Shown here: positions 1 to 64,000 of the stretch, in pieces
Layout of the letters: every line of letters begins with the position of its first letter
How positions within the stretch are numbered: position 1 is the first letter of the stretch
Assembly (NCBI GenBank): GCA_039679645.1
Contig: JBDKUO010000009.1
Coordinates: forward strand, 138,324-202,323
Direction of reading: 5' to 3'
Length of the DNA stretch: 64,000 nucleotides
From: Armatimonadota bacterium
GTDB taxonomy: Bacteria > Armatimonadota > UBA5829
The notes under the pieces: model-generated
Databases searched by the model: none
The model's input: the letters and a program-made list of their open reading frames with translations, nothing else
What the model was told of the DNA's origin: nothing
Translations under genes and position numbers: made by a program

Positions 1-1895
1 TCATTCACGTTGAAATTCTCAGGCACGTGTATCAATGCCGTATATGTGGTCGCCTGCGCATCAGCCAGCAAAATATGAGGAGTAGTAAACTCTTTGTATA
101 CCTCAACCGTCATCTGAGCCGGATCGAATGACGCAGCCGTCACAGTGCCAAATGCCCAGGTATATCCCCCGGCCGTTGCATTTCCGTTTGCATCCAGGGC
201 TCCGGCTGCAATCGAACATGCGTAATCACTGTCGGATGCGAAATCGGTATGGCTGATAGTTACGACCTTGTTGTCCGTACTCCAGGTATACAGCATAGAG
301 TCCACAGCAGGAGTAATACTAATAGCCGCTTGAGTCGACTCGGGATTCATGGCTTCACTGAACGTTATCACGATATTCGCATTTGCAGCCACACATTCCG
401 CGCCGGAAACCGGCGTCATTGAAACAACCTCCGGCGGCGTTATATCAGGCGAATGCACGGTGAGTTGCACGGACTTGGAGGCGCTTATCTTGTCGTCGCT
501 CCCACTTGTCGCAGTGCAGGTCAACGTGACCGGCATATCCTTGCCCGAGTCGTTTACCGGAGCAACGTAAATAGGATTTTGATCATCGGCGCTGGGAGCA
601 AATGTGCCACCTGCATCGCCGTCGGACCAATGGTAAGTAATGGCTGAACCAAGCGAGTCGGTCGCGCTGACAGAGCACTGGACTGAAGACCCGGAATCCA
701 CATCAGACGGATTCAACGCAGGACCCGAATCAATTGTAATCGTATGTGCTGAAGCAGAATCAGTAGCTACTACCGCGAGCAACTTCGTGACAGGCGCAGT
801 CGTCTCATCACCAGCATAGACTGCCTGGAAATACCATGTGCCGACCGCGTCGATAGTTGTAGTCCAAGTAAACTTACCGTCGGCAGAAGTGACCAGCTTA
901 TGTAGCGTTGAGCTTCCGCTGGGCATTGTGCACGTAAGGTCAATACCTGCTGCCTCGATTGCAGGCGAGAGCGTGCCGGTTATGGTGACACTGTCACCCA
1001 GCGTAGGAGCGGAAGGAGAGCAGACGAGTTCTATCGAGCTTGCTGTCTTATCTTGAACAGCAACACTCAGAGAATAATCGGTTGCTATGTAATTGTCATC
1101 TCCATCAAATGATATTTGAACATCGTATGTGCCGACCTTGGCCGCATTGAATTTACTCTGAAAAGAACCGTCATCGCCGGTCTGCAGTGTTGAAGTAATG
1201 CTTGTGCCGTCCGGAGATGCGATATATACTGAAAGCTCTTTGGCCATGGCCGGCTGCAGTGTGCCGGATATGGTGACATCCTGACCGACATAAGGCGAAT
1301 CCGGGTTAGCCGAAGCCGTGATCTTTGTGGACTTCATATTCGGCTCCGGCACATCAACAGCCGCGCTCGCAGTGCCCTGCGCCGCATTATATCCCGATAT
1401 CGCCGTTACGGTTACTTTGTCCGACTGGGTGGCATCCTTGGGAATCAGAACTCTCAAAAAACAGGGGCAATATCCATCGGCGACTATGGGACCCACGGCA
1501 GACGTATTTGTGATCTCCCACTCCTCATCACTTTCATGGATACCGTTATTGTTGTCGTCATAAATAATAGCCGTGTTCCAGGCATGTTCGGAAACCGCTG
1601 TCAAAGCAAAGCTGTCGCTGTAGTTGCCGGTGTTGATAATTTTTATCGGGAAATATATGTATTCACCAGCCGTTGCCGTATCCGGAGAGGCATTCCAATT
1701 GATTGAAGCGCCTGCAATCTGCACCACTGTGAGAGTCAACGTGGCGGGAGTCGCGGTCTGGTCTTCGTCGTACACGTCGGTATACTGGCCGGTGGCTTGC
1801 AGTTCGATTTGAGTTCCAGGAGGTAAACCTACTGAAAATACCTGCACCGGCAGCACCAGCAGACACAATATGGCTGCAATGAGTATGCGTTGCAT
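1..1895 (-). CDS. Secreted multidomain Ig-like surface protein (3' end outside window)
   Basis: The frame is open from ATG 1895 to the window edge, about 631 residues, and its C-terminus is missing. The N-terminus is a signal peptide (MQRILIAAILCLLVLPVQ, then VFS). After it come, in order: a NEW3/CARDB-like segment (about 45-180), two Ig-like bacterial repeats sharing a pattern (KSTKITASANPDSPYVGQD and SSIELVCSPSAPTLGDS, both followed by VTI.GTL), a PKD-like segment, and near the edge an SbsA/Big_5 Ig-like domain (NIVITFSEAMNPES, then WSTDNKVVTIS). Such proteins are exported and act in surface adhesion, S-layer or scaffold roles; the actual role is unknown. A GGGGAAC tract about 10 nt upstream may be the ribosome site. 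It lies downstream of, and is co-directional with, the TPR protein gene, 214 nt away. Confidence 0.8.
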   Translation of the reverse strand, partial: MQRILIAAILCLLVLPVQVFSVGLPPGTQIELQATGQYTDVYDEDQTATPATLTLTVVQIAGASINWNASPDTATAGEYIYFPIKIINTGNYSDSFALTAVSEHAWNTAIIYDDNNNGIHESDEEWEITNTSAVGPIVADGYCPCFLRVLIPKDATQSDKVTVTAISGYNAAQGTASAAVDVPEPNMKSTKITASANPDSPYVGQDVTISGTLQPAMAKELSVYIASPDGTSITSTLQTGDDGSFQSKFNAAKVGTYDVQISFDGDDNYIATDYSLSVAVQDKTASSIELVCSPSAPTLGDSVTITGTLSPAIEAAGIDLTCTMPSGSSTLHKLVTSADGKFTWTTTIDAVGTWYFQAVYAGDETTAPVTKLLAVVATDSASAHTITIDSGPALNPSDVDSGSSVQCSVSATDSLGSAITYHWSDGDAGGTFAPSADDQNPIYVAPVNDSGKDMPVTLTCTATSGSDDKISASKSVQLTVHSPDITPPEVVSMTPVSGAECVAANANIVITFSEAMNPESTQAAISITPAVDSMLYTWSTDNKVVTISHTDFASDSDYACSIAAGALDANGNATAGGYTWAFGTVTAASFDPAQMTVEVYKEFTTPHILLADAQATTYTALIHVPENFNVN

Positions 1896-1924
1896 TGGCT
1901 TGTTCCCCACAAAACGTTTGGCTG

Positions 1925-1950
1925 GCAGGCCCCGAAGGCTGTCGGCCTGC
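1925..1950. repeat. Small GCAGGCC/GGCCTGC hairpin in 5' leader
   Basis: A 7-bp perfect inverted repeat with a 12-nt loop lies in the gap between the TPR gene and the Ig-like protein gene. On the minus strand it would be in the mRNA leader just before the Ig-protein start. No T-run follows. The rest of the 214-nt gap shows nothing else I can name. Confidence 0.35.
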
Positions 1951-2109
1951 TAATGCGTTGTTCCGTGAAGGGAAAGCCGGTAATCCTGGTAATGCTGCGT
2001 GTTTTTTGATCTAATATTTGGTAGTGGTTATTTGAGATTTGGGGTGCAGGAACATGCCTGCACCCCAAAACACACAACCAATAATCAATACAATTTATCA
2101 AATACTAAA

Positions 2110-4587
2110 TCAGGGTGTGCCCGACTCGAGTTGTCTGACCTTGGACTTGATCTCCTGGTTCGCGGGATCAAACTTGAGGTAGTCTTTGTAAGTTTTTAGC
2201 GCGGCTGATGACCTGCCGGTCTTTTCCTGGAGACCGGCCAGATTGAGCACCGCGTCCCGGTCGAAGGGCATGTTCTTGACAACTATTGCATAACAATCGA
2301 TGGCGTCCTGATCGCGGCTCATAGACTTGTACAGGTCACCCAGTTTGCGATTGGCCGTCGGATCATCGGGCTTTTTGGCGAGGACTTTTTTGAACTGCTC
2401 AATGGCCTTGTCATTTTGGTTTAATTCGGCGTAAGCCAACCCGAGGACCATGACCAGTTGGGTGTTGTCCGGATTCTTAACTGCAAGTTCCGAAAGAGTC
2501 TTTATTGCCTCATCTGCTTTGCCAGCCTTCTTAAGCGCGCTCATATAATAGCCGTAAGGGGCATCGTTCTTGCCCGATTCGACTATCGATTTCAGGTAAT
2601 CCAGATATTCTCCGTTTTTCTGGCGTGTATCGTAAATCTTGGCGAGAGCGTCCAGTGGCGCGGTCGCGGACGGCCTGGCATCAACAGCGCTCTTATAGGA
2701 GGCAATTGCAGCGTCAGTATCGCCGATCTGCTCCTGGAGATTGCCTATCTGCCCGTATGCATACGCCTTGTAACCCGCATCGTCGGACTTCGCGACCTCG
2801 ACGTATTGCTCAAGAGCAGCCTTTTTATCGCCTTTCTTCTCCAGAAGCTGCGCAAGCGAAATATGGTAGTCAGGTTTCTTTGTATCCGAGTCCACCAGCT
2901 TTTGGGCTTCGGCTATGGCCTCATCTATCTTGCCCCATTTGTCATATATCCCCGGTATCCGGTCTTTGTAGCTTGCGTCGATATCTGAAAGCTGCCTGTA
3001 CATGGCTATCTCGGATTCGTAATTCTTTCCAGTGTCGTACAAACGCGCAAGAGAATACAGCGCATTGACCGATTTCGGAGCAAACTCCAGAACTTTCTTA
3101 TACTGCTCAATCGCCTGGTCCGGCTTGTTTTTGGACCGATACAGGTCGGCGAGAGCGTTATACGGTATCTCGTTTTTCGGCTCAGTGTCGATCGCTTTTT
3201 GCAGTAGAGCTGTTGCGTCATCGGTCTTATCCTGATTGCGCAGGCAGACCGCCGCTTTGACCATCGTATCGACATCTTTCGGCTTGATCTTCAGCGCAGA
3301 CTGATACTGCGCATACGCCTTGTCGTAAACACCGTTGCGGGCAAGCAGATCAGCGTAGCCGTTTATTATCGTCAGGTCCTCGGGAGATTTCTTCAGGGCT
3401 TTTTCATACTGCGCACTGGCCTCGCTCTTCTTGCCCTGGAACACATATATATTCGCCATCCTTACATTCGGAGTCGAGTCTTTGGGATAGAGCTTTTCCC
3501 ATTTACGGCAGGTGTCGATTGCGCCATCGAGCTTCTTATTGCTCTCCTGCACATAGGCGTATACTTCCAAAGCCTGCTTGTCTTTCGGACTGGCAGTGAG
3601 CGCCGAACTTGCGGTTTTGAGAGCCTGGTCCGGCTTTTTCAGATTGACCTGAGTCAATGCAAGCCTTATATTCGCGACAGCGTCAGCAGGGCGGGATTTG
3701 AGGGCAGCCTTAAACTTTTCTTCCGCTTCCTTATATTTGCCTTTTGTATAGTCGAGAGTGCCGATATCGAGATTGGCCTGGTAGTTGTATTTGTCAACCT
3801 TGAGCACCCTTTCAAGCGCATCTATTGCCTTAGCCTCTTTATCGGAAGTGCCGTATAGTCGGGCAAGCGACAGGAGTGCGGGGACTTTTGTCTCAGGCAG
3901 TTTTGATGCGCTCTCATACAGCTCGATAGCCCTGGACTTGTCACCTATCTTTTCAGCCGAATAAGCCGCAATAGCTTTTGCCTGAGCATTCTTTGGGTCC
4001 AAAACCGCGAGGCGCTCCATCGTCTCCAGAGCATCGCCATACTTATTGAGCTTCATATATGCGAAGCCCAGGTTAAACATTGCGCCTTCGTTTTTTGGAT
4101 CGACATGGAGCGTTGACTTTAGAGCATCAACTGCAGGCTCATACTTACCCAGCTTAAGGTTTACAACCCCAAAAAGATATCTGGCATGCGCATCCTTGGG
4201 CTTTTGGCCCAGCAGCTTCCGGGCGTATTTGAGCGCTTCCTGATTTTTATTGCACTCGATCAGCACACTGGTAAGTCGCTCCAGAGCAAATAAATTTTTC
4301 GGGTCCTTGGCTAATGCGCGCTCGAATGCGGACTGCGCATTGCTCCACTTGTTCTGCTGAATATAAATGACGCCCATGTTATTGAGCACAGGAGCCCAGT
4401 TCGGAGCCAGTTTCAGCACGGCGCGATATTCGGCCAGCGCCTGGTCCGGCTTTCCCGACTGCTGGAGCTTGAGAGCAATATTGAAGTGCTTTTGAGCATC
4501 GGCTTTGTTGTCCGCATAGCCGGCAACAGAAAGGCAGATGAAGATCGATACAGTGATACATATCAAAACACGTGATATCTTGGACAC
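2110..4587 (-). CDS. Exported tetratricopeptide-repeat (TPR) protein
   Basis: 825 residues. An N-terminal hydrophobic signal or anchor (VLICITVSIFICLSVAGYA) is followed to the end by about 20 consecutive 34-residue TPRs. Each has the usual A/G-x-A-Y/L-x-L-G.....A...Y..AL...P spacing, for example AEYRAVLKLAPNWAPVLNNMGVIY split across repeats 1-2. The start is GTG 4587, preceded by AGGGGGCT. TPR solenoids scaffold protein complexes; no catalytic domain is visible. The export signal and the Ig-like secreted neighbour suggest envelope or periplasmic complex assembly, but this is inference. The gene is isolated upstream by a palindromic intergenic element. Confidence 0.9.
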   Translation of the reverse strand: MSKISRVLICITVSIFICLSVAGYADNKADAQKHFNIALKLQQSGKPDQALAEYRAVLKLAPNWAPVLNNMGVIYIQQNKWSNAQSAFERALAKDPKNLFALERLTSVLIECNKNQEALKYARKLLGQKPKDAHARYLFGVVNLKLGKYEPAVDALKSTLHVDPKNEGAMFNLGFAYMKLNKYGDALETMERLAVLDPKNAQAKAIAAYSAEKIGDKSRAIELYESASKLPETKVPALLSLARLYGTSDKEAKAIDALERVLKVDKYNYQANLDIGTLDYTKGKYKEAEEKFKAALKSRPADAVANIRLALTQVNLKKPDQALKTASSALTASPKDKQALEVYAYVQESNKKLDGAIDTCRKWEKLYPKDSTPNVRMANIYVFQGKKSEASAQYEKALKKSPEDLTIINGYADLLARNGVYDKAYAQYQSALKIKPKDVDTMVKAAVCLRNQDKTDDATALLQKAIDTEPKNEIPYNALADLYRSKNKPDQAIEQYKKVLEFAPKSVNALYSLARLYDTGKNYESEIAMYRQLSDIDASYKDRIPGIYDKWGKIDEAIAEAQKLVDSDTKKPDYHISLAQLLEKKGDKKAALEQYVEVAKSDDAGYKAYAYGQIGNLQEQIGDTDAAIASYKSAVDARPSATAPLDALAKIYDTRQKNGEYLDYLKSIVESGKNDAPYGYYMSALKKAGKADEAIKTLSELAVKNPDNTQLVMVLGLAYAELNQNDKAIEQFKKVLAKKPDDPTANRKLGDLYKSMSRDQDAIDCYAIVVKNMPFDRDAVLNLAGLQEKTGRSSAALKTYKDYLKFDPANQEIKSKVRQLESGTP

Positions 4588-4666
4588 GACAGCCCCCTGA
4601 AAAGAGAATATGACAGGTCAAATTCTAGTCCTGCAAAAGATGTACGTCAACAATAGGCTCCAGGTG

Positions 4667-4825
4667 ATCGCATCTTGATATCTATCACGAAAACACGAAA
4701 CGGAGAAAGCACGAAAATTGCAGAGTCCCGCAGACTCGAGATTTGTCGCATTTTCAGATAAGAGTTCAACCTGCGGAAGGCAGCCTTTCGTGTTTTCTTA
4801 CTATCGTGATTGCATTTGATGCGAT
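4667..4825. repeat. Palindromic intergenic element, about 160 bp
   Basis: The outer arms ATCGCATC (4667-4674) and GATGCGAT (4818-4825) are perfect complements. Inside them ATCACGA...AAACACGAAA (4684-4700) pairs with TTTCGTGTTTTCTTACTATCGTGAT (4786-4810) with a few bulges. The whole unit can fold into one long imperfect hairpin. It has no convincing reading frame. It fills the 346-nt gap between the TPR gene and the zinc-ribbon gene and looks like a MITE/REP-like non-autonomous element. Confidence 0.6.
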
Positions 4826-4933
4826 TGCCCTGCAATCGGCTCTATATATAAAAATCATCGCGCAAAACCGGTAGCGCATACAGTCGGCAAAGTGCTTGGC
4901 TCACGGAAGAACACACATGAGGAGTTGATTACC

Positions 4934-5149
4934 ATGCTGGTCGCTTTAATTGACGTGATTGGCTGCGAAAACCCGAAGTGCAGGGATTTCGCAAAAATCG
5001 TCCCCGGAACGCGCGGAGTTACATCCTATTACTGTCCGGTCTGCTGCAAAATCAGTTATCCCAGAACAGTCGACGCAGCGCTTGCAGATTCACCTGAGAG
5101 GTACAAAGAGTATCTGCAGCGAACACTGAGCAGTATAGAGCTTGCCTGA
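4934..5149 (+). CDS. Small zinc-ribbon-like protein
   Basis: 71 residues from ATG 4934, chosen because GAGGAG lies 9 nt upstream; an ATG at 4892 lacks this. The sequence carries C-x4-C (GCENPKC) and, after a loop, YYCPVCCKISYP with CxxC, giving four paired cysteines that fit a single zinc ribbon. No other domain is present. Similar single-ribbon proteins can be nucleic-acid or protein adaptors; the function is unknown. It is a single-gene unit, followed by a hairpin at 5162-5199. Confidence 0.7.
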   Translation: MLVALIDVIGCENPKCRDFAKIVPGTRGVTSYYCPVCCKISYPRTVDAALADSPERYKEYLQRTLSSIELA

Positions 5150-5161
5150 TGCGCAAACAAC

Positions 5162-5199
5162 ATAGGCAGCGGGCAATACGATTGCTGCCTGCTGCCTAT
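5162..5199 (+). terminator. Hairpin after zinc-ribbon gene
   Basis: ATAGGCAGC-GGGCAAT pairs with ATTGCTGCC-TGCTGCCTAT around a 3-nt ACG loop, starting 12 nt after the stop codon. There is no T-run, so it may act as a mRNA-stabilising or Rho-assisted terminator rather than a classical intrinsic one. Confidence 0.4.
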
Positions 5200-5261
5200 A
5201 CTCATGACGCAGCGAAGCTGATAGTGGACCGACTCAAGCTTTCCACTTACGCCATATGTTC

Positions 5262-5876
5262 TTACTGCCCCTTTTTCGGCGGCTCCTTTTCAACCGCGCG
5301 CAAGAATACATCATCCGCGAGAATAATGTCATCGGCAACCTGACGCATTGTTTTATTTTGGTTACGGCATTTGTGCTTGAGATGAGTGAATGCGTCCTCT
5401 TCATTCAGAGAAAGCCTTGACATAAGTATATGCTTGGCGCGCTCGGAGAGCTTTCTGGTCTCCAATGCGGTTCTGACGTCCTCAACCTCTTTTTTTAAGA
5501 CTGAAAGCTCGGAGGCTCTAGCGGCTGCAAGCTCGATATTGGCGCAAATACTTTCCGGATCGGCAGGCTTGAGCAGATATGTAAACGCTCCCGCCAGGGC
5601 AGCACCCTTTATCAATTGCTCATCCGCATGCGACGATAAAATTATAACAGCCCCGACGCCCTGCTCGATCAAGCGGCGAGTAGTCTCAATGCCATCAATC
5701 CCCGACAATTCCATAGCCACAAGAGCCATATCAGGATGCGTCTCGCCTGCAAGGTCAAAAGCATGTTCGCCGCACCCGGCCATACCGACTACTTCATGCC
5801 CCGCGTTTTCGACAATAGACCGGATCTCCGATGCGGCATCTGTCCCGTTCTCGACAACCAAAACTCGGTGACCCAT
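5262..5876 (-). CDS. ANTAR-domain response regulator with degenerate receiver
   Basis: 204 residues from ATG 5876 (GGAG upstream); a much longer frame continues upstream, but only this part is coding-like. Residues 3-120 are a CheY-like receiver (RVLVVENGTD at the start, VVIILSSHAD and LLKPAD later), then a coiled coil (about 125-160, LSVLKKEVEDVRTALETRK). Last comes an ANTAR RNA-binding domain (LSERAKHILMSRLSLNEEDAF). ANTAR proteins of the AmiR/NasR type antiterminate transcripts by binding paired hairpins. The phospho-acceptor position, Asp in the family motif LVDLxLPGIDG, is Ala54 here (ALVAMELSGIDG), and the acidic pocket reads E-N instead of D/E-D. Phosphorylation control is probably lost. 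It is divergent from the phosphoribosyltransferase pair. Confidence 0.88.
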   Translation of the reverse strand: MGHRVLVVENGTDAASEIRSIVENAGHEVVGMAGCGEHAFDLAGETHPDMALVAMELSGIDGIETTRRLIEQGVGAVIILSSHADEQLIKGAALAGAFTYLLKPADPESICANIELAAARASELSVLKKEVEDVRTALETRKLSERAKHILMSRLSLNEEDAFTHLKHKCRNQNKTMRQVADDIILADDVFLRAVEKEPPKKGQ

Positions 5877-6005
5877 ATAATTGCTCCTTTCCAGAAACCG
5901 AGTTTCGCCCAAGTCGTCGTGCAGATTATACTTCATCCATTGCAGGCAGGCAAGTGAGCAATAATCGAATAAGTATTGAGGGTAAACCGAAGTGAGGTGA
6001 GTGCA

Positions 6006-6662
6006 TTGATAGAACCATTTGAAAACAGAAATCAGGCAGGTAGGGCTCTGGCAGCCGCATTGGAACATCTCCGGGGCACGGACTGTATTGTGCTCGCCAT
6101 ACCGCGCGGAGGTGTAGTTACTGCATACGAAGTGGCATGCGCATTCGATTGGGAACTGGATGTGATCGTACCGCGCAAGCTGCGAGCGCCGGGTCAGCCT
6201 GAACTGGCTATTGGCGCTGTCGCGAGTTGGGGCGACCATGAGCGCCTCCTCGATGCTCGTTCTATCGCAATGATCGGCGTAAGTGACGAGTATATCGAAC
6301 GTGAAGTAAAAGAACAGCTCTCCGAAGTAGGCAGGAGGCTGGTCGCATATCGAGGAACGACCCAGCCGCCCAATATCGCGGGACGCACGGTGATAGTTGT
6401 CGATGATGGAATAGCGACGGGATACACGACACGCGCCGCAGTGCTTGCCGCGCGAAATCTCAAGGCGGCTAAGATCATACTCGCCGTGCCTGTAGGGCCG
6501 CCTGACTCTGTCGAGATGTTGAGACCTTACGTTGACGAACTGATATGCTTGAAAATGCCTTTCCCGTTTATGGCCGTCGGTTACTGGTATAATGAGTTTG
6601 AACAAGTCTCTGATGCCGAAGTGATTAGATTGCTGGATGATGCGCGCTCGCGCAGGGACTGA
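6006..6662 (+). CDS. Phosphoribosyltransferase-family protein, copy 1
   Basis: 218 residues. The PRTase fold is shown by the PRPP loop VIVVDDGIATGYTTRAAV (about 128-145) and an N-terminal substrate region VLAIPRGGVVTAYEVA. Start TTG 6006 is preferred. GAGGTGA lies just upstream, and it gives the same 12-residue lead (MIEPFENRNQAG) as the ATG of its neighbour copy (MHDLFEDRNEAG). Alternative starts are GTG 5997 and TTG 5976. Family members are often annotated as phosphoribosyltransferase/dienelactone-hydrolase-associated proteins; the substrate is unknown. It forms a tandem pair with copy 2, and its 3' end is inside a 73-bp tandem duplication. Confidence 0.85.
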   Translation: MIEPFENRNQAGRALAAALEHLRGTDCIVLAIPRGGVVTAYEVACAFDWELDVIVPRKLRAPGQPELAIGAVASWGDHERLLDARSIAMIGVSDEYIEREVKEQLSEVGRRLVAYRGTTQPPNIAGRTVIVVDDGIATGYTTRAAVLAARNLKAAKIILAVPVGPPDSVEMLRPYVDELICLKMPFPFMAVGYWYNEFEQVSDAEVIRLLDDARSRRD

Positions 6663-6762
6663 TAGCATGCACGATTTGTTTGAGGATGCTGGAGTGACTA
6701 GATTGCTGGATGATGCGCGCTCGCGCAGGGGCTGATAGCATGCACGATCTATTCGAGGACAG
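6617..6762 (+). repeat. 73-bp tandem duplication across the PRTase gene junction
   Basis: GTGATTAGATTGCTGG (from 6621) and GTGACTAGATTGCTGG (from 6694) start two copies with a 73-nt period, continuing through GATGATGCGCGCTCGCGCAG to ATGCACGAT. The first copy holds the real stop of PRTase 1. The second reading of the unit makes a 22-codon minigene (ATG 6667 to TGA 6733-6735) that begins like PRTase 2 (MHDLFED) and ends like PRTase 1 (LLDDARSRRG). Confidence 0.9.
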
Positions 6763-7375
6763 AAACGAGGCGGGCAGACACCTCGCAAAAAGACTCAGTC
6801 AATACCGCAGCACCAGCGCAGTGCTTCTGGCGATACCACGCGGCGGAGTGCCGGTTGCCGCCGCCGCCGCCCGCCGTCTACAGCTCGAATGGAACATAAT
6901 AGTCGCTCGAAAACTGCCGATACCATCCAACCCTGAAGCAGGATTCGGCGCTGTCACGACAGACGGCTGTGTGGCGCTCAATGAGCAGATTCTCCAGGGG
7001 CTTCGCCTAACCACAAAGGAAATCAACTCCGTTATTTCACAGCAGAAAGCCGAGGCTGCGCGCAGGGCAAAACTCTACTCCAGCGCCCGGCTGCCGACCA
7101 ATATTTCACACAGGACCGTCGTTGTAATAGATGACGGCCTGGCAAGCGGATATACAATGCTGGCAGCAATAAAATCACTCCGCGCTCAGAATGCATCCTT
7201 GATAATTGCCGCAGCGCCCGTTGCCTCGCGGTCGGCCGCCGCCATGATTCAAGACGCAGCAGATGAGTGCATCTTTGAGATAGTAAGCCCATCGGTTCCG
7301 TTCGCCGTGGCCGATTTTTACCTCAAATGGCATGATCTCACAGACGAAGAGGTTCTCTCTCTGTTAAAACAGTAA
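6740..7375 (+). CDS. Phosphoribosyltransferase-family protein, copy 2
   Basis: 211 residues from ATG 6740. It is a paralogue of the gene before it: N-terminal FEDRNEAGRHLAKRL, LLAIPRGGVPVAAAAAR, and PRPP loop VVVIDDGLASGYTMLAAI. The two copies presumably act as a heteromer or on related substrates. The reaction is unknown; the fold transfers or binds phosphoribosyl groups. The start follows the TGA of the chimeric 22-codon minigene by 4 nt, so translation could be coupled. Confidence 0.85.
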   Translation: MHDLFEDRNEAGRHLAKRLSQYRSTSAVLLAIPRGGVPVAAAAARRLQLEWNIIVARKLPIPSNPEAGFGAVTTDGCVALNEQILQGLRLTTKEINSVISQQKAEAARRAKLYSSARLPTNISHRTVVVIDDGLASGYTMLAAIKSLRAQNASLIIAAAPVASRSAAAMIQDAADECIFEIVSPSVPFAVADFYLKWHDLTDEEVLSLLKQ

Positions 7376-7496
7376 TAAAGTAACCCCGCATTCAGCCACA
7401 TATTTAATTTGTACAAAATCATTCAACAATTCACGCCCGGCAGCGTCTATATGTATGTATGCATCCTACTACGAGAGATACTATGGAGACTCTGTG

Positions 7497-8180
7497 ATGA
7501 AAAGACTTACCGGTTTTACTATTATTGAACTGCTCGTGGTAATCGGCATTATCGCAATTCTGGCGGCCATATTATTCCCGGTTTTCTTTGCAGCCAAGGA
7601 GAAAGGAAAAGTGACAGCCTGCCTGAATAACCTGCACCAGTTGGGAAAAGGCATGACTATGTATGCAGACGAGTGGAACCATTACCCGATTGCCAGATTA
7701 GAAACCGGCGGATACGGCAACCCATCCGGCAACTGGGCTGGAGTGGACCAGGTAAACGGCAAATGCGATCCCAAGTCAGGTCAAATTTTTCAATATGTCA
7801 GGAATGTCGATGTCTATCTCTGCCCGAGCGACAAAGGCGTTAGAGCAACAAGTATCAGCTATGGGAATGGGATGAATTATCCGCTCAGCTACAGTATGAA
7901 CAATATTGCCGATTACCGTACGGCAAGCAATATGGCAGCTTCCCAAAGCAAAGTCGGGCTTCTCGTTCACGAAGATAGAGACTCCATTGACGATGGTGAC
8001 TTCTACTGGTTCGGCTGGACAGACGGCGGAGAAGGCGCAAACCGGCCAGGCAGAATGCACAATGGAGGAACATGCGTATTGTTTTGCGATCAACATGCCC
8101 AATGGCAGAAGTATGAGACTGTTATCACCGAACTGCGCAGCGGAGACTGGGACCCGCTCCATGTCAGGAGGAACCAATGA
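7497..8180 (+). CDS. Type II secretion/pilin-like protein with prepilin signal (DUF1559-type)
   Basis: 227 residues from ATG 7497 (GGAG 8 nt upstream). The prepilin peptidase site is MKRLTG^FTIIELLVVIGIIAIL with Glu at mature position 5, followed by a long hydrophobic N-terminal helix. The globular part starts with CLNNLHQLGKGMTMYADEWNHYP, a hallmark of the large pseudopilin families of Planctomycetes, Lentisphaerae and Armatimonadota. The usual C-terminal H-X9-DG signature appears as HNGGTCVLFCDQH, with DQ in place of DG. It is an inner-membrane/pilus-like surface protein. It overlaps the next gene by 4 nt (ATGA), so the two are translationally coupled. Confidence 0.9.
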   Translation: MKRLTGFTIIELLVVIGIIAILAAILFPVFFAAKEKGKVTACLNNLHQLGKGMTMYADEWNHYPIARLETGGYGNPSGNWAGVDQVNGKCDPKSGQIFQYVRNVDVYLCPSDKGVRATSISYGNGMNYPLSYSMNNIADYRTASNMAASQSKVGLLVHEDRDSIDDGDFYWFGWTDGGEGANRPGRMHNGGTCVLFCDQHAQWQKYETVITELRSGDWDPLHVRRNQ

Positions 8181-8959
8181 CAAAGAAAAAGAGAGTTGCA
8201 ATCATCGCGTCTGTCTGCATTTTGCTGATTGCCGCGGTCGGGCTGGTCTGCCTCCAAGGCAAACGCTATAATCACGGCAACTCCGGCAGCCCCGAAGCCA
8301 AAATGTATGCGGCAAAAGCGCTCAATGTCGTGAAATCGCTGGATTCAGGCGATTACAAAGACGCCATCAAGGACTTTACCGCAAATGCAAAAGAAGATAT
8401 CGACCCGCGGCAGTTCGGCGATGAATGGCTGCAAATAGAAAAAACGTGGGGTCCTTTCAAAAGCTGCGAGATTTTGAACGCCGAGGATGAGTATGAGGAG
8501 CGAGATGTAGCTTACAGTGTATGTATCACGTGCAGGTTCGAGAAAGGCACGATGCGCACGGTCGTTGACTTTGGCCCGCAAAAGCAGATAAGCTATGTGA
8601 ACTTTGAAGGCAAACCTGAGAACCCTGATGAGACTAAAATGTATGCGGATAAAGCAATCAATGTTATCAAATCATTTGAAGCAAGAGATTATGAGAATTT
8701 AGTCAGAGACTATGAGCCGCGCTTACAAAAAATGTGCAACCCTCAGCAAATGGTGCAGGGGTGGTCAGAAGTAACCAAGCAGTTCGGGCAGCTCAATAGC
8801 TATAAAATTACAGACTCAGAAGACAAATATGAGCATGGTTTGGTTCATGTCGTTTATATGGACTGCAAGTTTGAAAAAGGCAAAATGTACATGGTTGTGG
8901 GCTTTGATGCACAGAAAAAGATTTGCTCCATGTGTATGAGCGATAAACCTCAGCGCTGA
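8177..8959 (+). CDS. Membrane-anchored protein with duplicated DUF3887-like domain
   Basis: 260 residues. An N-terminal transmembrane anchor (VAIIASVCILLIAAVGLVCL) is followed by two homologous repeats of about 105 residues. They start KMYAAKALNVVKSLDSGDY and KMYADKAINVIKSFEARDY, and end CRFEKGTMRTVVDFGPQKQ and CKFEKGKMYMVVGFDAQKK. The pattern resembles DUF3887 (an NTF2/cystatin-like fold often attached to hydrolases); that assignment is from memory. It probably faces the periplasm. It is coupled to the pseudopilin gene by a 4-nt overlap, so it may be a pilus accessory. Confidence 0.75.
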   Translation: MTKKKRVAIIASVCILLIAAVGLVCLQGKRYNHGNSGSPEAKMYAAKALNVVKSLDSGDYKDAIKDFTANAKEDIDPRQFGDEWLQIEKTWGPFKSCEILNAEDEYEERDVAYSVCITCRFEKGTMRTVVDFGPQKQISYVNFEGKPENPDETKMYADKAINVIKSFEARDYENLVRDYEPRLQKMCNPQQMVQGWSEVTKQFGQLNSYKITDSEDKYEHGLVHVVYMDCKFEKGKMYMVVGFDAQKKICSMCMSDKPQR

Positions 8960-9008
8960 CGCAAAACCACCTGTCCACCGAAAGTGTTCAGTTCTAAGGG
9001 ATTTATTA

Positions 9009-9126
9009 GGGGCTCTGCCCCAAACCCTGCAAGAGGCTTTGCCTCTTTACTCCACAAGGAAACCAAGTTTCCTTGACCTTCAGACTCGAAATTGATTATC
9101 CCCGTACGAGGATAATCAATTTCGAG
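9009..9126. repeat. Array of four consecutive hairpins
   Basis: Four perfect hairpins lie in 118 nt: GGGGC-TCT-GCCCC (9009-9021), AGAGGC-TTT-GCCTCT (9032-9046), AAGGAAAC-CAA-GTTTCCTT (9056-9074), and a 17-bp stem CTCGAAATTGATTATCC (9085-9101) with its complement at 9110-9126. The array sits between convergent genes and may terminate both. There is no T-run, so it is better seen as a dispersed palindromic element. Confidence 0.75.
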
Positions 9127-9155
9127 ACAAGCTTGATGCCAGCCAGTGGTTCCTT

Positions 9156-11588
9156 TCATCGCCTCCGCTTCGGCTTCTTTGCCTTCGGCTCCAGAGCTTC
9201 ATCCAGAACCTGTGAGACGTCATCGACGTATATAAAGCTCATCTTCTCACGCACGTTTGCGGGCACGTCCTCTTCAATATCCTTGCGGTTATCCTTGGGC
9301 ACGATCACAGTCTCGACCCCCGCCCTCTTAGCCGCCAGGACTTTCTCCTTCAGGCCGCCAATTGCGAGCACCTTGCCGCGAAGAGTGATCTCGCCCGTCA
9401 TCGCAAGGCGGGGCTTTACTTTTCGACCGCTCATAAGAGACGCTATAGCAGTAATCATAGTGACACCCGCGGACGGGCCGTCCTTGGGTATCGCGCCTGC
9501 CGGCACATGCAGATGAATGTCCGACTTGGCATAAAAGTCAGTGGCAATTCCCAGCTCTTCGGAGTGGCTGCGAACATAGCTCAATGCAGCCTGCGCCGAC
9601 TCCTTCATCACATCGCCCAACTGGCCGGTGGTGATGAGGTTCTTTCCGCCATCCATTCTGGTGGCCTCGACAAAGAGCACGTCGCCGCCGACCGGTGTCC
9701 ATGCAAGGCCAACCGCTACGCCCGGCTGGTCTGTCCTATCGGCAAGCTCTTCATACGTATACCTGGGCGAACCCAGATACGCATGGACCTGCGCGGTGTT
9801 TACCCGCACCGGCTTTTCGCGACCCTCGGCAAACTCCCGGGCGGTCTTGCGGCAGATACTGGCGACCTGCCTTTCAAGGTTTCTGACGCCGGCTTCGCGC
9901 GTGTAACCTCGAACAAGCTCAAGTATGCCATCTTTAGTAAACGAGATGTGCTTGCTCTTGATAAGGCCGTGCTCATTGAGTTGCTTCGGGATCAGGTGCC
10001 GTTTGGCTATCTCGAGTTTTTCTTCTTCTGTATAGCCTGCTATCTCCAGGATCTCCATCCTGTCGCGCAAAGGCGGCAGAATAGTGTCGAGCACGTTGGC
10101 GGTAGTTATAAACATGACCTTGGATAGGTCGAACGTCACTTCAAGATAATGGTCTCTGAATGTCGAGTTCTGCTCCGGGTCCAGCACCTCAAGCAGCGCA
10201 GAGGACGGATCGCCTCTAAAATCCGCTCCGACCTTGTCTATTTCATCCAGCATAAATACGGGATTGTGCGACTCAGAGCGCTTGATAGACTGTATGATCT
10301 GGCCGGGGAGCGCGCCGATATAGGTGCGGCGGTGACCCCTGATCTCGGCTTCATCGCGGACTCCGCCCAAGCTCATTCGGACAAACTTCCGCCCCAGCGA
10401 CCTTGCTATCGAGCGGCCAAGAGAGGTCTTGCCGACTCCTGGAGGTCCTGCGAAGCACAGGATCGGGTGGCGCATATCACCCTCATGTTTGAACTTTCGC
10501 ACGGAAAGGTATTCGAGTATTCTGTCCTTGACTTTGTCCAGGCCATAGTGATCCTCGTCGAGAATCTTGTGGACCAGCGGAATGTCGAGGTTATCGATTG
10601 TGTAGGTCTCCCACGGCAGGCTGATGAGCCAATCGATGTATGTCCGAGCGACCGTATATTCAGGTGCCGCGGGAGACATATGGCTGAGCCTGTCGAGTTC
10701 TCTTAAGGCTTCCTTCTCGGACTCCTCAGGCATTTTGGAGTCGCTGATCTTCTTGCGGAGTTCTTCAACCTCGGCTGTTCGTTCATCACCTTCGCCAAGC
10801 TCTCTCTGTATCGCCTTCATCTGCTCGCGCAGGTAATACTCGCGCTGCATCTTGCCCATCTCGGAGTGGACTTCGGACTGAATCTTGCTTCCGAGTTCGA
10901 GCACTTCTACCTCGCGCATAAGTATAGCGAGGAGCTTGTGGAGCCTTTCGCGGGTCCCGACCGTCTCCAGCAGTTCCTGCTTCTCGGCAATTTCAATCGG
11001 AAGATGCAGGGCTATAGTATCTGCCAAGACACCCGGTTTGGTGATGCTGGTCACAACGCCCTGCAGTTCATCAGGCAAATTAGGCGAGAGAGTAACCACT
11101 TTCTGAAATGCTGTGCCGACATTGCGCTTGAGGGCCTCAATCTCGACCTCTTCTTCATCCGCCCAGTCGATGACATCGGGCATCTCCTCCACCTTGACCC
11201 GTATATAAGGCTCAGTCTGGATGCACTCGACCATCCGAATGCGCTTAAGACCCTGGACAATCAATCGTTGATGCTCAGGGAGCCGGAGCATTGTGTGGAT
11301 TGCCGCTACAACACCCACCGGATATATATCCGCAAATTGCGGGGCTTCTATATTTGGGTCCTTCAAGGTGGCAAGAGCGATCATACGAGATTCGCTCACC
11401 ACGGCGTCGTCCACCAGCTTCATCGAGCTCTCTCTTGATACGATAAGCGGCATAACCACCATCGGGAAGAGCACTGTGTCTTTTATCGGAAGAAGACTGA
11501 GCTCCTCCGGCGTATCTATAGAACGGCCGCCGACTCCCTCGCCCTCAGGACTTATCAAGCTTTCGGCTTCCAGTATTTTAGTCTCCAA
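9156..11588 (-). CDS. lon: ATP-dependent protease Lon
   Basis: 810 residues, the normal length. The N-terminal LON substrate domain (LLPIKDTVLFPMVVMPL) is followed by a coiled linker (MGKMQREYYLREQMKAIQRELGE). The AAA module has Walker A GPPGVGKTSLGRS (about 380) and Walker B PVFMLDEIDKVG. The C-terminal Ser-Lys protease domain has catalytic Ser near 706 in KDGPSAGVTM and Lys near 749 in GGLKEKVLAAKRAG. It degrades misfolded and regulatory proteins in the cytoplasm. The start is TTG 11588 with GGAGG upstream. It lies 40 nt downstream of hsp20 on the same strand, forming a heat-shock unit. No CIRCE element was seen upstream. Confidence 0.97.
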   Translation of the reverse strand: METKILEAESLISPEGEGVGGRSIDTPEELSLLPIKDTVLFPMVVMPLIVSRESSMKLVDDAVVSESRMIALATLKDPNIEAPQFADIYPVGVVAAIHTMLRLPEHQRLIVQGLKRIRMVECIQTEPYIRVKVEEMPDVIDWADEEEVEIEALKRNVGTAFQKVVTLSPNLPDELQGVVTSITKPGVLADTIALHLPIEIAEKQELLETVGTRERLHKLLAILMREVEVLELGSKIQSEVHSEMGKMQREYYLREQMKAIQRELGEGDERTAEVEELRKKISDSKMPEESEKEALRELDRLSHMSPAAPEYTVARTYIDWLISLPWETYTIDNLDIPLVHKILDEDHYGLDKVKDRILEYLSVRKFKHEGDMRHPILCFAGPPGVGKTSLGRSIARSLGRKFVRMSLGGVRDEAEIRGHRRTYIGALPGQIIQSIKRSESHNPVFMLDEIDKVGADFRGDPSSALLEVLDPEQNSTFRDHYLEVTFDLSKVMFITTANVLDTILPPLRDRMEILEIAGYTEEEKLEIAKRHLIPKQLNEHGLIKSKHISFTKDGILELVRGYTREAGVRNLERQVASICRKTAREFAEGREKPVRVNTAQVHAYLGSPRYTYEELADRTDQPGVAVGLAWTPVGGDVLFVEATRMDGGKNLITTGQLGDVMKESAQAALSYVRSHSEELGIATDFYAKSDIHLHVPAGAIPKDGPSAGVTMITAIASLMSGRKVKPRLAMTGEITLRGKVLAIGGLKEKVLAAKRAGVETVIVPKDNRKDIEEDVPANVREKMSFIYVDDVSQVLDEALEPKAKKPKRRR

Positions 11589-11627
11589 AACTAACCTCCA
11601 CTAATTAACCGGCCCATTGCAACCAGA

Positions 11628-12083
11628 CTATTCTTCTATTTCTATCCGCTTAGGCTGCGACTGCTCCAGTTTTGGCAGTGTAACTTTCAAAAATCCGTCT
11701 TTATAGTTGGCCGTAAGCTTATTCCGGTCAAACTTGACCTCGGCGGGCAGAGAGATAATACGCTCGAACGGGCCATAGTATATCTCCAACTGGTGATATC
11801 TGATCCTCTGGCTCTTGTCGTCATCAAGCTCTACACGCACACCCCTCAGGGTCAGAAACTTGCCGTCGCCTGATATCGACAGCTCGATCTGACCAGGCTC
11901 CAGGCCAGCGGCGCATACTTTAACAACCACCGCATCGGCAGTCTCATACACATCCACCCTCGGCGACCAGACCTCACCGGACGTGCTGGATATTCTAAAC
12001 ATCTGCAACAACATATCATCGGATACTCGACGCATCTCTCGCTCCAGTTCCTCAAGCATCTCATCATAGGACTTGAACATCAT
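11628..12083 (-). CDS. Small heat-shock protein, Hsp20/alpha-crystallin family
   Basis: 151 residues from ATG 12083. AAGGTGA lies 5 nt upstream; an in-frame GTG at 12092 falls within that Shine-Dalgarno and is less likely. The alpha-crystallin domain spans about 40-140: SPRVDVYETADAVVVKVCAAGLEPGQIE, read in pieces, then the FERIISLPAEV and NYKDGFLKVTLPK strands. It is an ATP-independent holdase that keeps unfolding proteins soluble. It is the first gene of an hsp20-lon operon. Confidence 0.93.
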   Translation of the reverse strand: MMFKSYDEMLEELEREMRRVSDDMLLQMFRISSTSGEVWSPRVDVYETADAVVVKVCAAGLEPGQIELSISGDGKFLTLRGVRVELDDDKSQRIRYHQLEIYYGPFERIISLPAEVKFDRNKLTANYKDGFLKVTLPKLEQSQPKRIEIEE

Positions 12084-12183
12084 TGAAGTCACCTTACCTT
12101 GCGGCGTAAATACTGCGGCTAACCGCTCCCAGTGGACAATTCTAGCAGGAGATTACCCAGTTTACAAGCTCAGCACACGGATT

Positions 12184-12918
12184 TCAGTAGAAGATTTCGC
12201 TGAAGAGTTTACGCATGTCCGCCAGCGCCTTTGGAGCATCCGGAGCATAGCAGTCGATTGATATGCGTTCGTTATAGCCGATCTCTTTGAGGACTTCCAG
12301 AAATTCAGCCTGAGGAGAGTCGTCCACGCAAACATGAACGATCTCGGCACGCGCCTTGATTATATGATCGAGAGGCTCCTGCTCCTGCTGCATTTGATGG
12401 AGATCGGCTGCGAGCTTTACAAACGGGTGGTCGGCAGCGCGCACAATCTGGAGGGCTTCAGTCAGATTGTTGACTATATTGCACTCACCGCTGTTTATCG
12501 GTTGAATTGCAATCGTGATTCCATGGGTCCCGGCGATTCGCCCGGCAAGGGTAACGAATTCAATTATCTGCTCTGCCGCATCCTCAAATGAGAAGCCTTC
12601 GGGCACATTTCTTGCCTCCGGGCTGTTGAAGACAACAACCTCGCCGCCAAGTTCTTCGGCCCGCTGAAATGCCGTGCGCATGTATCGCTCGATACGATAT
12701 ATGTCCACTTCCGGGCCGGTGATTTTTATGTCCGGCGGAAGCAGCGAGTTCCAAACCTCCGGAACGATCTCATATGACCGCACGAGCTCAAGCGTTTCCT
12801 CAAACTCGGAATCGGGTGACTCCGCCTTGACTAAGCTTACCGGCAGCTCTATATAATCATATCCTGCATCCTGAACGGTCTGGATATCATCCAGGCTCGC
12901 ACAGCATCCGAATCTCAT
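12184..12918 (-). CDS. Sugar phosphate isomerase/epimerase-like TIM barrel protein
   Basis: 244 residues. It starts MRFGCCASLDDIQTVQDAGYD and continues with YIELPVS, the first strand of an AP-endonuclease-2/xylose-isomerase-like barrel. Metal-site style motifs follow along the barrel: EVWNSLLPP, VVFNSPEARNVPEG, ITIAIQPINSGE, LAADLHQM, and the last strand RISIDCY. Members isomerise or epimerise sugars or hydroxypyruvate-like substrates; the specific substrate cannot be told. Two canonical acidic ligands look replaced (Q in IAIQP, where E is usual), so activity is uncertain. Confidence 0.8.
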   Translation of the reverse strand: MRFGCCASLDDIQTVQDAGYDYIELPVSLVKAESPDSEFEETLELVRSYEIVPEVWNSLLPPDIKITGPEVDIYRIERYMRTAFQRAEELGGEVVVFNSPEARNVPEGFSFEDAAEQIIEFVTLAGRIAGTHGITIAIQPINSGECNIVNNLTEALQIVRAADHPFVKLAADLHQMQQEQEPLDHIIKARAEIVHVCVDDSPQAEFLEVLKEIGYNERISIDCYAPDAPKALADMRKLFSEIFY

Positions 12919-12926
12919 ATGTTCTC

Positions 12927-12990
12927 TCAGTCAAAAAGTTTGAAAGTCAAAAAGTCAAAAAGTTGAAATCCGTCGGCGGTCGGCGGTCGT
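12927..12990. repeat. Short A-rich direct repeats
   Basis: GTCAAAAAGT occurs three times (12930s to 12950s) and CGGCGGT twice just after it, in the 209-nt gap before gatB. This is simple repeat expansion with no reading frame. Confidence 0.5.
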
Positions 12991-13127
12991 CAGTCCACCT
13001 CTGTTATTAGGGTGACGCAGATTTCCTGTCTGTATATCTTTACTACCTTAGCTTGCTATAGCTTTTGATAATCTTTGGTACCAAGCGGGAATCCGGACTC
13101 TCTCAGCTCTCCACTCTCCACTTTCCA

Positions 13128-14579
13128 CTAGGACTGCAGCTTATCCTTCAATATCTTGTTTACAACGCCCGGATTGGCTTTTCCTTTAGACTCTCGCATT
13201 ACCTGGCCGACGAAGAATCCGATAAGCTTCTCCTCGCCGCCCTTGAAGCGCTCGACTTCCTTGGGGTGAGCAGCAATGACCTTATCTATCGCGGCTTCGA
13301 TAGCGCCTGTGTCGGTAACCTGCTCCAGGGCCTTCTCTTTTACTATCTCGACTGCCTGCTTGCCTGTGTTAAACATATCCTCAAAGACAGTCTTCGCAAT
13401 GTTGCGATTGATCGTGCCCGTGTCAATTAGATCGAGCATGCCGCAGATGTGCCCTGGCGTCAGCTTCGTGTCGGCAATGGATATGCCGGTTGCGTTAACA
13501 AGGCGAAGGAACTCGCCTGTGACCCAGTTCGCGACGGCCTTCGGATCTTTCGAGCACTTGGCGCAGTCGTCATAGAAACTGGCCAGCTCGGGCGATTCGA
13601 CCAATACCTCTGCGTCCGATTCGGAAAGGCCGTATTGTTTTTCAAACCGCTCAACCTTGGCAAGAGGCAGCTCAGGCAGCTCGGAGCGCAGTTTTTCGAC
13701 CCACTCATCGCCGAAGATCATTGGGACAAGGTCGGGTTCAGGGAAGTAGCGATACTCCTGCTCGACCTCTTTGGTGCGCATCGTGGCGGTAACACCGCGC
13801 GAATCGTCCCATCGGCGGGTTTCCTGAATCACTTTGTCACCATGGCGCAGTACCTTCTCCTGCCGTTTAAGCTCGTAATCGACACCCATATAGACCGCGC
13901 GGAATGAGTTGAGGTTTTTGATCTCTGTCTTGGTGCCGAACTCGACCTGGCCCTTGGGCTTGATGGAGATATTGGGCTCGCAGCGCATGCTCCCCTCCTC
14001 CATCTTGACGTCTGAGACTCCAAGATAGAGCACAATCTGGCGCAGCCGCTGCAGGTATTCCCTGGCCTCTTCAGCAGACTCGATCTGGTCATAGCCGGGC
14101 GGAGGCGGGTTCATGGTGACTATCTCCATTAAAGGAGTGCCCGCGCGATTGTAGTCTACCAGGGTCTTGCCGCCCTCGACATGCAACAGCTTACCCGCGT
14201 CCTCTTCCATATGGACTCGCCTGATAGCAATCTTCTTATGTTTGCCGCCCGCGAATATCTCCACATATCCACTAGAGCCAAGCGGGTTATCATACTGCGA
14301 GACCTGATAGTTCTTGGGCATATCAGGGTAGTAATAGTTCTTCCGATGGAATATGCACTGAGGAGCGATGGCGCAGTTCAGAGCCAGCGCTGCCTTGGCC
14401 ATAAACTCTATGGCGCGCTCATTGACTACCGGCAGGCTTCCCGGTAGACCCAGGCAGACCGGGCAGCAGCGGGTGTTCGGGTCACCACCAAACTCTACCT
14501 TGCATCCGCAGAACATTTTTGTTTTGGTCTGGAGTTCGATATGAACCTCCATACCTATGACTGGTTCGTATTCAACCAT
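13128..14579 (-). CDS. gatB: Asp-tRNA(Asn)/Glu-tRNA(Gln) amidotransferase subunit B
   Basis: 483 residues from ATG 14579 (MVEYEPVIGMEVHIEL), matching the usual GatB N-terminus; a GTG 12 nt upstream is also in frame. GatB signatures include GMEVHIELQTKTKMFCGC, CLGLPGSLPVVN, FHRKNYYYPDMPKNYQVSQYD and the C-terminal YqeY-like tail ending in GVVNKILKDKL. GatB is the kinase/tRNA-binding subunit that phosphorylates and, with GatA ammonia, amidates misacylated Glu-tRNA(Gln). It is last in the gatC-gatA operon but separated from gatA by two unrelated genes. Confidence 0.97.
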   Translation of the reverse strand: MVEYEPVIGMEVHIELQTKTKMFCGCKVEFGGDPNTRCCPVCLGLPGSLPVVNERAIEFMAKAALALNCAIAPQCIFHRKNYYYPDMPKNYQVSQYDNPLGSSGYVEIFAGGKHKKIAIRRVHMEEDAGKLLHVEGGKTLVDYNRAGTPLMEIVTMNPPPPGYDQIESAEEAREYLQRLRQIVLYLGVSDVKMEEGSMRCEPNISIKPKGQVEFGTKTEIKNLNSFRAVYMGVDYELKRQEKVLRHGDKVIQETRRWDDSRGVTATMRTKEVEQEYRYFPEPDLVPMIFGDEWVEKLRSELPELPLAKVERFEKQYGLSESDAEVLVESPELASFYDDCAKCSKDPKAVANWVTGEFLRLVNATGISIADTKLTPGHICGMLDLIDTGTINRNIAKTVFEDMFNTGKQAVEIVKEKALEQVTDTGAIEAAIDKVIAAHPKEVERFKGGEEKLIGFFVGQVMRESKGKANPGVVNKILKDKLQS

Positions 14580-14596
14580 AAAAAACCCCACTGGTG

Positions 14597-15079
14597 TTAG
14601 GTGCTGGGTGATAGGTGTTGGAAACTCCCCCCACTCGACGCCCCGCCTTCATTTCCGCTTAATTTGCTTTGGACAAAACTCTCAATCTGCTCAACGTTTT
14701 CTATCCATGGGTGAATATCTAGCTTCTTGCCGCCTTTAGTGACAATACGAAACTCAATGTGCCAAAGCTTAGAAGGATGATGAACTACGTCCTGTATCTG
14801 ATTCCAGGCAACTGCTGTATTACCTGCAATTATGCAGTCATCCGAAAGCATTACACGATAACTTCTGATACGCCTGCATACTATGATCATAGCAATACAT
14901 AAGCAAGCCCATAGCACCATCACCCATAATATCAAGCCAGGTAGCGCCATGCCATTTCTGATTGCAGCAAAAAACACAGCAAGGCCAAATAGAGTTACTG
15001 CAACATTAAAGATCGCAACAACAATTGCCACCTGCCCCATAACGCGGTAGAGTTGGCGAAACTGATGGATAGACTCCAT
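14597..15079 (-). CDS. Two-TM membrane protein, unknown function
   Basis: 160 residues. Two hydrophobic helices (about 13-40, VAIVVAIFNVAVTLFGLAVFF; about 47-67, LILWVMVLWACLCIAMIIV) are followed by a soluble tail with a PH-like pattern (YRVMLSDDCIIAGNTAVAW, IQDVV, IEFRIVTKGGKKLDIHPW). This layout is typical of bacterial PH-domain membrane proteins, but I do not recognise the family. It sits between the four-helix-bundle gene and gatB, co-directional, 17 nt from gatB, so it is likely co-transcribed with the gat genes. Confidence 0.7.
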   Translation of the reverse strand: MESIHQFRQLYRVMGQVAIVVAIFNVAVTLFGLAVFFAAIRNGMALPGLILWVMVLWACLCIAMIIVCRRIRSYRVMLSDDCIIAGNTAVAWNQIQDVVHHPSKLWHIEFRIVTKGGKKLDIHPWIENVEQIESFVQSKLSGNEGGASSGGSFQHLSPST

Positions 15080-15108
15080 GTTACCTCATGCAAATGAAGA
15101 CTTGATAT

Positions 15109-15471
15109 TTAGTATTTGGGCTGAGTGGCGCGAGCTGTTTTGATCGATGCAATCATTATTGAGGTAAGCTCTCTCGCCTCCTGCATCAGAAAGTGCAGGT
15201 TCTCGTGCCTGCATACCCCACCCTCGATCAACAACTCCATCCAATACAAGGATTCATCAGCCTCTTCGGCTACCACGCCCAGCTTGGCCGCGAAATCCGC
15301 CTTCGACCTCGCAAGACACGCGCTGCGATAGTTCGCGCCTACAGATGTCCCACAGCGTATCAACTGTTTACTGATAACGCCCATCTCCGCAGTGCGCGGT
15401 AGACCCTGAACAGTCTTGATGACACCCAGGGCAAATAACTTCGTGCGTCGTTTCATGTCAGCGGCTTCCAT
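15109..15471 (-). CDS. Four-helix-bundle protein of the 23S rRNA intervening-sequence type
   Basis: 120 residues from ATG 15471 (GGAGG 9 nt upstream); the frame extends further but without a ribosome site. The signature is LFALGVIKTVQGLPRT, ISKQLIRCGTSVGANYRSA, ARSKADFAAKLGVVAEEADE, SLYWMELL. This small protein family was first seen inside 23S rRNA intervening sequences (S23) and is also found as a free-standing gene in many MAG genomes. It forms pentameric bundles; function unknown. It lies in the gat operon between gatA and gatB. Confidence 0.88.
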   Translation of the reverse strand: MEAADMKRRTKLFALGVIKTVQGLPRTAEMGVISKQLIRCGTSVGANYRSACLARSKADFAAKLGVVAEEADESLYWMELLIEGGVCRHENLHFLMQEARELTSIMIASIKTARATQPKY

Positions 15472-15556
15472 GCCTGCTTGCCTCCTGCTTTTGCCGCCAA
15501 CTGCAGGTACTACGCACGGCAATATACACAAATATATTATTATGCGATATATACTG

Positions 15557-17020
15557 TCAAATCAAAGGTTTCTTTCGATGATAATCCGTATTACACTCGA
15601 ATGTATACGCAACGCGCAGAAGCGTCTCTTCGTCCAAACCCTTACCCATTATCTGCATACCGATCGGCATTCCATCCTTAAAGCCGCATGGTATTGAGAT
15701 TGCGGGAATGCCCGCGAGGTTCACCGGTATAGTGCATACATCAGCAAGTTTCATAGCAAACGGATCATCTGCCAGTTCACCTATCCCGAATGCGACTTGA
15801 GGCGACGTAGGTGTGATCAGCACATCGAACTCCTCAAAGGCCTTCTCGAAATCCTGCCTCAACAGCGTGCGCACCTTTTGCGCTTTCAGATAATACGCAT
15901 CGTAATATCCTGCCGATAGGGCATAAGTCCCGATCATTATTCTCTGCTTGACCTCGGGGCCAAAACCCTCTTCGCGGGTCTGCTGGAACAATGAGATGGT
16001 GTCTTTGGATTTCTTGCTTCTCAGGCCGTAGCGCACGCCGTCGAACCTGGCGAGGTTGGATGAACACTCGGCGGGAGCAATTATATAGTAGACCGGCAGG
16101 CCATATGCCACGCTGGGCATACTGGCCTCTTTGTGCTCTGCTCCAAGGCCGTCTAGCAACTCAACAGCATCGCGAATCGCCTTCTCGACATCGGGGTCTG
16201 TCCCTTTACCAAAGAATTCCTTAGGAACGCCTATTTTGAGACCCTTGACATCCTCCACAAGCGACTTGGTGAAATCGGGAGTCTCCACGTCGAGCGAGGT
16301 GGAGTCACAGACATCCTTGCCAGATATCGCGTTCAGCACCAGGGCACAGTCCGTCACATCCTTGGTGAGCGGGCCGATCTGGTCCAGTGAGGACGCGAAA
16401 GCGACCAACCCGTATCGTGAGACGCGGCCATATGTCGGCTTCATACCTACCACTCCGCAGAACGATGCGGGCTGCCTGATAGAGCCGCCGGTATCCGAGC
16501 CGAGAGCGAAGGCGCATTCGTCAGCCGCGACAGCCGCAGCAGACCCTCCACTGGAGCCGCCGGGAACCCTGTTCAAATCCCATGGGTTATGGGTTACAAA
16601 AAAGCCCGAGTTCTCGGTCGAAGAACCCATTGCGAACTCATCGAGGTTGGTCTTGCCCAGTGTAGTGACGCCTGCTTGGGCCAGGCGATCCACCACGGTG
16701 GCGTTGTAGACCGGCTTGTAGTTATATAAAATCTTTGAAGAGCAAGTCGTGAGGATTCCACGAGTGCTCATGTTGTCTTTAATCGCGCCGGGGACGCCTG
16801 CCAGCGGACCAAGCTTATCACCGCGAGAAATCGCATCATCAACTGCTCTGGCCTGCTCAAGAGTAAGCTCGGCAGTTGTGGTGACGTATGACTTCACCCG
16901 GTCTTCTACACTGTTTATTCTCTCAATACAGCTCTCGGCTGCCTCAACGGCGCTGATCTGTTTGCTCGCGATCAGGCCGGCAATCTCGTGCGCAGTCAGT
17001 TCGTAAAGTTTATCCGCCAT
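15557..17020 (-). CDS. gatA: Asp-tRNA(Asn)/Glu-tRNA(Gln) amidotransferase subunit A
   Basis: 487 residues of the amidase-signature family. The Ser-cisSer-Lys triad is visible: Lys in [12 protein letters not shown], cis-Ser in [15 protein letters not shown], and the nucleophile in [16 protein letters not shown]. The next stretch, [16 protein letters not shown], is specific for GatA. It hydrolyses glutamine and channels ammonia to GatB. It follows gatC with a 2-nt gap. The presence of gatCAB implies the indirect route to Gln-tRNA and/or Asn-tRNA. Confidence 0.97.
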
Positions 17021-17022
17021 AG

Positions 17023-17313
17023 TTATGTCTCCACCACTCTCGGCACCACAAAGCAGTTCTCCGCCACTTTTGGTCCGTTCGATACCACGTCCTGCACCGG
17101 AAGCGAGGGCTTTACCTCATCCTTTCGGAAAACATTTGAGACTGGAATGACATGCGAGGTGGGTTCGACATCATCGGTGTTTATTTCCTGCAGTGTCTGG
17201 AAGTTGTCCAACAGGCGGTTTATATGCCCTGTGAGCTTGTCCTTTTCTTCTTCCGAAAGCTCCAACCGGGAGAGATAAGCGACACTCTCAATATCTTTTT
17301 TCGTGAGTTGCAA
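17023..17313 (-). CDS. gatC: Asp-tRNA(Asn)/Glu-tRNA(Gln) amidotransferase subunit C
   Basis: 96 residues. The GatC pattern is clear: [21 protein letters not shown] at the start, then [21 protein letters not shown] and the C-terminal [15 protein letters not shown] with FVVPRVVE. It wraps around the GatA-GatB interface and stabilises the complex. It is the first gene of the operon. Confidence 0.95.
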
Positions 17314-17421
17314 ACCATTTCTCCTTGAGCTAGCTTGACTTCATTTGCCTAATTATAGCATCGCTCATTGAGAAATGAAATAGCAGCGGCCTGCTACTGC
17401 AGGGCTAACGCACGAGTTACA

Positions 17422-17554
17422 AAAGGTTGTGGACCCGGAGGGCGACTCTGATAGGTGACGATCTCCGAATCGTCACCTTAGTGCCAAATCAGGGTCTCCG
17501 AACCCCACAACCTTTGCTGCAATAGCCGGATTCGGAGATCCTTACCCATCATAT
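17422..17554. repeat. Hairpin-cluster repeat R1, copy 1
   Basis: Hairpin A is AGGTGACGAT-CTCCGA-ATCGTCACCT (17453-17478), hairpin B GGGT-CTCCGA-ACCC (17492-17505), hairpin C GGAT-TCGGAG-ATCC (17528-17541). All share the loop CTCCGA or its complement. An outer AAAGGTTGTGG (17422-17432) pairs with CCACAACCTTT (17505-17515). About 105 nt match copy 2 at 42317-42457. The unit fills the 304-nt gap between the epimerase gene and gatC; nothing else is visible there. Confidence 0.85.
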
Positions 17555-17617
17555 GAGCACAAAGTCGTCCTTCGCCGACTGACCTCTACCTCTCCGGGCG
17601 GTGAGGGTAGCGCAATG

Positions 17618-18652
17618 CTAGAAAAACATCTTCGCTATTTTAAGGATTCCCTGGCTCCATGGCACGCGGTGCGATATACCGCTTGTGTGTTCGAAGCTGC
17701 TCAAGTTATCCAAATACCACTTGTAGTTGCGGATAAGAGCGTCTTTATTGGAATACTTGGGCGAGAACCCGAGCACTTTTTGCGCCTTTTCTATGGAGAC
17801 GAAAGAATCGGTCGAGGCCGTGTCATAGACCCACTTATATAATGGAGAGAGCTTGAGCTTCTCCAGCAGCTTAAGGATTGCCACCGCCGGGCCCGCCGGC
17901 AAACACTTGATCCTTTTGCCGAAACCGGCACAGTCCAGCACGGCCTGAAAGTCCTCTTTCATCGTCGCAAACTCAGCCGCTCCGATGTTGAAGACATCAT
18001 TTACCTGCTCGCATGGCAGAGTAAGGGCTGCCCAGATTGCATCGCAGAGGTCCTCTACATCCAGGAGTTGATATCTGTTCTTGCCGTCACCGAGAAGAGG
18101 AAAGCCCCTGCCATCTTTTGCCCAGTCATACAGCAGCGCAAATACACCCAGGCGCTCCGGACCGATAAACGACTTGGGGCGTAATATCGACACGCACATT
18201 CCTTTGGAACGATAATTACCGCACACCGCTTCGGCCTCTATCTTGGCCTGACCGTAGTCTCCAACACCGATGAGTTTGTCGGTCTCATATATCGGATGGT
18301 GGTCCGGGACGCCGTATACTGCCGTAGAGGATATTTGGACGGACCGCTCAAGGCCGAGCGTGACAGCCATCTCCATAACACTTTTGGTGCCGTCGATATC
18401 GGTTGAGTATATATCTTCCTTGCTGTATAGAGGCAGAGCGGCTGCGCAGTGGACAACATGTGTGCAGCCCCGCATCGATGGCTCAAGCATGTTGCGATTG
18501 CGTATATCGCCGAGTATCCACGTAATTTGGTCCGCCTCGGGGTAATCAAATGGAGCTATATCATAAGATACGACCTCGGAGCCATGCCTTAACAGATATC
18601 TGATTAAGTTAATCCCAAGAAAACCTGAACCGCCGGTGACGAATACTTTCAT
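17618..18652 (-). CDS. NAD-dependent epimerase/dehydratase (extended SDR)
   Basis: 344 residues from ATG 18652 (GAGGGA 7 nt upstream). The Rossmann motif VFVTGGSGFLGINLIRYL is at the N-terminus. The active-site Y-x3-K is DYGQAKIEAE near 150, with Ser/Thr in QISSTAVYG. VVHCAAALPLY and RPKSFIGPERLG are typical of UDP-sugar or 3-beta-HSD-like SDRs. The C-terminus has a hydrophobic amphipathic stretch (ILKIAKMFF) and AVAILKLLEKLKL, suggesting membrane association as in sterol-dehydrogenase-like members. The substrate is unknown. Confidence 0.88.
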   Translation of the reverse strand: MKVFVTGGSGFLGINLIRYLLRHGSEVVSYDIAPFDYPEADQITWILGDIRNRNMLEPSMRGCTHVVHCAAALPLYSKEDIYSTDIDGTKSVMEMAVTLGLERSVQISSTAVYGVPDHHPIYETDKLIGVGDYGQAKIEAEAVCGNYRSKGMCVSILRPKSFIGPERLGVFALLYDWAKDGRGFPLLGDGKNRYQLLDVEDLCDAIWAALTLPCEQVNDVFNIGAAEFATMKEDFQAVLDCAGFGKRIKCLPAGPAVAILKLLEKLKLSPLYKWVYDTASTDSFVSIEKAQKVLGFSPKYSNKDALIRNYKWYLDNLSSFEHTSGISHRVPWSQGILKIAKMFF

Positions 18653-18749
18653 AACAAAATCCCTCGATAATAGCTGAGAGCGGAGACACGAAGTCAAAAA
18701 AGTGCTCTGCTAGAACTATACTAACATGTTTCGATATGGGTGACCAGTA

Positions 18750-19661
18750 TCAATGCGCTATCATTAACACGACCGGGATCGACACCACGCCGATCAGCGT
18801 GCTCAAAGCTATTGCTGCAGCCACAAAAGCTCCATTCGCGCCGTACCTCGACGCGATTACACCGGAGATCACTGCCGTGGGCATGGCCCCAAGAGTCGCC
18901 CCCACTCTATATATCGTCCCATGGATTCCCGCAAGATGCATCACAAGTATAACAAGCACCGGTAGGATCGCGAGTTTGAGCATGACAGATGCGCCGAGTG
19001 CGACCGGAAACTGTTTCATGGAACCTGTCGAAAGACTCAGCCCCACTGCGATCATCACAAGCGGGACAGTTGCGGCAGACAAGTATTGCAGCGTGGAGAC
19101 AATCATATCCGGTATATGAACAGTGCGAAGAATAAGCGCAAGCACTGTAGAAGGAAAGAGAGGCGTCTTCAGAAAGCCCAATAGACTCTGCCACTCAAAT
19201 TCCGAACCCGTAAAGCTCTCAGCCACCACGACACCTATCGTGCTCAAGATGAACATCATACCGAACGCGTCCATCAAAACCGCAGAAGGCATGGCGTGGT
19301 CATTGCCTGCAAAAGCAGCGCTGATTACCGGATATCCCAGGAACCCCGTATTGCCGAATGCGGATGCAAGCAAAAGCCCACCGGTGGTCCGGCGGTCCAG
19401 CTTAAGAGTGCGGGCTATCAAATACGCCAGCCCCATTATTGCCATCTCTGCTGCAAAGAACAAAAACGGGGCTTTCATCATATCCACATTCAGCGGTTTG
19501 CCGTGGATCGCAAGAATTACGAACGCAGGCATAGTAAAGTTGATCACCAGAGAGGTGATGAACGGAGCGTCCTTTTGGCTCAAGACACCTATTTTCTTTG
19601 CGCCGTAGCCGACCAGGAGCAGAATGAAGATCGATGCCACGGTTGATAATGTATTACCCAC
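18750..19661 (-). CDS. AEC-family transporter (auxin efflux carrier-like permease)
   Basis: 303 residues with about ten hydrophobic helices. The start VASIFILLLVGYGAKKIG, followed by FVTSLVINFTMPAFVILAI-like packing, is characteristic of AEC permeases. The second half repeats the fold (VPLVMIAVGLSLSTGSM and LPVLVILVMHLAG). Family members move organic acids or malate-like anions across the inner membrane; the substrate here is unknown. No partner regulator is adjacent. Confidence 0.88.
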   Translation of the reverse strand: MGNTLSTVASIFILLLVGYGAKKIGVLSQKDAPFITSLVINFTMPAFVILAIHGKPLNVDMMKAPFLFFAAEMAIMGLAYLIARTLKLDRRTTGGLLLASAFGNTGFLGYPVISAAFAGNDHAMPSAVLMDAFGMMFILSTIGVVVAESFTGSEFEWQSLLGFLKTPLFPSTVLALILRTVHIPDMIVSTLQYLSAATVPLVMIAVGLSLSTGSMKQFPVALGASVMLKLAILPVLVILVMHLAGIHGTIYRVGATLGAMPTAVISGVIASRYGANGAFVAAAIALSTLIGVVSIPVVLMIAH

Positions 19662-19694
19662 GTATATTCCTAACCCGCCGGAACTAACAATAAA

Positions 19695-19769
19695 TCCCTC
19701 CAGGTATCCCTACCTGGAGGGAGATTTCCACCTCGGTTATGTCTCCAGGTAAGATACCTGGAGACATAA
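19695..19769. repeat. Paired hairpins of family R2 (AGGTA...TACCT)
   Basis: The first hairpin has 12-bp arms TCCCTCCAGGTA (19695-19706) and their complement (19711-19722), loop TCCC. The second has 15-bp arms TTATGTCTCCAGGTA (19737-19751) and complement (19755-19769), loop AGA. Both share CTCCAGGTA. They lie between pyrG and the AEC transporter gene, downstream of the latter, and may serve as its terminator though no T-run follows. Confidence 0.8.
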
Positions 19770-19792
19770 GAACTTTCGCGATAAAAATCCCC

Positions 19793-21463
<1,671 letters not shown>

Positions 21464-21476
21464 TTATATTTGGTGG

Positions 21477-22247
21477 TTATTTGAAAAAGTAGTCTAAATT
21501 GCCTTTGCCAAGCCTGACCGAGCGCTCTATCGCTCTAGACACATAGTCCTTTGCAGCCTCGACAGCAGAATAAACATCGTCTCCATGTGCCAGCCTTGCC
21601 GCTATCGCCGCGCTCAGCACGCAGCCTGTGCCGTGCATATTCTTCTCAAACCGCCTGCCGGCAAACTCATGAAAGTCCTGTCCATCAAAAAGGACATCCA
21701 CCGGTTCGCCCTCGATGTGACCGCCCTTCACCAGCGCATGCCGCGCACCCATTTCAACCAATGCTTTCGCCGCATCCTTTGCTGATGCGACATTCTTCAC
21801 AGCAATTCCCGTCAGCTTTTCAGCTTCGTCAGCATTGGGCGTGATCAGAGTCACTTTTGGAACCAACCGGCGTTTCATGCGCTTGATCGCAGGGCCGGTA
21901 AGCAGCACCTCGCCGCGCTTTGCATTCATCACAGGGTCGAGCACCACATTGGGTATCTCGCGCCTGGCTATTCGCTCTGCCACAACATCGACTATCCTCG
22001 GCGAGTAGAGCATCCCGATCTTACATGCGCCGACATTATAATCGCGCATAGCCGCGTCGATCTGCGCAGTCACGACCATCGGCGGGACCTTATTTACTTT
22101 ATGCACCCCGTGCGAGTCCTGCACGGTCACGTTCGTCACAGCGCACAGCCCGTAGACGTCCATATCGCGAAAAGCAGCCAGGTCGGCCTGTATTCCGGCT
22201 CCGCTCGACGAGTCCGAAGCCGCTATTGTGAGCGCAATCGGTATCAA
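21477..22247 (-). CDS. thiD: Hydroxymethylpyrimidine/phosphomethylpyrimidine kinase
   Basis: 256 residues, a ribokinase-fold enzyme. N-terminal ALTIAASDSSSGAGIQADL, AVTNVTVQDSHGV, KIGMLYSP and the anion-hole/catalytic motif MHGTGCVLSAAIAA match ThiD. It phosphorylates HMP and HMP-P in thiamine pyrimidine synthesis. It overlaps the upstream phosphatase gene by 4 nt. No other thiamine gene is in the window. Confidence 0.93.
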   Translation of the reverse strand: MIPIALTIAASDSSSGAGIQADLAAFRDMDVYGLCAVTNVTVQDSHGVHKVNKVPPMVVTAQIDAAMRDYNVGACKIGMLYSPRIVDVVAERIARREIPNVVLDPVMNAKRGEVLLTGPAIKRMKRRLVPKVTLITPNADEAEKLTGIAVKNVASAKDAAKALVEMGARHALVKGGHIEGEPVDVLFDGQDFHEFAGRRFEKNMHGTGCVLSAAIAARLAHGDDVYSAVEAAKDYVSRAIERSVRLGKGNLDYFFK

Positions 22248-23050
22248 AGCAGTCCCTCAAGTGTCTCTATAATCTGGTCCGGCTTCGCCTCGCCGTTTGC
22301 ATGCATTGCCTGCTCACGCGAGGTCACCCCAGTAAGCACCAGCACGCTGCGCGCGCCTGCGCGGTTGCCGCCGACTATATCCGTATCCAGCCTGTCGCCG
22401 ACCATCACCGAACGCTCAGCCGGACACCCGACAAGCTCCAACACTTTATTGTAAGCATAGGTCTCCGGTTTGCCTACCACAAACGGCTTCACAGATGTAG
22501 CCGTGCGAACCGACGCAACAATAGCACCGGCTCCAGGCAGCAGCGCGCCGGACTCTATCGGAAATGTCGCGTCTTCGTTGGTGGCAATAAACTGAGCGCC
22601 GTCCAGGATCGCATGCTGGGCACGTACGAGTTTGCGATAGTTAAACTCTCTATCCAGGCCCACTGTCACAAAATCGATTGGGGCATCAGGCTCGTCCTGA
22701 TCGTATATCACGTGCATCCCCACTGCTTCAAACTCTTCGGCCATTCCCTTCTCGCCGATCCGGTATACAGTTTTGCCGACTGCTTTCTTTTCGACAAAGT
22801 AGAGCGCTGTGGCATACGACGAGGTCATAATCTCATCTATTGTTGCGGGAACACCCATTTTCTCGAGCTTGCAGACGTAAGAGAGCCTGGTTTTAGTGGC
22901 GTTGTTGGTGAAAAAGCGGACGATGTGTCCCCGGCGTTTGAGTTCTGCCAGGACTTCGTTCGCATGGGGCTGCGGCTCCATACCGCGGTAGATCACCCCG
23001 TCGAGGTCGAAAACATAGGTCAATCGTTCCGTGTTTGTTAAGTGTATCAC
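22244..23050 (-). CDS. HAD-IIA phosphatase, NagD-like
   Basis: 268 residues. HAD motif I is YVFDLDGVIYRGMEP, motif II FFTNNATKTR, motif III Lys in VVGKPETYAYNKV, motif IV VMVGDRLDTDIVGGNRAG; the C2A cap is between II and III. NagD-like enzymes dephosphorylate nucleotides and small sugar phosphates. It is translationally coupled to thiD, so a role in phosphate removal in thiamine metabolism is possible but unproven. Confidence 0.92.
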   Translation of the reverse strand: MIHLTNTERLTYVFDLDGVIYRGMEPQPHANEVLAELKRRGHIVRFFTNNATKTRLSYVCKLEKMGVPATIDEIMTSSYATALYFVEKKAVGKTVYRIGEKGMAEEFEAVGMHVIYDQDEPDAPIDFVTVGLDREFNYRKLVRAQHAILDGAQFIATNEDATFPIESGALLPGAGAIVASVRTATSVKPFVVGKPETYAYNKVLELVGCPAERSVMVGDRLDTDIVGGNRAGARSVLVLTGVTSREQAMHANGEAKPDQIIETLEGLL

Positions 23051-23185
23051 GGGTACTCATTCTATCAAGTTTATTGGGTAAAGTAAAGAAAGTAGCCCGA
23101 CTTTTTCAGACACATTTCGCGCCAGAAAAGCCGGGCCGGTATATAGACCGCATTATAGCAATTTGGTTGGTATTACCAGAGATAC

Positions 23186-24598
23186 CTATGGATTCTTGAG
23201 AGCATCCGGCTTCTCAGCCAATTTTTGAAGCTCACTGCGCGCATCCATCTTAGTCGGCGCAGCAATCAGCAGCACGTTCATATCACGGGCTTTACCCCAC
23301 TTTAATACTGTCTGCCCTTGTTTCAGCTTGGTTTCGATGTCCGGCCAGGGAATGGGCATCAGATCGCTATACTCATCAGGGACACGCTGCGGATCATCGA
23401 GCGAAAGGAGCAGAATGACCGTGTCTCCGGGCTTGGCTATTTTACCGAACAACTCTTTATATGAACCAAGTGAATTGTCGCGCCCAAAAAGGTTGTAGCC
23501 ATAGTTTTTTGCAAGAGTCTGGACTGCATCCCAACCGACATTACCGAAAGACAGAATGGAATGCCTTGGATCTGTGCGATAATCGTGACCATTTTGATTG
23601 GCGTTCATGGCCTTGCTCAAAGCCTGAAGTGAGCGCCATGTGTCGGCTGCTTTCGGCAAAAATGTCTCAAGCGTTTGATTCTGATCATCCAGAGCCTGCT
23701 TTAGTATCGGCTGAAGTGCCAGACCAAGCAGAGTGGCTGCCGTGTATGATTCACTTAAATTTGCGCCTCGCTTGACATTCTGCGAAGCAATTCTTTCCAG
23801 TCTAGCTAGGCCATCGTCACCCAACATACTTGGGCTATATGCATAACTTATGGCCTGAGAAAGCACCCAGCTATCAAGCCCATTCACAGAATGCACTGTC
23901 GCATCCAAAACGTCCCGCTTTGTCGCCAGATAGACGCCGCATATGTCCCAGGAAAGGCTGTCATATAAATCAGTCAGGCTGCCAGCCCATATCGCAATTG
24001 TGCCGTTGGAAGCATTGCTCCAATGTGAATGCTCACCGGACTTGACGGCGGCCAGGTAGACAGGCACAGTCAGCTTGTCGCATCCTGTAAATCGTGAGAA
24101 CTGGGTCGCAAAATCAGTAAGGTCCTGCTTTTTGCTCTCGAGCTCGCCGGCCATTTCGACCATCGAGGGTTTGAGTTCTGCAAGCAGCCCATCGACACGG
24201 CTCTTGAAGTGATTGAAGACCACACGTTCCGTTTGAGCCTCCTGCTCAGTGAGCACATTATCTTTTACGGCCTTACTGATGGCCGATTCCAGATCAAGCG
24301 GAGTGTAATAAAAATGCAGCCGCCATTCTTTCTCTTTGCTGATTGCAGCATGCTGGGAAAGAAGCTCTTTATCTTCTTTGCTCAGCCCGCCGGGGAGCTT
24401 CTCAAAATAATCAATATAGCTCGCATTTTCCAGCAGAGACATTTGATCGATCACCAGATAAAGATTGGCTGTCTCGGACATATATATGTTCACTTGCAGC
24501 GGGCCTGCGTCTATGCTCCATTGGTCCTGAGCTTGAGCGCCGCAACACAGCAGCATAGCTGTAACAATAACCAAGCAACACAAGGTAAGTTTTCTCAT
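23186..24598 (-). CDS. Secreted protein of unknown function
   Basis: 470 residues with a clear signal peptide (LTLCCLVIVTAMLLCCGAQA^QDQ). The mature protein is mainly alpha-helical with no TM segment and no motif I recognise. A cluster of Glu/His (KSGEHSHWSNASNG) and a late beta-alpha unit (PGDTVILLLSLDDPQRVPDEYSD) are visible. It is last in the operon after the ECF sigma factor and anti-sigma factor (36-nt gap), so it may be the target or sensor of that pair. No function is assigned. Confidence 0.75.
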   Translation of the reverse strand: MRKLTLCCLVIVTAMLLCCGAQAQDQWSIDAGPLQVNIYMSETANLYLVIDQMSLLENASYIDYFEKLPGGLSKEDKELLSQHAAISKEKEWRLHFYYTPLDLESAISKAVKDNVLTEQEAQTERVVFNHFKSRVDGLLAELKPSMVEMAGELESKKQDLTDFATQFSRFTGCDKLTVPVYLAAVKSGEHSHWSNASNGTIAIWAGSLTDLYDSLSWDICGVYLATKRDVLDATVHSVNGLDSWVLSQAISYAYSPSMLGDDGLARLERIASQNVKRGANLSESYTAATLLGLALQPILKQALDDQNQTLETFLPKAADTWRSLQALSKAMNANQNGHDYRTDPRHSILSFGNVGWDAVQTLAKNYGYNLFGRDNSLGSYKELFGKIAKPGDTVILLLSLDDPQRVPDEYSDLMPIPWPDIETKLKQGQTVLKWGKARDMNVLLIAAPTKMDARSELQKLAEKPDALKNP

Positions 24599-24634
24599 CG
24601 ATTTGGTCTCCTGTTTTCGAATTTATCGGCGATT

Positions 24635-25477
24635 TCACGCCATGCCGCTATCAGTAGCTTTACTCTGGTCGAGCATCTTACTTGTCGGTTTTTGTGGAGC
24701 TTTGGTTGACTCTACCCTGACGTCTATCGAGTTGTCTCTGATTGTTGTGTGCCTGATTATCACTTCTCCGGTTGCTTTGTCTTCCTCGGTGTATTGATAT
24801 GAGACTTCACCATTGCCGAAGCCAGGCGACCAGGTTAAAGAAACGGCTTTGACTGCCGAACTAGATTCAGACGGTTTCGGAGGCGCGGAGGCAACCTGTT
24901 TAGCAACACCTAATTTTGTCCGCGCTTTAGACACCTTGGCAATAATTGGCTTGTGGCTAAGCGTATTTCGCAACGCGATAGATACGTGTCTATGCTTGTG
25001 CGGCGCCTTTTGTGGAGTTATTCGACTCTGCACAGCGGCCACATTGGCTTGGCGCACTTGCGCAGGCTTTTGTGCAACCCTGACATGAGCCGAGCGATCC
25101 GCGCTGGGTGCTTTACGCTGTCTACTCGCTATACTTGCCACAGGTTTGGCGATTTCAACCCGCCGATTATTGATGGAGAAGAAGAGTGCCGCCAATATAA
25201 CCACGGCGCACACCGGGACAGCCGCCCATGCAAATCGCATCCGAGATTTGATCGGCCTGACCGGGTTTATCCGCGACATGATCCAATCCCTGCAATCAGG
25301 TGCGGGAGGACACGGCTTCAAGATGCCAAGCGCTGCCAGACCCGCCTTGGCATCCGCCATTGCCTGCTTACATGAGTGGCAGCGCTCGATGTGGTGAAAT
25401 TCATCTGTAGTCAACTCATGCTCGCCGCGGGCCGTATTCCAGATCGCTTCTTCAACATGCGCACAGTCCAGTCTCAT
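24635..25477 (-). CDS. Transmembrane anti-sigma factor with zf-HC2 domain
   Basis: 280 residues. The N-terminal ZAS-type zinc site H-x3-C-x2-C is HHIERCHSCKQAM (about 27-39). One TM helix lies at about 81-101 (AWAAVPVCAVVILAALFF). A basic, Ser/Lys-rich low-complexity extracytoplasmic region follows and ends in a short beta-like segment (GEVSYQYTEEDKATGEVIIRH). It overlaps the sigma gene by 4 nt, the usual pairing in which it holds the sigma factor at the membrane until a signal arrives. Confidence 0.88.
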   Translation of the reverse strand: MRLDCAHVEEAIWNTARGEHELTTDEFHHIERCHSCKQAMADAKAGLAALGILKPCPPAPDCRDWIMSRINPVRPIKSRMRFAWAAVPVCAVVILAALFFSINNRRVEIAKPVASIASRQRKAPSADRSAHVRVAQKPAQVRQANVAAVQSRITPQKAPHKHRHVSIALRNTLSHKPIIAKVSKARTKLGVAKQVASAPPKPSESSSAVKAVSLTWSPGFGNGEVSYQYTEEDKATGEVIIRHTTIRDNSIDVRVESTKAPQKPTSKMLDQSKATDSGMA

Positions 25478-26031
25478 TTTGTGTCCTCCGTAAAATACTG
25501 CCGGAACCTCTCACGAAACAACTTTCTGGCCCTCCAGAGCTGCTGAACCACAGCCCTATAGGAAGCCCCCATCACATCTGCGATCTCATCTATCGACATA
25601 CCGTCGACTTCCCGCAGCAGCAGTGCGATCCTGGCCCGCTCTGGCAAATCTGCCAATAGCTGCCTCACTGTAATGGCGTTGATCAACGTGTCCTGACAAA
25701 CAGTTGCAGTTTGTCCGCTGCAAATCGGTTCGTCTTCGTCCAACTCTTCGTGGTAAACATAAGCCGTCTTCTTTCGCTTGACGCTCATGCAGCAGTTGAC
25801 GGTAATTTTGTGCAGCCAGGTTCCGAATGACGCCTGCCCACGAAAGCTGCGAAGGTTTTTCCATGCAAGCAGAAACGCATCCTGCTGAACATCTGCCGCA
25901 TCTTCCGCATCGCCTAGGATATGATACGCAAGTGTGAAAACCCGATCCTGATGACGAGAAACCAGTTCATCAAAAGCAGCGACATCCCCATTCTGTGCTC
26001 TGGCCGTCAGATCTCTCTCCGAAACCGGCAA
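25474..26031 (-). CDS. ECF sigma factor (SigE/RpoE-like)
   Basis: 185 residues from TTG 26031 (AAGGAGG 6 nt upstream). Region 2 is FDELVSRHQDRVFTLAYHIL, with DAADVQQDAFLLAWKNLRSF and ASFGTWLHKITVNCCMS; region 4 is LPERARIALLLREVDGMS, then IDEIADVMGASYRAVVQQLWRARK. It directs RNA polymerase to stress or envelope genes. It is coupled to its own zf-HC2 anti-sigma gene. Upstream on the minus strand, CATCTAA (26062-26068) resembles an ECF -10 element, so autoregulation is likely. Confidence 0.93.
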   Translation of the reverse strand: MPVSERDLTARAQNGDVAAFDELVSRHQDRVFTLAYHILGDAEDAADVQQDAFLLAWKNLRSFRGQASFGTWLHKITVNCCMSVKRKKTAYVYHEELDEDEPICSGQTATVCQDTLINAITVRQLLADLPERARIALLLREVDGMSIDEIADVMGASYRAVVQQLWRARKLFRERFRQYFTEDTK

Positions 26032-26199
26032 ATGCAGCCTCCTTAACCGTTTGTCATTAGGTTAGATGCAATAGCGATGCTCTTTATCTACAAAGCAATG
26101 TGATTGTTTTACACGTATGAACCTTAAAAACATCCTGATTTGGTCGCTTTTTGTTTGGAGATAAAGGACTTGTAGCTTTACATATAGAATCTACCTATT

Positions 26200-27498
26200 A
26201 TGAAGCGCTCTATCATACTGATAACGATATTGCTGTTTCTACTGCCTTTTGCCGCGCATGCGGCGAAAGTCGCGCCAGTCTACGTCCTGCATATAGACGG
26301 CCAGATCGACCCGGCCATAGCGGACTACATCAGCGACGGCATCGATAACGCACAGTCCAGCCGCGCGCAGGCAGTGCTTATTGTGATGGACACACCCGGC
26401 GGGCTTATCTCGTCCATGCAAAAGATCGTGAAGTCTTTCTTTGCGGCTAAGATACCTGTCATTGTGTATGTATCGCCGAGCGGTGCGTGGGCTGCATCGG
26501 CTGGAGCGCTCATCACTATGGCAGCCGATGTGGCGGCTATGTCACCCGGCAGCAGCATAGGAGCGGCAACGCCGGTCAATATCAGCCCGAGCGGCGAATC
26601 GGAAAAGACGGACGAGACACTCAAAAGAAAACAGGTCAACTATACGTCCGAGTACGCCCGCTCCATTGCCGAGAAACGGGGCCGCAACGCCGATTGGGCA
26701 GCCTCGGCGGTGCGTGAAGCGGCTACACTGACAGCATCCGCCGCGCTCAAAAAGAACGTGATCGATTATATTGCGGACGACACTTCGCAGCTTATGGAAA
26801 AGATAGACGGCCGCAAAGTAAAGACGGACGGCGCGACTATCACTCTTCGCACAGCCGATGCTCCGCTCAAAGAGATGCCGATGGGAATGATGGACTCATT
26901 CCTGCACTTCTTAAGCAATCCATATGTCACGCTGTTTTTGACTATGATCGCGATGTACGGCATCATTTACGAACTTGCCAACCCCGGCTCGATATTCCCC
27001 GGTGTGCTCGGCTCGATTGCAGCGCTGATGCTGCTCTACTCATACTCTGTGGTGCCTGTAAACACTGCGGGCTTCGCATTCATCGTGCTGGCAATAGTGC
27101 TCTTTATGATCGATTTATTCGCGCCTACGCACGGAGTGTTATCTGCAGGCGGAGTGTTTAGCCTGTTCCTTGGTCTTATGATGCTGTTTCGGTCATCGGA
27201 GGGGTTTATGGTCTCATTGTGGGTGCTTATCGCCGTCACGCTCGTTACGGGCGCGTTTTTCTTCTTTGTAATCAGCCTGGGTATAAGGGCGATGAGGCGA
27301 CCTTACGTATCGGGCAGGGAAGGTGTTGTCGGGCATATCGGGGAAGCAAGAACGGACCTGAACCCGACAGGCGAAATATTCGTGGACGGCTCGCTTTGGA
27401 CCGCCAACAGCGAATACGGCGCAATATCAAAGGGCGAGCGTGTAGACGTCGTATCTATGACAGGTCTCAGACTTACCGTGCGCAAGCACGAAGACTAA
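26200..27498 (+). CDS. NfeD-family membrane serine protease (ClpP-like)
   Basis: 432 residues. A signal peptide is followed by a ClpP/SppA-type domain with MDTPGGLISSMQKIV and the nucleophile in SPSGAWAASAGALITMAAD. The Lys base lies in a stretch like YTSEYARSIAEKRGRNADW. Four TM helices (about 240-365) follow, then a C-terminal NfeD OB-fold (GVVGHIGEARTDLNPTGEI through VDVVSMTGLRLTV). NfeD proteases cut slipin/stomatin partners at the membrane, and the slipin gene follows 15 nt downstream, the classic pair. Confidence 0.94.
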   Translation: MKRSIILITILLFLLPFAAHAAKVAPVYVLHIDGQIDPAIADYISDGIDNAQSSRAQAVLIVMDTPGGLISSMQKIVKSFFAAKIPVIVYVSPSGAWAASAGALITMAADVAAMSPGSSIGAATPVNISPSGESEKTDETLKRKQVNYTSEYARSIAEKRGRNADWAASAVREAATLTASAALKKNVIDYIADDTSQLMEKIDGRKVKTDGATITLRTADAPLKEMPMGMMDSFLHFLSNPYVTLFLTMIAMYGIIYELANPGSIFPGVLGSIAALMLLYSYSVVPVNTAGFAFIVLAIVLFMIDLFAPTHGVLSAGGVFSLFLGLMMLFRSSEGFMVSLWVLIAVTLVTGAFFFFVISLGIRAMRRPYVSGREGVVGHIGEARTDLNPTGEIFVDGSLWTANSEYGAISKGERVDVVSMTGLRLTVRKHED

Positions 27499-27513
27499 TA
27501 TTGGAGGAAACAA

Positions 27514-28290
27514 ATGGAAGCTTTGACCGCTTTTCTGGGTGTAATTATCTTCTTCTTGGCAATCGTGCTGATCAGTTCGATCCGCATAATCCGCGAGTGG
27601 GACAGGGGCGTGCTGCTGCGTTTTGGGCGCTTCGATCATGTCAAACTGCCTGGTATCAGGTTCGTCTGGCCGGTTATCGACAAGATGATAGTGATCGACA
27701 CCCGCGTTATCACCATGGACGTGCCCAAGCAGGAGATCATCACACGCGACAACGTTTCGGTAATGGTCGATGCAGTCGTCTTCTTCCAGGTGGTTAACGC
27801 CGAGAACGCGATCACCAAGGTCGAGAACTGGATCAGGGCGACCTCGCTTCAGGCTCAGACGACTCTTCGCTCTGTGATAGGCCAGGCCGAACTCGACGAA
27901 CTCCTCTCAGAGCGTGAGAAGATCAACATGCATTTGCAGACCATAATCGACGAAGCTACCGAGCCGTGGGGAATCAAAGTGACCGGTGTGCAGGTCAGAG
28001 ACGTCAGCCTGCCGGAGAGCATGAAGCGCGCAATGGCGAACCAGGCCGAGACCGAGCGCGAGCGCCGCGCCAAAGTCATCAACGCCGAGGGTGAGTTCCA
28101 GGCTGCTCAAAAGCTTGCTGACGCCGCGGCGATCATCAGCCAGAACCCCCAGGCTCTGCAGCTTAGATTCTTACAGACCCTTACAGAAGTGGGCGCTGAG
28201 CACAACTCCACAATTGTCTTCCCTGTGCCGATCGATTTGCTGACTTCGTTTATGAAGGCTGCTGATGTTCTTGGGATGAAGAAAGAATAG
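27514..28290 (+). CDS. Slipin/SPFH (band 7) family membrane protein
   Basis: 258 residues, preceded by GGAGGAAACAA. The N-terminal TM helix (FLGVIIFFLAIVLISSIRII) and SPFH domain (EWDRGVLLRFGRF, ITRDNVSVMVDAVVFFQV, SVIGQAELDELLSERE) are followed by a coiled coil and the C-terminal GAEHNSTIVFPVPIDLL motif of slipins. It organises membrane microdomains and is the expected substrate or partner of the upstream NfeD protease. Confidence 0.95.
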   Translation: MEALTAFLGVIIFFLAIVLISSIRIIREWDRGVLLRFGRFDHVKLPGIRFVWPVIDKMIVIDTRVITMDVPKQEIITRDNVSVMVDAVVFFQVVNAENAITKVENWIRATSLQAQTTLRSVIGQAELDELLSEREKINMHLQTIIDEATEPWGIKVTGVQVRDVSLPESMKRAMANQAETERERRAKVINAEGEFQAAQKLADAAAIISQNPQALQLRFLQTLTEVGAEHNSTIVFPVPIDLLTSFMKAADVLGMKKE

Positions 28291-28297
28291 AACTACG

Positions 28298-28360
28298 TGC
28301 TGCGGGAACTAAGGTCTTGCTGGAATTCTCAGGTGGATAAAAAGTGTCGTTCCCGCAGCA
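28298..28360. repeat. 12-bp inverted repeat at the RHS array border
   Basis: TGCTGCGGGAAC (28298-28309) and GTTCCCGCAGCA (28349-28360) are perfect complements around a 39-nt loop. It starts 8 nt after the slipin stop and ends exactly where RHS homology begins. It could be the slipin terminator or a breakpoint scar. Confidence 0.7.
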
Positions 28361-28381
28361 TATGAAAACCGCCTGATTAAG

Positions 28382-29461
28382 GTGCAGAGTTATGGTGCGG
28401 TTCAGTGGACTGTCGAGTATATCTACGATCCGATGGGCAACCTGGTGAAGAGGACCCAAGGCACGAGCACAATCGCTTACACAGTGGACATCGCCGCCGG
28501 TTTGCCTGTTGTGCTTATAGAAGATGACGGCACGACCGTTACCAAGTACACCTACGGTGATGACCTGCTAAAGGTAAGCCGAAGTGGCGAGTATTACTAT
28601 TTCTATGATGGCCTGGGCAGTACCCGGACAATAACAGACTCCACCGGTACGCCGGTCGCTCAGTATGTGTATGATCCTTACGGTAAGCTATCTACTGAAT
28701 CTGTAGACGGTGCTACCTGGAACAGTTTCCTCTTCACCGGCCAGATGCTCGACCGCACCACCGGCCTCTATTACCTCAGAGCAAGGTGGTACGATCCGCA
28801 GACGGGGAGGTTTGTGAGTAGGGATACGTTTGAGGGCACCAAACTAAAGCCCTTGAGCTTGCACAGATACTCGTACTGCGCAAGTAGCCCCGTGGATCTG
28901 ATCGATCCCACAGGGCGTGATTCCCTCGGCGAGGTAATTACGTCTACGGGAATGATGACATTCTTGTATGCAAACGCTTTCACCATAATCAACGTATCAG
29001 GCTTTGTTGGCGAGATGGTACTGGGCGATGCTCTTCCACCTGGAATGAGCCTAGTTCCTGGAGTGGCTCTCGGGCAAGGAGTGAGGGTCATTGGAAAAGA
29101 AGTAACGGAAGAGGTAAGTGAGGGGCTACTGCGATCGCTTATTAAAATACCTAAGTATTCATCTGGCTGGTGGAAAGTTTTTGAGGATTGGTTTCCGAAA
29201 GTCCCGAAGACAGTTGGGGAGCAAGTAGTTGAATTACATCATGTAATACCCCAAGAATGGCGGAAAGTTATGGGCTCAAATGTTGTTGATGTGCTAGGTA
29301 ATCTCAGGCCTATACTCAGGGAGAACCATTATATAATCTCAAAGGAATGGAATGCGTGGAAAAGGAGTTTAGGCGATGTAGTGCCTTCACCGCGCGATAT
29401 AATACTCAAGATGCAGGAAATCGATGCAAAATATGGACATCTCTTCTTGCCGATTGAGTAA
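28382..29461 (+). CDS. Headless RHS tip with HNH-like nuclease toxin domain, cassette 1
   Basis: 359 residues from GTG 28382; RHS-like codons begin earlier (YENRLIK at about 28361) without a proper start, so this is a 3' fragment of an rhs gene. The core has YIYDPMGNLVKR, TKYTYGDDLLKVSRSGEYY, YDGLGSTRTITDS, and the closing LYYLRARWYDPQTGRFVSRD. After the DPTG junction (about 175) a variable tip follows, ending in VELHHVIPQEWRKVMGSN and RENHYIISKEWNAWK, an HNH/WHH-like His motif expected of a nuclease toxin. The gene 21 nt downstream is the probable immunity gene. Confidence 0.8.
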   Translation: MQSYGAVQWTVEYIYDPMGNLVKRTQGTSTIAYTVDIAAGLPVVLIEDDGTTVTKYTYGDDLLKVSRSGEYYYFYDGLGSTRTITDSTGTPVAQYVYDPYGKLSTESVDGATWNSFLFTGQMLDRTTGLYYLRARWYDPQTGRFVSRDTFEGTKLKPLSLHRYSYCASSPVDLIDPTGRDSLGEVITSTGMMTFLYANAFTIINVSGFVGEMVLGDALPPGMSLVPGVALGQGVRVIGKEVTEEVSEGLLRSLIKIPKYSSGWWKVFEDWFPKVPKTVGEQVVELHHVIPQEWRKVMGSNVVDVLGNLRPILRENHYIISKEWNAWKRSLGDVVPSPRDIILKMQEIDAKYGHLFLPIE

Positions 29462-29482
29462 TTAGAGAGGGAGCTAAAAATA

Positions 29483-29866
29483 ATGAATATAGAAGAAAAA
29501 AGAAAACGGCTTTATGAGGAGTTGCTGCTTTTACTTCGCTCGACAGGCACTACGGTTTCAAGGCGTATCAGCGGTGATTCTATAATACCACCTGGTAATG
29601 TAGCTAAATATTATGAGTACATGCAACAAAAGTTAACTTCGAAAGAGGATTTGTTGGCACTGCAGAGGGTCGTTGTAAGTGAATGTATGGGACTGTTTCA
29701 CAGTTTCTTTTGCATCTTGGATGGAGTGAATCTGAACTTTGATGCATTCCCAATTGCCTTAATTGATTCAGATACTAATGAAGATTTGAATCCTGAAAGG
29801 GAAACAACATACCATGACAGTTTCTTGGATTATCTGTACGAGAATATGTCTCCAGATGAGCTGTGA
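29483..29866 (+). CDS. Probable immunity protein for RHS toxin 1
   Basis: 127 residues, acidic and AT-rich compared with the surrounding genome, with no TM helix. Features: a helical N-terminus (EEKRKRLYEELLLLLRSTG) and an acidic C-terminal half (ALIDSDTNEDLNPERETTY). I do not recognise the family. The position right after a toxin tip, small size and base composition are all usual for polymorphic-toxin immunity genes. Confidence 0.6.
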   Translation: MNIEEKRKRLYEELLLLLRSTGTTVSRRISGDSIIPPGNVAKYYEYMQQKLTSKEDLLALQRVVVSECMGLFHSFFCILDGVNLNFDAFPIALIDSDTNEDLNPERETTYHDSFLDYLYENMSPDEL

Positions 29867-29905
29867 AACGAGCGGTTGCTTATCCAAATGAAATAAAGAA
29901 TGCGT

Positions 29906-29924
29906 ACATTGACAACTGAATAAC
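29906..29924 (+). repeat. 19-bp junction repeat, copy 1
   Basis: ACATTGACAACTGAATAAC is identical to 31514-31532. In both places it immediately precedes the point where truncated RHS core homology begins, and it contains the in-frame TAA that isolates the cassette. Confidence 0.85.
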
Positions 29925-30022
29925 GTGATTTTACCTACGACCCTCTCGGCAACCTCGTAAAACGGTCTGATGGAACCACGGTAACTGAGTATACGGTAGA
30001 TATCGCCGCTGGTCTGCCTGTT

Positions 30023-31039
30023 GTGCTGATAGAAGACGACGGCACAAATACGTTGAAGTACGCCTACGGCGATGATCTGCTAAAGGTAAGCCGCAGTGGC
30101 GAGTATTACTACTTCTACGATGGCCTGGGTAGTACCCGGACGATCACTGATGCTTCCGGCGTAGCTGCCACTCAGTATGTGTATGACGCATACGGTGAGC
30201 TAATTGCAGACGGAGCGACGTGGAACAACTACCTCTTCACCGGCCAAATGCTCGACCGCACCACCGGCCTCTATTACCTCAGAGCAAGGTGGTATGACCC
30301 GCAGAGTGGGAGGTTTGTGAGCAGGGATACGTTCATTGGAGATGATAGTGATCCAGCCAGCCTGCATCGTTTCGTCTACTGTGGTGACGATCCGATAGAC
30401 CGAGTAGACCCGACTGGGCACGATTTCAGCATAGGGGGCATGGCCGCAGCTTCGTTTATTGGCGCAACACTTGGAGGTATTTCGAGCGCGGTAGCCAATT
30501 ACGCACTAGGAAAAGCAATAACATTCTCGTCGGTTATTCAGGGAGCGGCAGTCGGGGCTGTTCTTGGGCCATTAGCATATGCCTGGGCGCCGGCAGCCGT
30601 AGGCTTGGGGATTGCAGGAGTTGGGTCATCAGCGTACTTAAATTATGAGGTTTGGGCACGTGGCGGTACAATAAAGCAGAAGATAGCCGCATTCTCATTG
30701 ATGCTGGCTTCTGTAGTGGGTACCAGAGCGGCGATAAAATACTCGAATGCTCTAGCAGCTTCTGGAAAAGAGCCGTGGATGTTGGCGGGCAAAGGAAGCA
30801 CTGGGCGTTGCACCCCTGAGAACCTGTCCGAGCAGTTGGCTATGGAGGAGGTATTATCGAACCCAGCAGGGGGAGAAAGCTTAGAAGGAAAAGTTCCTAT
30901 GACGGATGATACATGGCCTCAAGAGGATGGCTGGATAAAAATGCAATATGTACATAGAGGACCTGACAGCAAAAGCACTACTATACACTATGTGCATCAA
31001 AAAGGCACTAATATATACGATGATTTCAAGTTCAAGTGA
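30023..31039 (+). CDS. Headless RHS tip, cassette 2
   Basis: 338 residues from GTG 30023, although RHS codons are open from about 29924 (TYDPLGNLVKRSDGT). The core repeats that of cassette 1 almost word for word up to GRFVSRDTF. The tip has a glycine/alanine-rich membrane-like region (SFIGATLGGISSAVANYALG and later), then a C-terminal domain GKGSTGRCTPENLSEQLAM, SNPAGG, EDGWIKMQYVHRG, TTIHYVHQKGTNIYDDFKFK. I recall this GR-NL-EQLAM...DGW.KM...IHY...DDFKFK ending from many polymorphic toxins, probably RNases. It is followed 25 nt later by a likely immunity gene. Confidence 0.8.
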   Translation: MLIEDDGTNTLKYAYGDDLLKVSRSGEYYYFYDGLGSTRTITDASGVAATQYVYDAYGELIADGATWNNYLFTGQMLDRTTGLYYLRARWYDPQSGRFVSRDTFIGDDSDPASLHRFVYCGDDPIDRVDPTGHDFSIGGMAAASFIGATLGGISSAVANYALGKAITFSSVIQGAAVGAVLGPLAYAWAPAAVGLGIAGVGSSAYLNYEVWARGGTIKQKIAAFSLMLASVVGTRAAIKYSNALAASGKEPWMLAGKGSTGRCTPENLSEQLAMEEVLSNPAGGESLEGKVPMTDDTWPQEDGWIKMQYVHRGPDSKSTTIHYVHQKGTNIYDDFKFK

Positions 31040-31064
31040 TAATTTGGCAGAGGTATATATATAG

Positions 31065-31478
31065 ATGAAAGTCAAATGCGTTGCAAATACGGGTAGAGCA
31101 TTGTCACAAACATCCTTTGATGCTGGCGATCTTATAACTTCTGAGTTCCCTGTTGATATAGGATATATATATACTGTTTATGGGATGTCTATATGGCGCG
31201 GTAGAGTAGATTACTTAGTTGATATCGCTGGAAATCCGCAACAAAGAATGTCTCATGCTGGTTGGTATAATGCCGAGTTATTTGAAGTAGTTGATGATCG
31301 TCTACCGCCAAACTGGCATTTCAATTTTAGGGGTTTTGGAGTAAGTTTTCTCCATGCCATCTGGGGTTATCCAGAATTGATGGATGAGAATCATTGCGTT
31401 GGTCTTATTGAACTAAATATGGAAGATATGTTAATTTTCCTCAAGAGGAAGAAAGAGATCGACGAATTCTCACAATGA
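31065..31478 (+). CDS. Probable immunity protein for RHS toxin 2
   Basis: 137 residues, AT-rich. The start MKVKCVANTGRAL, then YIYTVYGMSIWRGRVDYLVD, AELFEVVDDRLPPNWHFNF and WGYPELMDENHCVGLIEL, looks like a common immunity family found next to polymorphic toxins. That is a memory-based match. The order toxin tip then small AT-rich gene supports the call. Confidence 0.65.
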   Translation: MKVKCVANTGRALSQTSFDAGDLITSEFPVDIGYIYTVYGMSIWRGRVDYLVDIAGNPQQRMSHAGWYNAELFEVVDDRLPPNWHFNFRGFGVSFLHAIWGYPELMDENHCVGLIELNMEDMLIFLKRKKEIDEFSQ

Positions 31479-31513
31479 GATGTAGGCGGAATTTTTCAGC
31501 GGGATTTTCCTGA

Positions 31514-31532
31514 ACATTGACAACTGAATAAC
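31514..31532 (+). repeat. 19-bp junction repeat, copy 2
   Basis: Identical to 29906-29924 and placed just before the truncated RHS core of cassette 3. Confidence 0.85.
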
Positions 31533-31558
31533 TGTATACCTATGACCCTCTCGGCAAC

Positions 31559-32599
31559 ATGGTAAAGCGGGACGATGGAACCACGGTTACTGAGTACACG
31601 GTGGATATCTCCGCCGGACTGCCTGTAGTGCTTGTAGAAGATGATGGCACGACCGTTACCAAGTATACGTATGGTGATGACCTGCTGAAGGTAAGTAGGG
31701 GTGGCGAGTATTACTACTTCTACGACGGCCTGGGCAGTACCCGGACAATAGCAGATTCCACCGGTACGCCGGTTGCCCAGTATGTCTATGATCCTTATGG
31801 TAAGCTAATCGCAGACGGAGCGACGTGGAACAACTTCCTCTTCACCGGCCAGATGCTCGACCGCACCACCAAGCTCTATTATCTTAGAGCGAGGTGGTAC
31901 GATCCTCAGACTGGGAGGTTTGTAAGTAGGGACTCTACTATGTTTCGGGCCGGCTATTCATACTGCTCATCTGAACCTATAAACCGTGTAGATCCAAACG
32001 GCAAGGATTTCTCGATAGGTGGTTGTCTCACCACAATGAGCATTGGGGCTGCCTTAGGGGGAATTACCAGTGCAGTTGCTGATGTTGCAATGGGCCGTGC
32101 AATTACTGTATCATCCGTATTGACGGGAGCTGGCATTGGAGCTGTGATAGCTCCATTGGCTATAGCGTCACCGCTCATCGGCGCTGGTCTGGCAGTCACA
32201 GGCGTAGCTTCTAGTGGAGTGCTTGCCTACCAAGTTTTAGTTGCTTCGGTTGCAGTCAATTTAGTACAAGCCTATCAGTCTTTTGCTGTCCCGCTGCCGA
32301 AGCCGCCGGACTCCCCATCTAGTCCTCACAGCATTTCCAGCCATGCCTCAAGCTCAAAACCACCCAAACTCCATCCCCCAACACCTGACACCCATCACCC
32401 ATTCACTGCCCGTGAACAACATTTAACTGAAATACCATGGTCTGTTAACCACATTTTGGCCTGGAAGCCGTCTTATAATTATGAGGAAACAATTTCTGCA
32501 CCATATGCTTCGCGGACGAATGTCCCGAAGTCCTATGCAGCCGCTTCGGAGCATACGCTCTCGAAGCATCACAACAAAGGGAAGGAATTACTGATGTAA
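31559..32599 (+). CDS. Headless RHS tip, cassette 3, probably decayed toxin
   Basis: 346 residues from ATG 31559 (MVKRDDGTTVTEYTVDIS); the core is again nearly identical. The tip opens like that of cassette 2 (DFSIGGCLTTMSIGAALGGITS, in pieces), then a Pro/Ser/His-rich segment (PPDSPSSPHSISSHASSS, PPTPDTHHPFTA). The nucleotides of that segment resemble a dispersed intergenic repeat. The ending (SEHTLSKHHNKGKELLM) shows no toxin motif I know, and no immunity gene follows. It is probably a degraded or recombined tip. Confidence 0.7.
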   Translation: MVKRDDGTTVTEYTVDISAGLPVVLVEDDGTTVTKYTYGDDLLKVSRGGEYYYFYDGLGSTRTIADSTGTPVAQYVYDPYGKLIADGATWNNFLFTGQMLDRTTKLYYLRARWYDPQTGRFVSRDSTMFRAGYSYCSSEPINRVDPNGKDFSIGGCLTTMSIGAALGGITSAVADVAMGRAITVSSVLTGAGIGAVIAPLAIASPLIGAGLAVTGVASSGVLAYQVLVASVAVNLVQAYQSFAVPLPKPPDSPSSPHSISSHASSSKPPKLHPPTPDTHHPFTAREQHLTEIPWSVNHILAWKPSYNYEETISAPYASRTNVPKSYAAASEHTLSKHHNKGKELLM

Positions 32600-32608
32600 A
32601 AAAACAGC

Positions 32609-32661
32609 CAAAACGAACTCCTCACGCTCAAATATTCAAATTTCACGCTCAGTTCGTTTTG
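32609..32661. repeat. 11-bp inverted repeat between convergent genes
   Basis: CAAAACGAACT (32609-32619) pairs with AGTTCGTTTTG (32651-32661); the spacer carries CACGCTCA twice. It sits between the last RHS cassette and the convergent deacetylase gene and could end both transcripts. Confidence 0.55.
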
Positions 32662-32681
32662 CTCAAAACCCGAAATCAAGC

Positions 32682-34136
32682 CTACTTGGTCTCTTCCCCA
32701 AACTCTACTGAGTGCCAACCGGTCTGGTCCACTGTCATTTTCATAGTGGTGGTCTTGACCTGGATAAACATATCTTCTTCAAGACGCAGTTTGCTCAGAG
32801 GCAGCGCGACTTCCAATATGTTGTCTTTGTATGCCCAGCGAGTATTGCTTGGTGTGCATCTGTAGGGAGGCTTAATCGACACTGTATACCAGTCATCCGA
32901 GTCCTTATCACTGATCCCGCGGACGTTGATCGTATAAGTCACCTGCTTAGAGAGCTTCTTCGCGCAGTCGACACGCATATATAAATAGTCATTATCCGAG
33001 CACAAATATATAGCGCGCACATCCCCGCCCTTGCTCAGACCCGCCATTACATAGTCGCCCACCGGGTCCACAACCGCCGGAGGTATTCCGCGCCAGTCAT
33101 CCGGATTGCCGTCAACAGCCATCTGCCATGGCTCGACCCTATTCACTTTACGATCCGGCATGTCGCCGAATATCTCATTGCCACGGGCAAAACTCATCAT
33201 GAAGCTTTTTTCAACTGCCGTCTGGGTCTTGTATTCGCCGATAGCCTTACGCTTGAGCTTAGCGATATTCGGTCCCAATGGCAGTGATTTCCATTGGGTA
33301 TCACCCGATGCCAGAGCGTATGGCGGAGCCAGCGGATCGTTGGGGTGATAGCCCTTAGGCACAGGCCAGTCACCTCGATGGACCAGATAAGTGTGGATCC
33401 TGATCTTCTTCGCAAATCCATGATGCTCTGAGATGAGCTGCTCGATGGCCGCAGCGACAAAGCAGTAGGTCGCGTAATGGTCGGGGTGATTGTCCAGAGG
33501 ATGAGGCAGATAGACGTCGGTCGGTCTGTCGCGCTCCAAAACGTGTATTATATCGCCCATCAGCGCCTCCCCGCAGTACGGAGCGTGCCGGGTCAGCGAA
33601 TCGGTATAAGGGGAATGGTCGGAGTTAGTAGCATGAGAGAGATAAAGAGTGTCCCTGTCCCAATACTTGTTCCACATCTGGGCGATGCCCCTATCCGGGT
33701 AGCCGAGGAATGTAACCTGTCTTGGCGACAGGCCGAGGATCGACAGAGCGCTGAGAGTCTCTTTTTGCCGCCTGTATGCAAACATAATGCATCTTTGTGG
33801 TGTAACCTTAAGAGTCCTATATGCTCTGCCGACGGCGAACCTGAACCCATCGCCGTTGGTGATAAGCGTCACATGGACACTCGCTCCGTTCTCAACCGCC
33901 CTTGCAATCATGCCTGCGCAGCCGAGGGTCTCATCGTCGGAATGGGGAGCGAACACCATCACTCGATCACCCTTTTGGGGCGCATTCATAATCCGGACAG
34001 AGGCGTACTGCTGCCACTCGTTCGCAATATGGATCCTATAAAGTATCGCCAGCGCGGCAACAAGTATGATAGCCGTCGCAATCGCTAAGATCGACAGCGC
34101 CAGCTTGAATGCCCTTCGGAGTGTAATATTTGTCAT
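32682..34136 (-). CDS. PIG-L/LmbE deacetylase with C-terminal CBM9-like domain
   Basis: 484 residues. An N-terminal TM anchor (LALSILAIATAIILVAALAIL) precedes the LmbE/PIG-L domain, with zinc motif APHSDDETLGCAGMIARA (HxDDE) and the second histidine motif LPHPLDNHPDHYATYCF. After about 320, a beta-rich domain starts AVDGNPDDWRGIPPAVVDP and includes YLYMRVDCAKKL; this looks like the CBM9-like sugar/heme-binding fold. It probably removes N-acetyl groups from a cell-surface sugar at the outer face of the inner membrane. The substrate is unknown. Confidence 0.88.
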   Translation of the reverse strand: MTNITLRRAFKLALSILAIATAIILVAALAILYRIHIANEWQQYASVRIMNAPQKGDRVMVFAPHSDDETLGCAGMIARAVENGASVHVTLITNGDGFRFAVGRAYRTLKVTPQRCIMFAYRRQKETLSALSILGLSPRQVTFLGYPDRGIAQMWNKYWDRDTLYLSHATNSDHSPYTDSLTRHAPYCGEALMGDIIHVLERDRPTDVYLPHPLDNHPDHYATYCFVAAAIEQLISEHHGFAKKIRIHTYLVHRGDWPVPKGYHPNDPLAPPYALASGDTQWKSLPLGPNIAKLKRKAIGEYKTQTAVEKSFMMSFARGNEIFGDMPDRKVNRVEPWQMAVDGNPDDWRGIPPAVVDPVGDYVMAGLSKGGDVRAIYLCSDNDYLYMRVDCAKKLSKQVTYTINVRGISDKDSDDWYTVSIKPPYRCTPSNTRWAYKDNILEVALPLSKLRLEEDMFIQVKTTTMKMTVDQTGWHSVEFGEETK

Positions 34137-34178
34137 ATGGGTCGGCCGATATCTGCTCTGCTATCTATTATCCGTTAC

Positions 34179-35153
34179 CTATTTCCTGTTTTCCTGCCGG
34201 GACTCTATATACTTCTCGGCGGCAGTGGCCGCTATTGCGCCGTCCGCGCAGGCCGTGACGATCTGCCGCAGCATCTTTCTGCGGACATCGCCCGCCGCGA
34301 ATACACCGGGTATATTTGTCTGCATATTCTCGTCGGTGATTATGTAGCCGTTCTCATCCAACTTGATCTGACCGTCGAGCATTTTGGTATTCGGATCAAG
34401 GCCAATGAGGATGAATACTCCGTCGACCGGCACCTTCACAGTCTGCCTCGTAATGACATTCTCCAGTACCAGGTGATCGACCGCATCAACTCCGCCGATA
34501 CCCTTTACTACGCTGTTCCAGTGAACGTTTATTACCGGATGCGAAAGAGCCCTCTCCTGAATGATACGCTGGGCACGGAACTTGTCCCGCCTGTGAATGA
34601 TCGAGACCTCGGAGGCGTATCGGGTAAGAAACACACTGTCTTCCACGGCTGTGTCGCCACCACCGATCACTGCAAGCTTCTTGCCTTTGAAAAATGCGCC
34701 GTCGCAGACCGCGCAGTATGACACTCCTCTTCCGAGAAACTCTTTCTCGCCGGGCACACCGAGCTTTCGCGGTTTGGCGCCCAGGCTCAAGATCACGGTC
34801 TTAGCCCTGATCTGCTCGCCGTCTGTTGCGTGAAGGACTTTGATGTCGCCCGAGAGGTCTATGTGGTCGATCTCGGCCATTCTGGTCTTCATGCCGAACT
34901 TCTCCGCCTGCTCGCGCATCGCGTTGGAGAGATCGTAGCCCGAAGACGTTTGGGCGAAACCAGGATAGTTTTCGATGCTCTCGCACATCATCAACTGTCC
35001 GCCCGGGTAGTTCTTCTCCACCAGGAGCGTCGATAGCCTCGCCCTGGACGCATATATGCCCGCCGTCAGGCCGGCAGGACCGCCGCCAAGAACAATTACG
35101 TCGTACGTATCTGTGTCCCCCTTTGCAATTCCAACTCTATTATACTGTGACAA
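34179..35153 (-). CDS. trxB: Thioredoxin-disulfide reductase
   Basis: 324 residues from TTG 35153, the only start candidate upstream of the FAD motif. FAD-binding VIVLGGGPAGLTAGIYASRA, the redox CxxC in SYCAVCDGAFFKG, NADPH motif VIGGGDTAVEDSVFL, and the C-terminal GVFAAGDVRRKMLRQIVTA are all in place. It passes electrons from NADPH to thioredoxin in the cytoplasm. A strong terminator separates it from the upstream outer-membrane protein gene. Confidence 0.95.
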   Translation of the reverse strand: MSQYNRVGIAKGDTDTYDVIVLGGGPAGLTAGIYASRARLSTLLVEKNYPGGQLMMCESIENYPGFAQTSSGYDLSNAMREQAEKFGMKTRMAEIDHIDLSGDIKVLHATDGEQIRAKTVILSLGAKPRKLGVPGEKEFLGRGVSYCAVCDGAFFKGKKLAVIGGGDTAVEDSVFLTRYASEVSIIHRRDKFRAQRIIQERALSHPVINVHWNSVVKGIGGVDAVDHLVLENVITRQTVKVPVDGVFILIGLDPNTKMLDGQIKLDENGYIITDENMQTNIPGVFAAGDVRRKMLRQIVTACADGAIAATAAEKYIESRQENRK

Positions 35154-35163
35154 GTGACAAATA

Positions 35164-35197
35164 AAAACCCCTCCTGGTAAGATACCCGGAGGGGTTT
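35164..35197 (-). terminator. Intrinsic terminator (also hairpin family R2)
   Basis: On the minus strand, AAACCCCTCCGGGTA-TCT-TACCAGGAGGGGTTT is followed by TTATTT. It is 26 nt past the stop of the beta-barrel gene and has a proper U-tract. The plus-strand core GGTA-AGA-TACC makes it a member of the R2 hairpin family. Confidence 0.9.
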
Positions 35198-35222
35198 CAA
35201 ATTATAATGGGCAGCGCGTCAG

Positions 35223-36380
35223 CTAAAACCTGAGCACTCTCGATATCAGATTAGGGGCATCGTCTGAGAACGCAAAGTTCAGACCGAAGATTCCGACGCC
35301 GTAGGTAAATGAGTCACCGGAGTAGCCTGCGCGCAGTGCGAGGCTGCCAGTAACACTCAGCTCTGTGCCCATTCTCAGTTTGGTGCCCTCATCATATGCC
35401 TTGTTTACATTGACGAGGTCAGCCGCAAATTTCCATCTTCTATTGGGCTGCGCGGCGATGCCTACACTCAACATTCGAGGAGTCTCGATCCCTTCCAGTT
35501 TGGCATCCCAGAAGTTATTTATGACCGCTCCATATTGCAATGAAGATTTCTGAGGTCGATAGATGAACCCCAAATCCGCTCCGAAGCCATCATCCTCTGA
35601 TTTCATGTCTTCGGTGGCATCCAGCTTGATACTGTCTGTAACACCTTCTTTCTGCGACACGTGCCAGGCGTGAACTTCACTGTGCAGCCAGCGCATTCGA
35701 GTTCCAAGCCAGAGTTTGCCGTTCTTTGTGCTAAGCCCTCTGCTCAAATTGACGGCCGGCAGCGCATATACATATCTGCCGACTAAATCAGTATCGCCTG
35801 AAATGGCATTGACAATATTTGCTGCATCGTCACCGTTGATATTATCGTCTGCCAACGCTGCATCGATAGCGGCTTTGACTGTGGGATCCGAAAAAGTCAT
35901 ACTCTTCAGGTCGGCTACTGAAGTTGGAGTTCCGGCAGTAGCCCATTCGCCAAATGACGTGCTGGGACTGATTACAGCCTGAGCCTCACCCTCGGCTGTT
36001 ACGCCAAATGTGCCAGCAAATCCGGTCACAACCCCAAAATTAAGCTTGGTGTCCTGCTTGCCGAAGTCTCTGATGAGCTTTAATGCGTCATCATCGTCTC
36101 CGCTTGACACCTCACTTGTCCGGTCGGTAAGGTCGCTGAAAGTGGCTCCGCGAGTGTGAACATCAAAACTTGGAAAGATGAATTGAAATTTAGTGCCTAT
36201 AGCGGCTGCCGCGGCGGGGTTTACGATTGACGAAGTAGACGTATCATCCGTCATTGCCAGACCCGCGCCTCCCATAGCCACTGAACGCGCATAGCTTCCG
36301 AAGTTGAGATCGCTTGCGCACACCGCGCCGGCTGTTATAACTATTGCCAGCGCACACATTATAACGAGCAAAACCTTCAT
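35223..36380 (-). CDS. Outer-membrane beta-barrel protein (TraF/PorV-like)
   Basis: 385 residues, with strong Shine-Dalgarno AAGGAGGAG 5 nt upstream. A signal peptide (VLLVIMCALAIVITAGAVCA) is followed by the family start SYARSVAMGGAGLAMTDDTS plus SSIVNPAAAAAIG, typical of PorV/TraF/FadL-like barrels. Alternating beta strands follow, and the protein ends in ISRVLRF with the terminal Phe used for barrel assembly. It supports a diderm cell envelope. The ligand is unknown. Confidence 0.85.
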   Translation of the reverse strand: MKVLLVIMCALAIVITAGAVCASDLNFGSYARSVAMGGAGLAMTDDTSTSSIVNPAAAAAIGTKFQFIFPSFDVHTRGATFSDLTDRTSEVSSGDDDDALKLIRDFGKQDTKLNFGVVTGFAGTFGVTAEGEAQAVISPSTSFGEWATAGTPTSVADLKSMTFSDPTVKAAIDAALADDNINGDDAANIVNAISGDTDLVGRYVYALPAVNLSRGLSTKNGKLWLGTRMRWLHSEVHAWHVSQKEGVTDSIKLDATEDMKSEDDGFGADLGFIYRPQKSSLQYGAVINNFWDAKLEGIETPRMLSVGIAAQPNRRWKFAADLVNVNKAYDEGTKLRMGTELSVTGSLALRAGYSGDSFTYGVGIFGLNFAFSDDAPNLISRVLRF

Positions 36381-36504
36381 TTACTCCTCCTTAAAACGAG
36401 TATACATACTGATGAGCCTTTTCCACAATCTGGTCAATTATTCCTTCAAAGTGGATCAATATGCATAATTATCGGCGCGTGGAACTAAAATTGGAGACCA
36501 CAAG

Positions 36505-37158
36505 CTATTCCACAAGCCCATGTTTTGCCGCATATAGCGCGGCTTCAGTGCGGTCATTGGCCTGGAGTTTGAAGAGGATGTTCGATACGTGATTCTTTAC
36601 GGTTTTCTCGCTAATAAACAGGGTCTCGGCAATCTGGGAGTTGCGCTTGGACTGCGCTATCAGCTTGAGGACTTCTCGTTCGCGGTCCGTAAGGTCCGCA
36701 AACATCTTGAGATCGGTCGAGCGCTCATTGTGAAGTCGGGCAAACTCTTTCATTACCCGTCCCGCTATAGCGGGATGCATAATCCCCTCGCCGCGATATG
36801 CGGCGCGAACAGCATTCATGGCATCGTCGATGGGGCTGTCCTTGAGAATATATCCGATGGCTCCTGCCTTGATAGCTTCAAAGACGTTTGTGTCGTCGTC
36901 ATATATTGTAAGGATCACAATCGCGACATTCGGCATTTCCTGCTTGATCATCTGGGTCGCTTTGATACCGTCGAGCTTGGGCATGCGAATGTCCATCAAT
37001 ATGACATCCGGCAGCATTCGGCGCGCGAGATCGACTGCAATCTCGCCGTTTTCGGCCTCACCGACAACCTCGATATCGGTCTCAAGATCAAATAGCCGGG
37101 CCATCGCCTGCCGCGCAACAGGCTCGTCCTCGGCAATTATCAGTTTGATCTCGTCCAT
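36505..37158 (-). CDS. NarL/LuxR-family response regulator
   Basis: 217 residues. The receiver has the acidic pocket IIAEDEPVARQ, phospho-acceptor Asp56 in DVILMDIRMPKLDG, and Lys in GYILKDSPIDDAM. The C-terminal LuxR helix-turn-helix is LTDREREVLKLIAQSKRN, then SQIAETLFISEKTVKNHVSN. No histidine kinase is adjacent. It follows the GHMP kinase gene by 3 nt, so they are co-transcribed. Confidence 0.95.
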   Translation of the reverse strand: MDEIKLIIAEDEPVARQAMARLFDLETDIEVVGEAENGEIAVDLARRMLPDVILMDIRMPKLDGIKATQMIKQEMPNVAIVILTIYDDDTNVFEAIKAGAIGYILKDSPIDDAMNAVRAAYRGEGIMHPAIAGRVMKEFARLHNERSTDLKMFADLTDREREVLKLIAQSKRNSQIAETLFISEKTVKNHVSNILFKLQANDRTEAALYAAKHGLVE

Positions 37159-37161
37159 CGC

Positions 37162-39030
37162 TTATACCGTTCCGGGCAGTTCCAATGCACATGCTCCATG
37201 GCTGAAGGTTATAACCCTGCGCTGGTCAGGTATTGAAGCAAGTGACGCATCAAATATTTTCAGCCTCTCCTCGGCTGAGCCGTGCTCAATGCTGCCGGGC
37301 TGGCTCGTGCGGCGCTCGTCTTCAAGGACCTGACGGTAGAACTCAAAGCGCTCCGATCGACCGTAGTACTCTTTGTCCAGATATTCGCACATAGCGCCGG
37401 ACTCGCTCTCTCTGACCAGTAAAGATACGCATCCGCCCTTACCGGCGCCGGTCAGCTTGCCTCCCAGATAGCCCGGACCTCTGCGCGCAATCGTAAGCAG
37501 CAGGTCCAACTGCGGATTGGAGACGCGGAAGTCGAAGGAAAGCGCATCCTGGAGTTCGTCCACAAGTCGGCCTACTCTGACGCGATATTGGTCGTACTCC
37601 GGCGAGTCGGGGGTCAGTTCACCTGTCTCTATCCGCCGCTCGGCCTCGAGAAATATCGATTCGAGAGTCCGTCCAATCATGTTCTCTCTATAGAAAAATC
37701 GAGCTGTGGTGCGGATGTGGTATCCGCCGATGCTTCGGCGCGGTTTTGTATAAAGCCGCTCAATGACCTGCGGTTCTTTACCAAAGATGCGTCCTGCCTC
37801 TTTTGGCGTGATCTTCACCGGCAATAGGAGCATAAGTTCGCTTATAGCTGCATCGGGGATGCCGAGGATATCCTCATGGAAGCTGCCGAACTTGGCGTAA
37901 TTTCGCTCGATCTTCTCCCAATAATCCGGGTTCGACTCCAATAAGGGCAGTTCCCCGCCGACTTTGAAACCGAACCGGTCATTCAATAGCCTGGCAAGCC
38001 ATCCATCGCCGGATGCCTGACCATTTCTCTGCGCCTCGCGCACTGCCGCGATGATCAGCCTCATCAGCTCATCGCCCATTTGCATCCAACCCTTCCTCAT
38101 GTTGAAACTCTGGTTGCCGCCGAGGGTCTTGTTTACCTCCCAGAGGGAGTTGGCCAGCACGACATGCACCCCTCGCACAAAAGGAAGCGGAGTCGAGTCA
38201 AGTTCGGCCTGCGAGTGACGGTTATACAATACGCAGTTGGCGGGATTGCGCAGTATGGTGGTCTGATCGTTCGCGCCGCCGTGTGTGCCTACATACCACT
38301 CCGCCTCACCCAAGAGTTTGCACACCTGCTGAATGCTCCATTTGGGAAGCCGGTCGCGGTTAGTAAGATACATTGCCAGGAACGAGAGAACAACCACCGC
38401 TGAAGACGAACTGGTCCCCGCTCTAAAAGGCACAGTTGCAGTCCCGAACGTAATATCGGCCCCCTTGATATCAAATTTGCGGTCGTCCCATAGCACACGA
38501 AGGTAGGGGCTTAAAACATAATTGAGCCAGTTGCCCTGCTTGCGCCCGTAATGAGGGTAAATAAGCGTGCGGTTGTCCCATGTGTCATCAAGCTCGGATG
38601 CATGCTTTTCCCATGAAGCCGTCGCAAACCGGTTGAACTCCTCGATAACGGAGAGATCCTCGTCCGGAAAGAGAGGGTTTATGTTGGAGATACTCAAATG
38701 GTCGTCATCACGGACAGATACTGCGGCGGGTATGTCGCCGTCGATCGTCGTAGACATATGATCGCCTGCGCACATATCGAGATACTCAAGAAACGCATTT
38801 AGCCGGCCCGGAGCGCGTATGAGAAACGTCGGTCTATCACCTACACGCTTGGCATGCAGCTTTAGGGTGTCGGCAAGACGCTTTCTCTGCCGGGCAAGAT
38901 ATTCGGGGTCCTGGTTGACATATATATCTTCTCCCAGATAACGATCCACCTCCGGAGAACCGGACTCGAGAAGTCTGACGATCTCAAGCGGAGGCAGAGG
39001 ATTTGTACTGAGATGAAACGGTTCACTCAC
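37162..39030 (-). CDS. Galactokinase-like GHMP kinase, 622 residues
   Basis: GHMP motif 1 is RAPGRLNAFLEYLDM (about 72-86, compare galactokinase RAPGRVNLIGEHTDY), motif 2 PFRAGTSSSSAVVVLSF (about 200), motif 3 GGKLTGAGKGGCVSLL (about 530). At 622 residues it is far longer than GalK (about 390). Extra segments lie at the N-terminus and between motifs 2 and 3, and it has a C-terminal tail after motif 3. It probably phosphorylates a sugar, possibly a uronic acid or heptose, at C1. The substrate is unknown. It sits upstream of a response regulator with a 3-nt gap. Confidence 0.8.
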   Translation of the reverse strand: MSEPFHLSTNPLPPLEIVRLLESGSPEVDRYLGEDIYVNQDPEYLARQRKRLADTLKLHAKRVGDRPTFLIRAPGRLNAFLEYLDMCAGDHMSTTIDGDIPAAVSVRDDDHLSISNINPLFPDEDLSVIEEFNRFATASWEKHASELDDTWDNRTLIYPHYGRKQGNWLNYVLSPYLRVLWDDRKFDIKGADITFGTATVPFRAGTSSSSAVVVLSFLAMYLTNRDRLPKWSIQQVCKLLGEAEWYVGTHGGANDQTTILRNPANCVLYNRHSQAELDSTPLPFVRGVHVVLANSLWEVNKTLGGNQSFNMRKGWMQMGDELMRLIIAAVREAQRNGQASGDGWLARLLNDRFGFKVGGELPLLESNPDYWEKIERNYAKFGSFHEDILGIPDAAISELMLLLPVKITPKEAGRIFGKEPQVIERLYTKPRRSIGGYHIRTTARFFYRENMIGRTLESIFLEAERRIETGELTPDSPEYDQYRVRVGRLVDELQDALSFDFRVSNPQLDLLLTIARRGPGYLGGKLTGAGKGGCVSLLVRESESGAMCEYLDKEYYGRSERFEFYRQVLEDERRTSQPGSIEHGSAEERLKIFDASLASIPDQRRVITFSHGACALELPGTV

Positions 39031-39232
39031 TTATGGATACACCTTTCATAGCATATAAAATCAACCATCAGGTTACCACAAAAGTGCATCGACGTCTATC
39101 CATAGCCCGTTCGCCTTGACACTGCGGTTGCGCGAATCCTATAATCAGGTGGGTAAGATAGTCAGGTATTGCCTCGACGCAAACCACAACAAACTGTGGC
39201 TGCGTCGGTTAAATATGTACAGGAGTGAATAT

Positions 39233-42184
39233 ATGGCCGACCGAAAGTACGATTTCGCGGAGATAGAAAAGAAATGGCAGAAGCGATGGAAGGAAGCCGG
39301 ACTCTTCAAGACTGAAGACTCGACCGATAAACCCAAGTTCTATGGTCTCGACTTCTTCCCCTACCCCAGCGGCGCGGGGCTTTCGGTAGGCCACTGCCGG
39401 AACTACATTCCGACCGATGTAGCCTGCAGATATAAGCGCATGAACGGCTTTAACGTGCTCCACCCGATGGGTTGGGACGCCTTCGGTCTGCCGGCAGAAA
39501 ACGAGGCCATCAAAAAGAAGAGCCACCCCAAAAAGACCGTGCCGGAGTATATCAACACATATAAGCGGCAGATGGACCTGATCGGGATCGGCTACGACTG
39601 GTCACGCGAGATCAACTCCAGCTCGCCTGATTATTACAAGTGGACTCAGTGGATATTCCTGCAGCTTTATAAGCGAGGGCTGGCATATCGATCATTTGCG
39701 CCTGCCAACTGGTGCCCGTCTTGCAAAACTGTGCTTGCAAACGAAGAGGTAAAGGACGGCAAGTGCTGGAGATGCGATTCATTCATAGAAAAGAAAGACC
39801 TGCCGCAGTGGTTCTTTAAGATAACCGAATATGCCGACAGACTGATAGACGATCTGGACACGATAGACTGGCCCGAGTCGATCAAGCTGATGCAAAAGAA
39901 CTGGATAGGCCGCAGCGAGGGCGCGGAGGTGCGGTTCGAGTCCGAAAAGGGCGATGAGATCATTATCTACACCACCCGTCCGGACACACTTTGGGGCGCT
40001 ACCTTTATGGTCCTCGCGCCGGAACACCCGCTGGTCGATAAGCTCACCTCACCGGAGCAGCAAGAGGCTGTAGCCGAGTATCGCAAGCAGGCTCAGAGGC
40101 AGAGCGCGATTGAGAGGCAGTCGACCGAGAAGGAAAAAACCGGCGTCTTTACGGGCGCGTATGCAATCAATCCGGTAAACGGTGACCGCGTGCCTATATG
40201 GATCGCGGACTATGTAATGATGGGCTATGGGACCGGCGCTATCATGGCTGTGCCGGCGCATGACGAGCGCGACTTCGAGTTCGCTCTGAAGTTCGGGATT
40301 CCCATCATACCCGTTATAGACCGTACCGATGGAATATCGAAGAGCAAGGTCTTTGAAGATGTTGTTGAGCCGGGATTTGACGAAGCTCTGAAAAAGGCCG
40401 GTATAGACTTTGAGCTAAAAGATAGTTTCTATTATGTCACTATGCATGGCGACAAGCAGGCGCAGACTTATCTGGATATAGCCCGTGATTACCTGCAAAA
40501 CACCGAAGGCTGGATAGAGGTAGTCGGCTCGGTATGGGCATTTGTTTTTGCAAACCACGGCATTATGCCGTACGACTCGGTGGAGACGGGCGTTCGGATT
40601 ATGCGGATGCTCAGAAAGCGCTCACCATCACTTGAAAGTGTTCGCACACTGATGGAAGTGCTCTATCGCGAGCAGTGGTATCGCGATGTGCTCTTCCATG
40701 CAGAATATGGCGACATGATAAACTCAGCCCAGTTCTCCGGCACTCCGGGAGCTGTGGCAAAAAAGAAAGTTACCCAATGGCTGGAAGAGACCGGCCGAGG
40801 TAAGCAGGCAGTCAACTATAAACTCCGCGACTGGCTGATCTCCCGCCAGAGGTATTGGGGAGCGCCTATCCCGGTCATACACTGCGATAACTGCGGCGAG
40901 GTCCCCGTGCCCGAGGACCAACTGCCCGTGGTGCTGCCGGATGTCGAGAATTACGTCCCCAGCGGGTCGGGTGAGTCGCCGCTCGCGAATATACCCGAGT
41001 GGGTGAATGTCACATGCCCACTATGCGGCGCTCCGGCCAAACGTGAAACAGACACTATGGGCGGGTTCGCGTGTTCGAGCTGGTATTTCCTGAGGTTCGT
41101 CAGCCCGCATCTCGATTCGGCTGCGTTCGACAAGGACCTGGCGGCATATTGGCTGCCGGTGGACCTGTATGTCGGCGGGGCTGAGCATGCGGTCATGCAC
41201 CTGCTCTACGCGCGTTTCTGGACTAAGGTGCTGCACGACGAGGGGCTTATACCGTTTGTAGAGCCTTTCCATAAGCTGATGAACCAGGGGATGGTGCTTG
41301 TGTCTACCCCTCACAGGATGATGCAGGCGGATGATGTGGTCGAGAAAGAAGATGATGACGAGCAGGAGCATGATCTGATCCCGCTCTTCCCTGAGGAAGC
41401 AGCAAAGATGGACCCGGACAAGATCATCTGGAAGTTCGTGAAGATGTCCAAGTCCAAGCGCAACGTCATCACCCCGGACGCCATGGCCGAAAAGTTCGGC
41501 GCGGACTCCTTGAGGACATACGAACTCTTTGTCGCACCGTTTGAGGACGCGGTTCAGTGGAACGAAGACGGCATGAACGGCGCATACCGGTTCATGGGAC
41601 GCGTGTGGAGGCTGGTCAACGACTACGCAGAGCGCTTCGACCCGGACTGGGCATCCAAAGCCGCCAATGAAGCCGCAGCCGACCCCAAGGCGAAGGCTCT
41701 GCGGCGTAAGGTCCACCAGACGATCCGCAAGGTCGGCGAGGACATAGAAAAGTTCGCGTTCAACACGGCAGTCGCCGCTCTCATGGAAATGACTAACGAG
41801 ATGAGTTCGTTTGCCAACACCATAGGCTCGGACGGCAAGTCGGCTGTGATGAGTGAAGCTGTCGAGATGCTGGTGCTGCTGCTTTCCCCGATGACACCGC
41901 ACATTGCCGACGAGCTGTGGGAGAGCATCGGCAAGCAGGGATTCACACTTAACGTAAAGTGGCCTAGCTATGACCCCGAGGTCGCGAAGGCTGATGAGAT
42001 CGAGATAGTGGCTCAGATAAACGGCAAGGTGAAGGACAAGATCACCCTTCCCGCCGACTCCGACGAAGACGCCATGCAATCCGCCGCAATGGCAAGCGAG
42101 AAGATCAAGGCTGACCTTGAAGGCAAGACCGTACGCAAGGTGATTGTGGTTAAGGGGAAACTGGTTAATATTGTGGCTGGGTAG
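39233..42184 (+). CDS. leuS: Leucyl-tRNA synthetase with enlarged editing domain
   Basis: 983 residues from ATG 39233 (AGGAG 7 nt upstream); an upstream in-frame extension to 39116 is non-coding. HIGH motif PYPSGAGLSVGH (43-54), zinc CPSCKTVLANEEVKDGKCWRC read in pieces, CP1 editing threonine region YTTRPDTLWGATFM, NYKLRDWLISRQRYWG, and KMSKS at about 737. Relative to standard bacterial LeuRS there is about 110 extra residues in the editing domain between IPVIDRTDG (about 363) and DMINSAQFSG (about 492), including GWIEVVGSVWAFVFANHG and a helical RIMRMLRKRSPSLESVR. It charges tRNA-Leu. Confidence 0.96.
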   Translation: MADRKYDFAEIEKKWQKRWKEAGLFKTEDSTDKPKFYGLDFFPYPSGAGLSVGHCRNYIPTDVACRYKRMNGFNVLHPMGWDAFGLPAENEAIKKKSHPKKTVPEYINTYKRQMDLIGIGYDWSREINSSSPDYYKWTQWIFLQLYKRGLAYRSFAPANWCPSCKTVLANEEVKDGKCWRCDSFIEKKDLPQWFFKITEYADRLIDDLDTIDWPESIKLMQKNWIGRSEGAEVRFESEKGDEIIIYTTRPDTLWGATFMVLAPEHPLVDKLTSPEQQEAVAEYRKQAQRQSAIERQSTEKEKTGVFTGAYAINPVNGDRVPIWIADYVMMGYGTGAIMAVPAHDERDFEFALKFGIPIIPVIDRTDGISKSKVFEDVVEPGFDEALKKAGIDFELKDSFYYVTMHGDKQAQTYLDIARDYLQNTEGWIEVVGSVWAFVFANHGIMPYDSVETGVRIMRMLRKRSPSLESVRTLMEVLYREQWYRDVLFHAEYGDMINSAQFSGTPGAVAKKKVTQWLEETGRGKQAVNYKLRDWLISRQRYWGAPIPVIHCDNCGEVPVPEDQLPVVLPDVENYVPSGSGESPLANIPEWVNVTCPLCGAPAKRETDTMGGFACSSWYFLRFVSPHLDSAAFDKDLAAYWLPVDLYVGGAEHAVMHLLYARFWTKVLHDEGLIPFVEPFHKLMNQGMVLVSTPHRMMQADDVVEKEDDDEQEHDLIPLFPEEAAKMDPDKIIWKFVKMSKSKRNVITPDAMAEKFGADSLRTYELFVAPFEDAVQWNEDGMNGAYRFMGRVWRLVNDYAERFDPDWASKAANEAAADPKAKALRRKVHQTIRKVGEDIEKFAFNTAVAALMEMTNEMSSFANTIGSDGKSAVMSEAVEMLVLLLSPMTPHIADELWESIGKQGFTLNVKWPSYDPEVAKADEIEIVAQINGKVKDKITLPADSDEDAMQSAAMASEKIKADLEGKTVRKVIVVKGKLVNIVAG

Positions 42185-42252
42185 TTGAGAGTCGAGAGTG
42201 GAGGGTGGAAAGCCTGAAACCTGGCTGGCAGGCAACATGATATAATGCGAAT

Positions 42253-42288
42253 TAAGCCCGTGGTAGTTTTGGGACTGCCGCGGGCTTA
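42253..42288 (+). terminator. Terminator after leuS
   Basis: TAAGCCCGTGGTAG (42253-42266) pairs over 14 bp, with two G-U pairs, with CTGCCGCGGGCTTA (42275-42288), around an 8-nt loop. It begins 69 nt after the leuS stop. Only a short T-rich tail (TTAG) follows. Confidence 0.65.
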
Positions 42289-42316
42289 TTAGCTTGCAGA
42301 GGTATTAATGACGTCC

Positions 42317-42457
42317 CTGATAGGTGACGATCTCCGAATCGTCACCTTAATGCCGAATTGGGGTCTCCGAACCCCGTAACCTTTGCTGGAATAGCCGGAT
42401 TCGGAGATCCGGCACTGGTTCTCGGGTAAGGATTCGGAGATCCTTACCCATCATACG
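42317..42457. repeat. Hairpin-cluster repeat R1, copy 2
   Basis: Four hairpins: A AGGTGACGAT-CTCCGA-ATCGTCACCT (42322-42347), B GGGGT-CTCCGA-ACCCC (42360-42375), C GCCGGAT-TCGGAG-ATCCGGC (42394-42413), D GGGTAAGGAT-TCGGAG-ATCCTTACCC (42424-42449). Loops are identical or complementary, stems all different. Copy 1 at 17448-17554 matches but lacks 33 nt between the two GGATTCGGAGATCC units. It fills most of the 391-nt gap between leuS and the toxin-antitoxin pair. Confidence 0.88.
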
Positions 42458-42575
42458 AGTGACGTGTTTGAACATCGTCACAAAACGTTCATTCGTGCGT
42501 TCGCCCTGTGGGCTTTTTCTCTGTTCGAACAGTATGTGGTAAAATACGGTTACAAGCTGCAAAAGGAGTAATGGC

Positions 42576-42779
42576 ATGAGTGCTGTTGACAAAGCCACAT
42601 ATATTGTGGATTCCGAAGGGCATCGGACTGCCGTAGTGCTTCCGATAGAGGCTTTTGAAGCAATAATCAGCGAGCTCGAAGATTTGCGTGATGCGCAATA
42701 TGTAGATAAAGTAGAGGCATCCGCAGAAGGATTTGTTTCACTTGATGACCTCAGGCAGGTCCTCAGGAAAGCTTCGTGA
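42576..42779 (+). CDS. Type II antitoxin (Phd/YefM- or RelB-like)
   Basis: 67 residues. The start is ATYIVDSEGHRTAVVLPIEA, then FEAIISELEDLRDAQYVDK and LDDLRQVLRK, the pattern of short beta-strand plus helical antitoxins that pair with RelE/ParE toxins. The stop overlaps the toxin start by 4 nt (GTGA). It should repress its own promoter and neutralise the toxin. Confidence 0.85.
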   Translation: MSAVDKATYIVDSEGHRTAVVLPIEAFEAIISELEDLRDAQYVDKVEASAEGFVSLDDLRQVLRKAS

Positions 42780-43036
42780 ACTACCGTGTCGAAGTAGAAA
42801 ATCGCGCTGCGAAACAGATTCGTGATTTGCCTGTAAGTGGGCAAGAGCGAGTGATGGATGAACTCGTCAATCTGCAGGCACAGCCCAGGCCGTCCGGCTG
42901 CAAAAAGCTCAAAGGACATAATGAACCAACCTGGCGCGTTCGTGTTGGCGACTACAGAATACTATATCGCATTCACGACGAGCGGCATCTTGTTCGGGTA
43001 TATGGTGTCTTGCGCAGAGATGAGGCGTACCGCTGA
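42776..43036 (+). CDS. RelE/ParE-family toxin
   Basis: 86 residues from GTG 42776. Signature: YRVEVENRAAKQIRDLP, CKKLKGHNEPTWRVRVGDYRI, LYRIHDERHLVRVYGVLRRDEAY, a RelE-superfamily mRNA interferase with the conserved R-VGDYR-Y core and C-terminal R..D.Y. It is translationally coupled to its antitoxin. Confidence 0.93.
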   Translation: MNYRVEVENRAAKQIRDLPVSGQERVMDELVNLQAQPRPSGCKKLKGHNEPTWRVRVGDYRILYRIHDERHLVRVYGVLRRDEAYR

Positions 43037-43137
43037 TTACCCGACTTAACGCCATCATCTTCGATCTCCATTCCACACTTATCCCCTGGTGCGAAAAACG
43101 GTTTTCGCACATTCGCCGACATATTCTCTGCGCCTAG
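43036..43137 (+). pseudogene. HAD-hydrolase N-terminal relic 1
   Basis: Right after the RelE stop the frame reads ITRLNAIIFDLHSTLIPW, CEKRFSHIRRHILCA, then TAG (43135-43137). It has no start codon. It matches HAD motif I (IIFDxxxTLI), but the second Asp is His, and the rest of the gene is missing. It is homologous to relic 2 at 44985-45077 (both share LIPWCEK). It is the first element of a duplicated 2-kb unit. Confidence 0.65.
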
Positions 43138-43154
43138 ATCGCACAAAATACTTT

Positions 43155-43179
43155 GTAACATATTCCTATAACCGGTGTC
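43155..43179 (+). promoter_or_regulatory. ECF-type promoter of membrane sigma gene 1
   Basis: GTAAC (43155-43159) and GTC (43177-43179) are spaced by 17 nt, 30 nt before the start codon. The same pair with the same spacing stands before sigma gene 2, while the nucleotides between differ. The layout fits the -35 (GxAAC) and -10 (GTC) boxes of autoregulated ECF sigma genes. Confidence 0.6.
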
Positions 43180-43208
43180 ATTAAGTATGAAGACGCCGGA
43201 GGTGGGTA

Positions 43209-44954
43209 ATGCAGATTAACGATTCACAACTGATAAGCGACATTATGCGGGGTGACAAGACCGGCTACGAGTCTCTGATCGAGAAGTATAAGAAGATGGT
43301 ATATGGCATCGCATGGAGCCGTTTGGGCGACAGTGATCTCTCGGAGGACGCCGCGCAGGAAACCTTTATCAAGGCCTACACATATCTCGCAACCCTTCGT
43401 GAGCCCGATAAGTTTCAGGGCTGGCTCGCCAGAATCGCGCGCAATGTCTGCACTTCGCTGAGTCGCAGAGCCAGACGCGATAATGCATTCAAGCAGAGGT
43501 GGGCACTGCTTGAGTCTGCTGAACCACAATCCGGTCACGATGAGTGCGAATCGCCTAAGGAGCATCTCTGGCAGTCATTCGCCGAACTTCCCGATGTGCA
43601 CCGTGAGGCTCTCACTCTCTATTACATCGAAGGCAAAAGCACAGCCGAGACTGCCGCAGCGCTTGGTATAACCGAGCAGGCTCTGCGCACAAGGCTCCAC
43701 CGGGCCAGAACCGCCCTGCGTATTCAGTTGGAGAAGAATCTTGAGGACGCGCTCGGCGATCTTCAGCCCAGGAAAAACTTCACGCATTCGGTGCTCGTTC
43801 TGCTTCCGCTTTCGCCGACAGGCGCAATCAGCAGTGGTGGTGCGCTTGCCGTGTTCGGCAAACTGTTAGCCGGCCTCTCATTCGCATTGTGGATTGCAGC
43901 GGTTCAGATATTTGCGTTGTTAACGATGTTTTCCAAGCTGGACGAGGCCAGCCTTGAGGACAAACCTGAGAATCGGTCAATCAAAGCGTTTATCAGACGC
44001 GGCTACATGAAATTAGCGGTCATGATGTTCGTAACTTTCGTGGTTTACTGGCTGTTGGCGCAGCACTTCGGTTCAAGCATTCTGCTCCAGATATCCTGCA
44101 TCTGTTGCGTCTATATGATCTGGAAGGTATTCAAGCTTCTTCGAGTAAACACGAGCACAGCGGCAATTGGATACGCGCTTGCGATCGCGATCTTCTTCAT
44201 TGCCACTGTCGCTGGGGCTTTCTTCCAGGCGGTCTGGCTGTATTTCATAGCGATGCTGTTGATGACTGTAATAATGTACTTCGCCAAGCAGAAAATGCCC
44301 CAAAGAGTCGGCTTCAATCTGTTCACGGGCAGCGCATTGGGCATCTTCGGGGACTTCGAGGATGATCAATCGCTGGAGTGCAGGCTGACCAGGATGGAAC
44401 TGCTCTCGTTTGCGAAGTTTCTGGGTGGACTCTGGCTGGTGCAGGACTATAAATGGCGTGCCGACGGAATTACACTCTTCGCCGGTGGTTCCAAGGCAGC
44501 AATCACCTGGGACGGCGCTTGCACCGCGATGATGAGCGCCAAAGATCTGAAGGTCGCCCGGCAACTGCTCGGTCGCAGCGTTGAAGCAGCGGAACTGCAA
44601 GATGATGCGTGTCGAGCGGTTCGATTTGCATTGAACTGCTTCCTCCGAGGCGATTTGGAGGCCGCGCGCGAAGTTCTTTCTCATGAAATACCATCGGCCC
44701 AGAACCTAACCGCCGCCAGACACAACCGCGTCAAGTCCCTTGTATGTGTCTGGCTTATGGTAGTAACTATCGTGATGTTGCTCGTGATAACGCTCGTGTC
44801 GCGGCTTGTTGAAACATCTGAGAAAGTGAAAGAACTATATCACGTGGCGGGCGCGTACTACTTTCTGCTCGTGCCGGCGGTAGGCTTCATAGTGGCGATA
44901 CTTGCGGTGGCGATCACCTTGCGCAGAACCCGCCGCCAGAACCGCTTGTTATGA
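43209..44954 (+). CDS. ECF sigma factor fused to polytopic membrane domain, copy 1
   Basis: 581 residues, about three times the usual ECF length. Region 2 (about 17-90): YESLIEKYKKMVYGIAWSRL, DLSEDAAQETFIKAYTYL, FQGWLARIARNVCTSLSR. Region 4 (about 118-172): FAELPDVHREALTLYYIEGK, STAETAAALGITEQALRTRL. From about 205 there are four or five hydrophobic helices (LSFALWIAAVQIFALLTMF, LAVMMFVTFVVYWLLA, and others), then a soluble domain of about 140 residues (FTGSALGIFGDFEDDQSL, DGITLFAGGSKAAITWDG), then two more TM helices at the end. No anti-sigma gene is nearby; the tail may fulfil that role. GGAGGTG precedes the ATG. Copy 2 follows. Confidence 0.9.
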   Translation: MQINDSQLISDIMRGDKTGYESLIEKYKKMVYGIAWSRLGDSDLSEDAAQETFIKAYTYLATLREPDKFQGWLARIARNVCTSLSRRARRDNAFKQRWALLESAEPQSGHDECESPKEHLWQSFAELPDVHREALTLYYIEGKSTAETAAALGITEQALRTRLHRARTALRIQLEKNLEDALGDLQPRKNFTHSVLVLLPLSPTGAISSGGALAVFGKLLAGLSFALWIAAVQIFALLTMFSKLDEASLEDKPENRSIKAFIRRGYMKLAVMMFVTFVVYWLLAQHFGSSILLQISCICCVYMIWKVFKLLRVNTSTAAIGYALAIAIFFIATVAGAFFQAVWLYFIAMLLMTVIMYFAKQKMPQRVGFNLFTGSALGIFGDFEDDQSLECRLTRMELLSFAKFLGGLWLVQDYKWRADGITLFAGGSKAAITWDGACTAMMSAKDLKVARQLLGRSVEAAELQDDACRAVRFALNCFLRGDLEAAREVLSHEIPSAQNLTAARHNRVKSLVCVWLMVVTIVMLLVITLVSRLVETSEKVKELYHVAGAYYFLLVPAVGFIVAILAVAITLRRTRRQNRLL

Positions 44955-44984
44955 TAGTAAACTCGACAAAGGGAGTAAGCTGCA

Positions 44985-45077
44985 TTGCAATATAACGGCG
45001 TCATCTTCGATTTCCCCGGCACACTGATCCCCTGGTGCGAAAAATGGCTTCGCATATTGCTCTTAAATGTTGCTTAA
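44985..45077 (+). pseudogene. HAD-hydrolase N-terminal relic 2
   Basis: TTG 44985 (GGGAGT upstream) opens a 30-residue frame MQYNGVIFDFPGTLIPWCEK plus WLRILLLNVA, ending in TAA. It shares IFD..xTLIPWCEK with relic 1; the second motif-I Asp is Pro. Truncated HAD domain, part of the second duplicated unit. It could still be translated as a short peptide, but no function is implied. Confidence 0.6.
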
Positions 45078-45079
45078 GT

Positions 45080-45176
45080 TGTTTCGGTTGCGAAGCGGCC
45101 GAATCCGCCATCGAAGATGAAGAGTCTTCCAGACTCGGCTTCGGCCCCGCCGCTTCGCTCTGGAACCGAAGCAACG
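45080..45176. repeat. Long imperfect palindrome (GCGAAGCGGCCGAA element)
   Basis: TCGGTTGCGAAGCGGCCGAA near 45082 can pair with CGGCTTCGGCCCCGCCGCTT and CTGGAACCGAAG further right, with bulges. Its left arm, through GCCATCGAAGATGA, recurs at 47997-48042. It separates relic 2 from the second sigma promoter. Confidence 0.6.
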
Positions 45177-45189
45177 AACGAAATATTCA

Positions 45190-45214
45190 GTAACCTTTTC
45201 ATATGACCGGTGTC
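45190..45214 (+). promoter_or_regulatory. ECF-type promoter of membrane sigma gene 2
   Basis: GTAACCTTTT (from 45190) and GGTGTCATTAA (GTC at 45212-45214) have the same 17-nt GTAAC-to-GTC spacing as the first copy. GTAACCTTTT is close to the common ECF -35 consensus. Confidence 0.65.
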
Positions 45215-45243
45215 ATTAAGTATGAAGACGCCGGAGGTGGGTA

Positions 45244-47010
45244 ATGCAGATTAACGATTCACAACTGATAAGCGACATTATGCGGGGCGACAAGACCGGC
45301 TATGCGTCTCTGATCGAGAAGTATAAGAAGATGGTCTACGGCATCGCATGGAGCCGTTTGGGTGATGTCGATCTCTCAGAGGACGCCGCGCAGGAAACCT
45401 TTATCAAGGCCTACACATATCTCGCAACCCTTCGCGAGCCCGATAAGTTTCAGGGCTGGCTCGCCAGGATCGCCCGCAATGTCAGCAACTCTCTGAGCCG
45501 CAAAACCAGGCGCGAGGATGCGTTCAAACAGCGATGGGCAGTCCTCGAATCCGCGGAGCCGCAGCAATGCCGCGACGAGAGCGAATCGCTGACGAAGCAG
45601 CTCTGGCAGTCCTTTGCCGAACTGCCTGATATTCATCGTGAAGCGCTCACTCTCTTTTACATCGAAGGTAAAAGCATTTCCGAGACCGCCGCAGCGCTCG
45701 GAATAACCGAGCAGGCTCTGCGCACCAGGCTCCACCGCGCTCGTCTTGCTTTGCGTATTCAGTTGGAGCAGAAACTCGAAGAAACGCTGGATAATCTGCA
45801 GCCGAGTAAAGATTTCACGCGTTCAGTGCTCGTTCTGCTTCCGCTTTCGCCGACAGGCGCAATCGGCAGTGGCGGAGCGCTTACTGTTATCTTCGGCAAG
45901 CTGTTTGCCTCGCTCTCGTTTGTAATGTGGATGGCAGCAGCTCAGGCACTTGCGATGTTAGGCCTATTTACGATGTATTCCAAGCTGGACGAGGCCTGCC
46001 TTGAAGACAAACCGGAGAAACGGCCAATCAAAGCGTCTATCAGGCGCGGCTACATAAAAGGTGTGGCCTGGATGTTCATAGTTTTCGTGGTCTGGGGGCT
46101 GTTGATTTCACACCGCCAAGAAAACGCCATGTACGCAATGACCCAGGTCGTCAGTCTGCTGTGGGCTTATATGACCTGGCGAGCATTCAAACCTCTTCGA
46201 GTAAACACGAGCACAGCGGTGATCGGAGGGGCGCTCGGAATTGCGATTATCTTCATTTCCATTGTCGCGTTTGCTTTCTTCCATGCATCGCCCTACCTGT
46301 TTTTTATAGCGGGGCTGTTGAGCAATATAATAGCCTACTTCACCAACCAGGCAACCCCCCTAAGAGTTGGCTACAATCTGTTCACGGGCAGCGCGATGGG
46401 CATCTTCGGGGACTTCGAGGATGATCAATCGCTGGGACGCAGGCTGACCAGGACGGAACTGCTATCGTTTGCGAAGTTTCTGGGCGGACTCTGGCTGGTG
46501 GTGGACTACAAATGGCGCGCCGACGGAATCACACTCTTCGCCGGCGGTTCCCGAGTCACAATCACCTGGGACGGCGCTTGCACCGCGACAATGACCGCCA
46601 AAGAGCTGAAGGTCACCCGGCAACTATCCGTTGGTCGCAGCTTTGAAGCAGTGGAACTGCAAGACAATGCGTGTCGAGTGGTCCGATATGCATTGAACTG
46701 CTTCCTCCGAGGCGATTCGGAGGCCGCGCGCAAAGTTTTCATTCCTGACGAAACACCATCGGTTCAGAGCATAACCACCGCCAGACACAACCGCGTCAAG
46801 TCGCTTGTAGGAGTCTGGCTTATGACGGTGACTCTCGCGATGTTTCTCGTGATGCCATTTTTTGAGCCATCTGAGAAACAGAAGGAACTTCATCACTTTG
46901 GGGTGGGCACGTACTGCATTATGATCATGCCGGCGGTGGGCTTCTTGGTAGCGATACTTGCGATAGCGATCACCTTGCGCAGAACCCGCCGCCAGGATAG
47001 TTCATCATAA
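45244..47010 (+). CDS. ECF sigma factor fused to polytopic membrane domain, copy 2
   Basis: 588 residues, a close paralogue of copy 1 with the same start (MQINDSQLISDIMRGDKTGY) and domain order. The sigma regions are most alike (DLSEDAAQETFIKAYTYL; ITEQALRTRLHRARLALR). The membrane helices have diverged more (GVAWMFIVFVVWGLLISH). The soluble domain keeps FTGSAMGIFGDFEDDQSL and RADGITLFAGGS. Two C-terminal TM helices close the protein. It is preceded by its own ECF-type promoter and GGAGGTG. Confidence 0.9.
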   Translation: MQINDSQLISDIMRGDKTGYASLIEKYKKMVYGIAWSRLGDVDLSEDAAQETFIKAYTYLATLREPDKFQGWLARIARNVSNSLSRKTRREDAFKQRWAVLESAEPQQCRDESESLTKQLWQSFAELPDIHREALTLFYIEGKSISETAAALGITEQALRTRLHRARLALRIQLEQKLEETLDNLQPSKDFTRSVLVLLPLSPTGAIGSGGALTVIFGKLFASLSFVMWMAAAQALAMLGLFTMYSKLDEACLEDKPEKRPIKASIRRGYIKGVAWMFIVFVVWGLLISHRQENAMYAMTQVVSLLWAYMTWRAFKPLRVNTSTAVIGGALGIAIIFISIVAFAFFHASPYLFFIAGLLSNIIAYFTNQATPLRVGYNLFTGSAMGIFGDFEDDQSLGRRLTRTELLSFAKFLGGLWLVVDYKWRADGITLFAGGSRVTITWDGACTATMTAKELKVTRQLSVGRSFEAVELQDNACRVVRYALNCFLRGDSEAARKVFIPDETPSVQSITTARHNRVKSLVGVWLMTVTLAMFLVMPFFEPSEKQKELHHFGVGTYCIMIMPAVGFLVAILAIAITLRRTRRQDSSS

Positions 47011-47101
47011 TAAAAAGGAACATGTGTGGCCGCGGCGAATCATTTCCCATGCGGCAAGCGGCCGTGCTTAGTTAAGTGTGGGGATAAATGGGAGGATAGT
47101 T

Positions 47102-47965
47102 ATGAAACGTGTAATTCCAATTGTAATTGTTATCGCTATTGCAGTCGGGTTGTATTTTGTAATTTCGGGAAACAGGGCAAATGGACTGAACTTTGAGTAT
47201 AAATTCAAGCCTGGCCAGGTCGACAAATATAAGACCACAATGGATATGACCATGACTATGCCCGGCATGCCAAGCAAGCTGACCGGCGGATCTTCGGCCA
47301 TGACTGTGGACACCAGCTGCATTACAACCCAAAAAGTTCTGAATGTAAAGTGGAATGGATCGGCCAATGTTGAGGTTGCGCTCAGCAATTTTCAGATGAC
47401 GGCGCCGGGTATGCCTGCCGGTATGATACCGTCTATGCCGGATCAAAAATATACTATGACGATGTCTAAGGATGGTGAATTTGGAAACGTCAATATTACG
47501 AGCGGAGCACAGCAGCAGAACGGTATGGATATGAAAAGTCTTTTTAATCAGATGAGCTCTTACCATATGCCGGGGAAGCGGCTGAAACTGGGCGACAGTT
47601 ATGAGACTACAGTCCCAATGCCGTTTGGCGGCGATATGAGAGTTGTCTCCAGGCTCGCAGCATTAAATGTCCCGATTGCCGGGACCACCGCCGCAAAAAT
47701 AATTCAGAAGTACGCAGGTCACTGCAATTTAAGCGAGATGGCGAAGAAACTCAAAAAAGGAAGCTCTCAAGCTCAAGGTTTTATGTCCAAAGGCACTATG
47801 GATATCGATGGACATGGGGTAATTTACTTTTCGATCACTGAAGGTAAGCTGATAGAAACTCATACTGCCTCAACTGTAACAATAAAGACCGATATGCCTG
47901 GAGCTGCTGCGGGCACGGGTGAGATGAAAATGGATATGAAGATGAGCATGGTGAAGATGAAGTAG
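47102..47965 (+). CDS. Membrane-anchored Met-rich protein, unknown function
   Basis: 287 residues from ATG 47102 (GGAGG upstream). One N-terminal TM anchor (VIPIVIVIAIAVGLYFVIS), then an extracytoplasmic beta-rich part beginning FEYKFKPGQVDKYKTTMDMT. Methionines are abundant (MTMTMPGMPSKL, PGMPAGMIPSMPDQK, and the ending MKMDMKMSMVKMK). The layout resembles DUF6263-like secreted proteins that start with a KPGQxYKY motif; this is from memory. A metal-binding role for the Met-rich ends is possible but unproven. It follows sigma gene 2 by 91 nt and may belong to its regulon. Confidence 0.75.
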   Translation: MKRVIPIVIVIAIAVGLYFVISGNRANGLNFEYKFKPGQVDKYKTTMDMTMTMPGMPSKLTGGSSAMTVDTSCITTQKVLNVKWNGSANVEVALSNFQMTAPGMPAGMIPSMPDQKYTMTMSKDGEFGNVNITSGAQQQNGMDMKSLFNQMSSYHMPGKRLKLGDSYETTVPMPFGGDMRVVSRLAALNVPIAGTTAAKIIQKYAGHCNLSEMAKKLKKGSSQAQGFMSKGTMDIDGHGVIYFSITEGKLIETHTASTVTIKTDMPGAAAGTGEMKMDMKMSMVKMK

Positions 47966-47989
47966 ATATTGCGTGATATCGGGCGTTGG

Positions 47990-48426
47990 TTGCTTCGGTT
48001 GCGAAGCGGCCGAAGCCGCCATCGAAGATGACGAGTCTTTCGTTGCTTCGGCACCAGGTAGTTTCCAGATAGTCATCAATATTATCCAGCCTCGGTGCCG
48101 GAGCCGACATACATGCCAACATGCCGTATGATTGCTTGTATGGTTCGACGGTTTCGGCAGCGGGCTTTGTTATCATTGAGAGCTTGACTGTATTTAGCTG
48201 CTGCCGAAACAACTAATTGTCTTCATACTACTTTCTTCTTTTTTTGCCTATAGCAGCTTTTGAAAGCAACCGTCATTACATATTTTTTATGATAACCATT
48301 ACTGCATAAGACGGCTCACTTAGTTCGGCACCAGGTAGTCTCCAGATATTCGTCAATATCGCCGGAGCAGCCGGGCATGCCAGCCTATCGCATGATCATT
48401 TGATCGTGCGCGAAGTAGAATTCGGC
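47990..48426 (-). other. Decayed, repeat-rich intergenic region
   Basis: 461 nt between genes. It holds a second copy of the GCGAAGCGGCCGAA element (47997-48042) and two copies of a 36-bp block (48047-48082, 48324-48359). On the minus strand both blocks read IDDYLETTWCR or IDEYLETTWCR. The differences are mostly synonymous, as if from a coding ancestor. Copy b is a 20-codon frame (ATG 48378 to TGA 48316) giving MPGCSGDIDEYLETTWCRTK. Copy a is open from ATG 48122 leftward (MLACMSAPAPRLDN before the motif). These are either micro-peptides or gene remnants. Confidence 0.45.
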
Positions 48427-49497
48427 CTATCGCTTCACATTCTTCTTGATCTGCTCAATCTGCTCATCGGTCACGGCCTTCTCAAAGCTCCTGAAACCAG
48501 CTAATTTGAATCCATGTTTCTTCGCAATCCGGCTGATCTGCTCGACCTGCTCCACAGAGACCTCCTTGCCCAAGGTGAAGTTCTCGTAGCGGCCGTCAAG
48601 CGCGAGCATCATGGTCTCTGACATGCACGCGTAGGCTGTCTTTGGAGGAAAGCCGAAGTTGAAGCCGAAGTCCACATCCCCGGGTGGCTCGATAACGCCG
48701 CCTTCTATCACCAGGACGTCGTTGCGCTCCTTTTGGACTTTGACAGAGACATCTCTCGGACGGGCAACATCGCAGACTACTGCCCCACTCTTAATAAAAT
48801 GCGGCTCTATGATCGAATCGACTGCGCTGGAGACTGTGACCACTATATCCGCATCTTTTATGCCATCCTCGATATCGGTTGTCGCGCTTACTTTACCATT
48901 CGCTTCGGATGACATTTCATCGGCAAGGACTTCCAGACGGTCCTTTGCGCGTCCCACGAGAGTTGTCGACGCTGCGGTTCGTGAGAGTATGCGCGCACAG
49001 GTCTTGCCTATCGAGCCTGTAGCCCCGACCACCGCTACATGCGCCTCGGCAGGGTCAATACCCATCAACTCCGCGCCCTTAAGTGAGCCCTCTATGGCTG
49101 TTGCGATGGTGTAGCTGTTGCCCGTCGTGACGGCTATATTGGAGTGTTTGGCGACCGTTATACCGCCGTCGCCGACCACTGATGTAAACGCGCCCAGGCC
49201 GACGATCTTTGCGCCGTGATCCTCCGCAAGCTTCACCGTGGCAATAATCTTCCTCCAAACCTCTGCAATCGGGAGTTCGAGCATCAGCTTGGGCGAGAGC
49301 GGGCAGCCGACAAACCAGCCTTCCGCCTCGACCCCGGTGATCGATTTGACCCCGGTGATGTGCGATACATCCATCGGACTCTTATATCTCAATGCGAACT
49401 CGATCCAGCTCTCGGGAAGCATTTCCACAAATGGATACTTGCGCGCGATGTCCCGTTTAGCCGATATCGGATGCATTACAAATGCGAATTTCTCCAA
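48427..49497 (-). CDS. Predicted amino-acid dehydrogenase / acyl-ACP reductase-like protein
   Basis: 356 residues. It starts FAFVMHPISAKRDIARKYPF. A GLGAFTSVVGDGG motif plus VTTGNSYTIATAIEG matches the long-chain acyl-ACP reductase (AAR) family of cyanobacteria, which has LGGFTS and TTGN. The Rossmann motif VAVVGATGSIGKTCARILSR follows. Related non-cyanobacterial proteins are annotated as predicted amino-acid dehydrogenases (COG5322). Shares the strand with the quinate-dehydrogenase-like gene 62 nt upstream. The C-terminal third is helical. Whether it reduces acyl-ACP to aldehyde is unknown. Confidence 0.78.
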   Translation of the reverse strand: MEKFAFVMHPISAKRDIARKYPFVEMLPESWIEFALRYKSPMDVSHITGVKSITGVEAEGWFVGCPLSPKLMLELPIAEVWRKIIATVKLAEDHGAKIVGLGAFTSVVGDGGITVAKHSNIAVTTGNSYTIATAIEGSLKGAELMGIDPAEAHVAVVGATGSIGKTCARILSRTAASTTLVGRAKDRLEVLADEMSSEANGKVSATTDIEDGIKDADIVVTVSSAVDSIIEPHFIKSGAVVCDVARPRDVSVKVQKERNDVLVIEGGVIEPPGDVDFGFNFGFPPKTAYACMSETMMLALDGRYENFTLGKEVSVEQVEQISRIAKKHGFKLAGFRSFEKAVTDEQIEQIKKNVKR

Positions 49498-49559
49498 TGT
49501 TCTCCGTCCTTACGTCACAATGTCATAACGTCACAACGTCATAACGTCCTGTATTATTC

Positions 49560-50477
49560 TTAAGTCAGTTGGGTTATGGTAGGCTTCCAGTTCATTTGTT
49601 CAAGCAGCCGAGAATAGTCCTCTACGCTCGTCTCCTCAGGGCGCTTGCCCAGCAGAGTAATCAGAACGCCTTCAAGCACATTTGTCCCGAAGTTGCGACC
49701 GGAAAGCTCAGGTGTGGCCGTGGCAATAAGATGGACCTCATGGTCTTTGAGCATCTCGACATCCTGCTCGGTCAGTGTGTTGGTTATGATAACTTTTCCC
49801 TTAAGCAGACCGGACTCGATGGTGGGCATGGTCCGCCTGAGAAAATGCCAGTCACCCGCGACTACATCCGCCCAGTCATAATACTTTTGATATTTCGGGA
49901 CCGTGATCTCCTGCTTCTTGCCGGTGGGATAGATCCACTCAAACGGCAGAATGCAGACAATCGGCAGCAGAGCCTGTGCGGCTGCACGAATAGCCCCGTA
50001 GGAGCGCATCGGTATCGGGATATTGCAGGCGAACATCAGATCACCGTAGACCACACTCTTGGACAACTTGGCGATAGTCTGGGCCATGCCGAACCTGTCC
50101 ACTGCGCTGGTAACCAGGACATTGCTCTTGCCGAAGTCCACGAGACTATTATCCTGCAGATACTCTATAGTCCTGCGTTCGAGTGTGTTCTTAACCCCGC
50201 TGCCGTCGACAACCGGGGTCTTTACGGCATTTTTCGCCAGCCTATCGGCATCACGGATGGTATAGCGGCGTTTATCTGTCCAGAGATACCTGTCGATCCC
50301 GCCCAGGCCGATCGCATCCACATTGCCGTCCAGTTCTCTTACAAGCTGGGCAAACCGAGCCATGTCGCCGTCGGTGCCGATGCGCGACACTTCAAACTCC
50401 TCGCCTAGTATCTCTACCTGCGAGGTCTTATCCCGCGTCGAGGAACCAAGGCTAACACTTACTACACGCTTCATCAA
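49560..50477 (-). CDS. Quinate 5-dehydrogenase-like protein
   Basis: 305 residues. N-terminal VVSVSLGSSTRDKTSQVEILG, IDAIGLGGIDRYLW-type core (DAIGLGGIDRYLWTDKRRY), then YGDLMFACNIPIPMRSYG and a C-terminal LIATATPELSGRNFGTNVLEG. This resembles proteins annotated as quinate 5-dehydrogenase in several phyla, which often sit beside the AAR-like gene as here. It overlaps the dusB end by 26 nt, so it is coupled. The reaction is uncertain. Confidence 0.75.
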   Translation of the reverse strand: MMKRVVSVSLGSSTRDKTSQVEILGEEFEVSRIGTDGDMARFAQLVRELDGNVDAIGLGGIDRYLWTDKRRYTIRDADRLAKNAVKTPVVDGSGVKNTLERRTIEYLQDNSLVDFGKSNVLVTSAVDRFGMAQTIAKLSKSVVYGDLMFACNIPIPMRSYGAIRAAAQALLPIVCILPFEWIYPTGKKQEITVPKYQKYYDWADVVAGDWHFLRRTMPTIESGLLKGKVIITNTLTEQDVEMLKDHEVHLIATATPELSGRNFGTNVLEGVLITLLGKRPEETSVEDYSRLLEQMNWKPTITQLT

Positions 50478-51426
50478 GTACCTCTAATATCTCTTCAACC
50501 GATCTGGTCGTCATAAGCCTATTACGCAGCGCAGGCGCGCCGGGCATACCTTTCAGATAAAATACTAAGTGGCCGCGCATCTCTTTTGCTGCACGGGCTT
50601 CGCCCAGCACCATTCGCAGCAGGGCAGCATGCTCTCTGGCTCCCTGAAGCCGCTGCATAATATCCGGCTCGGCAGGCAGTTCTCCCGTCCTCAGATAATG
50701 AGCAGTTCTGCCGAATATCCAGGGATCGCCCAGTGCGGCCCGGCCAATCATGACACCTGCGCAGCCGGTCTGCTCGAACATTCTGGCGGCATCTATCGGG
50801 TTTTTAATATCGCCGTTAGCAATCACCGGGATATCCACACACTTAACTACCTCGGCTATTATATCCCAATCCGCCTTCCCTGAATACCCCTGGACTGCTG
50901 TTCTCGCGTGGACTGATATTGCATCGATCCCGGCATCCTGCGCAGCCTGGGCAAGCTCGAAGACAGTAATATCGTCGGAATTCCATCCTATACGGGTCTT
51001 TATTGTCAGAGCGCCATCAATAGACTCACGCGCAGCAGCCAGAATCTCACGGGCAAGACCCATGTCTTTCAAGAGCACTGCGCCCGACCCGCTTTTGGCG
51101 ACCTTGGGTACCGGGCAGCCGAAGTTAACATCCACTACATCCACGCCGTAATCACGCATGGCCTTGACGCCTATGGCGACAGTGTGAGGATCGCCGCCAA
51201 AGACCTGTGCGGAGACTGGACGCTCCTCATCGGTCCAATCGAGCATGCTAGCCGTCCTGGGATCGTGAAATTTAATTGCGTATGCGCTAAACATCTCGGT
51301 GCAGACCAGCCCCGCACCACCATTGCGTTTGCACATAACTCTGAATGCGTGGTTGGTCACCCCCGCCATAGGCGCAAGGACAAGAGGCGGATCGACCATG
51401 ACATCACGAATTTTGAAGGGGTTCAA
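50452..51426 (-). CDS. dusB: tRNA-dihydrouridine synthase
   Basis: 324 residues from TTG 51426 (MNPFKIRDVMVDPPLVLAPM), with GGAGAAA upstream; ATG 51447 is an alternative that lacks a ribosome site. FMN-barrel signatures: VLAPMAGVTNHAFRVMC, VDVNFGCPVPKVAKSGSGAVLLKD read in pieces, ISVHARTAVQGYSGKADWD, and VMIGRAALGDPWIFG. The catalytic Cys is in NFGCP. It reduces uridines in tRNA D-loops. An R2 hairpin lies in its leader. Confidence 0.94.
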   Translation of the reverse strand: MNPFKIRDVMVDPPLVLAPMAGVTNHAFRVMCKRNGGAGLVCTEMFSAYAIKFHDPRTASMLDWTDEERPVSAQVFGGDPHTVAIGVKAMRDYGVDVVDVNFGCPVPKVAKSGSGAVLLKDMGLAREILAAARESIDGALTIKTRIGWNSDDITVFELAQAAQDAGIDAISVHARTAVQGYSGKADWDIIAEVVKCVDIPVIANGDIKNPIDAARMFEQTGCAGVMIGRAALGDPWIFGRTAHYLRTGELPAEPDIMQRLQGAREHAALLRMVLGEARAAKEMRGHLVFYLKGMPGAPALRNRLMTTRSVEEILEVLDEACSKC

Positions 51427-51486
51427 TACACATTTCTCCGAATCCATCCGGGTAGGATATAAACACATAGCTGCAAGCGGACAGAA

Positions 51487-51511
51487 CCCTCCGGGTAGGA
51501 TACCTGAAGGG
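51487..51511. repeat. R2-family hairpin in dusB leader
   Basis: CCCTCCGGGTA (51487-51497), loop GGA, TACCTGAAGGG (51501-51511). A half unit CCGGGTAGGATA recurs at 51448-51459. Same GGTA-RGA-TACC core as at 19737 and 35164. Confidence 0.7.
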
Positions 51512-51633
51512 ATAGGACCATTAATAGTATTGCGCTTAGGCTGCGAAAGTTCCTTTGTGGCGCTTTGACAATAATCGCGCGCATGATAACATGTGTATGC
51601 AACAGAAGCATACAAGCACAGAACATTGTTCAG

Positions 51634-53870
<2,237 letters not shown>

Positions 53871-53895
53871 ACCCTACCACTCGTATATTTGATCG

Positions 53896-53917
53896 TCCGG
53901 GGGATTCCTGCCCCGGA
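53896..53917. terminator. Hairpin after ligA
   Basis: TCCGGGG-GATTCCTG-CCCCGGA, 7-bp stem, 25 nt after the ligA stop. No T-run. Confidence 0.45.
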
Positions 53918-53939
53918 TGCAACTTGGGAAGAGCATTGA

Positions 53940-54353
53940 ATGAAAGGCAAAATTTACCGCTGGGGGCCGGTGGCCCTTTGGATGGGACTGATATTTTTTC
54001 TGTCGTCCCAGTCCAAACTGCCTGCGATACCCGGATTAGATAAGATTGATTACTCGGACAAGATTGAGCATGCGGTTGCCTATGGAGTGCTCGGCTTTCT
54101 TACATGGCGGGCATTGAGCATAACAGCGCTGAAGTGGCAGCAGATTATTATCACAATAGGTATTGCCGCGATCTATGGCCTGTCGGACGAAACACACCAA
54201 CTGTTTGTCCCCGGCCGCACGTTCGATCTGCTGGACCTGGGAGCAGACACGCTTGGAGCGGCCATAGCGGTTATTGCACTTACTATACACATGGGAGGCG
54301 ATAAATATGGAGGAAGAACCGATAGTAACGGACAAGAGAAGAGTCAACCCTGA
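53940..54353 (+). CDS. VanZ-like membrane protein
   Basis: 137 residues with four predicted TM helices. WGPVALWMGLIFFLSSQSK at the start, DKIEHAVAYGVLGFL, and the family DETHQLFVPGRTFDLLDLGAD motif are VanZ hallmarks. The C-terminal 15 residues after the last helix overlap the next gene by 47 nt and include its ribosome site (GGGAGG). Confidence 0.9.
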   Translation: MKGKIYRWGPVALWMGLIFFLSSQSKLPAIPGLDKIDYSDKIEHAVAYGVLGFLTWRALSITALKWQQIIITIGIAAIYGLSDETHQLFVPGRTFDLLDLGADTLGAAIAVIALTIHMGGDKYGGRTDSNGQEKSQP

Positions 54354-54705
54354 CGGCACTTTGAAAGAAGAAGCTGCCGAACCGAAAACCGAAGAAAAAG
54401 TTGACCAGACTCAGGAACCGTCTGCCGATAAAGATGAGCAGGCCGGCATGCCGCCGCCAAACGTATATGCGACCATGGAATTTATGGTCAGTATGCTTGC
54501 AGAGCAGGCATGGATGATGATGGGCCTAAGGCTTGCACCCGGGCAAAAAGAAATAGTTAAGGACCTGGCTCAGGCCAAGGTCGCCATCGATACGGTCGTG
54601 TTTGTGGTCGACAAGCTCCAGCCTCACATAGAGGAGCAGGACCGCATAGCGCTGCGCTCTCTGATAAGCGACTTGCAGCTCAACTTTGTGCGGCAGAATC
54701 AGTAG
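54307..54705 (+). CDS. DUF1844-family protein
   Basis: 132 residues from ATG 54307 (GGGAGG 8 nt upstream). The first 45 residues are charged and disordered (KRRVNPDGTLKEEAAEPKTE). The DUF1844 domain follows: ATMEFMVSMLAEQAWMMMG, DLAQAKVAIDTVVFVVDKL and RSLISDLQLNFVR. Its function is unknown. It starts inside the VanZ gene, so the two are translationally coupled. Confidence 0.85.
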   Translation: MEEEPIVTDKRRVNPDGTLKEEAAEPKTEEKVDQTQEPSADKDEQAGMPPPNVYATMEFMVSMLAEQAWMMMGLRLAPGQKEIVKDLAQAKVAIDTVVFVVDKLQPHIEEQDRIALRSLISDLQLNFVRQNQ

Positions 54706-54780
54706 AATCAACCTCAATTCCGGTTGTAAAGGGTGCCATGGTGTGGTAAGATACACATGGCAATACAATATGGGTAATTC

Positions 54781-54968
54781 AAAGCCCTGCGGTGTACGTG
54801 ATTAGTCGAGGAAGTTTTGAGCCGACACTCAAAATTGTAGGAGTCTTTACTTGCCGGTCCAAAGTGGCAGTCCCGAGCAATCGGGAAATCGCGAAGGACG
54901 GCAGGAGACCCCGCCCTGGTTCGCTAGGGTTCAAAAACTCGGTAGGCACACGGCACATGTGGGGCTTT
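54781..54968 (+). ncRNA. ssrS: Probable 6S RNA
   Basis: A 188-nt non-coding block whose ends pair (AAAGCCC 54781-54787 with GGGCTTT 54962-54968). The 5' half has GCGGTGTACGTGA and GTTTTGAGCCGACA, comparable to the 6S pattern G-UGUUCG and UGAGCCGAUA. The 3' half has CTAGGGTTCAA and GGCACACGGCACATG, comparable to GGGUUCA and CGGCGGCAUC. Internal hairpins: TTTTGAG/CTCAAAA near 54813, CCCGA-GCAA-TCGGG, and CCCTGG-TTCG-CTAGGG (UUCG loop). TACAAT at 54764-54769 can serve as the -10 box. 6S RNA sequesters housekeeping RNA polymerase in stationary phase. It could also be the structured leader of the next gene. Confidence 0.6.
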
Positions 54969-55011
54969 TATATTAAAGCACCCGGGAGGAGTATGTCGCG
55001 AGGGGGTGTCA

Positions 55012-55215
55012 ATGGTGACACAAAGCGAGTTCTCGGGAGCGATAGTGAGGATGAAGACTCGGGACGAGTATGACGGCATGCTCGGAAAGGTCTGCGGTGC
55101 GGAAGACGGAGGTAACATGCTTGTGGTCAAGCACAGGCCGATAACATTTCCTCACCGCCGCGATACGACTCTACACTGTTTCAGGAGAGATGAAATAGAG
55201 ATACTGAAAGCATAA
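55012..55215 (+). CDS. Small conserved-looking protein, unknown function
   Basis: 67 residues from ATG 55012 (GAGGGGG upstream). Basic, beta-like: SEFSGAIVRMKTRDEYDG, MLVVKHRPITFPHRRD, TTLHCFRRDEIEILK. I do not recognise it; it looks like a small SH3/PRC-barrel-size domain. An overlapping ATG at 54993, with its own GGGAGGAG, opens an alternative 26-codon frame, possibly a leader peptide. A strong terminator follows. Confidence 0.6.
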   Translation: MVTQSEFSGAIVRMKTRDEYDGMLGKVCGAEDGGNMLVVKHRPITFPHRRDTTLHCFRRDEIEILKA

Positions 55216-55242
55216 GTTGCCAATGACGGCACTGAAGATAAT

Positions 55243-55277
55243 AAAAGGCGCTTCGCATAAACTGCGAAGCGCCTTTT
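55243..55277 (+). terminator. Strong intrinsic terminator
   Basis: AAAAGGCGCTTCGC (55243-55256), 7-nt loop, GCGAAGCGCCTTTT (55264-55277). A perfect 14-bp stem ending in four Ts and starting with four As, so it could work in both directions. It lies 27 nt after the small gene's stop. Confidence 0.93.
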
Positions 55278-55329
55278 ACGCATGTTATGGCAATTAGGAA
55301 ACAGTTCAGAGCTAACGCGTACGATCTCT

Positions 55330-55480
55330 GTTGGGGCAGATGTGCAATCTGGCCCCTTTGGGGCAATCTCGGGATCTGTGACCCCGTTAACCGCTAAGCC
55401 TGCATATAAGCGTTAGGTAGTGGCATCAGAGATGCCATTTGGCCCTTTTCGGCGCAGGTTTTAAATCTGCCCGAACAAAG
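55330..55480. repeat. Hairpin cluster in a 477-nt gene-free stretch
   Basis: Includes GGGGCAGAT..ATCTGGCCCC (about 55335-55358), TGGCATC-AGA-GATGCCA (55421-55437) and a CAGGTTT/AATCTG pair near 55455. GGAAACAGTT-like words recur at 55298, 55501 and 55542. A GGAATCTGGACTCTCT string at 55637 matches one at the gatB end (13088). No reading frame is supported between 55278 and 55692. Confidence 0.55.
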
Positions 55481-55692
55481 TGGAGACATGCGTTCGCCCT
55501 GGGAAACAGTTAATCATGGTTTGATAAAGCGCCTTCCATGGGAAACAACTCAGCTAGGTAGGCAAATTGCTATCATACCGACAGATTAAGAATCAAAGTA
55601 TGAGCCTGTCGGTTCGCTGCTGAGAATGAAAAAAGTGGAATCTGGACTCTCTTCTCTCCACTCTCAGCTATTTTTTGGAGGAGGCTGTTGCC

Positions 55693-56574
55693 ATGATAAG
55701 TGTATTCGGATCGACGGGTAATGTCGGCGGCAGGGTCGCCGCTATGCTGCTTGAATCCGGTATCGCCGTGAGGGCAATGGTGCGCTCGCCGCAAAAGGCC
55801 GAGGTGCTCAAAAACCGCGGAGCCGAGATTGTCGAGGGAAACATGCTCAATGTAGAGGATGTAAAAGAAGCCCTGGACCGCTGCGACGGCGCATTTCTGA
55901 TGACCCCTATAAACATCGCAAGCGATAACTATATCGAAGAAGAGATCACTATCGGCAGAAACTATGGCCATGCACTGGAAGACTCGACTATAGACCATGT
56001 AGTGCATATGTCCGTGGTCGGTGCGCACGCAAAGACCGGAATCGCCCAATTTGAATCAAAAGCGATAATAGAGGACGCCATATTTGCCTCCGGCGTCGAT
56101 TGCACGTTCCTGCGCCCTGCGTTCTTTATGGACAACCTGTATAAGCAGATGGATATGATACGCAGCCAGGGCATCATATCTACCCTGCTGGCTCCTGATG
56201 TGCCCATCCCGATGGTGTCGACCGAGGACATCGCGTATGCAGTAGTCAAATCGCTGATGCGCGGAGCAAAAGGCGAAAAAGAAGAATACGATATTCTCGG
56301 CGGCAGGGATTACACAATGGACGAGGTCGCCGATATAGTCTCGGACGCCGTCGGCAAAAACGTGCGATACGTTCAGATGAATGAAGACCAGGCGCACAAG
56401 TTCTTTGGGCAGACAGGCATGCACCCTGTGGTCGTTGAGGACTTTATCAAAATGTTCAAGCTTATGCCGGAAGTGCCGGTCGAGGCCGACCGCATGCGCG
56501 TATATGAAGAGTTTAACTTCGAACCGACCAGCCTGGAGTCGATGATGAGCACCATCGCGGGCGCGCTGGTTTGA
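55693..56574 (+). CDS. NmrA-like NAD(P)-binding protein (atypical SDR)
   Basis: 293 residues from ATG 55693 (GGAGGAGG upstream). Rossmann motif ISVFGSTGNVGGRVAAMLL, then AMVRSPQKAEVL, GAEIVEGNMLNVEDV, GAFLMTPI, HVVHMSVVGAHAKTGI and TFLRPAFFMDNLYKQ. This is the NmrA/NAD(P)H azoreductase-like SDR set lacking the classical YxxxK. It probably senses or uses NAD(P)H; the substrate is unknown. It precedes the encapsulin operon by 71 nt on the same strand. Confidence 0.9.
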   Translation: MISVFGSTGNVGGRVAAMLLESGIAVRAMVRSPQKAEVLKNRGAEIVEGNMLNVEDVKEALDRCDGAFLMTPINIASDNYIEEEITIGRNYGHALEDSTIDHVVHMSVVGAHAKTGIAQFESKAIIEDAIFASGVDCTFLRPAFFMDNLYKQMDMIRSQGIISTLLAPDVPIPMVSTEDIAYAVVKSLMRGAKGEKEEYDILGGRDYTMDEVADIVSDAVGKNVRYVQMNEDQAHKFFGQTGMHPVVVEDFIKMFKLMPEVPVEADRMRVYEEFNFEPTSLESMMSTIAGALV

Positions 56575-56645
56575 TCGATTCTTGTGTTTGACTGAATTTG
56601 GAGTTGGGTAGATTGTAGCTGATCATTATAAATTGGAGGTGCCCA

Positions 56646-57050
56646 ATGCCCAGTTTTGCAAATCCGTTCTATGGAAACGTGCCGGCTAAAAAGATGACGG
56701 TCAGCGAGTTGATCAGAGCGCTCAGACTCGATATAGCATCGGAAGAGGAGGCTACTGCTCTTTACGAAGCTCATGCGGATGCTACAGATAACCCTCTGGC
56801 TAAAAAGGTCTTTCTGGATATAGCAAATGAAGAACGTGTACACGTCGGCGAGTTCACTGAACTTATAAACATTCTCACTCAATATGAGGAAGACGCCTGG
56901 CTCGCTAACGGCGCAGCCGAGGTGAAAGAGATGGCTGAGGAAGTGACGAGAGGTGACCTTGAACCGGCTTCGCCTGCTGAAAAGGCTGAGCATGAGGACG
57001 GCGTTGAGACTGAGAAAGATGAACTAACGATAGGATCACTTAAATTGTAG
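56646..57050 (+). CDS. Encapsulin cargo: ferritin-like/rubrerythrin-domain protein
   Basis: 134 residues. The ferritin-like core (about 18-85) has di-iron ligands visible as RLDIASEEEATALYEAH (Glu33-35, His43) and IANEERVHVGEF (Glu62/63, His66), like demi-rubrerythrin-type half-ferritins that dimerise to bind iron. A low-complexity acidic linker (about 100-124) leads to the C-terminal tag DELTIGSLKL. The tag is a near-perfect encapsulin loading peptide (known ones read LTVGSLRR or GSLxIGSLK). The shell gene follows 65 nt downstream. Expected role: iron oxidation and storage inside the shell. Confidence 0.92.
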   Translation: MPSFANPFYGNVPAKKMTVSELIRALRLDIASEEEATALYEAHADATDNPLAKKVFLDIANEERVHVGEFTELINILTQYEEDAWLANGAAEVKEMAEEVTRGDLEPASPAEKAEHEDGVETEKDELTIGSLKL

Positions 57051-57115
57051 ACGAGTAAAATTAGCCTAAATCCGATTAATGGGACGTATGCGGTTTTATA
57101 CGAAAGGACAGAGAA

Positions 57116-57922
57116 ATGGCGAACAAGTACCTTGGGCGTGATGATTTTTCGGGATCGGAAGAAGTCTGGGCCAGGCTGGACGAGATAGTAATTTCCTCCG
57201 CAAAAAGTCAACTATCCGCAAGGAGATTGCTTGATATAGAAGGACCTTATGGACTTGCTCTGAAAAGCGTTCCACTGCCGGACAGGATTGTCAAAGAAGC
57301 TGATCCTAAGGTAATGGCTGGAGGCGTGCTCAGTGTGCCTCTGATCGAGACAACGTTCTCGCTCGGAGCGCGCGACCTGGCAGCATTCGAGTCCGGCGGA
57401 TTTTCACTGGACACTGAAGCTGTCGCCACAGCCGCCATAAATATGGCGTCGGCAGAGGATGCGTTGATATTCGAAGGCAGCAAGGAGCTTGGAATAGAAG
57501 GGCTGCTCAACGCAAAAGGAGTCCAGTCGGTCAAGCTCGGCAATTGGGACGAAGTCGGCGCAGCGGCTAATGATATCATCAAAGCTATCAACGCTCTGGA
57601 TACGGCGGGCTTTCATGGGCCATATCTGCTGGCTCTTTCGCCTGATCTGCACAATCTGTTATACAGGCTCTATCCGCAGGGCTATCAGGTCGAAATGCAG
57701 CATGTGGAGAGTATTGTCGGAAGCAGCGTCATCAAGGCTCCGGGGATCAAAAACGGAGGAGCGCTGCTGGCTGCTGGCAAGCAGTTTGCTTCAATAATAA
57801 TCGGTCAGGATATGACGGCCGGCTTTGTGGGGCCGGAGGACGGCAGGTTTGTGTTCAGTATATCCGAGAGTCTGACGCCGTATATACGAGTGCCCGCATC
57901 CGTGTGCGTGCTGAAGGCGTAA
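57116..57922 (+). CDS. Encapsulin shell protein, family 1
   Basis: 268 residues, typical for the HK97-fold nanocompartment shell. The start YLGRDDFSGSEEVWARLDEI, with SQLSARRLLDIEGPYGLALKS, matches the linocin/encapsulin N-terminal pattern (W-ID...A...L.GR...D..GP.G). Later: FSLGARDLAAFESGG, AEDALIFEGSKELGIEGLL, LALSPDLHNLLYRLY and the C-terminal FVFSISESLTPYIRVP. Subunits form an icosahedral cage that captures the preceding ferritin-like cargo by its C-terminal tag. Confidence 0.95.
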   Translation: MANKYLGRDDFSGSEEVWARLDEIVISSAKSQLSARRLLDIEGPYGLALKSVPLPDRIVKEADPKVMAGGVLSVPLIETTFSLGARDLAAFESGGFSLDTEAVATAAINMASAEDALIFEGSKELGIEGLLNAKGVQSVKLGNWDEVGAAANDIIKAINALDTAGFHGPYLLALSPDLHNLLYRLYPQGYQVEMQHVESIVGSSVIKAPGIKNGGALLAAGKQFASIIIGQDMTAGFVGPEDGRFVFSISESLTPYIRVPASVCVLKA

Positions 57923-57981
57923 TCAGACTCCGATGGCCGGAGATGCGATAAGGAGTGCTCGGACATCGAGTTCGGGCACTT

Positions 57982-58521
57982 CTACTTATCTGCTCTCAGC
58001 TCAAAAAGCAGCAGTTCGACGCCATAGTATTTGTCTGTCGTTCCCCTGGGCTGCATGCCGATCCTTTGGGTCACACGGACCGAGCGTTCGTTAGCCGGCC
58101 TGACTACGGCGTATATAACATCTTGGCCTAGGATTTCGAGGGCATAGCGCGCGGCGCGCGTTCCCGCCTCAGTGGCAAAACCCCTGCCCCAGTGTTCTCG
58201 TCCCAAATGCCAGCCGACCTCCATATCGGTTGTAGGGACACGGTCCGCATCCGGTAGCCACTTCACAATGACACTGCCGACAACTACACCGGTCCCCTTC
58301 TCTTCAAGCGCCCAGGAGCCGGTGCCGTCGTTGAATTGACTATACTCAGCGCACTTCTTTAGCAGCGCATCTCTCTGCTCATCCACATTAGCCGGGATAT
58401 CTTTTGGAGCGCGTATGAAATGTGTTACCTCGGGGTGGGAATAGATGCGGAAGGCCTGCTCGGCATCTTTATTAGGCTCCCAATAACGGGCTATCAGCCT
58501 CTGGGTTTCAAAGATAATCAC
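57982..58521 (-). CDS. GNAT N-acetyltransferase (RimJ-like)
   Basis: 179 residues. FETQRLIARYWEPNKDAEQ and the acetyl-CoA loop GWHLGREHWGRGFATEAGTR (Q/R-x-x-G-x-G/A type) are typical of RimJ/RimL-like acetyltransferases. ANERSVRVTQRIGMQPRG follows as in that family. The substrate is unknown. It overlaps the next acetyltransferase gene by 4 nt. Confidence 0.92.
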   Translation of the reverse strand: MIIFETQRLIARYWEPNKDAEQAFRIYSHPEVTHFIRAPKDIPANVDEQRDALLKKCAEYSQFNDGTGSWALEEKGTGVVVGSVIVKWLPDADRVPTTDMEVGWHLGREHWGRGFATEAGTRAARYALEILGQDVIYAVVRPANERSVRVTQRIGMQPRGTTDKYYGVELLLFELRADK

Positions 58522-58928
58522 AGCGAATGTCCAAAATATGCCTGGCTGTATCTTTTGTAGCCGAGCTTCTTGAGCAATCCCTGCATCGACTCATTTTCAA
58601 GTGAAGAAACCAAACAGGCGCCATCCGCACCAAGCTCTTTGAGCCTGCTGTGAATTCGAGTAAACAACTCTGAAGCAATTCCCTGGCCTTGATAATCTTT
58701 ATGAACGGCAACCCTGTATATCCAAGCCCACCATCCATCGAATCCGCCGATAATCGTGCCGACGATATGCCCTTCAACCTCGGCCACTATTACCAACTCC
58801 GGATCCATCTCTATCTTTTTCGGCAAGTTAGCCTCATAATTCTGCAGTGACCAAAACTGCCGCCACAAATCAAGCATACCCGGACAATCATCGGCTGTTG
58901 CGCTTCTATAGGTTATCTGTTTTGTCAT
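58518..58928 (-). CDS. GNAT N-acetyltransferase
   Basis: 136 residues. TYRSATADDCPGMLDLWRQF start, VGTIIGGFDGWWAWIYRVAV core strands, and acetyl-CoA loop HKDYQGQGIASELFTRI. It ends NESMQGLLKKLGYKRY, as in stand-alone GNATs. The substrate is unknown. It is coupled on both sides (23-nt overlap with the DUF3795 gene, 4-nt overlap with the RimJ-like gene). Confidence 0.92.
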   Translation of the reverse strand: MTKQITYRSATADDCPGMLDLWRQFWSLQNYEANLPKKIEMDPELVIVAEVEGHIVGTIIGGFDGWWAWIYRVAVHKDYQGQGIASELFTRIHSRLKELGADGACLVSSLENESMQGLLKKLGYKRYSQAYFGHSL

Positions 58929-59391
58929 GGCTATCCCACCAATAGTGTATTCCGCGCTTATCCAGCCAGTTTTCTATACCGTGCTCGCGTATCATGCGCA
59001 GGTTCGACTCAAGGCCGGGGTGAAAACCCTTGCACGAGCGCATGAGGTCGCAGTTATCGACCTCATCACACTCCCAGCAGCCGGCAAAATCATGACCGAT
59101 GGCACATCGTCTTATCGAGCAATCACGTGCGCATCCGAGTTCGGATACCGGGCCTTCATAACATGAGCCTGAGCATTCGATTCGAGGTATCGCATCCAAC
59201 ACTTTTCGAAATGCCGGATAGCCATTGAATATCGGCTCTCGGCGCGACTTATGGGCGGCATACTCCTCGAAGCCGACTTCATCCAACACCCCGGCAAGCT
59301 CTTTTACAAGTTCGAGGAGCCGGTGATTATTGGGGATGCAGTCCAGGCAGCAAAGACCACAGTATGCGGTTACTTTTCGTGCGTCAGACAT
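58906..59391 (-). CDS. Cys-rich DUF3795-like protein
   Basis: 161 residues with 15 or so cysteines. VTAYCGLCCLDCIPNN at the start is the DUF3795 signature; then CSGSCYEGPVSELGCARDCSIRRC and CWECDEVDNCDLMRSC, read in pieces, form metal-binding clusters. Ends with LRMIREHGIENWLDKRG. It probably binds zinc or an iron-sulfur cluster; function unknown. First gene of a three-gene coupled set with two acetyltransferases. Confidence 0.85.
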   Translation of the reverse strand: MSDARKVTAYCGLCCLDCIPNNHRLLELVKELAGVLDEVGFEEYAAHKSRREPIFNGYPAFRKVLDAIPRIECSGSCYEGPVSELGCARDCSIRRCAIGHDFAGCWECDEVDNCDLMRSCKGFHPGLESNLRMIREHGIENWLDKRGIHYWWDSHDKTDNL

Positions 59392-59444
59392 GACATCCTC
59401 TGATCAATAATTTTGACTGGCTAAAATTCATCTCTGACAGTTTT

Positions 59445-59493
59445 GCCGGAAAGATTCCGGCGTATTTTGGTCCGGGGAAAGATTCCCCGGACC
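59445..59493. repeat. Paired hairpins of family R3 (GGAA-AGA-TTCC)
   Basis: GCCGGAA-AGA-TTCCGGC (59445-59461) and GGTCCGGGGAA-AGA-TTCCCCGGACC (59469-59493). The inner GGAA-AGA-TTCC is identical, the outer stems differ but are perfectly paired. A common dispersed string (ATTCCTCGTCGTTCCTCCTC, then GGAATGACA) follows at 59540-59569. Confidence 0.85.
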
Positions 59494-59607
59494 ATCAAAA
59501 ATCAAAATTCGGAAATCGCTACCGAGGTTCAAAAAGCAGATTCCTCGTCGTTCCTCCTCGGAATGACAGTGATTGAACACTCCCAGGAACAGCACATCAC
59601 GCCGAAC

Positions 59608-62600
59608 TTATTGCTCAAACTTGCCCATACAGCACTTCTTGAACTTCTTGCCGCTGCCGCACGGGCATGGATCGTTGCGGCCTATCTTACCGTGCTTGCC
59701 TTTTATCGTCGCGGCAACCCGGGCCATTTGAGCCTGATTGTCACCCATACCCTGAGGGCCTTCGGCTGACATTTCGACAAGATTATCGTATGTCAGACGC
59801 CTGCGCCTCGGAGGCTCCTGAGTCTGGACTCGATACATGATCTTGGCCATGTCTTCCTGGACGCCTTCGAGCATTGTCTGGAAGAGGTCATAGGCTTCTT
59901 TCTTGTATTCGACCAGCGGGTCGCGCTGAGCGTAGCCGCGCAGGCCTATGCCCTCGCGAAGGAAGTCCATAGCGTCGAGATGATCTATCCATTTGCGGTT
60001 GATCATATCCAGAGCCACATGGCGCTCGATATCGCGCATCAGCTCGACACCTATCTCCTGCTCCTTGGCCTCGTAGCTCTTATCGACTATCTCATCCAGC
60101 ATGTCGGAGAGGTCATCACGCCTCTTGCCCTTGAGGTCCGCTGGCTTGGCGTAAAACTCCAGAGGCAGTATCTCGTTAACATTGTGGAAGAGCCCTTCGG
60201 TATCCCACTCGTCCGGCGCTACCCCCTCATGGCAGAACATGTCTATTGCGCCATGCACACTCTCATACAGGTAGCCGATTACGGTTGAGCGCAAGTCGGC
60301 ACCTTCCAGGATGCGGCGGCGCTCTTTGTAGATAGTCTCGCGCTGAACGTTCATCACATCGTCGTAGTCGAGAACGTGCTTACGCATTTCGAAATGGTGC
60401 ATCTCGACTTTCTTCTGTGCACGCTCAATAGCTTTGGATAGTACTTTTCCCAAGCCGCCTTCGTGCTCTATGGCCTCATGCTCCTGCCAGCCCTGGAACA
60501 TCCATGAGCCGGACTTGTCGCCAAAGAGGCGCATCAGTTCGTCCTCGAACGAGACAAAGAACTTGGACGCGCCCGGGTCGCCCTGTCTGCCGGACCGGCC
60601 TCTGAGCTGGTTGTCGATTCGGCGGCTTTCATGCCGTTCGGTGCCGATGATATACATGCCGCCGCGCTCGATCACACCGAGTGTCTTGGGGTTCTTCTGA
60701 GCTTCTTCGAACTTGTCCGGATTGTGCTGTTTCCAGAAGTCCATATCCCAGGTCAGGTCGGCCTTGTCGAAAGGCTGCAGTTCGGTCGGGTCGTCTTCAA
60801 ACTCGGCTTCTTCCTCTTCCGAGAGCTTTGAGCCTCCGAGGATGATGTCGACGCCGCGGCCCGCCATGTTGGTCGCTATGGTCACTGCTCCTCGGCGGCC
60901 GGCCTGCGAAATGATCTGCGCTTCCATCTCGTGGTACTTCGCATTGAGGACGTTATGAACAATCCCCTCTTTGAGCGCCTCGCGGAGCTTGCCTGTCTGC
61001 CTCGGGCTGATCGACAGGATTGATGCCAGCTCGCTGATATTTGCGTCGCTGAGCATATTAAGCTCGACTCCGAGCCGTTTGGCAAGTTTGCTGAAATTGT
61101 TTATCCCCAGGGTCTCGAATTTGGCGTTGAGCTGGTTAAAAAGCTCCTGCTTCTCGTCACCGATCTCTTTATTGGCCTCAAGCCTGGAGCGCAGGATGAT
61201 CGTGGCGGCCAAAAGCTGGAGCCTTTCGGATAGAAGCCTCTCGCTTACCCGCTCCGAGACCTCAATTGAACGCGTTCCGACCAGCACCGGCTGCTCGCGC
61301 GTGTAAGCTTTAAGGACCTCTGTAATGATCCCTCTAAACTTGGCCTCTTCCGTCTTAAAGATCACATCGGGCGAGTCTTTGCGGATCACGGGTCGGTTGG
61401 TCGGTATCTCGACTACGTCCAGAGCATATATCTTGCGGAACTCTTCTTCCTCTGTCTTGGCGGTGCCTGTCATACCGGAGAGTTTGTCATACAGGCGGAA
61501 GTAGTTCTGATAGGTGATAGTCGCCAGGGTCTGGTTTTCCTCTTCGACCGGGACCCCTTCTTTCGCTTCAACAGCCTGGTGAAGCCCGTCGCTCCATCTT
61601 CGACCGAACATAAGTCGACCGGTGAACTCGTCGACGATAGTGACCTGGCCGTCCTTGACTACATAGTCGATGTCCTTCTTAAAGACAGCGTGAGCCTTTA
61701 AGGCGGCGTTGACGTACTGGTTTATCTCGAGGTTTTCAGGATCGCTGAGGTTTCCGCAGCCTGTGATCTCCTCGACATGGCGCGTGCCGTCTTCGGTGAG
61801 CATGGCCGTCTTGGCCTTCTCATCTATTGTGTAATCGCGCTCTTTAACGAGCCTGCGGACAACCTTGTCCATCTTGTAATACATGTCGCTGGAACGGTTG
61901 CCGGGGCCTGATATAATTAATGGTGTCCTGGCTTCATCAACAAGGATTGAGTCTACCTCGTCCACGATGGCATAGTGAAGCTCTCTCTGAACCAGATCAT
62001 CCGCGCTGAAAGCCATGTTATCACGCAGATAGTCGAACCCGAACTCGTGGTTGGTTCCATAGGTAATATCGCATGCATAGGCTTGCCGGCGGGAGACCGG
62101 TCTGAGCTTATCCCAGCCCTGCGGGCTTTCGGCGACATAGTCCGAGTCATACATATACGAGTTGCCGCTGCCGCCGCTCTCGGCGCTCTGACCATGGATC
62201 GAGCCGACCGTGAGACCAAGGAAATCATATAGTGGGCCGTTCCAGGCGGCGTCGCGCCTAGAGAGGAAGTCGTTTACAGTTACCAGGTGCGCGCCTTTGC
62301 CCTCGAGAGCATTGAGGTAAAGAGGCAAAGTGGCGACCAGGGTCTTGCCCTCACCGGTCTTCATCTCAGCGATGCGTCCCTGATGAAGCACCATTCCGCC
62401 GATGAGCTGCACATCGAAGTGTCTCATACCAAGCGTCCTGATGCCCGCCTCACGCACTACCGCAAACGCCTCTACAAGCAGATCGTCAACGGTCTCACCC
62501 TTGGCGATACGCTCACGGAACTCGTCCGTCTTGGCTCGAAGCTGCTCATCACTCAGTGACTTGATCGAAGGTTCAAGAGCTGTTATCTGTTCGGCGACCC

Positions 62601-62655
62601 TGCGAAACTTCTTTATCTCGCGCTCATTGGCGCTGAATAGCTTAATAATGTTCAT
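59608..62655 (-). CDS. secA: Protein translocase ATPase SecA
   Basis: 1015 residues from ATG 62655 (AGAGGAA upstream). DEAD motor 1: MKTGEGKTLVATLPLYLNAL, VDEVDSILVDEARTPLIISG, preprotein cross-linking domain, and motor 2 RRIDNQLRGRSGRQGDPG with SKFFVSFEDELMRLFG. The C-terminal zinc-binding SEC-C tail is GRNDPCPCGSGKKFKKCCMG. It drives export through SecYEG. Longer than E. coli SecA (901), mainly through an insertion between the helicase halves (ITTVLKAY/SAIEVSERVSERLL region), with a helical segment around ELNMLSDANISELASILSIS. Confidence 0.97.
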   Translation of the reverse strand: MNIIKLFSANEREIKKFRRVAEQITALEPSIKSLSDEQLRAKTDEFRERIAKGETVDDLLVEAFAVVREAGIRTLGMRHFDVQLIGGMVLHQGRIAEMKTGEGKTLVATLPLYLNALEGKGAHLVTVNDFLSRRDAAWNGPLYDFLGLTVGSIHGQSAESGGSGNSYMYDSDYVAESPQGWDKLRPVSRRQAYACDITYGTNHEFGFDYLRDNMAFSADDLVQRELHYAIVDEVDSILVDEARTPLIISGPGNRSSDMYYKMDKVVRRLVKERDYTIDEKAKTAMLTEDGTRHVEEITGCGNLSDPENLEINQYVNAALKAHAVFKKDIDYVVKDGQVTIVDEFTGRLMFGRRWSDGLHQAVEAKEGVPVEEENQTLATITYQNYFRLYDKLSGMTGTAKTEEEEFRKIYALDVVEIPTNRPVIRKDSPDVIFKTEEAKFRGIITEVLKAYTREQPVLVGTRSIEVSERVSERLLSERLQLLAATIILRSRLEANKEIGDEKQELFNQLNAKFETLGINNFSKLAKRLGVELNMLSDANISELASILSISPRQTGKLREALKEGIVHNVLNAKYHEMEAQIISQAGRRGAVTIATNMAGRGVDIILGGSKLSEEEEAEFEDDPTELQPFDKADLTWDMDFWKQHNPDKFEEAQKNPKTLGVIERGGMYIIGTERHESRRIDNQLRGRSGRQGDPGASKFFVSFEDELMRLFGDKSGSWMFQGWQEHEAIEHEGGLGKVLSKAIERAQKKVEMHHFEMRKHVLDYDDVMNVQRETIYKERRRILEGADLRSTVIGYLYESVHGAIDMFCHEGVAPDEWDTEGLFHNVNEILPLEFYAKPADLKGKRRDDLSDMLDEIVDKSYEAKEQEIGVELMRDIERHVALDMINRKWIDHLDAMDFLREGIGLRGYAQRDPLVEYKKEAYDLFQTMLEGVQEDMAKIMYRVQTQEPPRRRRLTYDNLVEMSAEGPQGMGDNQAQMARVAATIKGKHGKIGRNDPCPCGSGKKFKKCCMGKFEQ

Positions 62656-62818
62656 CCCAATTCCTCTACGGATATACAAAAAAGGGAAACATTGGGGCCG
62701 TCCCCGCTGCTTCCCCGACTACTCTATCTATGTATGTACGATATCACAATCAAGTTCCCAAGTCAATCAAACAAGCGTGCATAAACCGCTGCCGTTGTAT
62801 GCATATTCCGGAAGGTGA

Positions 62819-62971
62819 ATGCGAACTTTGCGCCTAAGCTGTCTCAGTAAGCATCAGGTGTCCGGTAAACTGATACGCCGGGCTGATGTGGAGCTTGCTC
62901 CACTAGATGACATGATCCATATGCCATACGAGGATTCAAAAACAGACCGCAGACAGATACTGTTTATATAA
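62819..62971 (+). CDS. Possible 50-residue small ORF
   Basis: ATG 62819, preceded by GGAAGGTGA at very short spacing, runs to TAA 62969-62971. It reads MRTLRLSCLSKHQVSGKLIR, then RADVELAPLDDMIHMP and YEDSKTDRRQILFI. It abuts an in-frame ATG (62972) of the next gene. I recognise no family and the evidence is weak. It lies in the 334-nt secA/URO-D divergent gap; the rest of that gap shows nothing clear. Confidence 0.25.
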   Translation: MRTLRLSCLSKHQVSGKLIRRADVELAPLDDMIHMPYEDSKTDRRQILFI

Positions 62972-62989
62972 ATGAGGAACAAAGGACTA

Positions 62990-64000
62990 ATGATCAGCCA
63001 AAAAGACAGAGAAATACTCCGCGACCTTGCAAAGCGTGTGGCGGATATAGCCGGGCTGCCTATTATGGCTCAAAGACGAGAGTCGTGGAAGAAGCATCAC
63101 GGCCTGCAGAGAGTCCGGCCTATGCTGCTGGTGTTTCCTGAAAGAAGCTGGATCGAGCTTGTGCCTGAGGAGTCTCTGACCTGCCGGGACGAGGCGGCGC
63201 GAGGTTATGAACGCAGCCTCAGGCAAAAGATATACTATCACGAGAATATCTTTGATGACACCGTGATTGAACAGACTTTCATAGTGCCCAAAGCAATCTC
63301 AAATACCGGCTGGGGCCTTGAGTCGCAGTGGACTGCCAGCGACAGCGCCGCCGGAGCAGGAACGTTTAAGCCTGTAATCGAGTCTCAAGAAGACCTTAAG
63401 AAGCTCAAATTCCCTAAAGTAATCCACGATGAAGCTGAGAGTATGCGCAGATTACAAGAGGCCCAGGACCTCTTCGGCGATATTCTGGATGTGCGGCTCA
63501 AGGGCATCCGCACGGTCTCGTTTCACATGATGAACATTTACACGCATCTGCGCGGCCTGGAGCGTGTGATGATGGATATGTACGAAGAGCCTGAGATGCT
63601 TCATGAAGCTATGTCATTCCTGGAGCAGGGCTACCACAAGCTAATAGACCAGTATGTTGATATGAACCTGCTCAGTCTCAATGACGATGACGCTTGGATC
63701 TATCCCGGCGGCAACGGCTATTCCGGCGAGCTTCCGCCTGCCGGTTACGACCCTGCGCATATCCTCCCACGCGATATGTGGGCTACTGCCGAGGCGCAGG
63801 AGCTTACAATTGTCTCACCTGAGATGACCTATGAGTTTGCTATCCAATACGAGAAGCGGCTGCTGGAGAGGTTCGGGATAAGTGTCTACGGCTGCTGCGA
63901 GGATATAACTCGGAAGCTGAACTACGTTTTTGAGATAGCAAATCTCAGGCAGGTAAACATATCGCCGTTTGCGGATGTAGACAAATGCGCCGAAAACTTC
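62990..64000 (+). CDS. Uroporphyrinogen decarboxylase (URO-D) family protein (3' end outside window)
   Basis: The frame is open from ATG 62990 (AAAGGA upstream; ATG 62972 is in frame too) to the window edge, 337 residues. Features: LRDLAKRVADIAGLPIMAQR, then VIESQEDLKKLKFPKV, RTVSFHMMNIYTHLRG, MDMYEEPEMLHEAMSFLEQG, LLSLNDDDAWIYPGGNGY, ERFGISVYGCCEDITRKL, RQVNISPFADVDKCAENF. These fit the corrinoid/methyltransferase-like URO-D superfamily common in anaerobic or plant-debris bacteria rather than HemE itself. C-terminus missing; substrate unknown. Confidence 0.82.
   Translation, partial: MISQKDREILRDLAKRVADIAGLPIMAQRRESWKKHHGLQRVRPMLLVFPERSWIELVPEESLTCRDEAARGYERSLRQKIYYHENIFDDTVIEQTFIVPKAISNTGWGLESQWTASDSAAGAGTFKPVIESQEDLKKLKFPKVIHDEAESMRRLQEAQDLFGDILDVRLKGIRTVSFHMMNIYTHLRGLERVMMDMYEEPEMLHEAMSFLEQGYHKLIDQYVDMNLLSLNDDDAWIYPGGNGYSGELPPAGYDPAHILPRDMWATAEAQELTIVSPEMTYEFAIQYEKRLLERFGISVYGCCEDITRKLNYVFEIANLRQVNISPFADVDKCAENF

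Follow-up and report, generated by a model that had tools for sequence, protein, structure and literature searches.

A tandem pair of putative membrane-tethered ECF sigma factors with apparently exchangeable tails in an Armatimonadota bacterium

ECF sigma factors are a main bacterial link from the state of the envelope or the cell to gene expression, and as a rule each is paired with an anti-sigma factor made as a protein of its own. As an idea, the membrane-fused ECF sigma factor is already known from ECF48, ECF52, ECF53 and IutY. The actinobacterial groups ECF48, ECF52 and ECF53 (e.g. SCO4117 of Streptomyces coelicolor) combine, as do the two proteins described here, an ECF head and a C-terminal membrane part in a single polypeptide with no separate anti-sigma factor; they have a zinc-finger (ZAS-type) domain and one to two helices (variable in ECF52), ECF52 also has an outside proline-rich and carbohydrate-binding part, and there is evidence for positive autoregulation of SCO4117 (PMC5826349; PMC8999054). 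In IutY (ECF243) of Pseudomonas putida, the ECF part is fused to a membrane anti-sigma-like C-terminus, and this protein serves as a model for release by regulated proteolysis (PMC8999054).

In the window analyzed here, a 64,000-nucleotide stretch of Armatimonadota DNA, two intact open reading frames on the plus strand, W1 (43,209–44,954; 581 aa) and W2 (45,244–47,010; 588 aa), each encode an ECF sigma head and a polytopic tail. The original prediction placed sigma regions 2 and 4 in the first 175 residues of both proteins, and Pfam bears this out: Sigma70_r2 (PF04542) covers residues 23–90 (E values of 2.8e-16 and 2.3e-13 for W1 and W2) and Sigma70_r4_2 (PF08281) residues ~119–170 (about 1e-13 and 7e-13). 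Each of these matches passes its cut-off, as does the match to TIGR02937. Both proteins have regions 2 and 4 without region 3, which defines ECF (group 4) members of the sigma-70 family. The W1 head (residues 1–175; 43,209–43,733, plus strand) was assigned to type I by comparison among the copies. W1 and W2 share 74% protein identity; their DNA is 81% identical across ~1.8 kb, the similarity beginning ~70 bp 5' of the ATG. The predicted duplication with diverged helices also holds, because identity falls from 87% in the sigma part to 58% in the membrane helices, with dN/dS of ~0.11 in the head and ~0.8 in the helices. Purifying selection on the head, together with the Pfam scores, suggests that both heads are probably working sigma factors.

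Including W1 and W2, eight copies of the gene are known, in all of which head and tail are fused, and the family is restricted to 6 of the 291 Armatimonadota genomes searched. A frameshift or mis-assembly joining head to tail was rejected since the fusion is unbroken in 7/8 copies; in the remaining one, in G241, head and tail are separated solely by a 2-N assembly gap. The tail searched alone gave no sigma-free tail in the 291 phylum genomes, in line with the proposed one-protein arrangement, and none in plasmids or viral contigs, and no head without a tail was found in 28 genomes of the class. Weak matches in the distant Armatimonadota G068 and G021 (E values of 2.6e-4 and 3.9e-4 over 68–100 residues) were not accepted as relatives. 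We also do not claim transfer between families from the G229 copy, because its contig may be a binning contaminant: the TrpE encoded there is 72–73% identical to that of genus g1, and the LeuRS of the same genome is 46–57% identical.

The flanking genes of W1 and W2 encode LeuRS, a RelB-like/ParE pair and a 295-aa protein without a Pfam match. As originally predicted, no anti-sigma gene was recognized among the adjacent genes examined, nor was an iron-uptake gene recognized among the neighbors, and inspection of the other copies revealed no conserved neighbor. Using the intact HAD-family hydrolase of G241 as a tblastn query, we located 5' remnants of this gene on the plus strand upstream of W1 (43,042–43,104; 67% over 21 aa, E value of 1.3e-4) and between W1 and W2 (44,985–45,074; 50% over 30 aa, E value of 5e-5). 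An ordinary soluble ECF and zf-HC2-type pair, read directly, is encoded elsewhere in the window, near 25.2–26.0 kb on the minus strand.

The tail consists of hydrophobic segments, a soluble stretch of ~140 residues and two final hydrophobic segments. In W1, the conserved junction and the first membrane block of about six helices occupy residues 190–362 (43,776–44,294), a soluble alpha/beta domain follows at residues 363–500 (44,295–44,708), and the last two helices lead to an RRTRRQ C-terminus predicted to end in the cytoplasm (44,709–44,951); the W2 soluble domain lies at 46,354–46,773 (all on the plus strand). We predicted the topology with a home-made hydropathy plus positive-inside score. 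This charge-based method places the N-terminus, the soluble domain and the C-terminus inside in 8/8 copies, with six helices before and two after the domain in 7/8 copies and 4+2 in G244, where the prediction is doubtful because the N-out score is about equal. The first predicted helix (~residues 195–216) is also doubtful because it contains prolines and glycines. Outside loops are predicted to reach ~23 residues at most, except in G244, whose doubtful prediction has one of 35 residues. Thus, of the layout originally proposed, the ~140-residue soluble domain and the two last helices stand, but the best topology puts six helices before the domain, not four or five. The original suggestion was that this domain, lying between membrane segments, may be the sensor. 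An extracytoplasmic sensor is not supported: the domain is predicted to be cytoplasmic in all eight copies, and therefore it is probably not an extracellular sensor.

AlphaFold2 modeled the W1 soluble domain as an alpha/beta unit (pLDDT 77, pTM 0.73), and the full-length model failed (pLDDT 45). Among type A tails the domain is conserved at 78–87% identity. Its fold gave no significant match (best Foldseek E value of 0.034), and the best VIA-align Z of 5.1, to phosphoglucomutase C-terminal and TBP-like folds, is in the chance range. For the tail, no family scored above the Pfam cut-off and no PHROGs match or PDB relative was found; matches to DUF7942, DUF7220 and Nuc_H_symport were weak, below the cut-off and unconvincing. 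Neither a zinc finger (zf-HC2) nor any other anti-sigma domain was detected in W1, W2 or any tail at E values up to 1 and 0.1, the FecR family was absent from the Pfam scan of W1 and W2, and SnoaL-like and TPR domains had no Pfam match in the tail.

Upstream of each gene lies a predicted promoter, GTAAC-N16-TGTC, at 43,155–43,179 for W1 (29 bp from the −10 element to the ATG) and at 45,190–45,214 for W2 (both plus strand). With about AAC at −35, a 16-base spacer and a CGTC-like −10 element, it fits the ECF type. GTAAC-N16-YGTC is conserved in 8/8 copies with an invariant 16-base spacer, 27–30 bp 5' of the ATG, although this conservation might in part mean that the unit as a whole goes back to a recent common ancestor. 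Allowing up to three mismatches, an extended form of the element occurs only at the three paralogues in the 3.4 Mb genome (control, 0). Its absence elsewhere in the genome points to autoregulation, and we infer that the fused sigma factors may transcribe their own genes from GTAAC-N16-YGTC. In the genus-wide scan, every zero-mismatch match sat at a fused-sigma gene, no regulon beyond these genes emerged, and the total of matches with up to two mismatches was lower than that of the reversed-pattern control. An inverted repeat, CCGGTGTC-N12-GACGCCGG in W1 (43,172–43,199, plus strand), overlaps the −10 element and extends into the ribosome-binding site, and that of W2 (45,207–45,234, plus strand) also overlaps the −10 element. 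The arms are present in 8/8 copies with partly compensating changes; an RNA structure or riboswitch at the repeat had no match in Rfam.

The computed divergences indicate that heads and tails have different histories and have been swapped between genes. W1 and G242 differ at 39/54 (72%) of the fourfold sites in the head and at 22/124 (18%) in the tail (p = 4.7e-12), whereas the C40 paralogue and G242 show the reverse, with 25/80 (31%) in the head and 33/46 (72%) in the tail (p = 1.5e-5). Among the copies, two head types are paired with three tail types, and the heads between which tails were exchanged are only ~66% identical. In the AU test, the grouping of the tails is rejected by the head data (p of 4e-41). 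The converse test, of the head grouping on the tail data, gives no rejection (p-AU 0.47) because the tails of C40 and G241 form long branches; it is thus synonymous divergence, not topology, that supports the discordance. The surviving head grouping would also agree with unequal constraint, i.e. a slow tail or conservation at the nucleotide level instead of recombination. We consider this very improbable, since the fourfold discordance runs in opposite ways in the two comparisons, and since the type A tails diverge by 0.13–0.24 at fourfold sites, under the LeuRS background of 0.43–0.62, while type B and C tails are near saturation, implying that there is no general nucleotide constraint. The original reading of the duplication as two inputs is possible, but much of the W1/W2 divergence comes from tail segments that the copies have exchanged in a mosaic fashion. 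Tentatively, and at a little under even odds, we propose that in these one-protein transmembrane sigma switches the head (with its promoter) and the tail are separately inherited and recombine at the conserved junction within and between species, rewiring inputs and outputs combinatorially. In the literature on sigma-factor domain swapping, judged from titles and abstracts, nothing was apparently relevant.

We suggest, with a probability of roughly 0.6, that W1 and W2 are each a self-contained ECF sigma factor, tethered to the membrane and silenced by its own tail. The cytoplasmic head (regions 2 and 4) would be joined by a linker of ~15–20 residues to a 6+2-helix tail with a cytoplasmic alpha/beta domain. 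At rest, the tail would keep the head at the membrane and off RNA polymerase, and so stand in for an independent anti-sigma factor. When a signal reaches the membrane part or the cytoplasmic domain, linker cleavage or a conformational change would free the head, which would then transcribe its own gene and perhaps a small regulon. The tail acts as an interchangeable module: through recombination between paralogues and between species, different heads have received different tails, and one tail type occurs on both head types. Anchoring and silencing by the tail, as originally proposed, would fit the universal fusion and the lack of a recognized anti-sigma partner.

The lack of a recognizable anti-sigma domain would also suit a head that is active while tethered, the tail localizing transcription near the membrane or acting as an effector rather than as an inhibitor. 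A ~20-residue linker leaves the head exposed, and swaps between such distant heads argue against a finely tuned inhibitory interface. However, an ECF that is always on and activates its own gene would set up a runaway loop, and the membrane-fused IutY and ECF52 (PMC8999054) and SCO4117 (PMC5826349) are thought to be inactive until processed, making this reading unlikely. It is doubtful, too, that the tail is itself active as a membrane-embedded carrier or enzyme whose substrate is reported by the head through conformational coupling without proteolysis: six to eight helices exceed the needs of an anchor and the cytoplasmic alpha/beta domain is well conserved in type A tails, but no transporter or enzyme family was matched, and conservation is lowest in the helices, where a transport path should be conserved. 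Silencing by the tail followed by release of the head is the reading we prefer.

A compact fused ECF that lacks a recognizable anti-sigma domain and exchanges its heads and tails in nature would illustrate how switches of this kind get rewired, and the natural chimeras form a set for asking if tethering to the membrane is enough to silence a sigma factor; the predicted topology and promoter are directly checkable. In the literature searched, comparing groups by description, we found no matching ECF subgroup with described regulation. In ECF41, ECF42 and ECF56, a fused C-terminal domain regulates instead of an anti-sigma factor, as proposed for W1 and W2, but their extensions are soluble (SnoaL-like or TPR) with no membrane part (PMC8999054). 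IutY belongs to an iron-starvation surface-signaling system (PMC8999054); in W1 and W2, whose tails are polytopic, an anti-sigma domain like that of IutY was not detected. ECF36 members share a multi-helix membrane part fused to the ECF; theirs is N-terminal, with three to four helices and DUF2275 (PMC8999054), whereas that of W1 and W2 has no named domain and is C-terminal. Unlike ECF48, ECF52 and ECF53, W1 and W2 have no zinc finger, and instead combine about eight helices with a soluble domain predicted to be cytoplasmic, in an Armatimonadota host.

We found both sigma/membrane fusions of the predicted tandem pair as intact ORFs in the window (W1, 43209-44954, 581 aa; W2, 45244-47010, 588 aa; both on the plus strand), and the placing of sigma regions 2 and 4 in the first 175 residues (the head) was confirmed in both proteins by Pfam matches to Sigma70_r2 and Sigma70_r4_2 above cut-off, while the same search recognized no domain beyond these residues. 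W1 and W2 share 74% protein identity and 81% DNA identity over 1.8 kb, and because the DNA similarity starts ~70 bp 5' of the ATG, the duplicated unit takes in the promoter. Remnants of a HAD-family hydrolase gene (its first 20-30 codons) precede W1 (window 43042-43104) and W2 (window 44985-45074), and a related genome, G241, has an intact HAD gene directly 3' of its fused gene. RelB-like antitoxin and ParE-family toxin genes (window 42573-43033) lie directly 5' of the first remnant and W1, and immediately 3' of W2 is the gene of a 295-aa protein (window 47078-47965) whose N terminus carries a hydrophobic segment and which has no match in Pfam or PHROG.

The association of the membrane tail with a sigma head held in the genomes searched: with a profile of the tail run against 291 Armatimonadota genomes, every full tail detected carried a head. 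Full tails occur in six of these genomes: five come from one genus, including the window genome with three copies (W1, W2 and the paralogue C40), and the sixth is classified in a different family of their order. The head and tail of G241 are separated by a 2-N assembly gap. The sole separate tail piece is a decayed, C40-type-like remnant of 46 residues adjoining the G244 gene (L035:7121-7249, minus strand), which suggests that a second copy has been lost at that site. A head-alone search of 28 genomes of the class led back to these eight loci and turned up no close relative of the head without a fusion. Plasmids and viral contigs searched for the tail contained none, and by inspection the copies share no conserved neighbor genes. 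In G242 and G244, the fused gene is preceded at 150-440 bp by a tRNA-Pro(CGG) gene (L032:8724-8800 and L035:9481-9557, respectively), which might mark an insertion site. The contig carrying the G229 copy may be a contaminant, and no claim is made to rest on that copy.

By nucleotide identity (79-90% within and 65-69% between types), the heads form type I (W1, W2, G241) and type II (C40, G242, G243, G244, G229). The tails are of type A (W1, W2, G242, G243, G244, G229), B (G241) and C (C40), so that the combinations I-A, I-B, II-A and II-C all exist. The case for head/tail exchange is made from synonymous divergence; a topology test alone is no proof of it, since with the tail data the head grouping is not rejected. 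Comparison of W1 with G242 at fourfold degenerate sites gave 39/54 differences for the head and 22/124 for the tail (p 4.7e-12); for C40 with G242 the counts were 25/80 and 33/46, respectively (p 1.5e-5). Measured against LeuRS from the same genomes (0.43 for W-G242, up to 0.62), type A tails are more alike than their genomes, and divergence between type I and type II heads approaches saturation. The shift in sliding identity falls around residues 166-240, where the conserved junction FTxSV(L/I)VLLP lies. At residues 271-345 W2 is far closer to G242 than W1 is, so tails exchange internal segments as well.

All eight copies have GTAAC-N16-(T/C)GTC, an element built like known ECF promoters, with exact N16 spacing and ending 27-30 bp 5' of the ATG; a conserved block runs from there to the ribosome-binding site, and the -10 is TGTC before type I and CGTC before type II heads. 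Genome-wide, zero-mismatch matches to the extended element occur only at the three paralogues, with no further match at ≤3 mismatches and none for a reversed control, and all zero-mismatch matches to the shorter form in the genus are at family genes. Since these exact matches fall only at the family's own genes, autoregulation readily suggests itself. An inverted repeat, CCGRYGTC-N11/12-GACRYCGG, overlaps the -10 and extends into the ribosome-binding region in all eight copies (window 43172-43199 and 45207-45234). Its arms show partly compensating changes between copies (G-C to A-T in C40), and because the left arm is at or upstream of the -10, the repeat would act as a DNA site, possibly as the operator of a putative repressor, rather than as a hairpin in the RNA made from that promoter.

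Topology was predicted from hydropathy and the positive-inside rule, a simple method. Both termini and the soluble domain came out inside in 8/8 copies; in seven of them this domain is preceded by six helices and followed by two, and the prediction for G244 is 4+2. Of the two helices at residues 195-241, the first is uncertain. Predicted inside loops have several Lys/Arg close to the membrane, and predicted outside loops are mostly short with few Lys/Arg. From this prediction and loop pattern, the soluble domain (residues 363-500 in W1) is probably cytoplasmic, which corrects the original prediction of a sensor between transmembrane segments to a possible cytoplasmic one. Modeled alone with AlphaFold2 (pLDDT 77, pTM 0.73), the domain has two short strands, a helix, four strands and three helices, and structure searches returned no significant match for the model.

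Four other long ECF fusions are encoded in the same genome. In a 416-aa protein (L028:1772-3019, minus strand, contig C62), an ECF sigma head with regions 2 and 4 is fused to the core domain of a class II tRNA synthetase (PF01409, residues 208-409, E 5.8e-24); this unusual pairing may serve to sense tRNA or an amino acid. Another, of 452 aa (L027:1510-2865, plus strand, contig C37), has an ECF sigma head, a hydrophobic stretch and a SecDF P1-head domain (PF22599, E 1.6e-14). Of the remaining two (L026:1852-3528, contig C54; L029:1748-3049, contig C42), one has winged-helix-like matches and the other a near-cut-off zf-HC2 domain.

The best account of the family, to which we assign a probability of about 0.6, is a sigma factor tethered to the membrane and silenced by its own tail, whose first target, once some release step had freed it, would be its own promoter. 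The head is clearly under functional constraint (dN/dS ~0.1); amino acid conservation is high in the soluble domain, and variation is greatest in the membrane helices. Silencing and release are suggested by analogy with described membrane-fused ECFs: proteolytic processing is shown for IutY and proposed for ECF52/53 (PMC8999054, PMC5826349). The idea of a membrane-fused sigma factor is already known, and at least 26 groups with N- or C-terminal extensions are described (PMC8999054). It is possible that the window proteins match a numbered ECF group of the 2021 classification. Judged by the group descriptions considered here, what sets the present proteins apart from the extended or membrane-fused ECFs described there (PMC8999054) is a predicted polytopic C-terminal tail that has a cytoplasmic domain and lacks a zinc finger.
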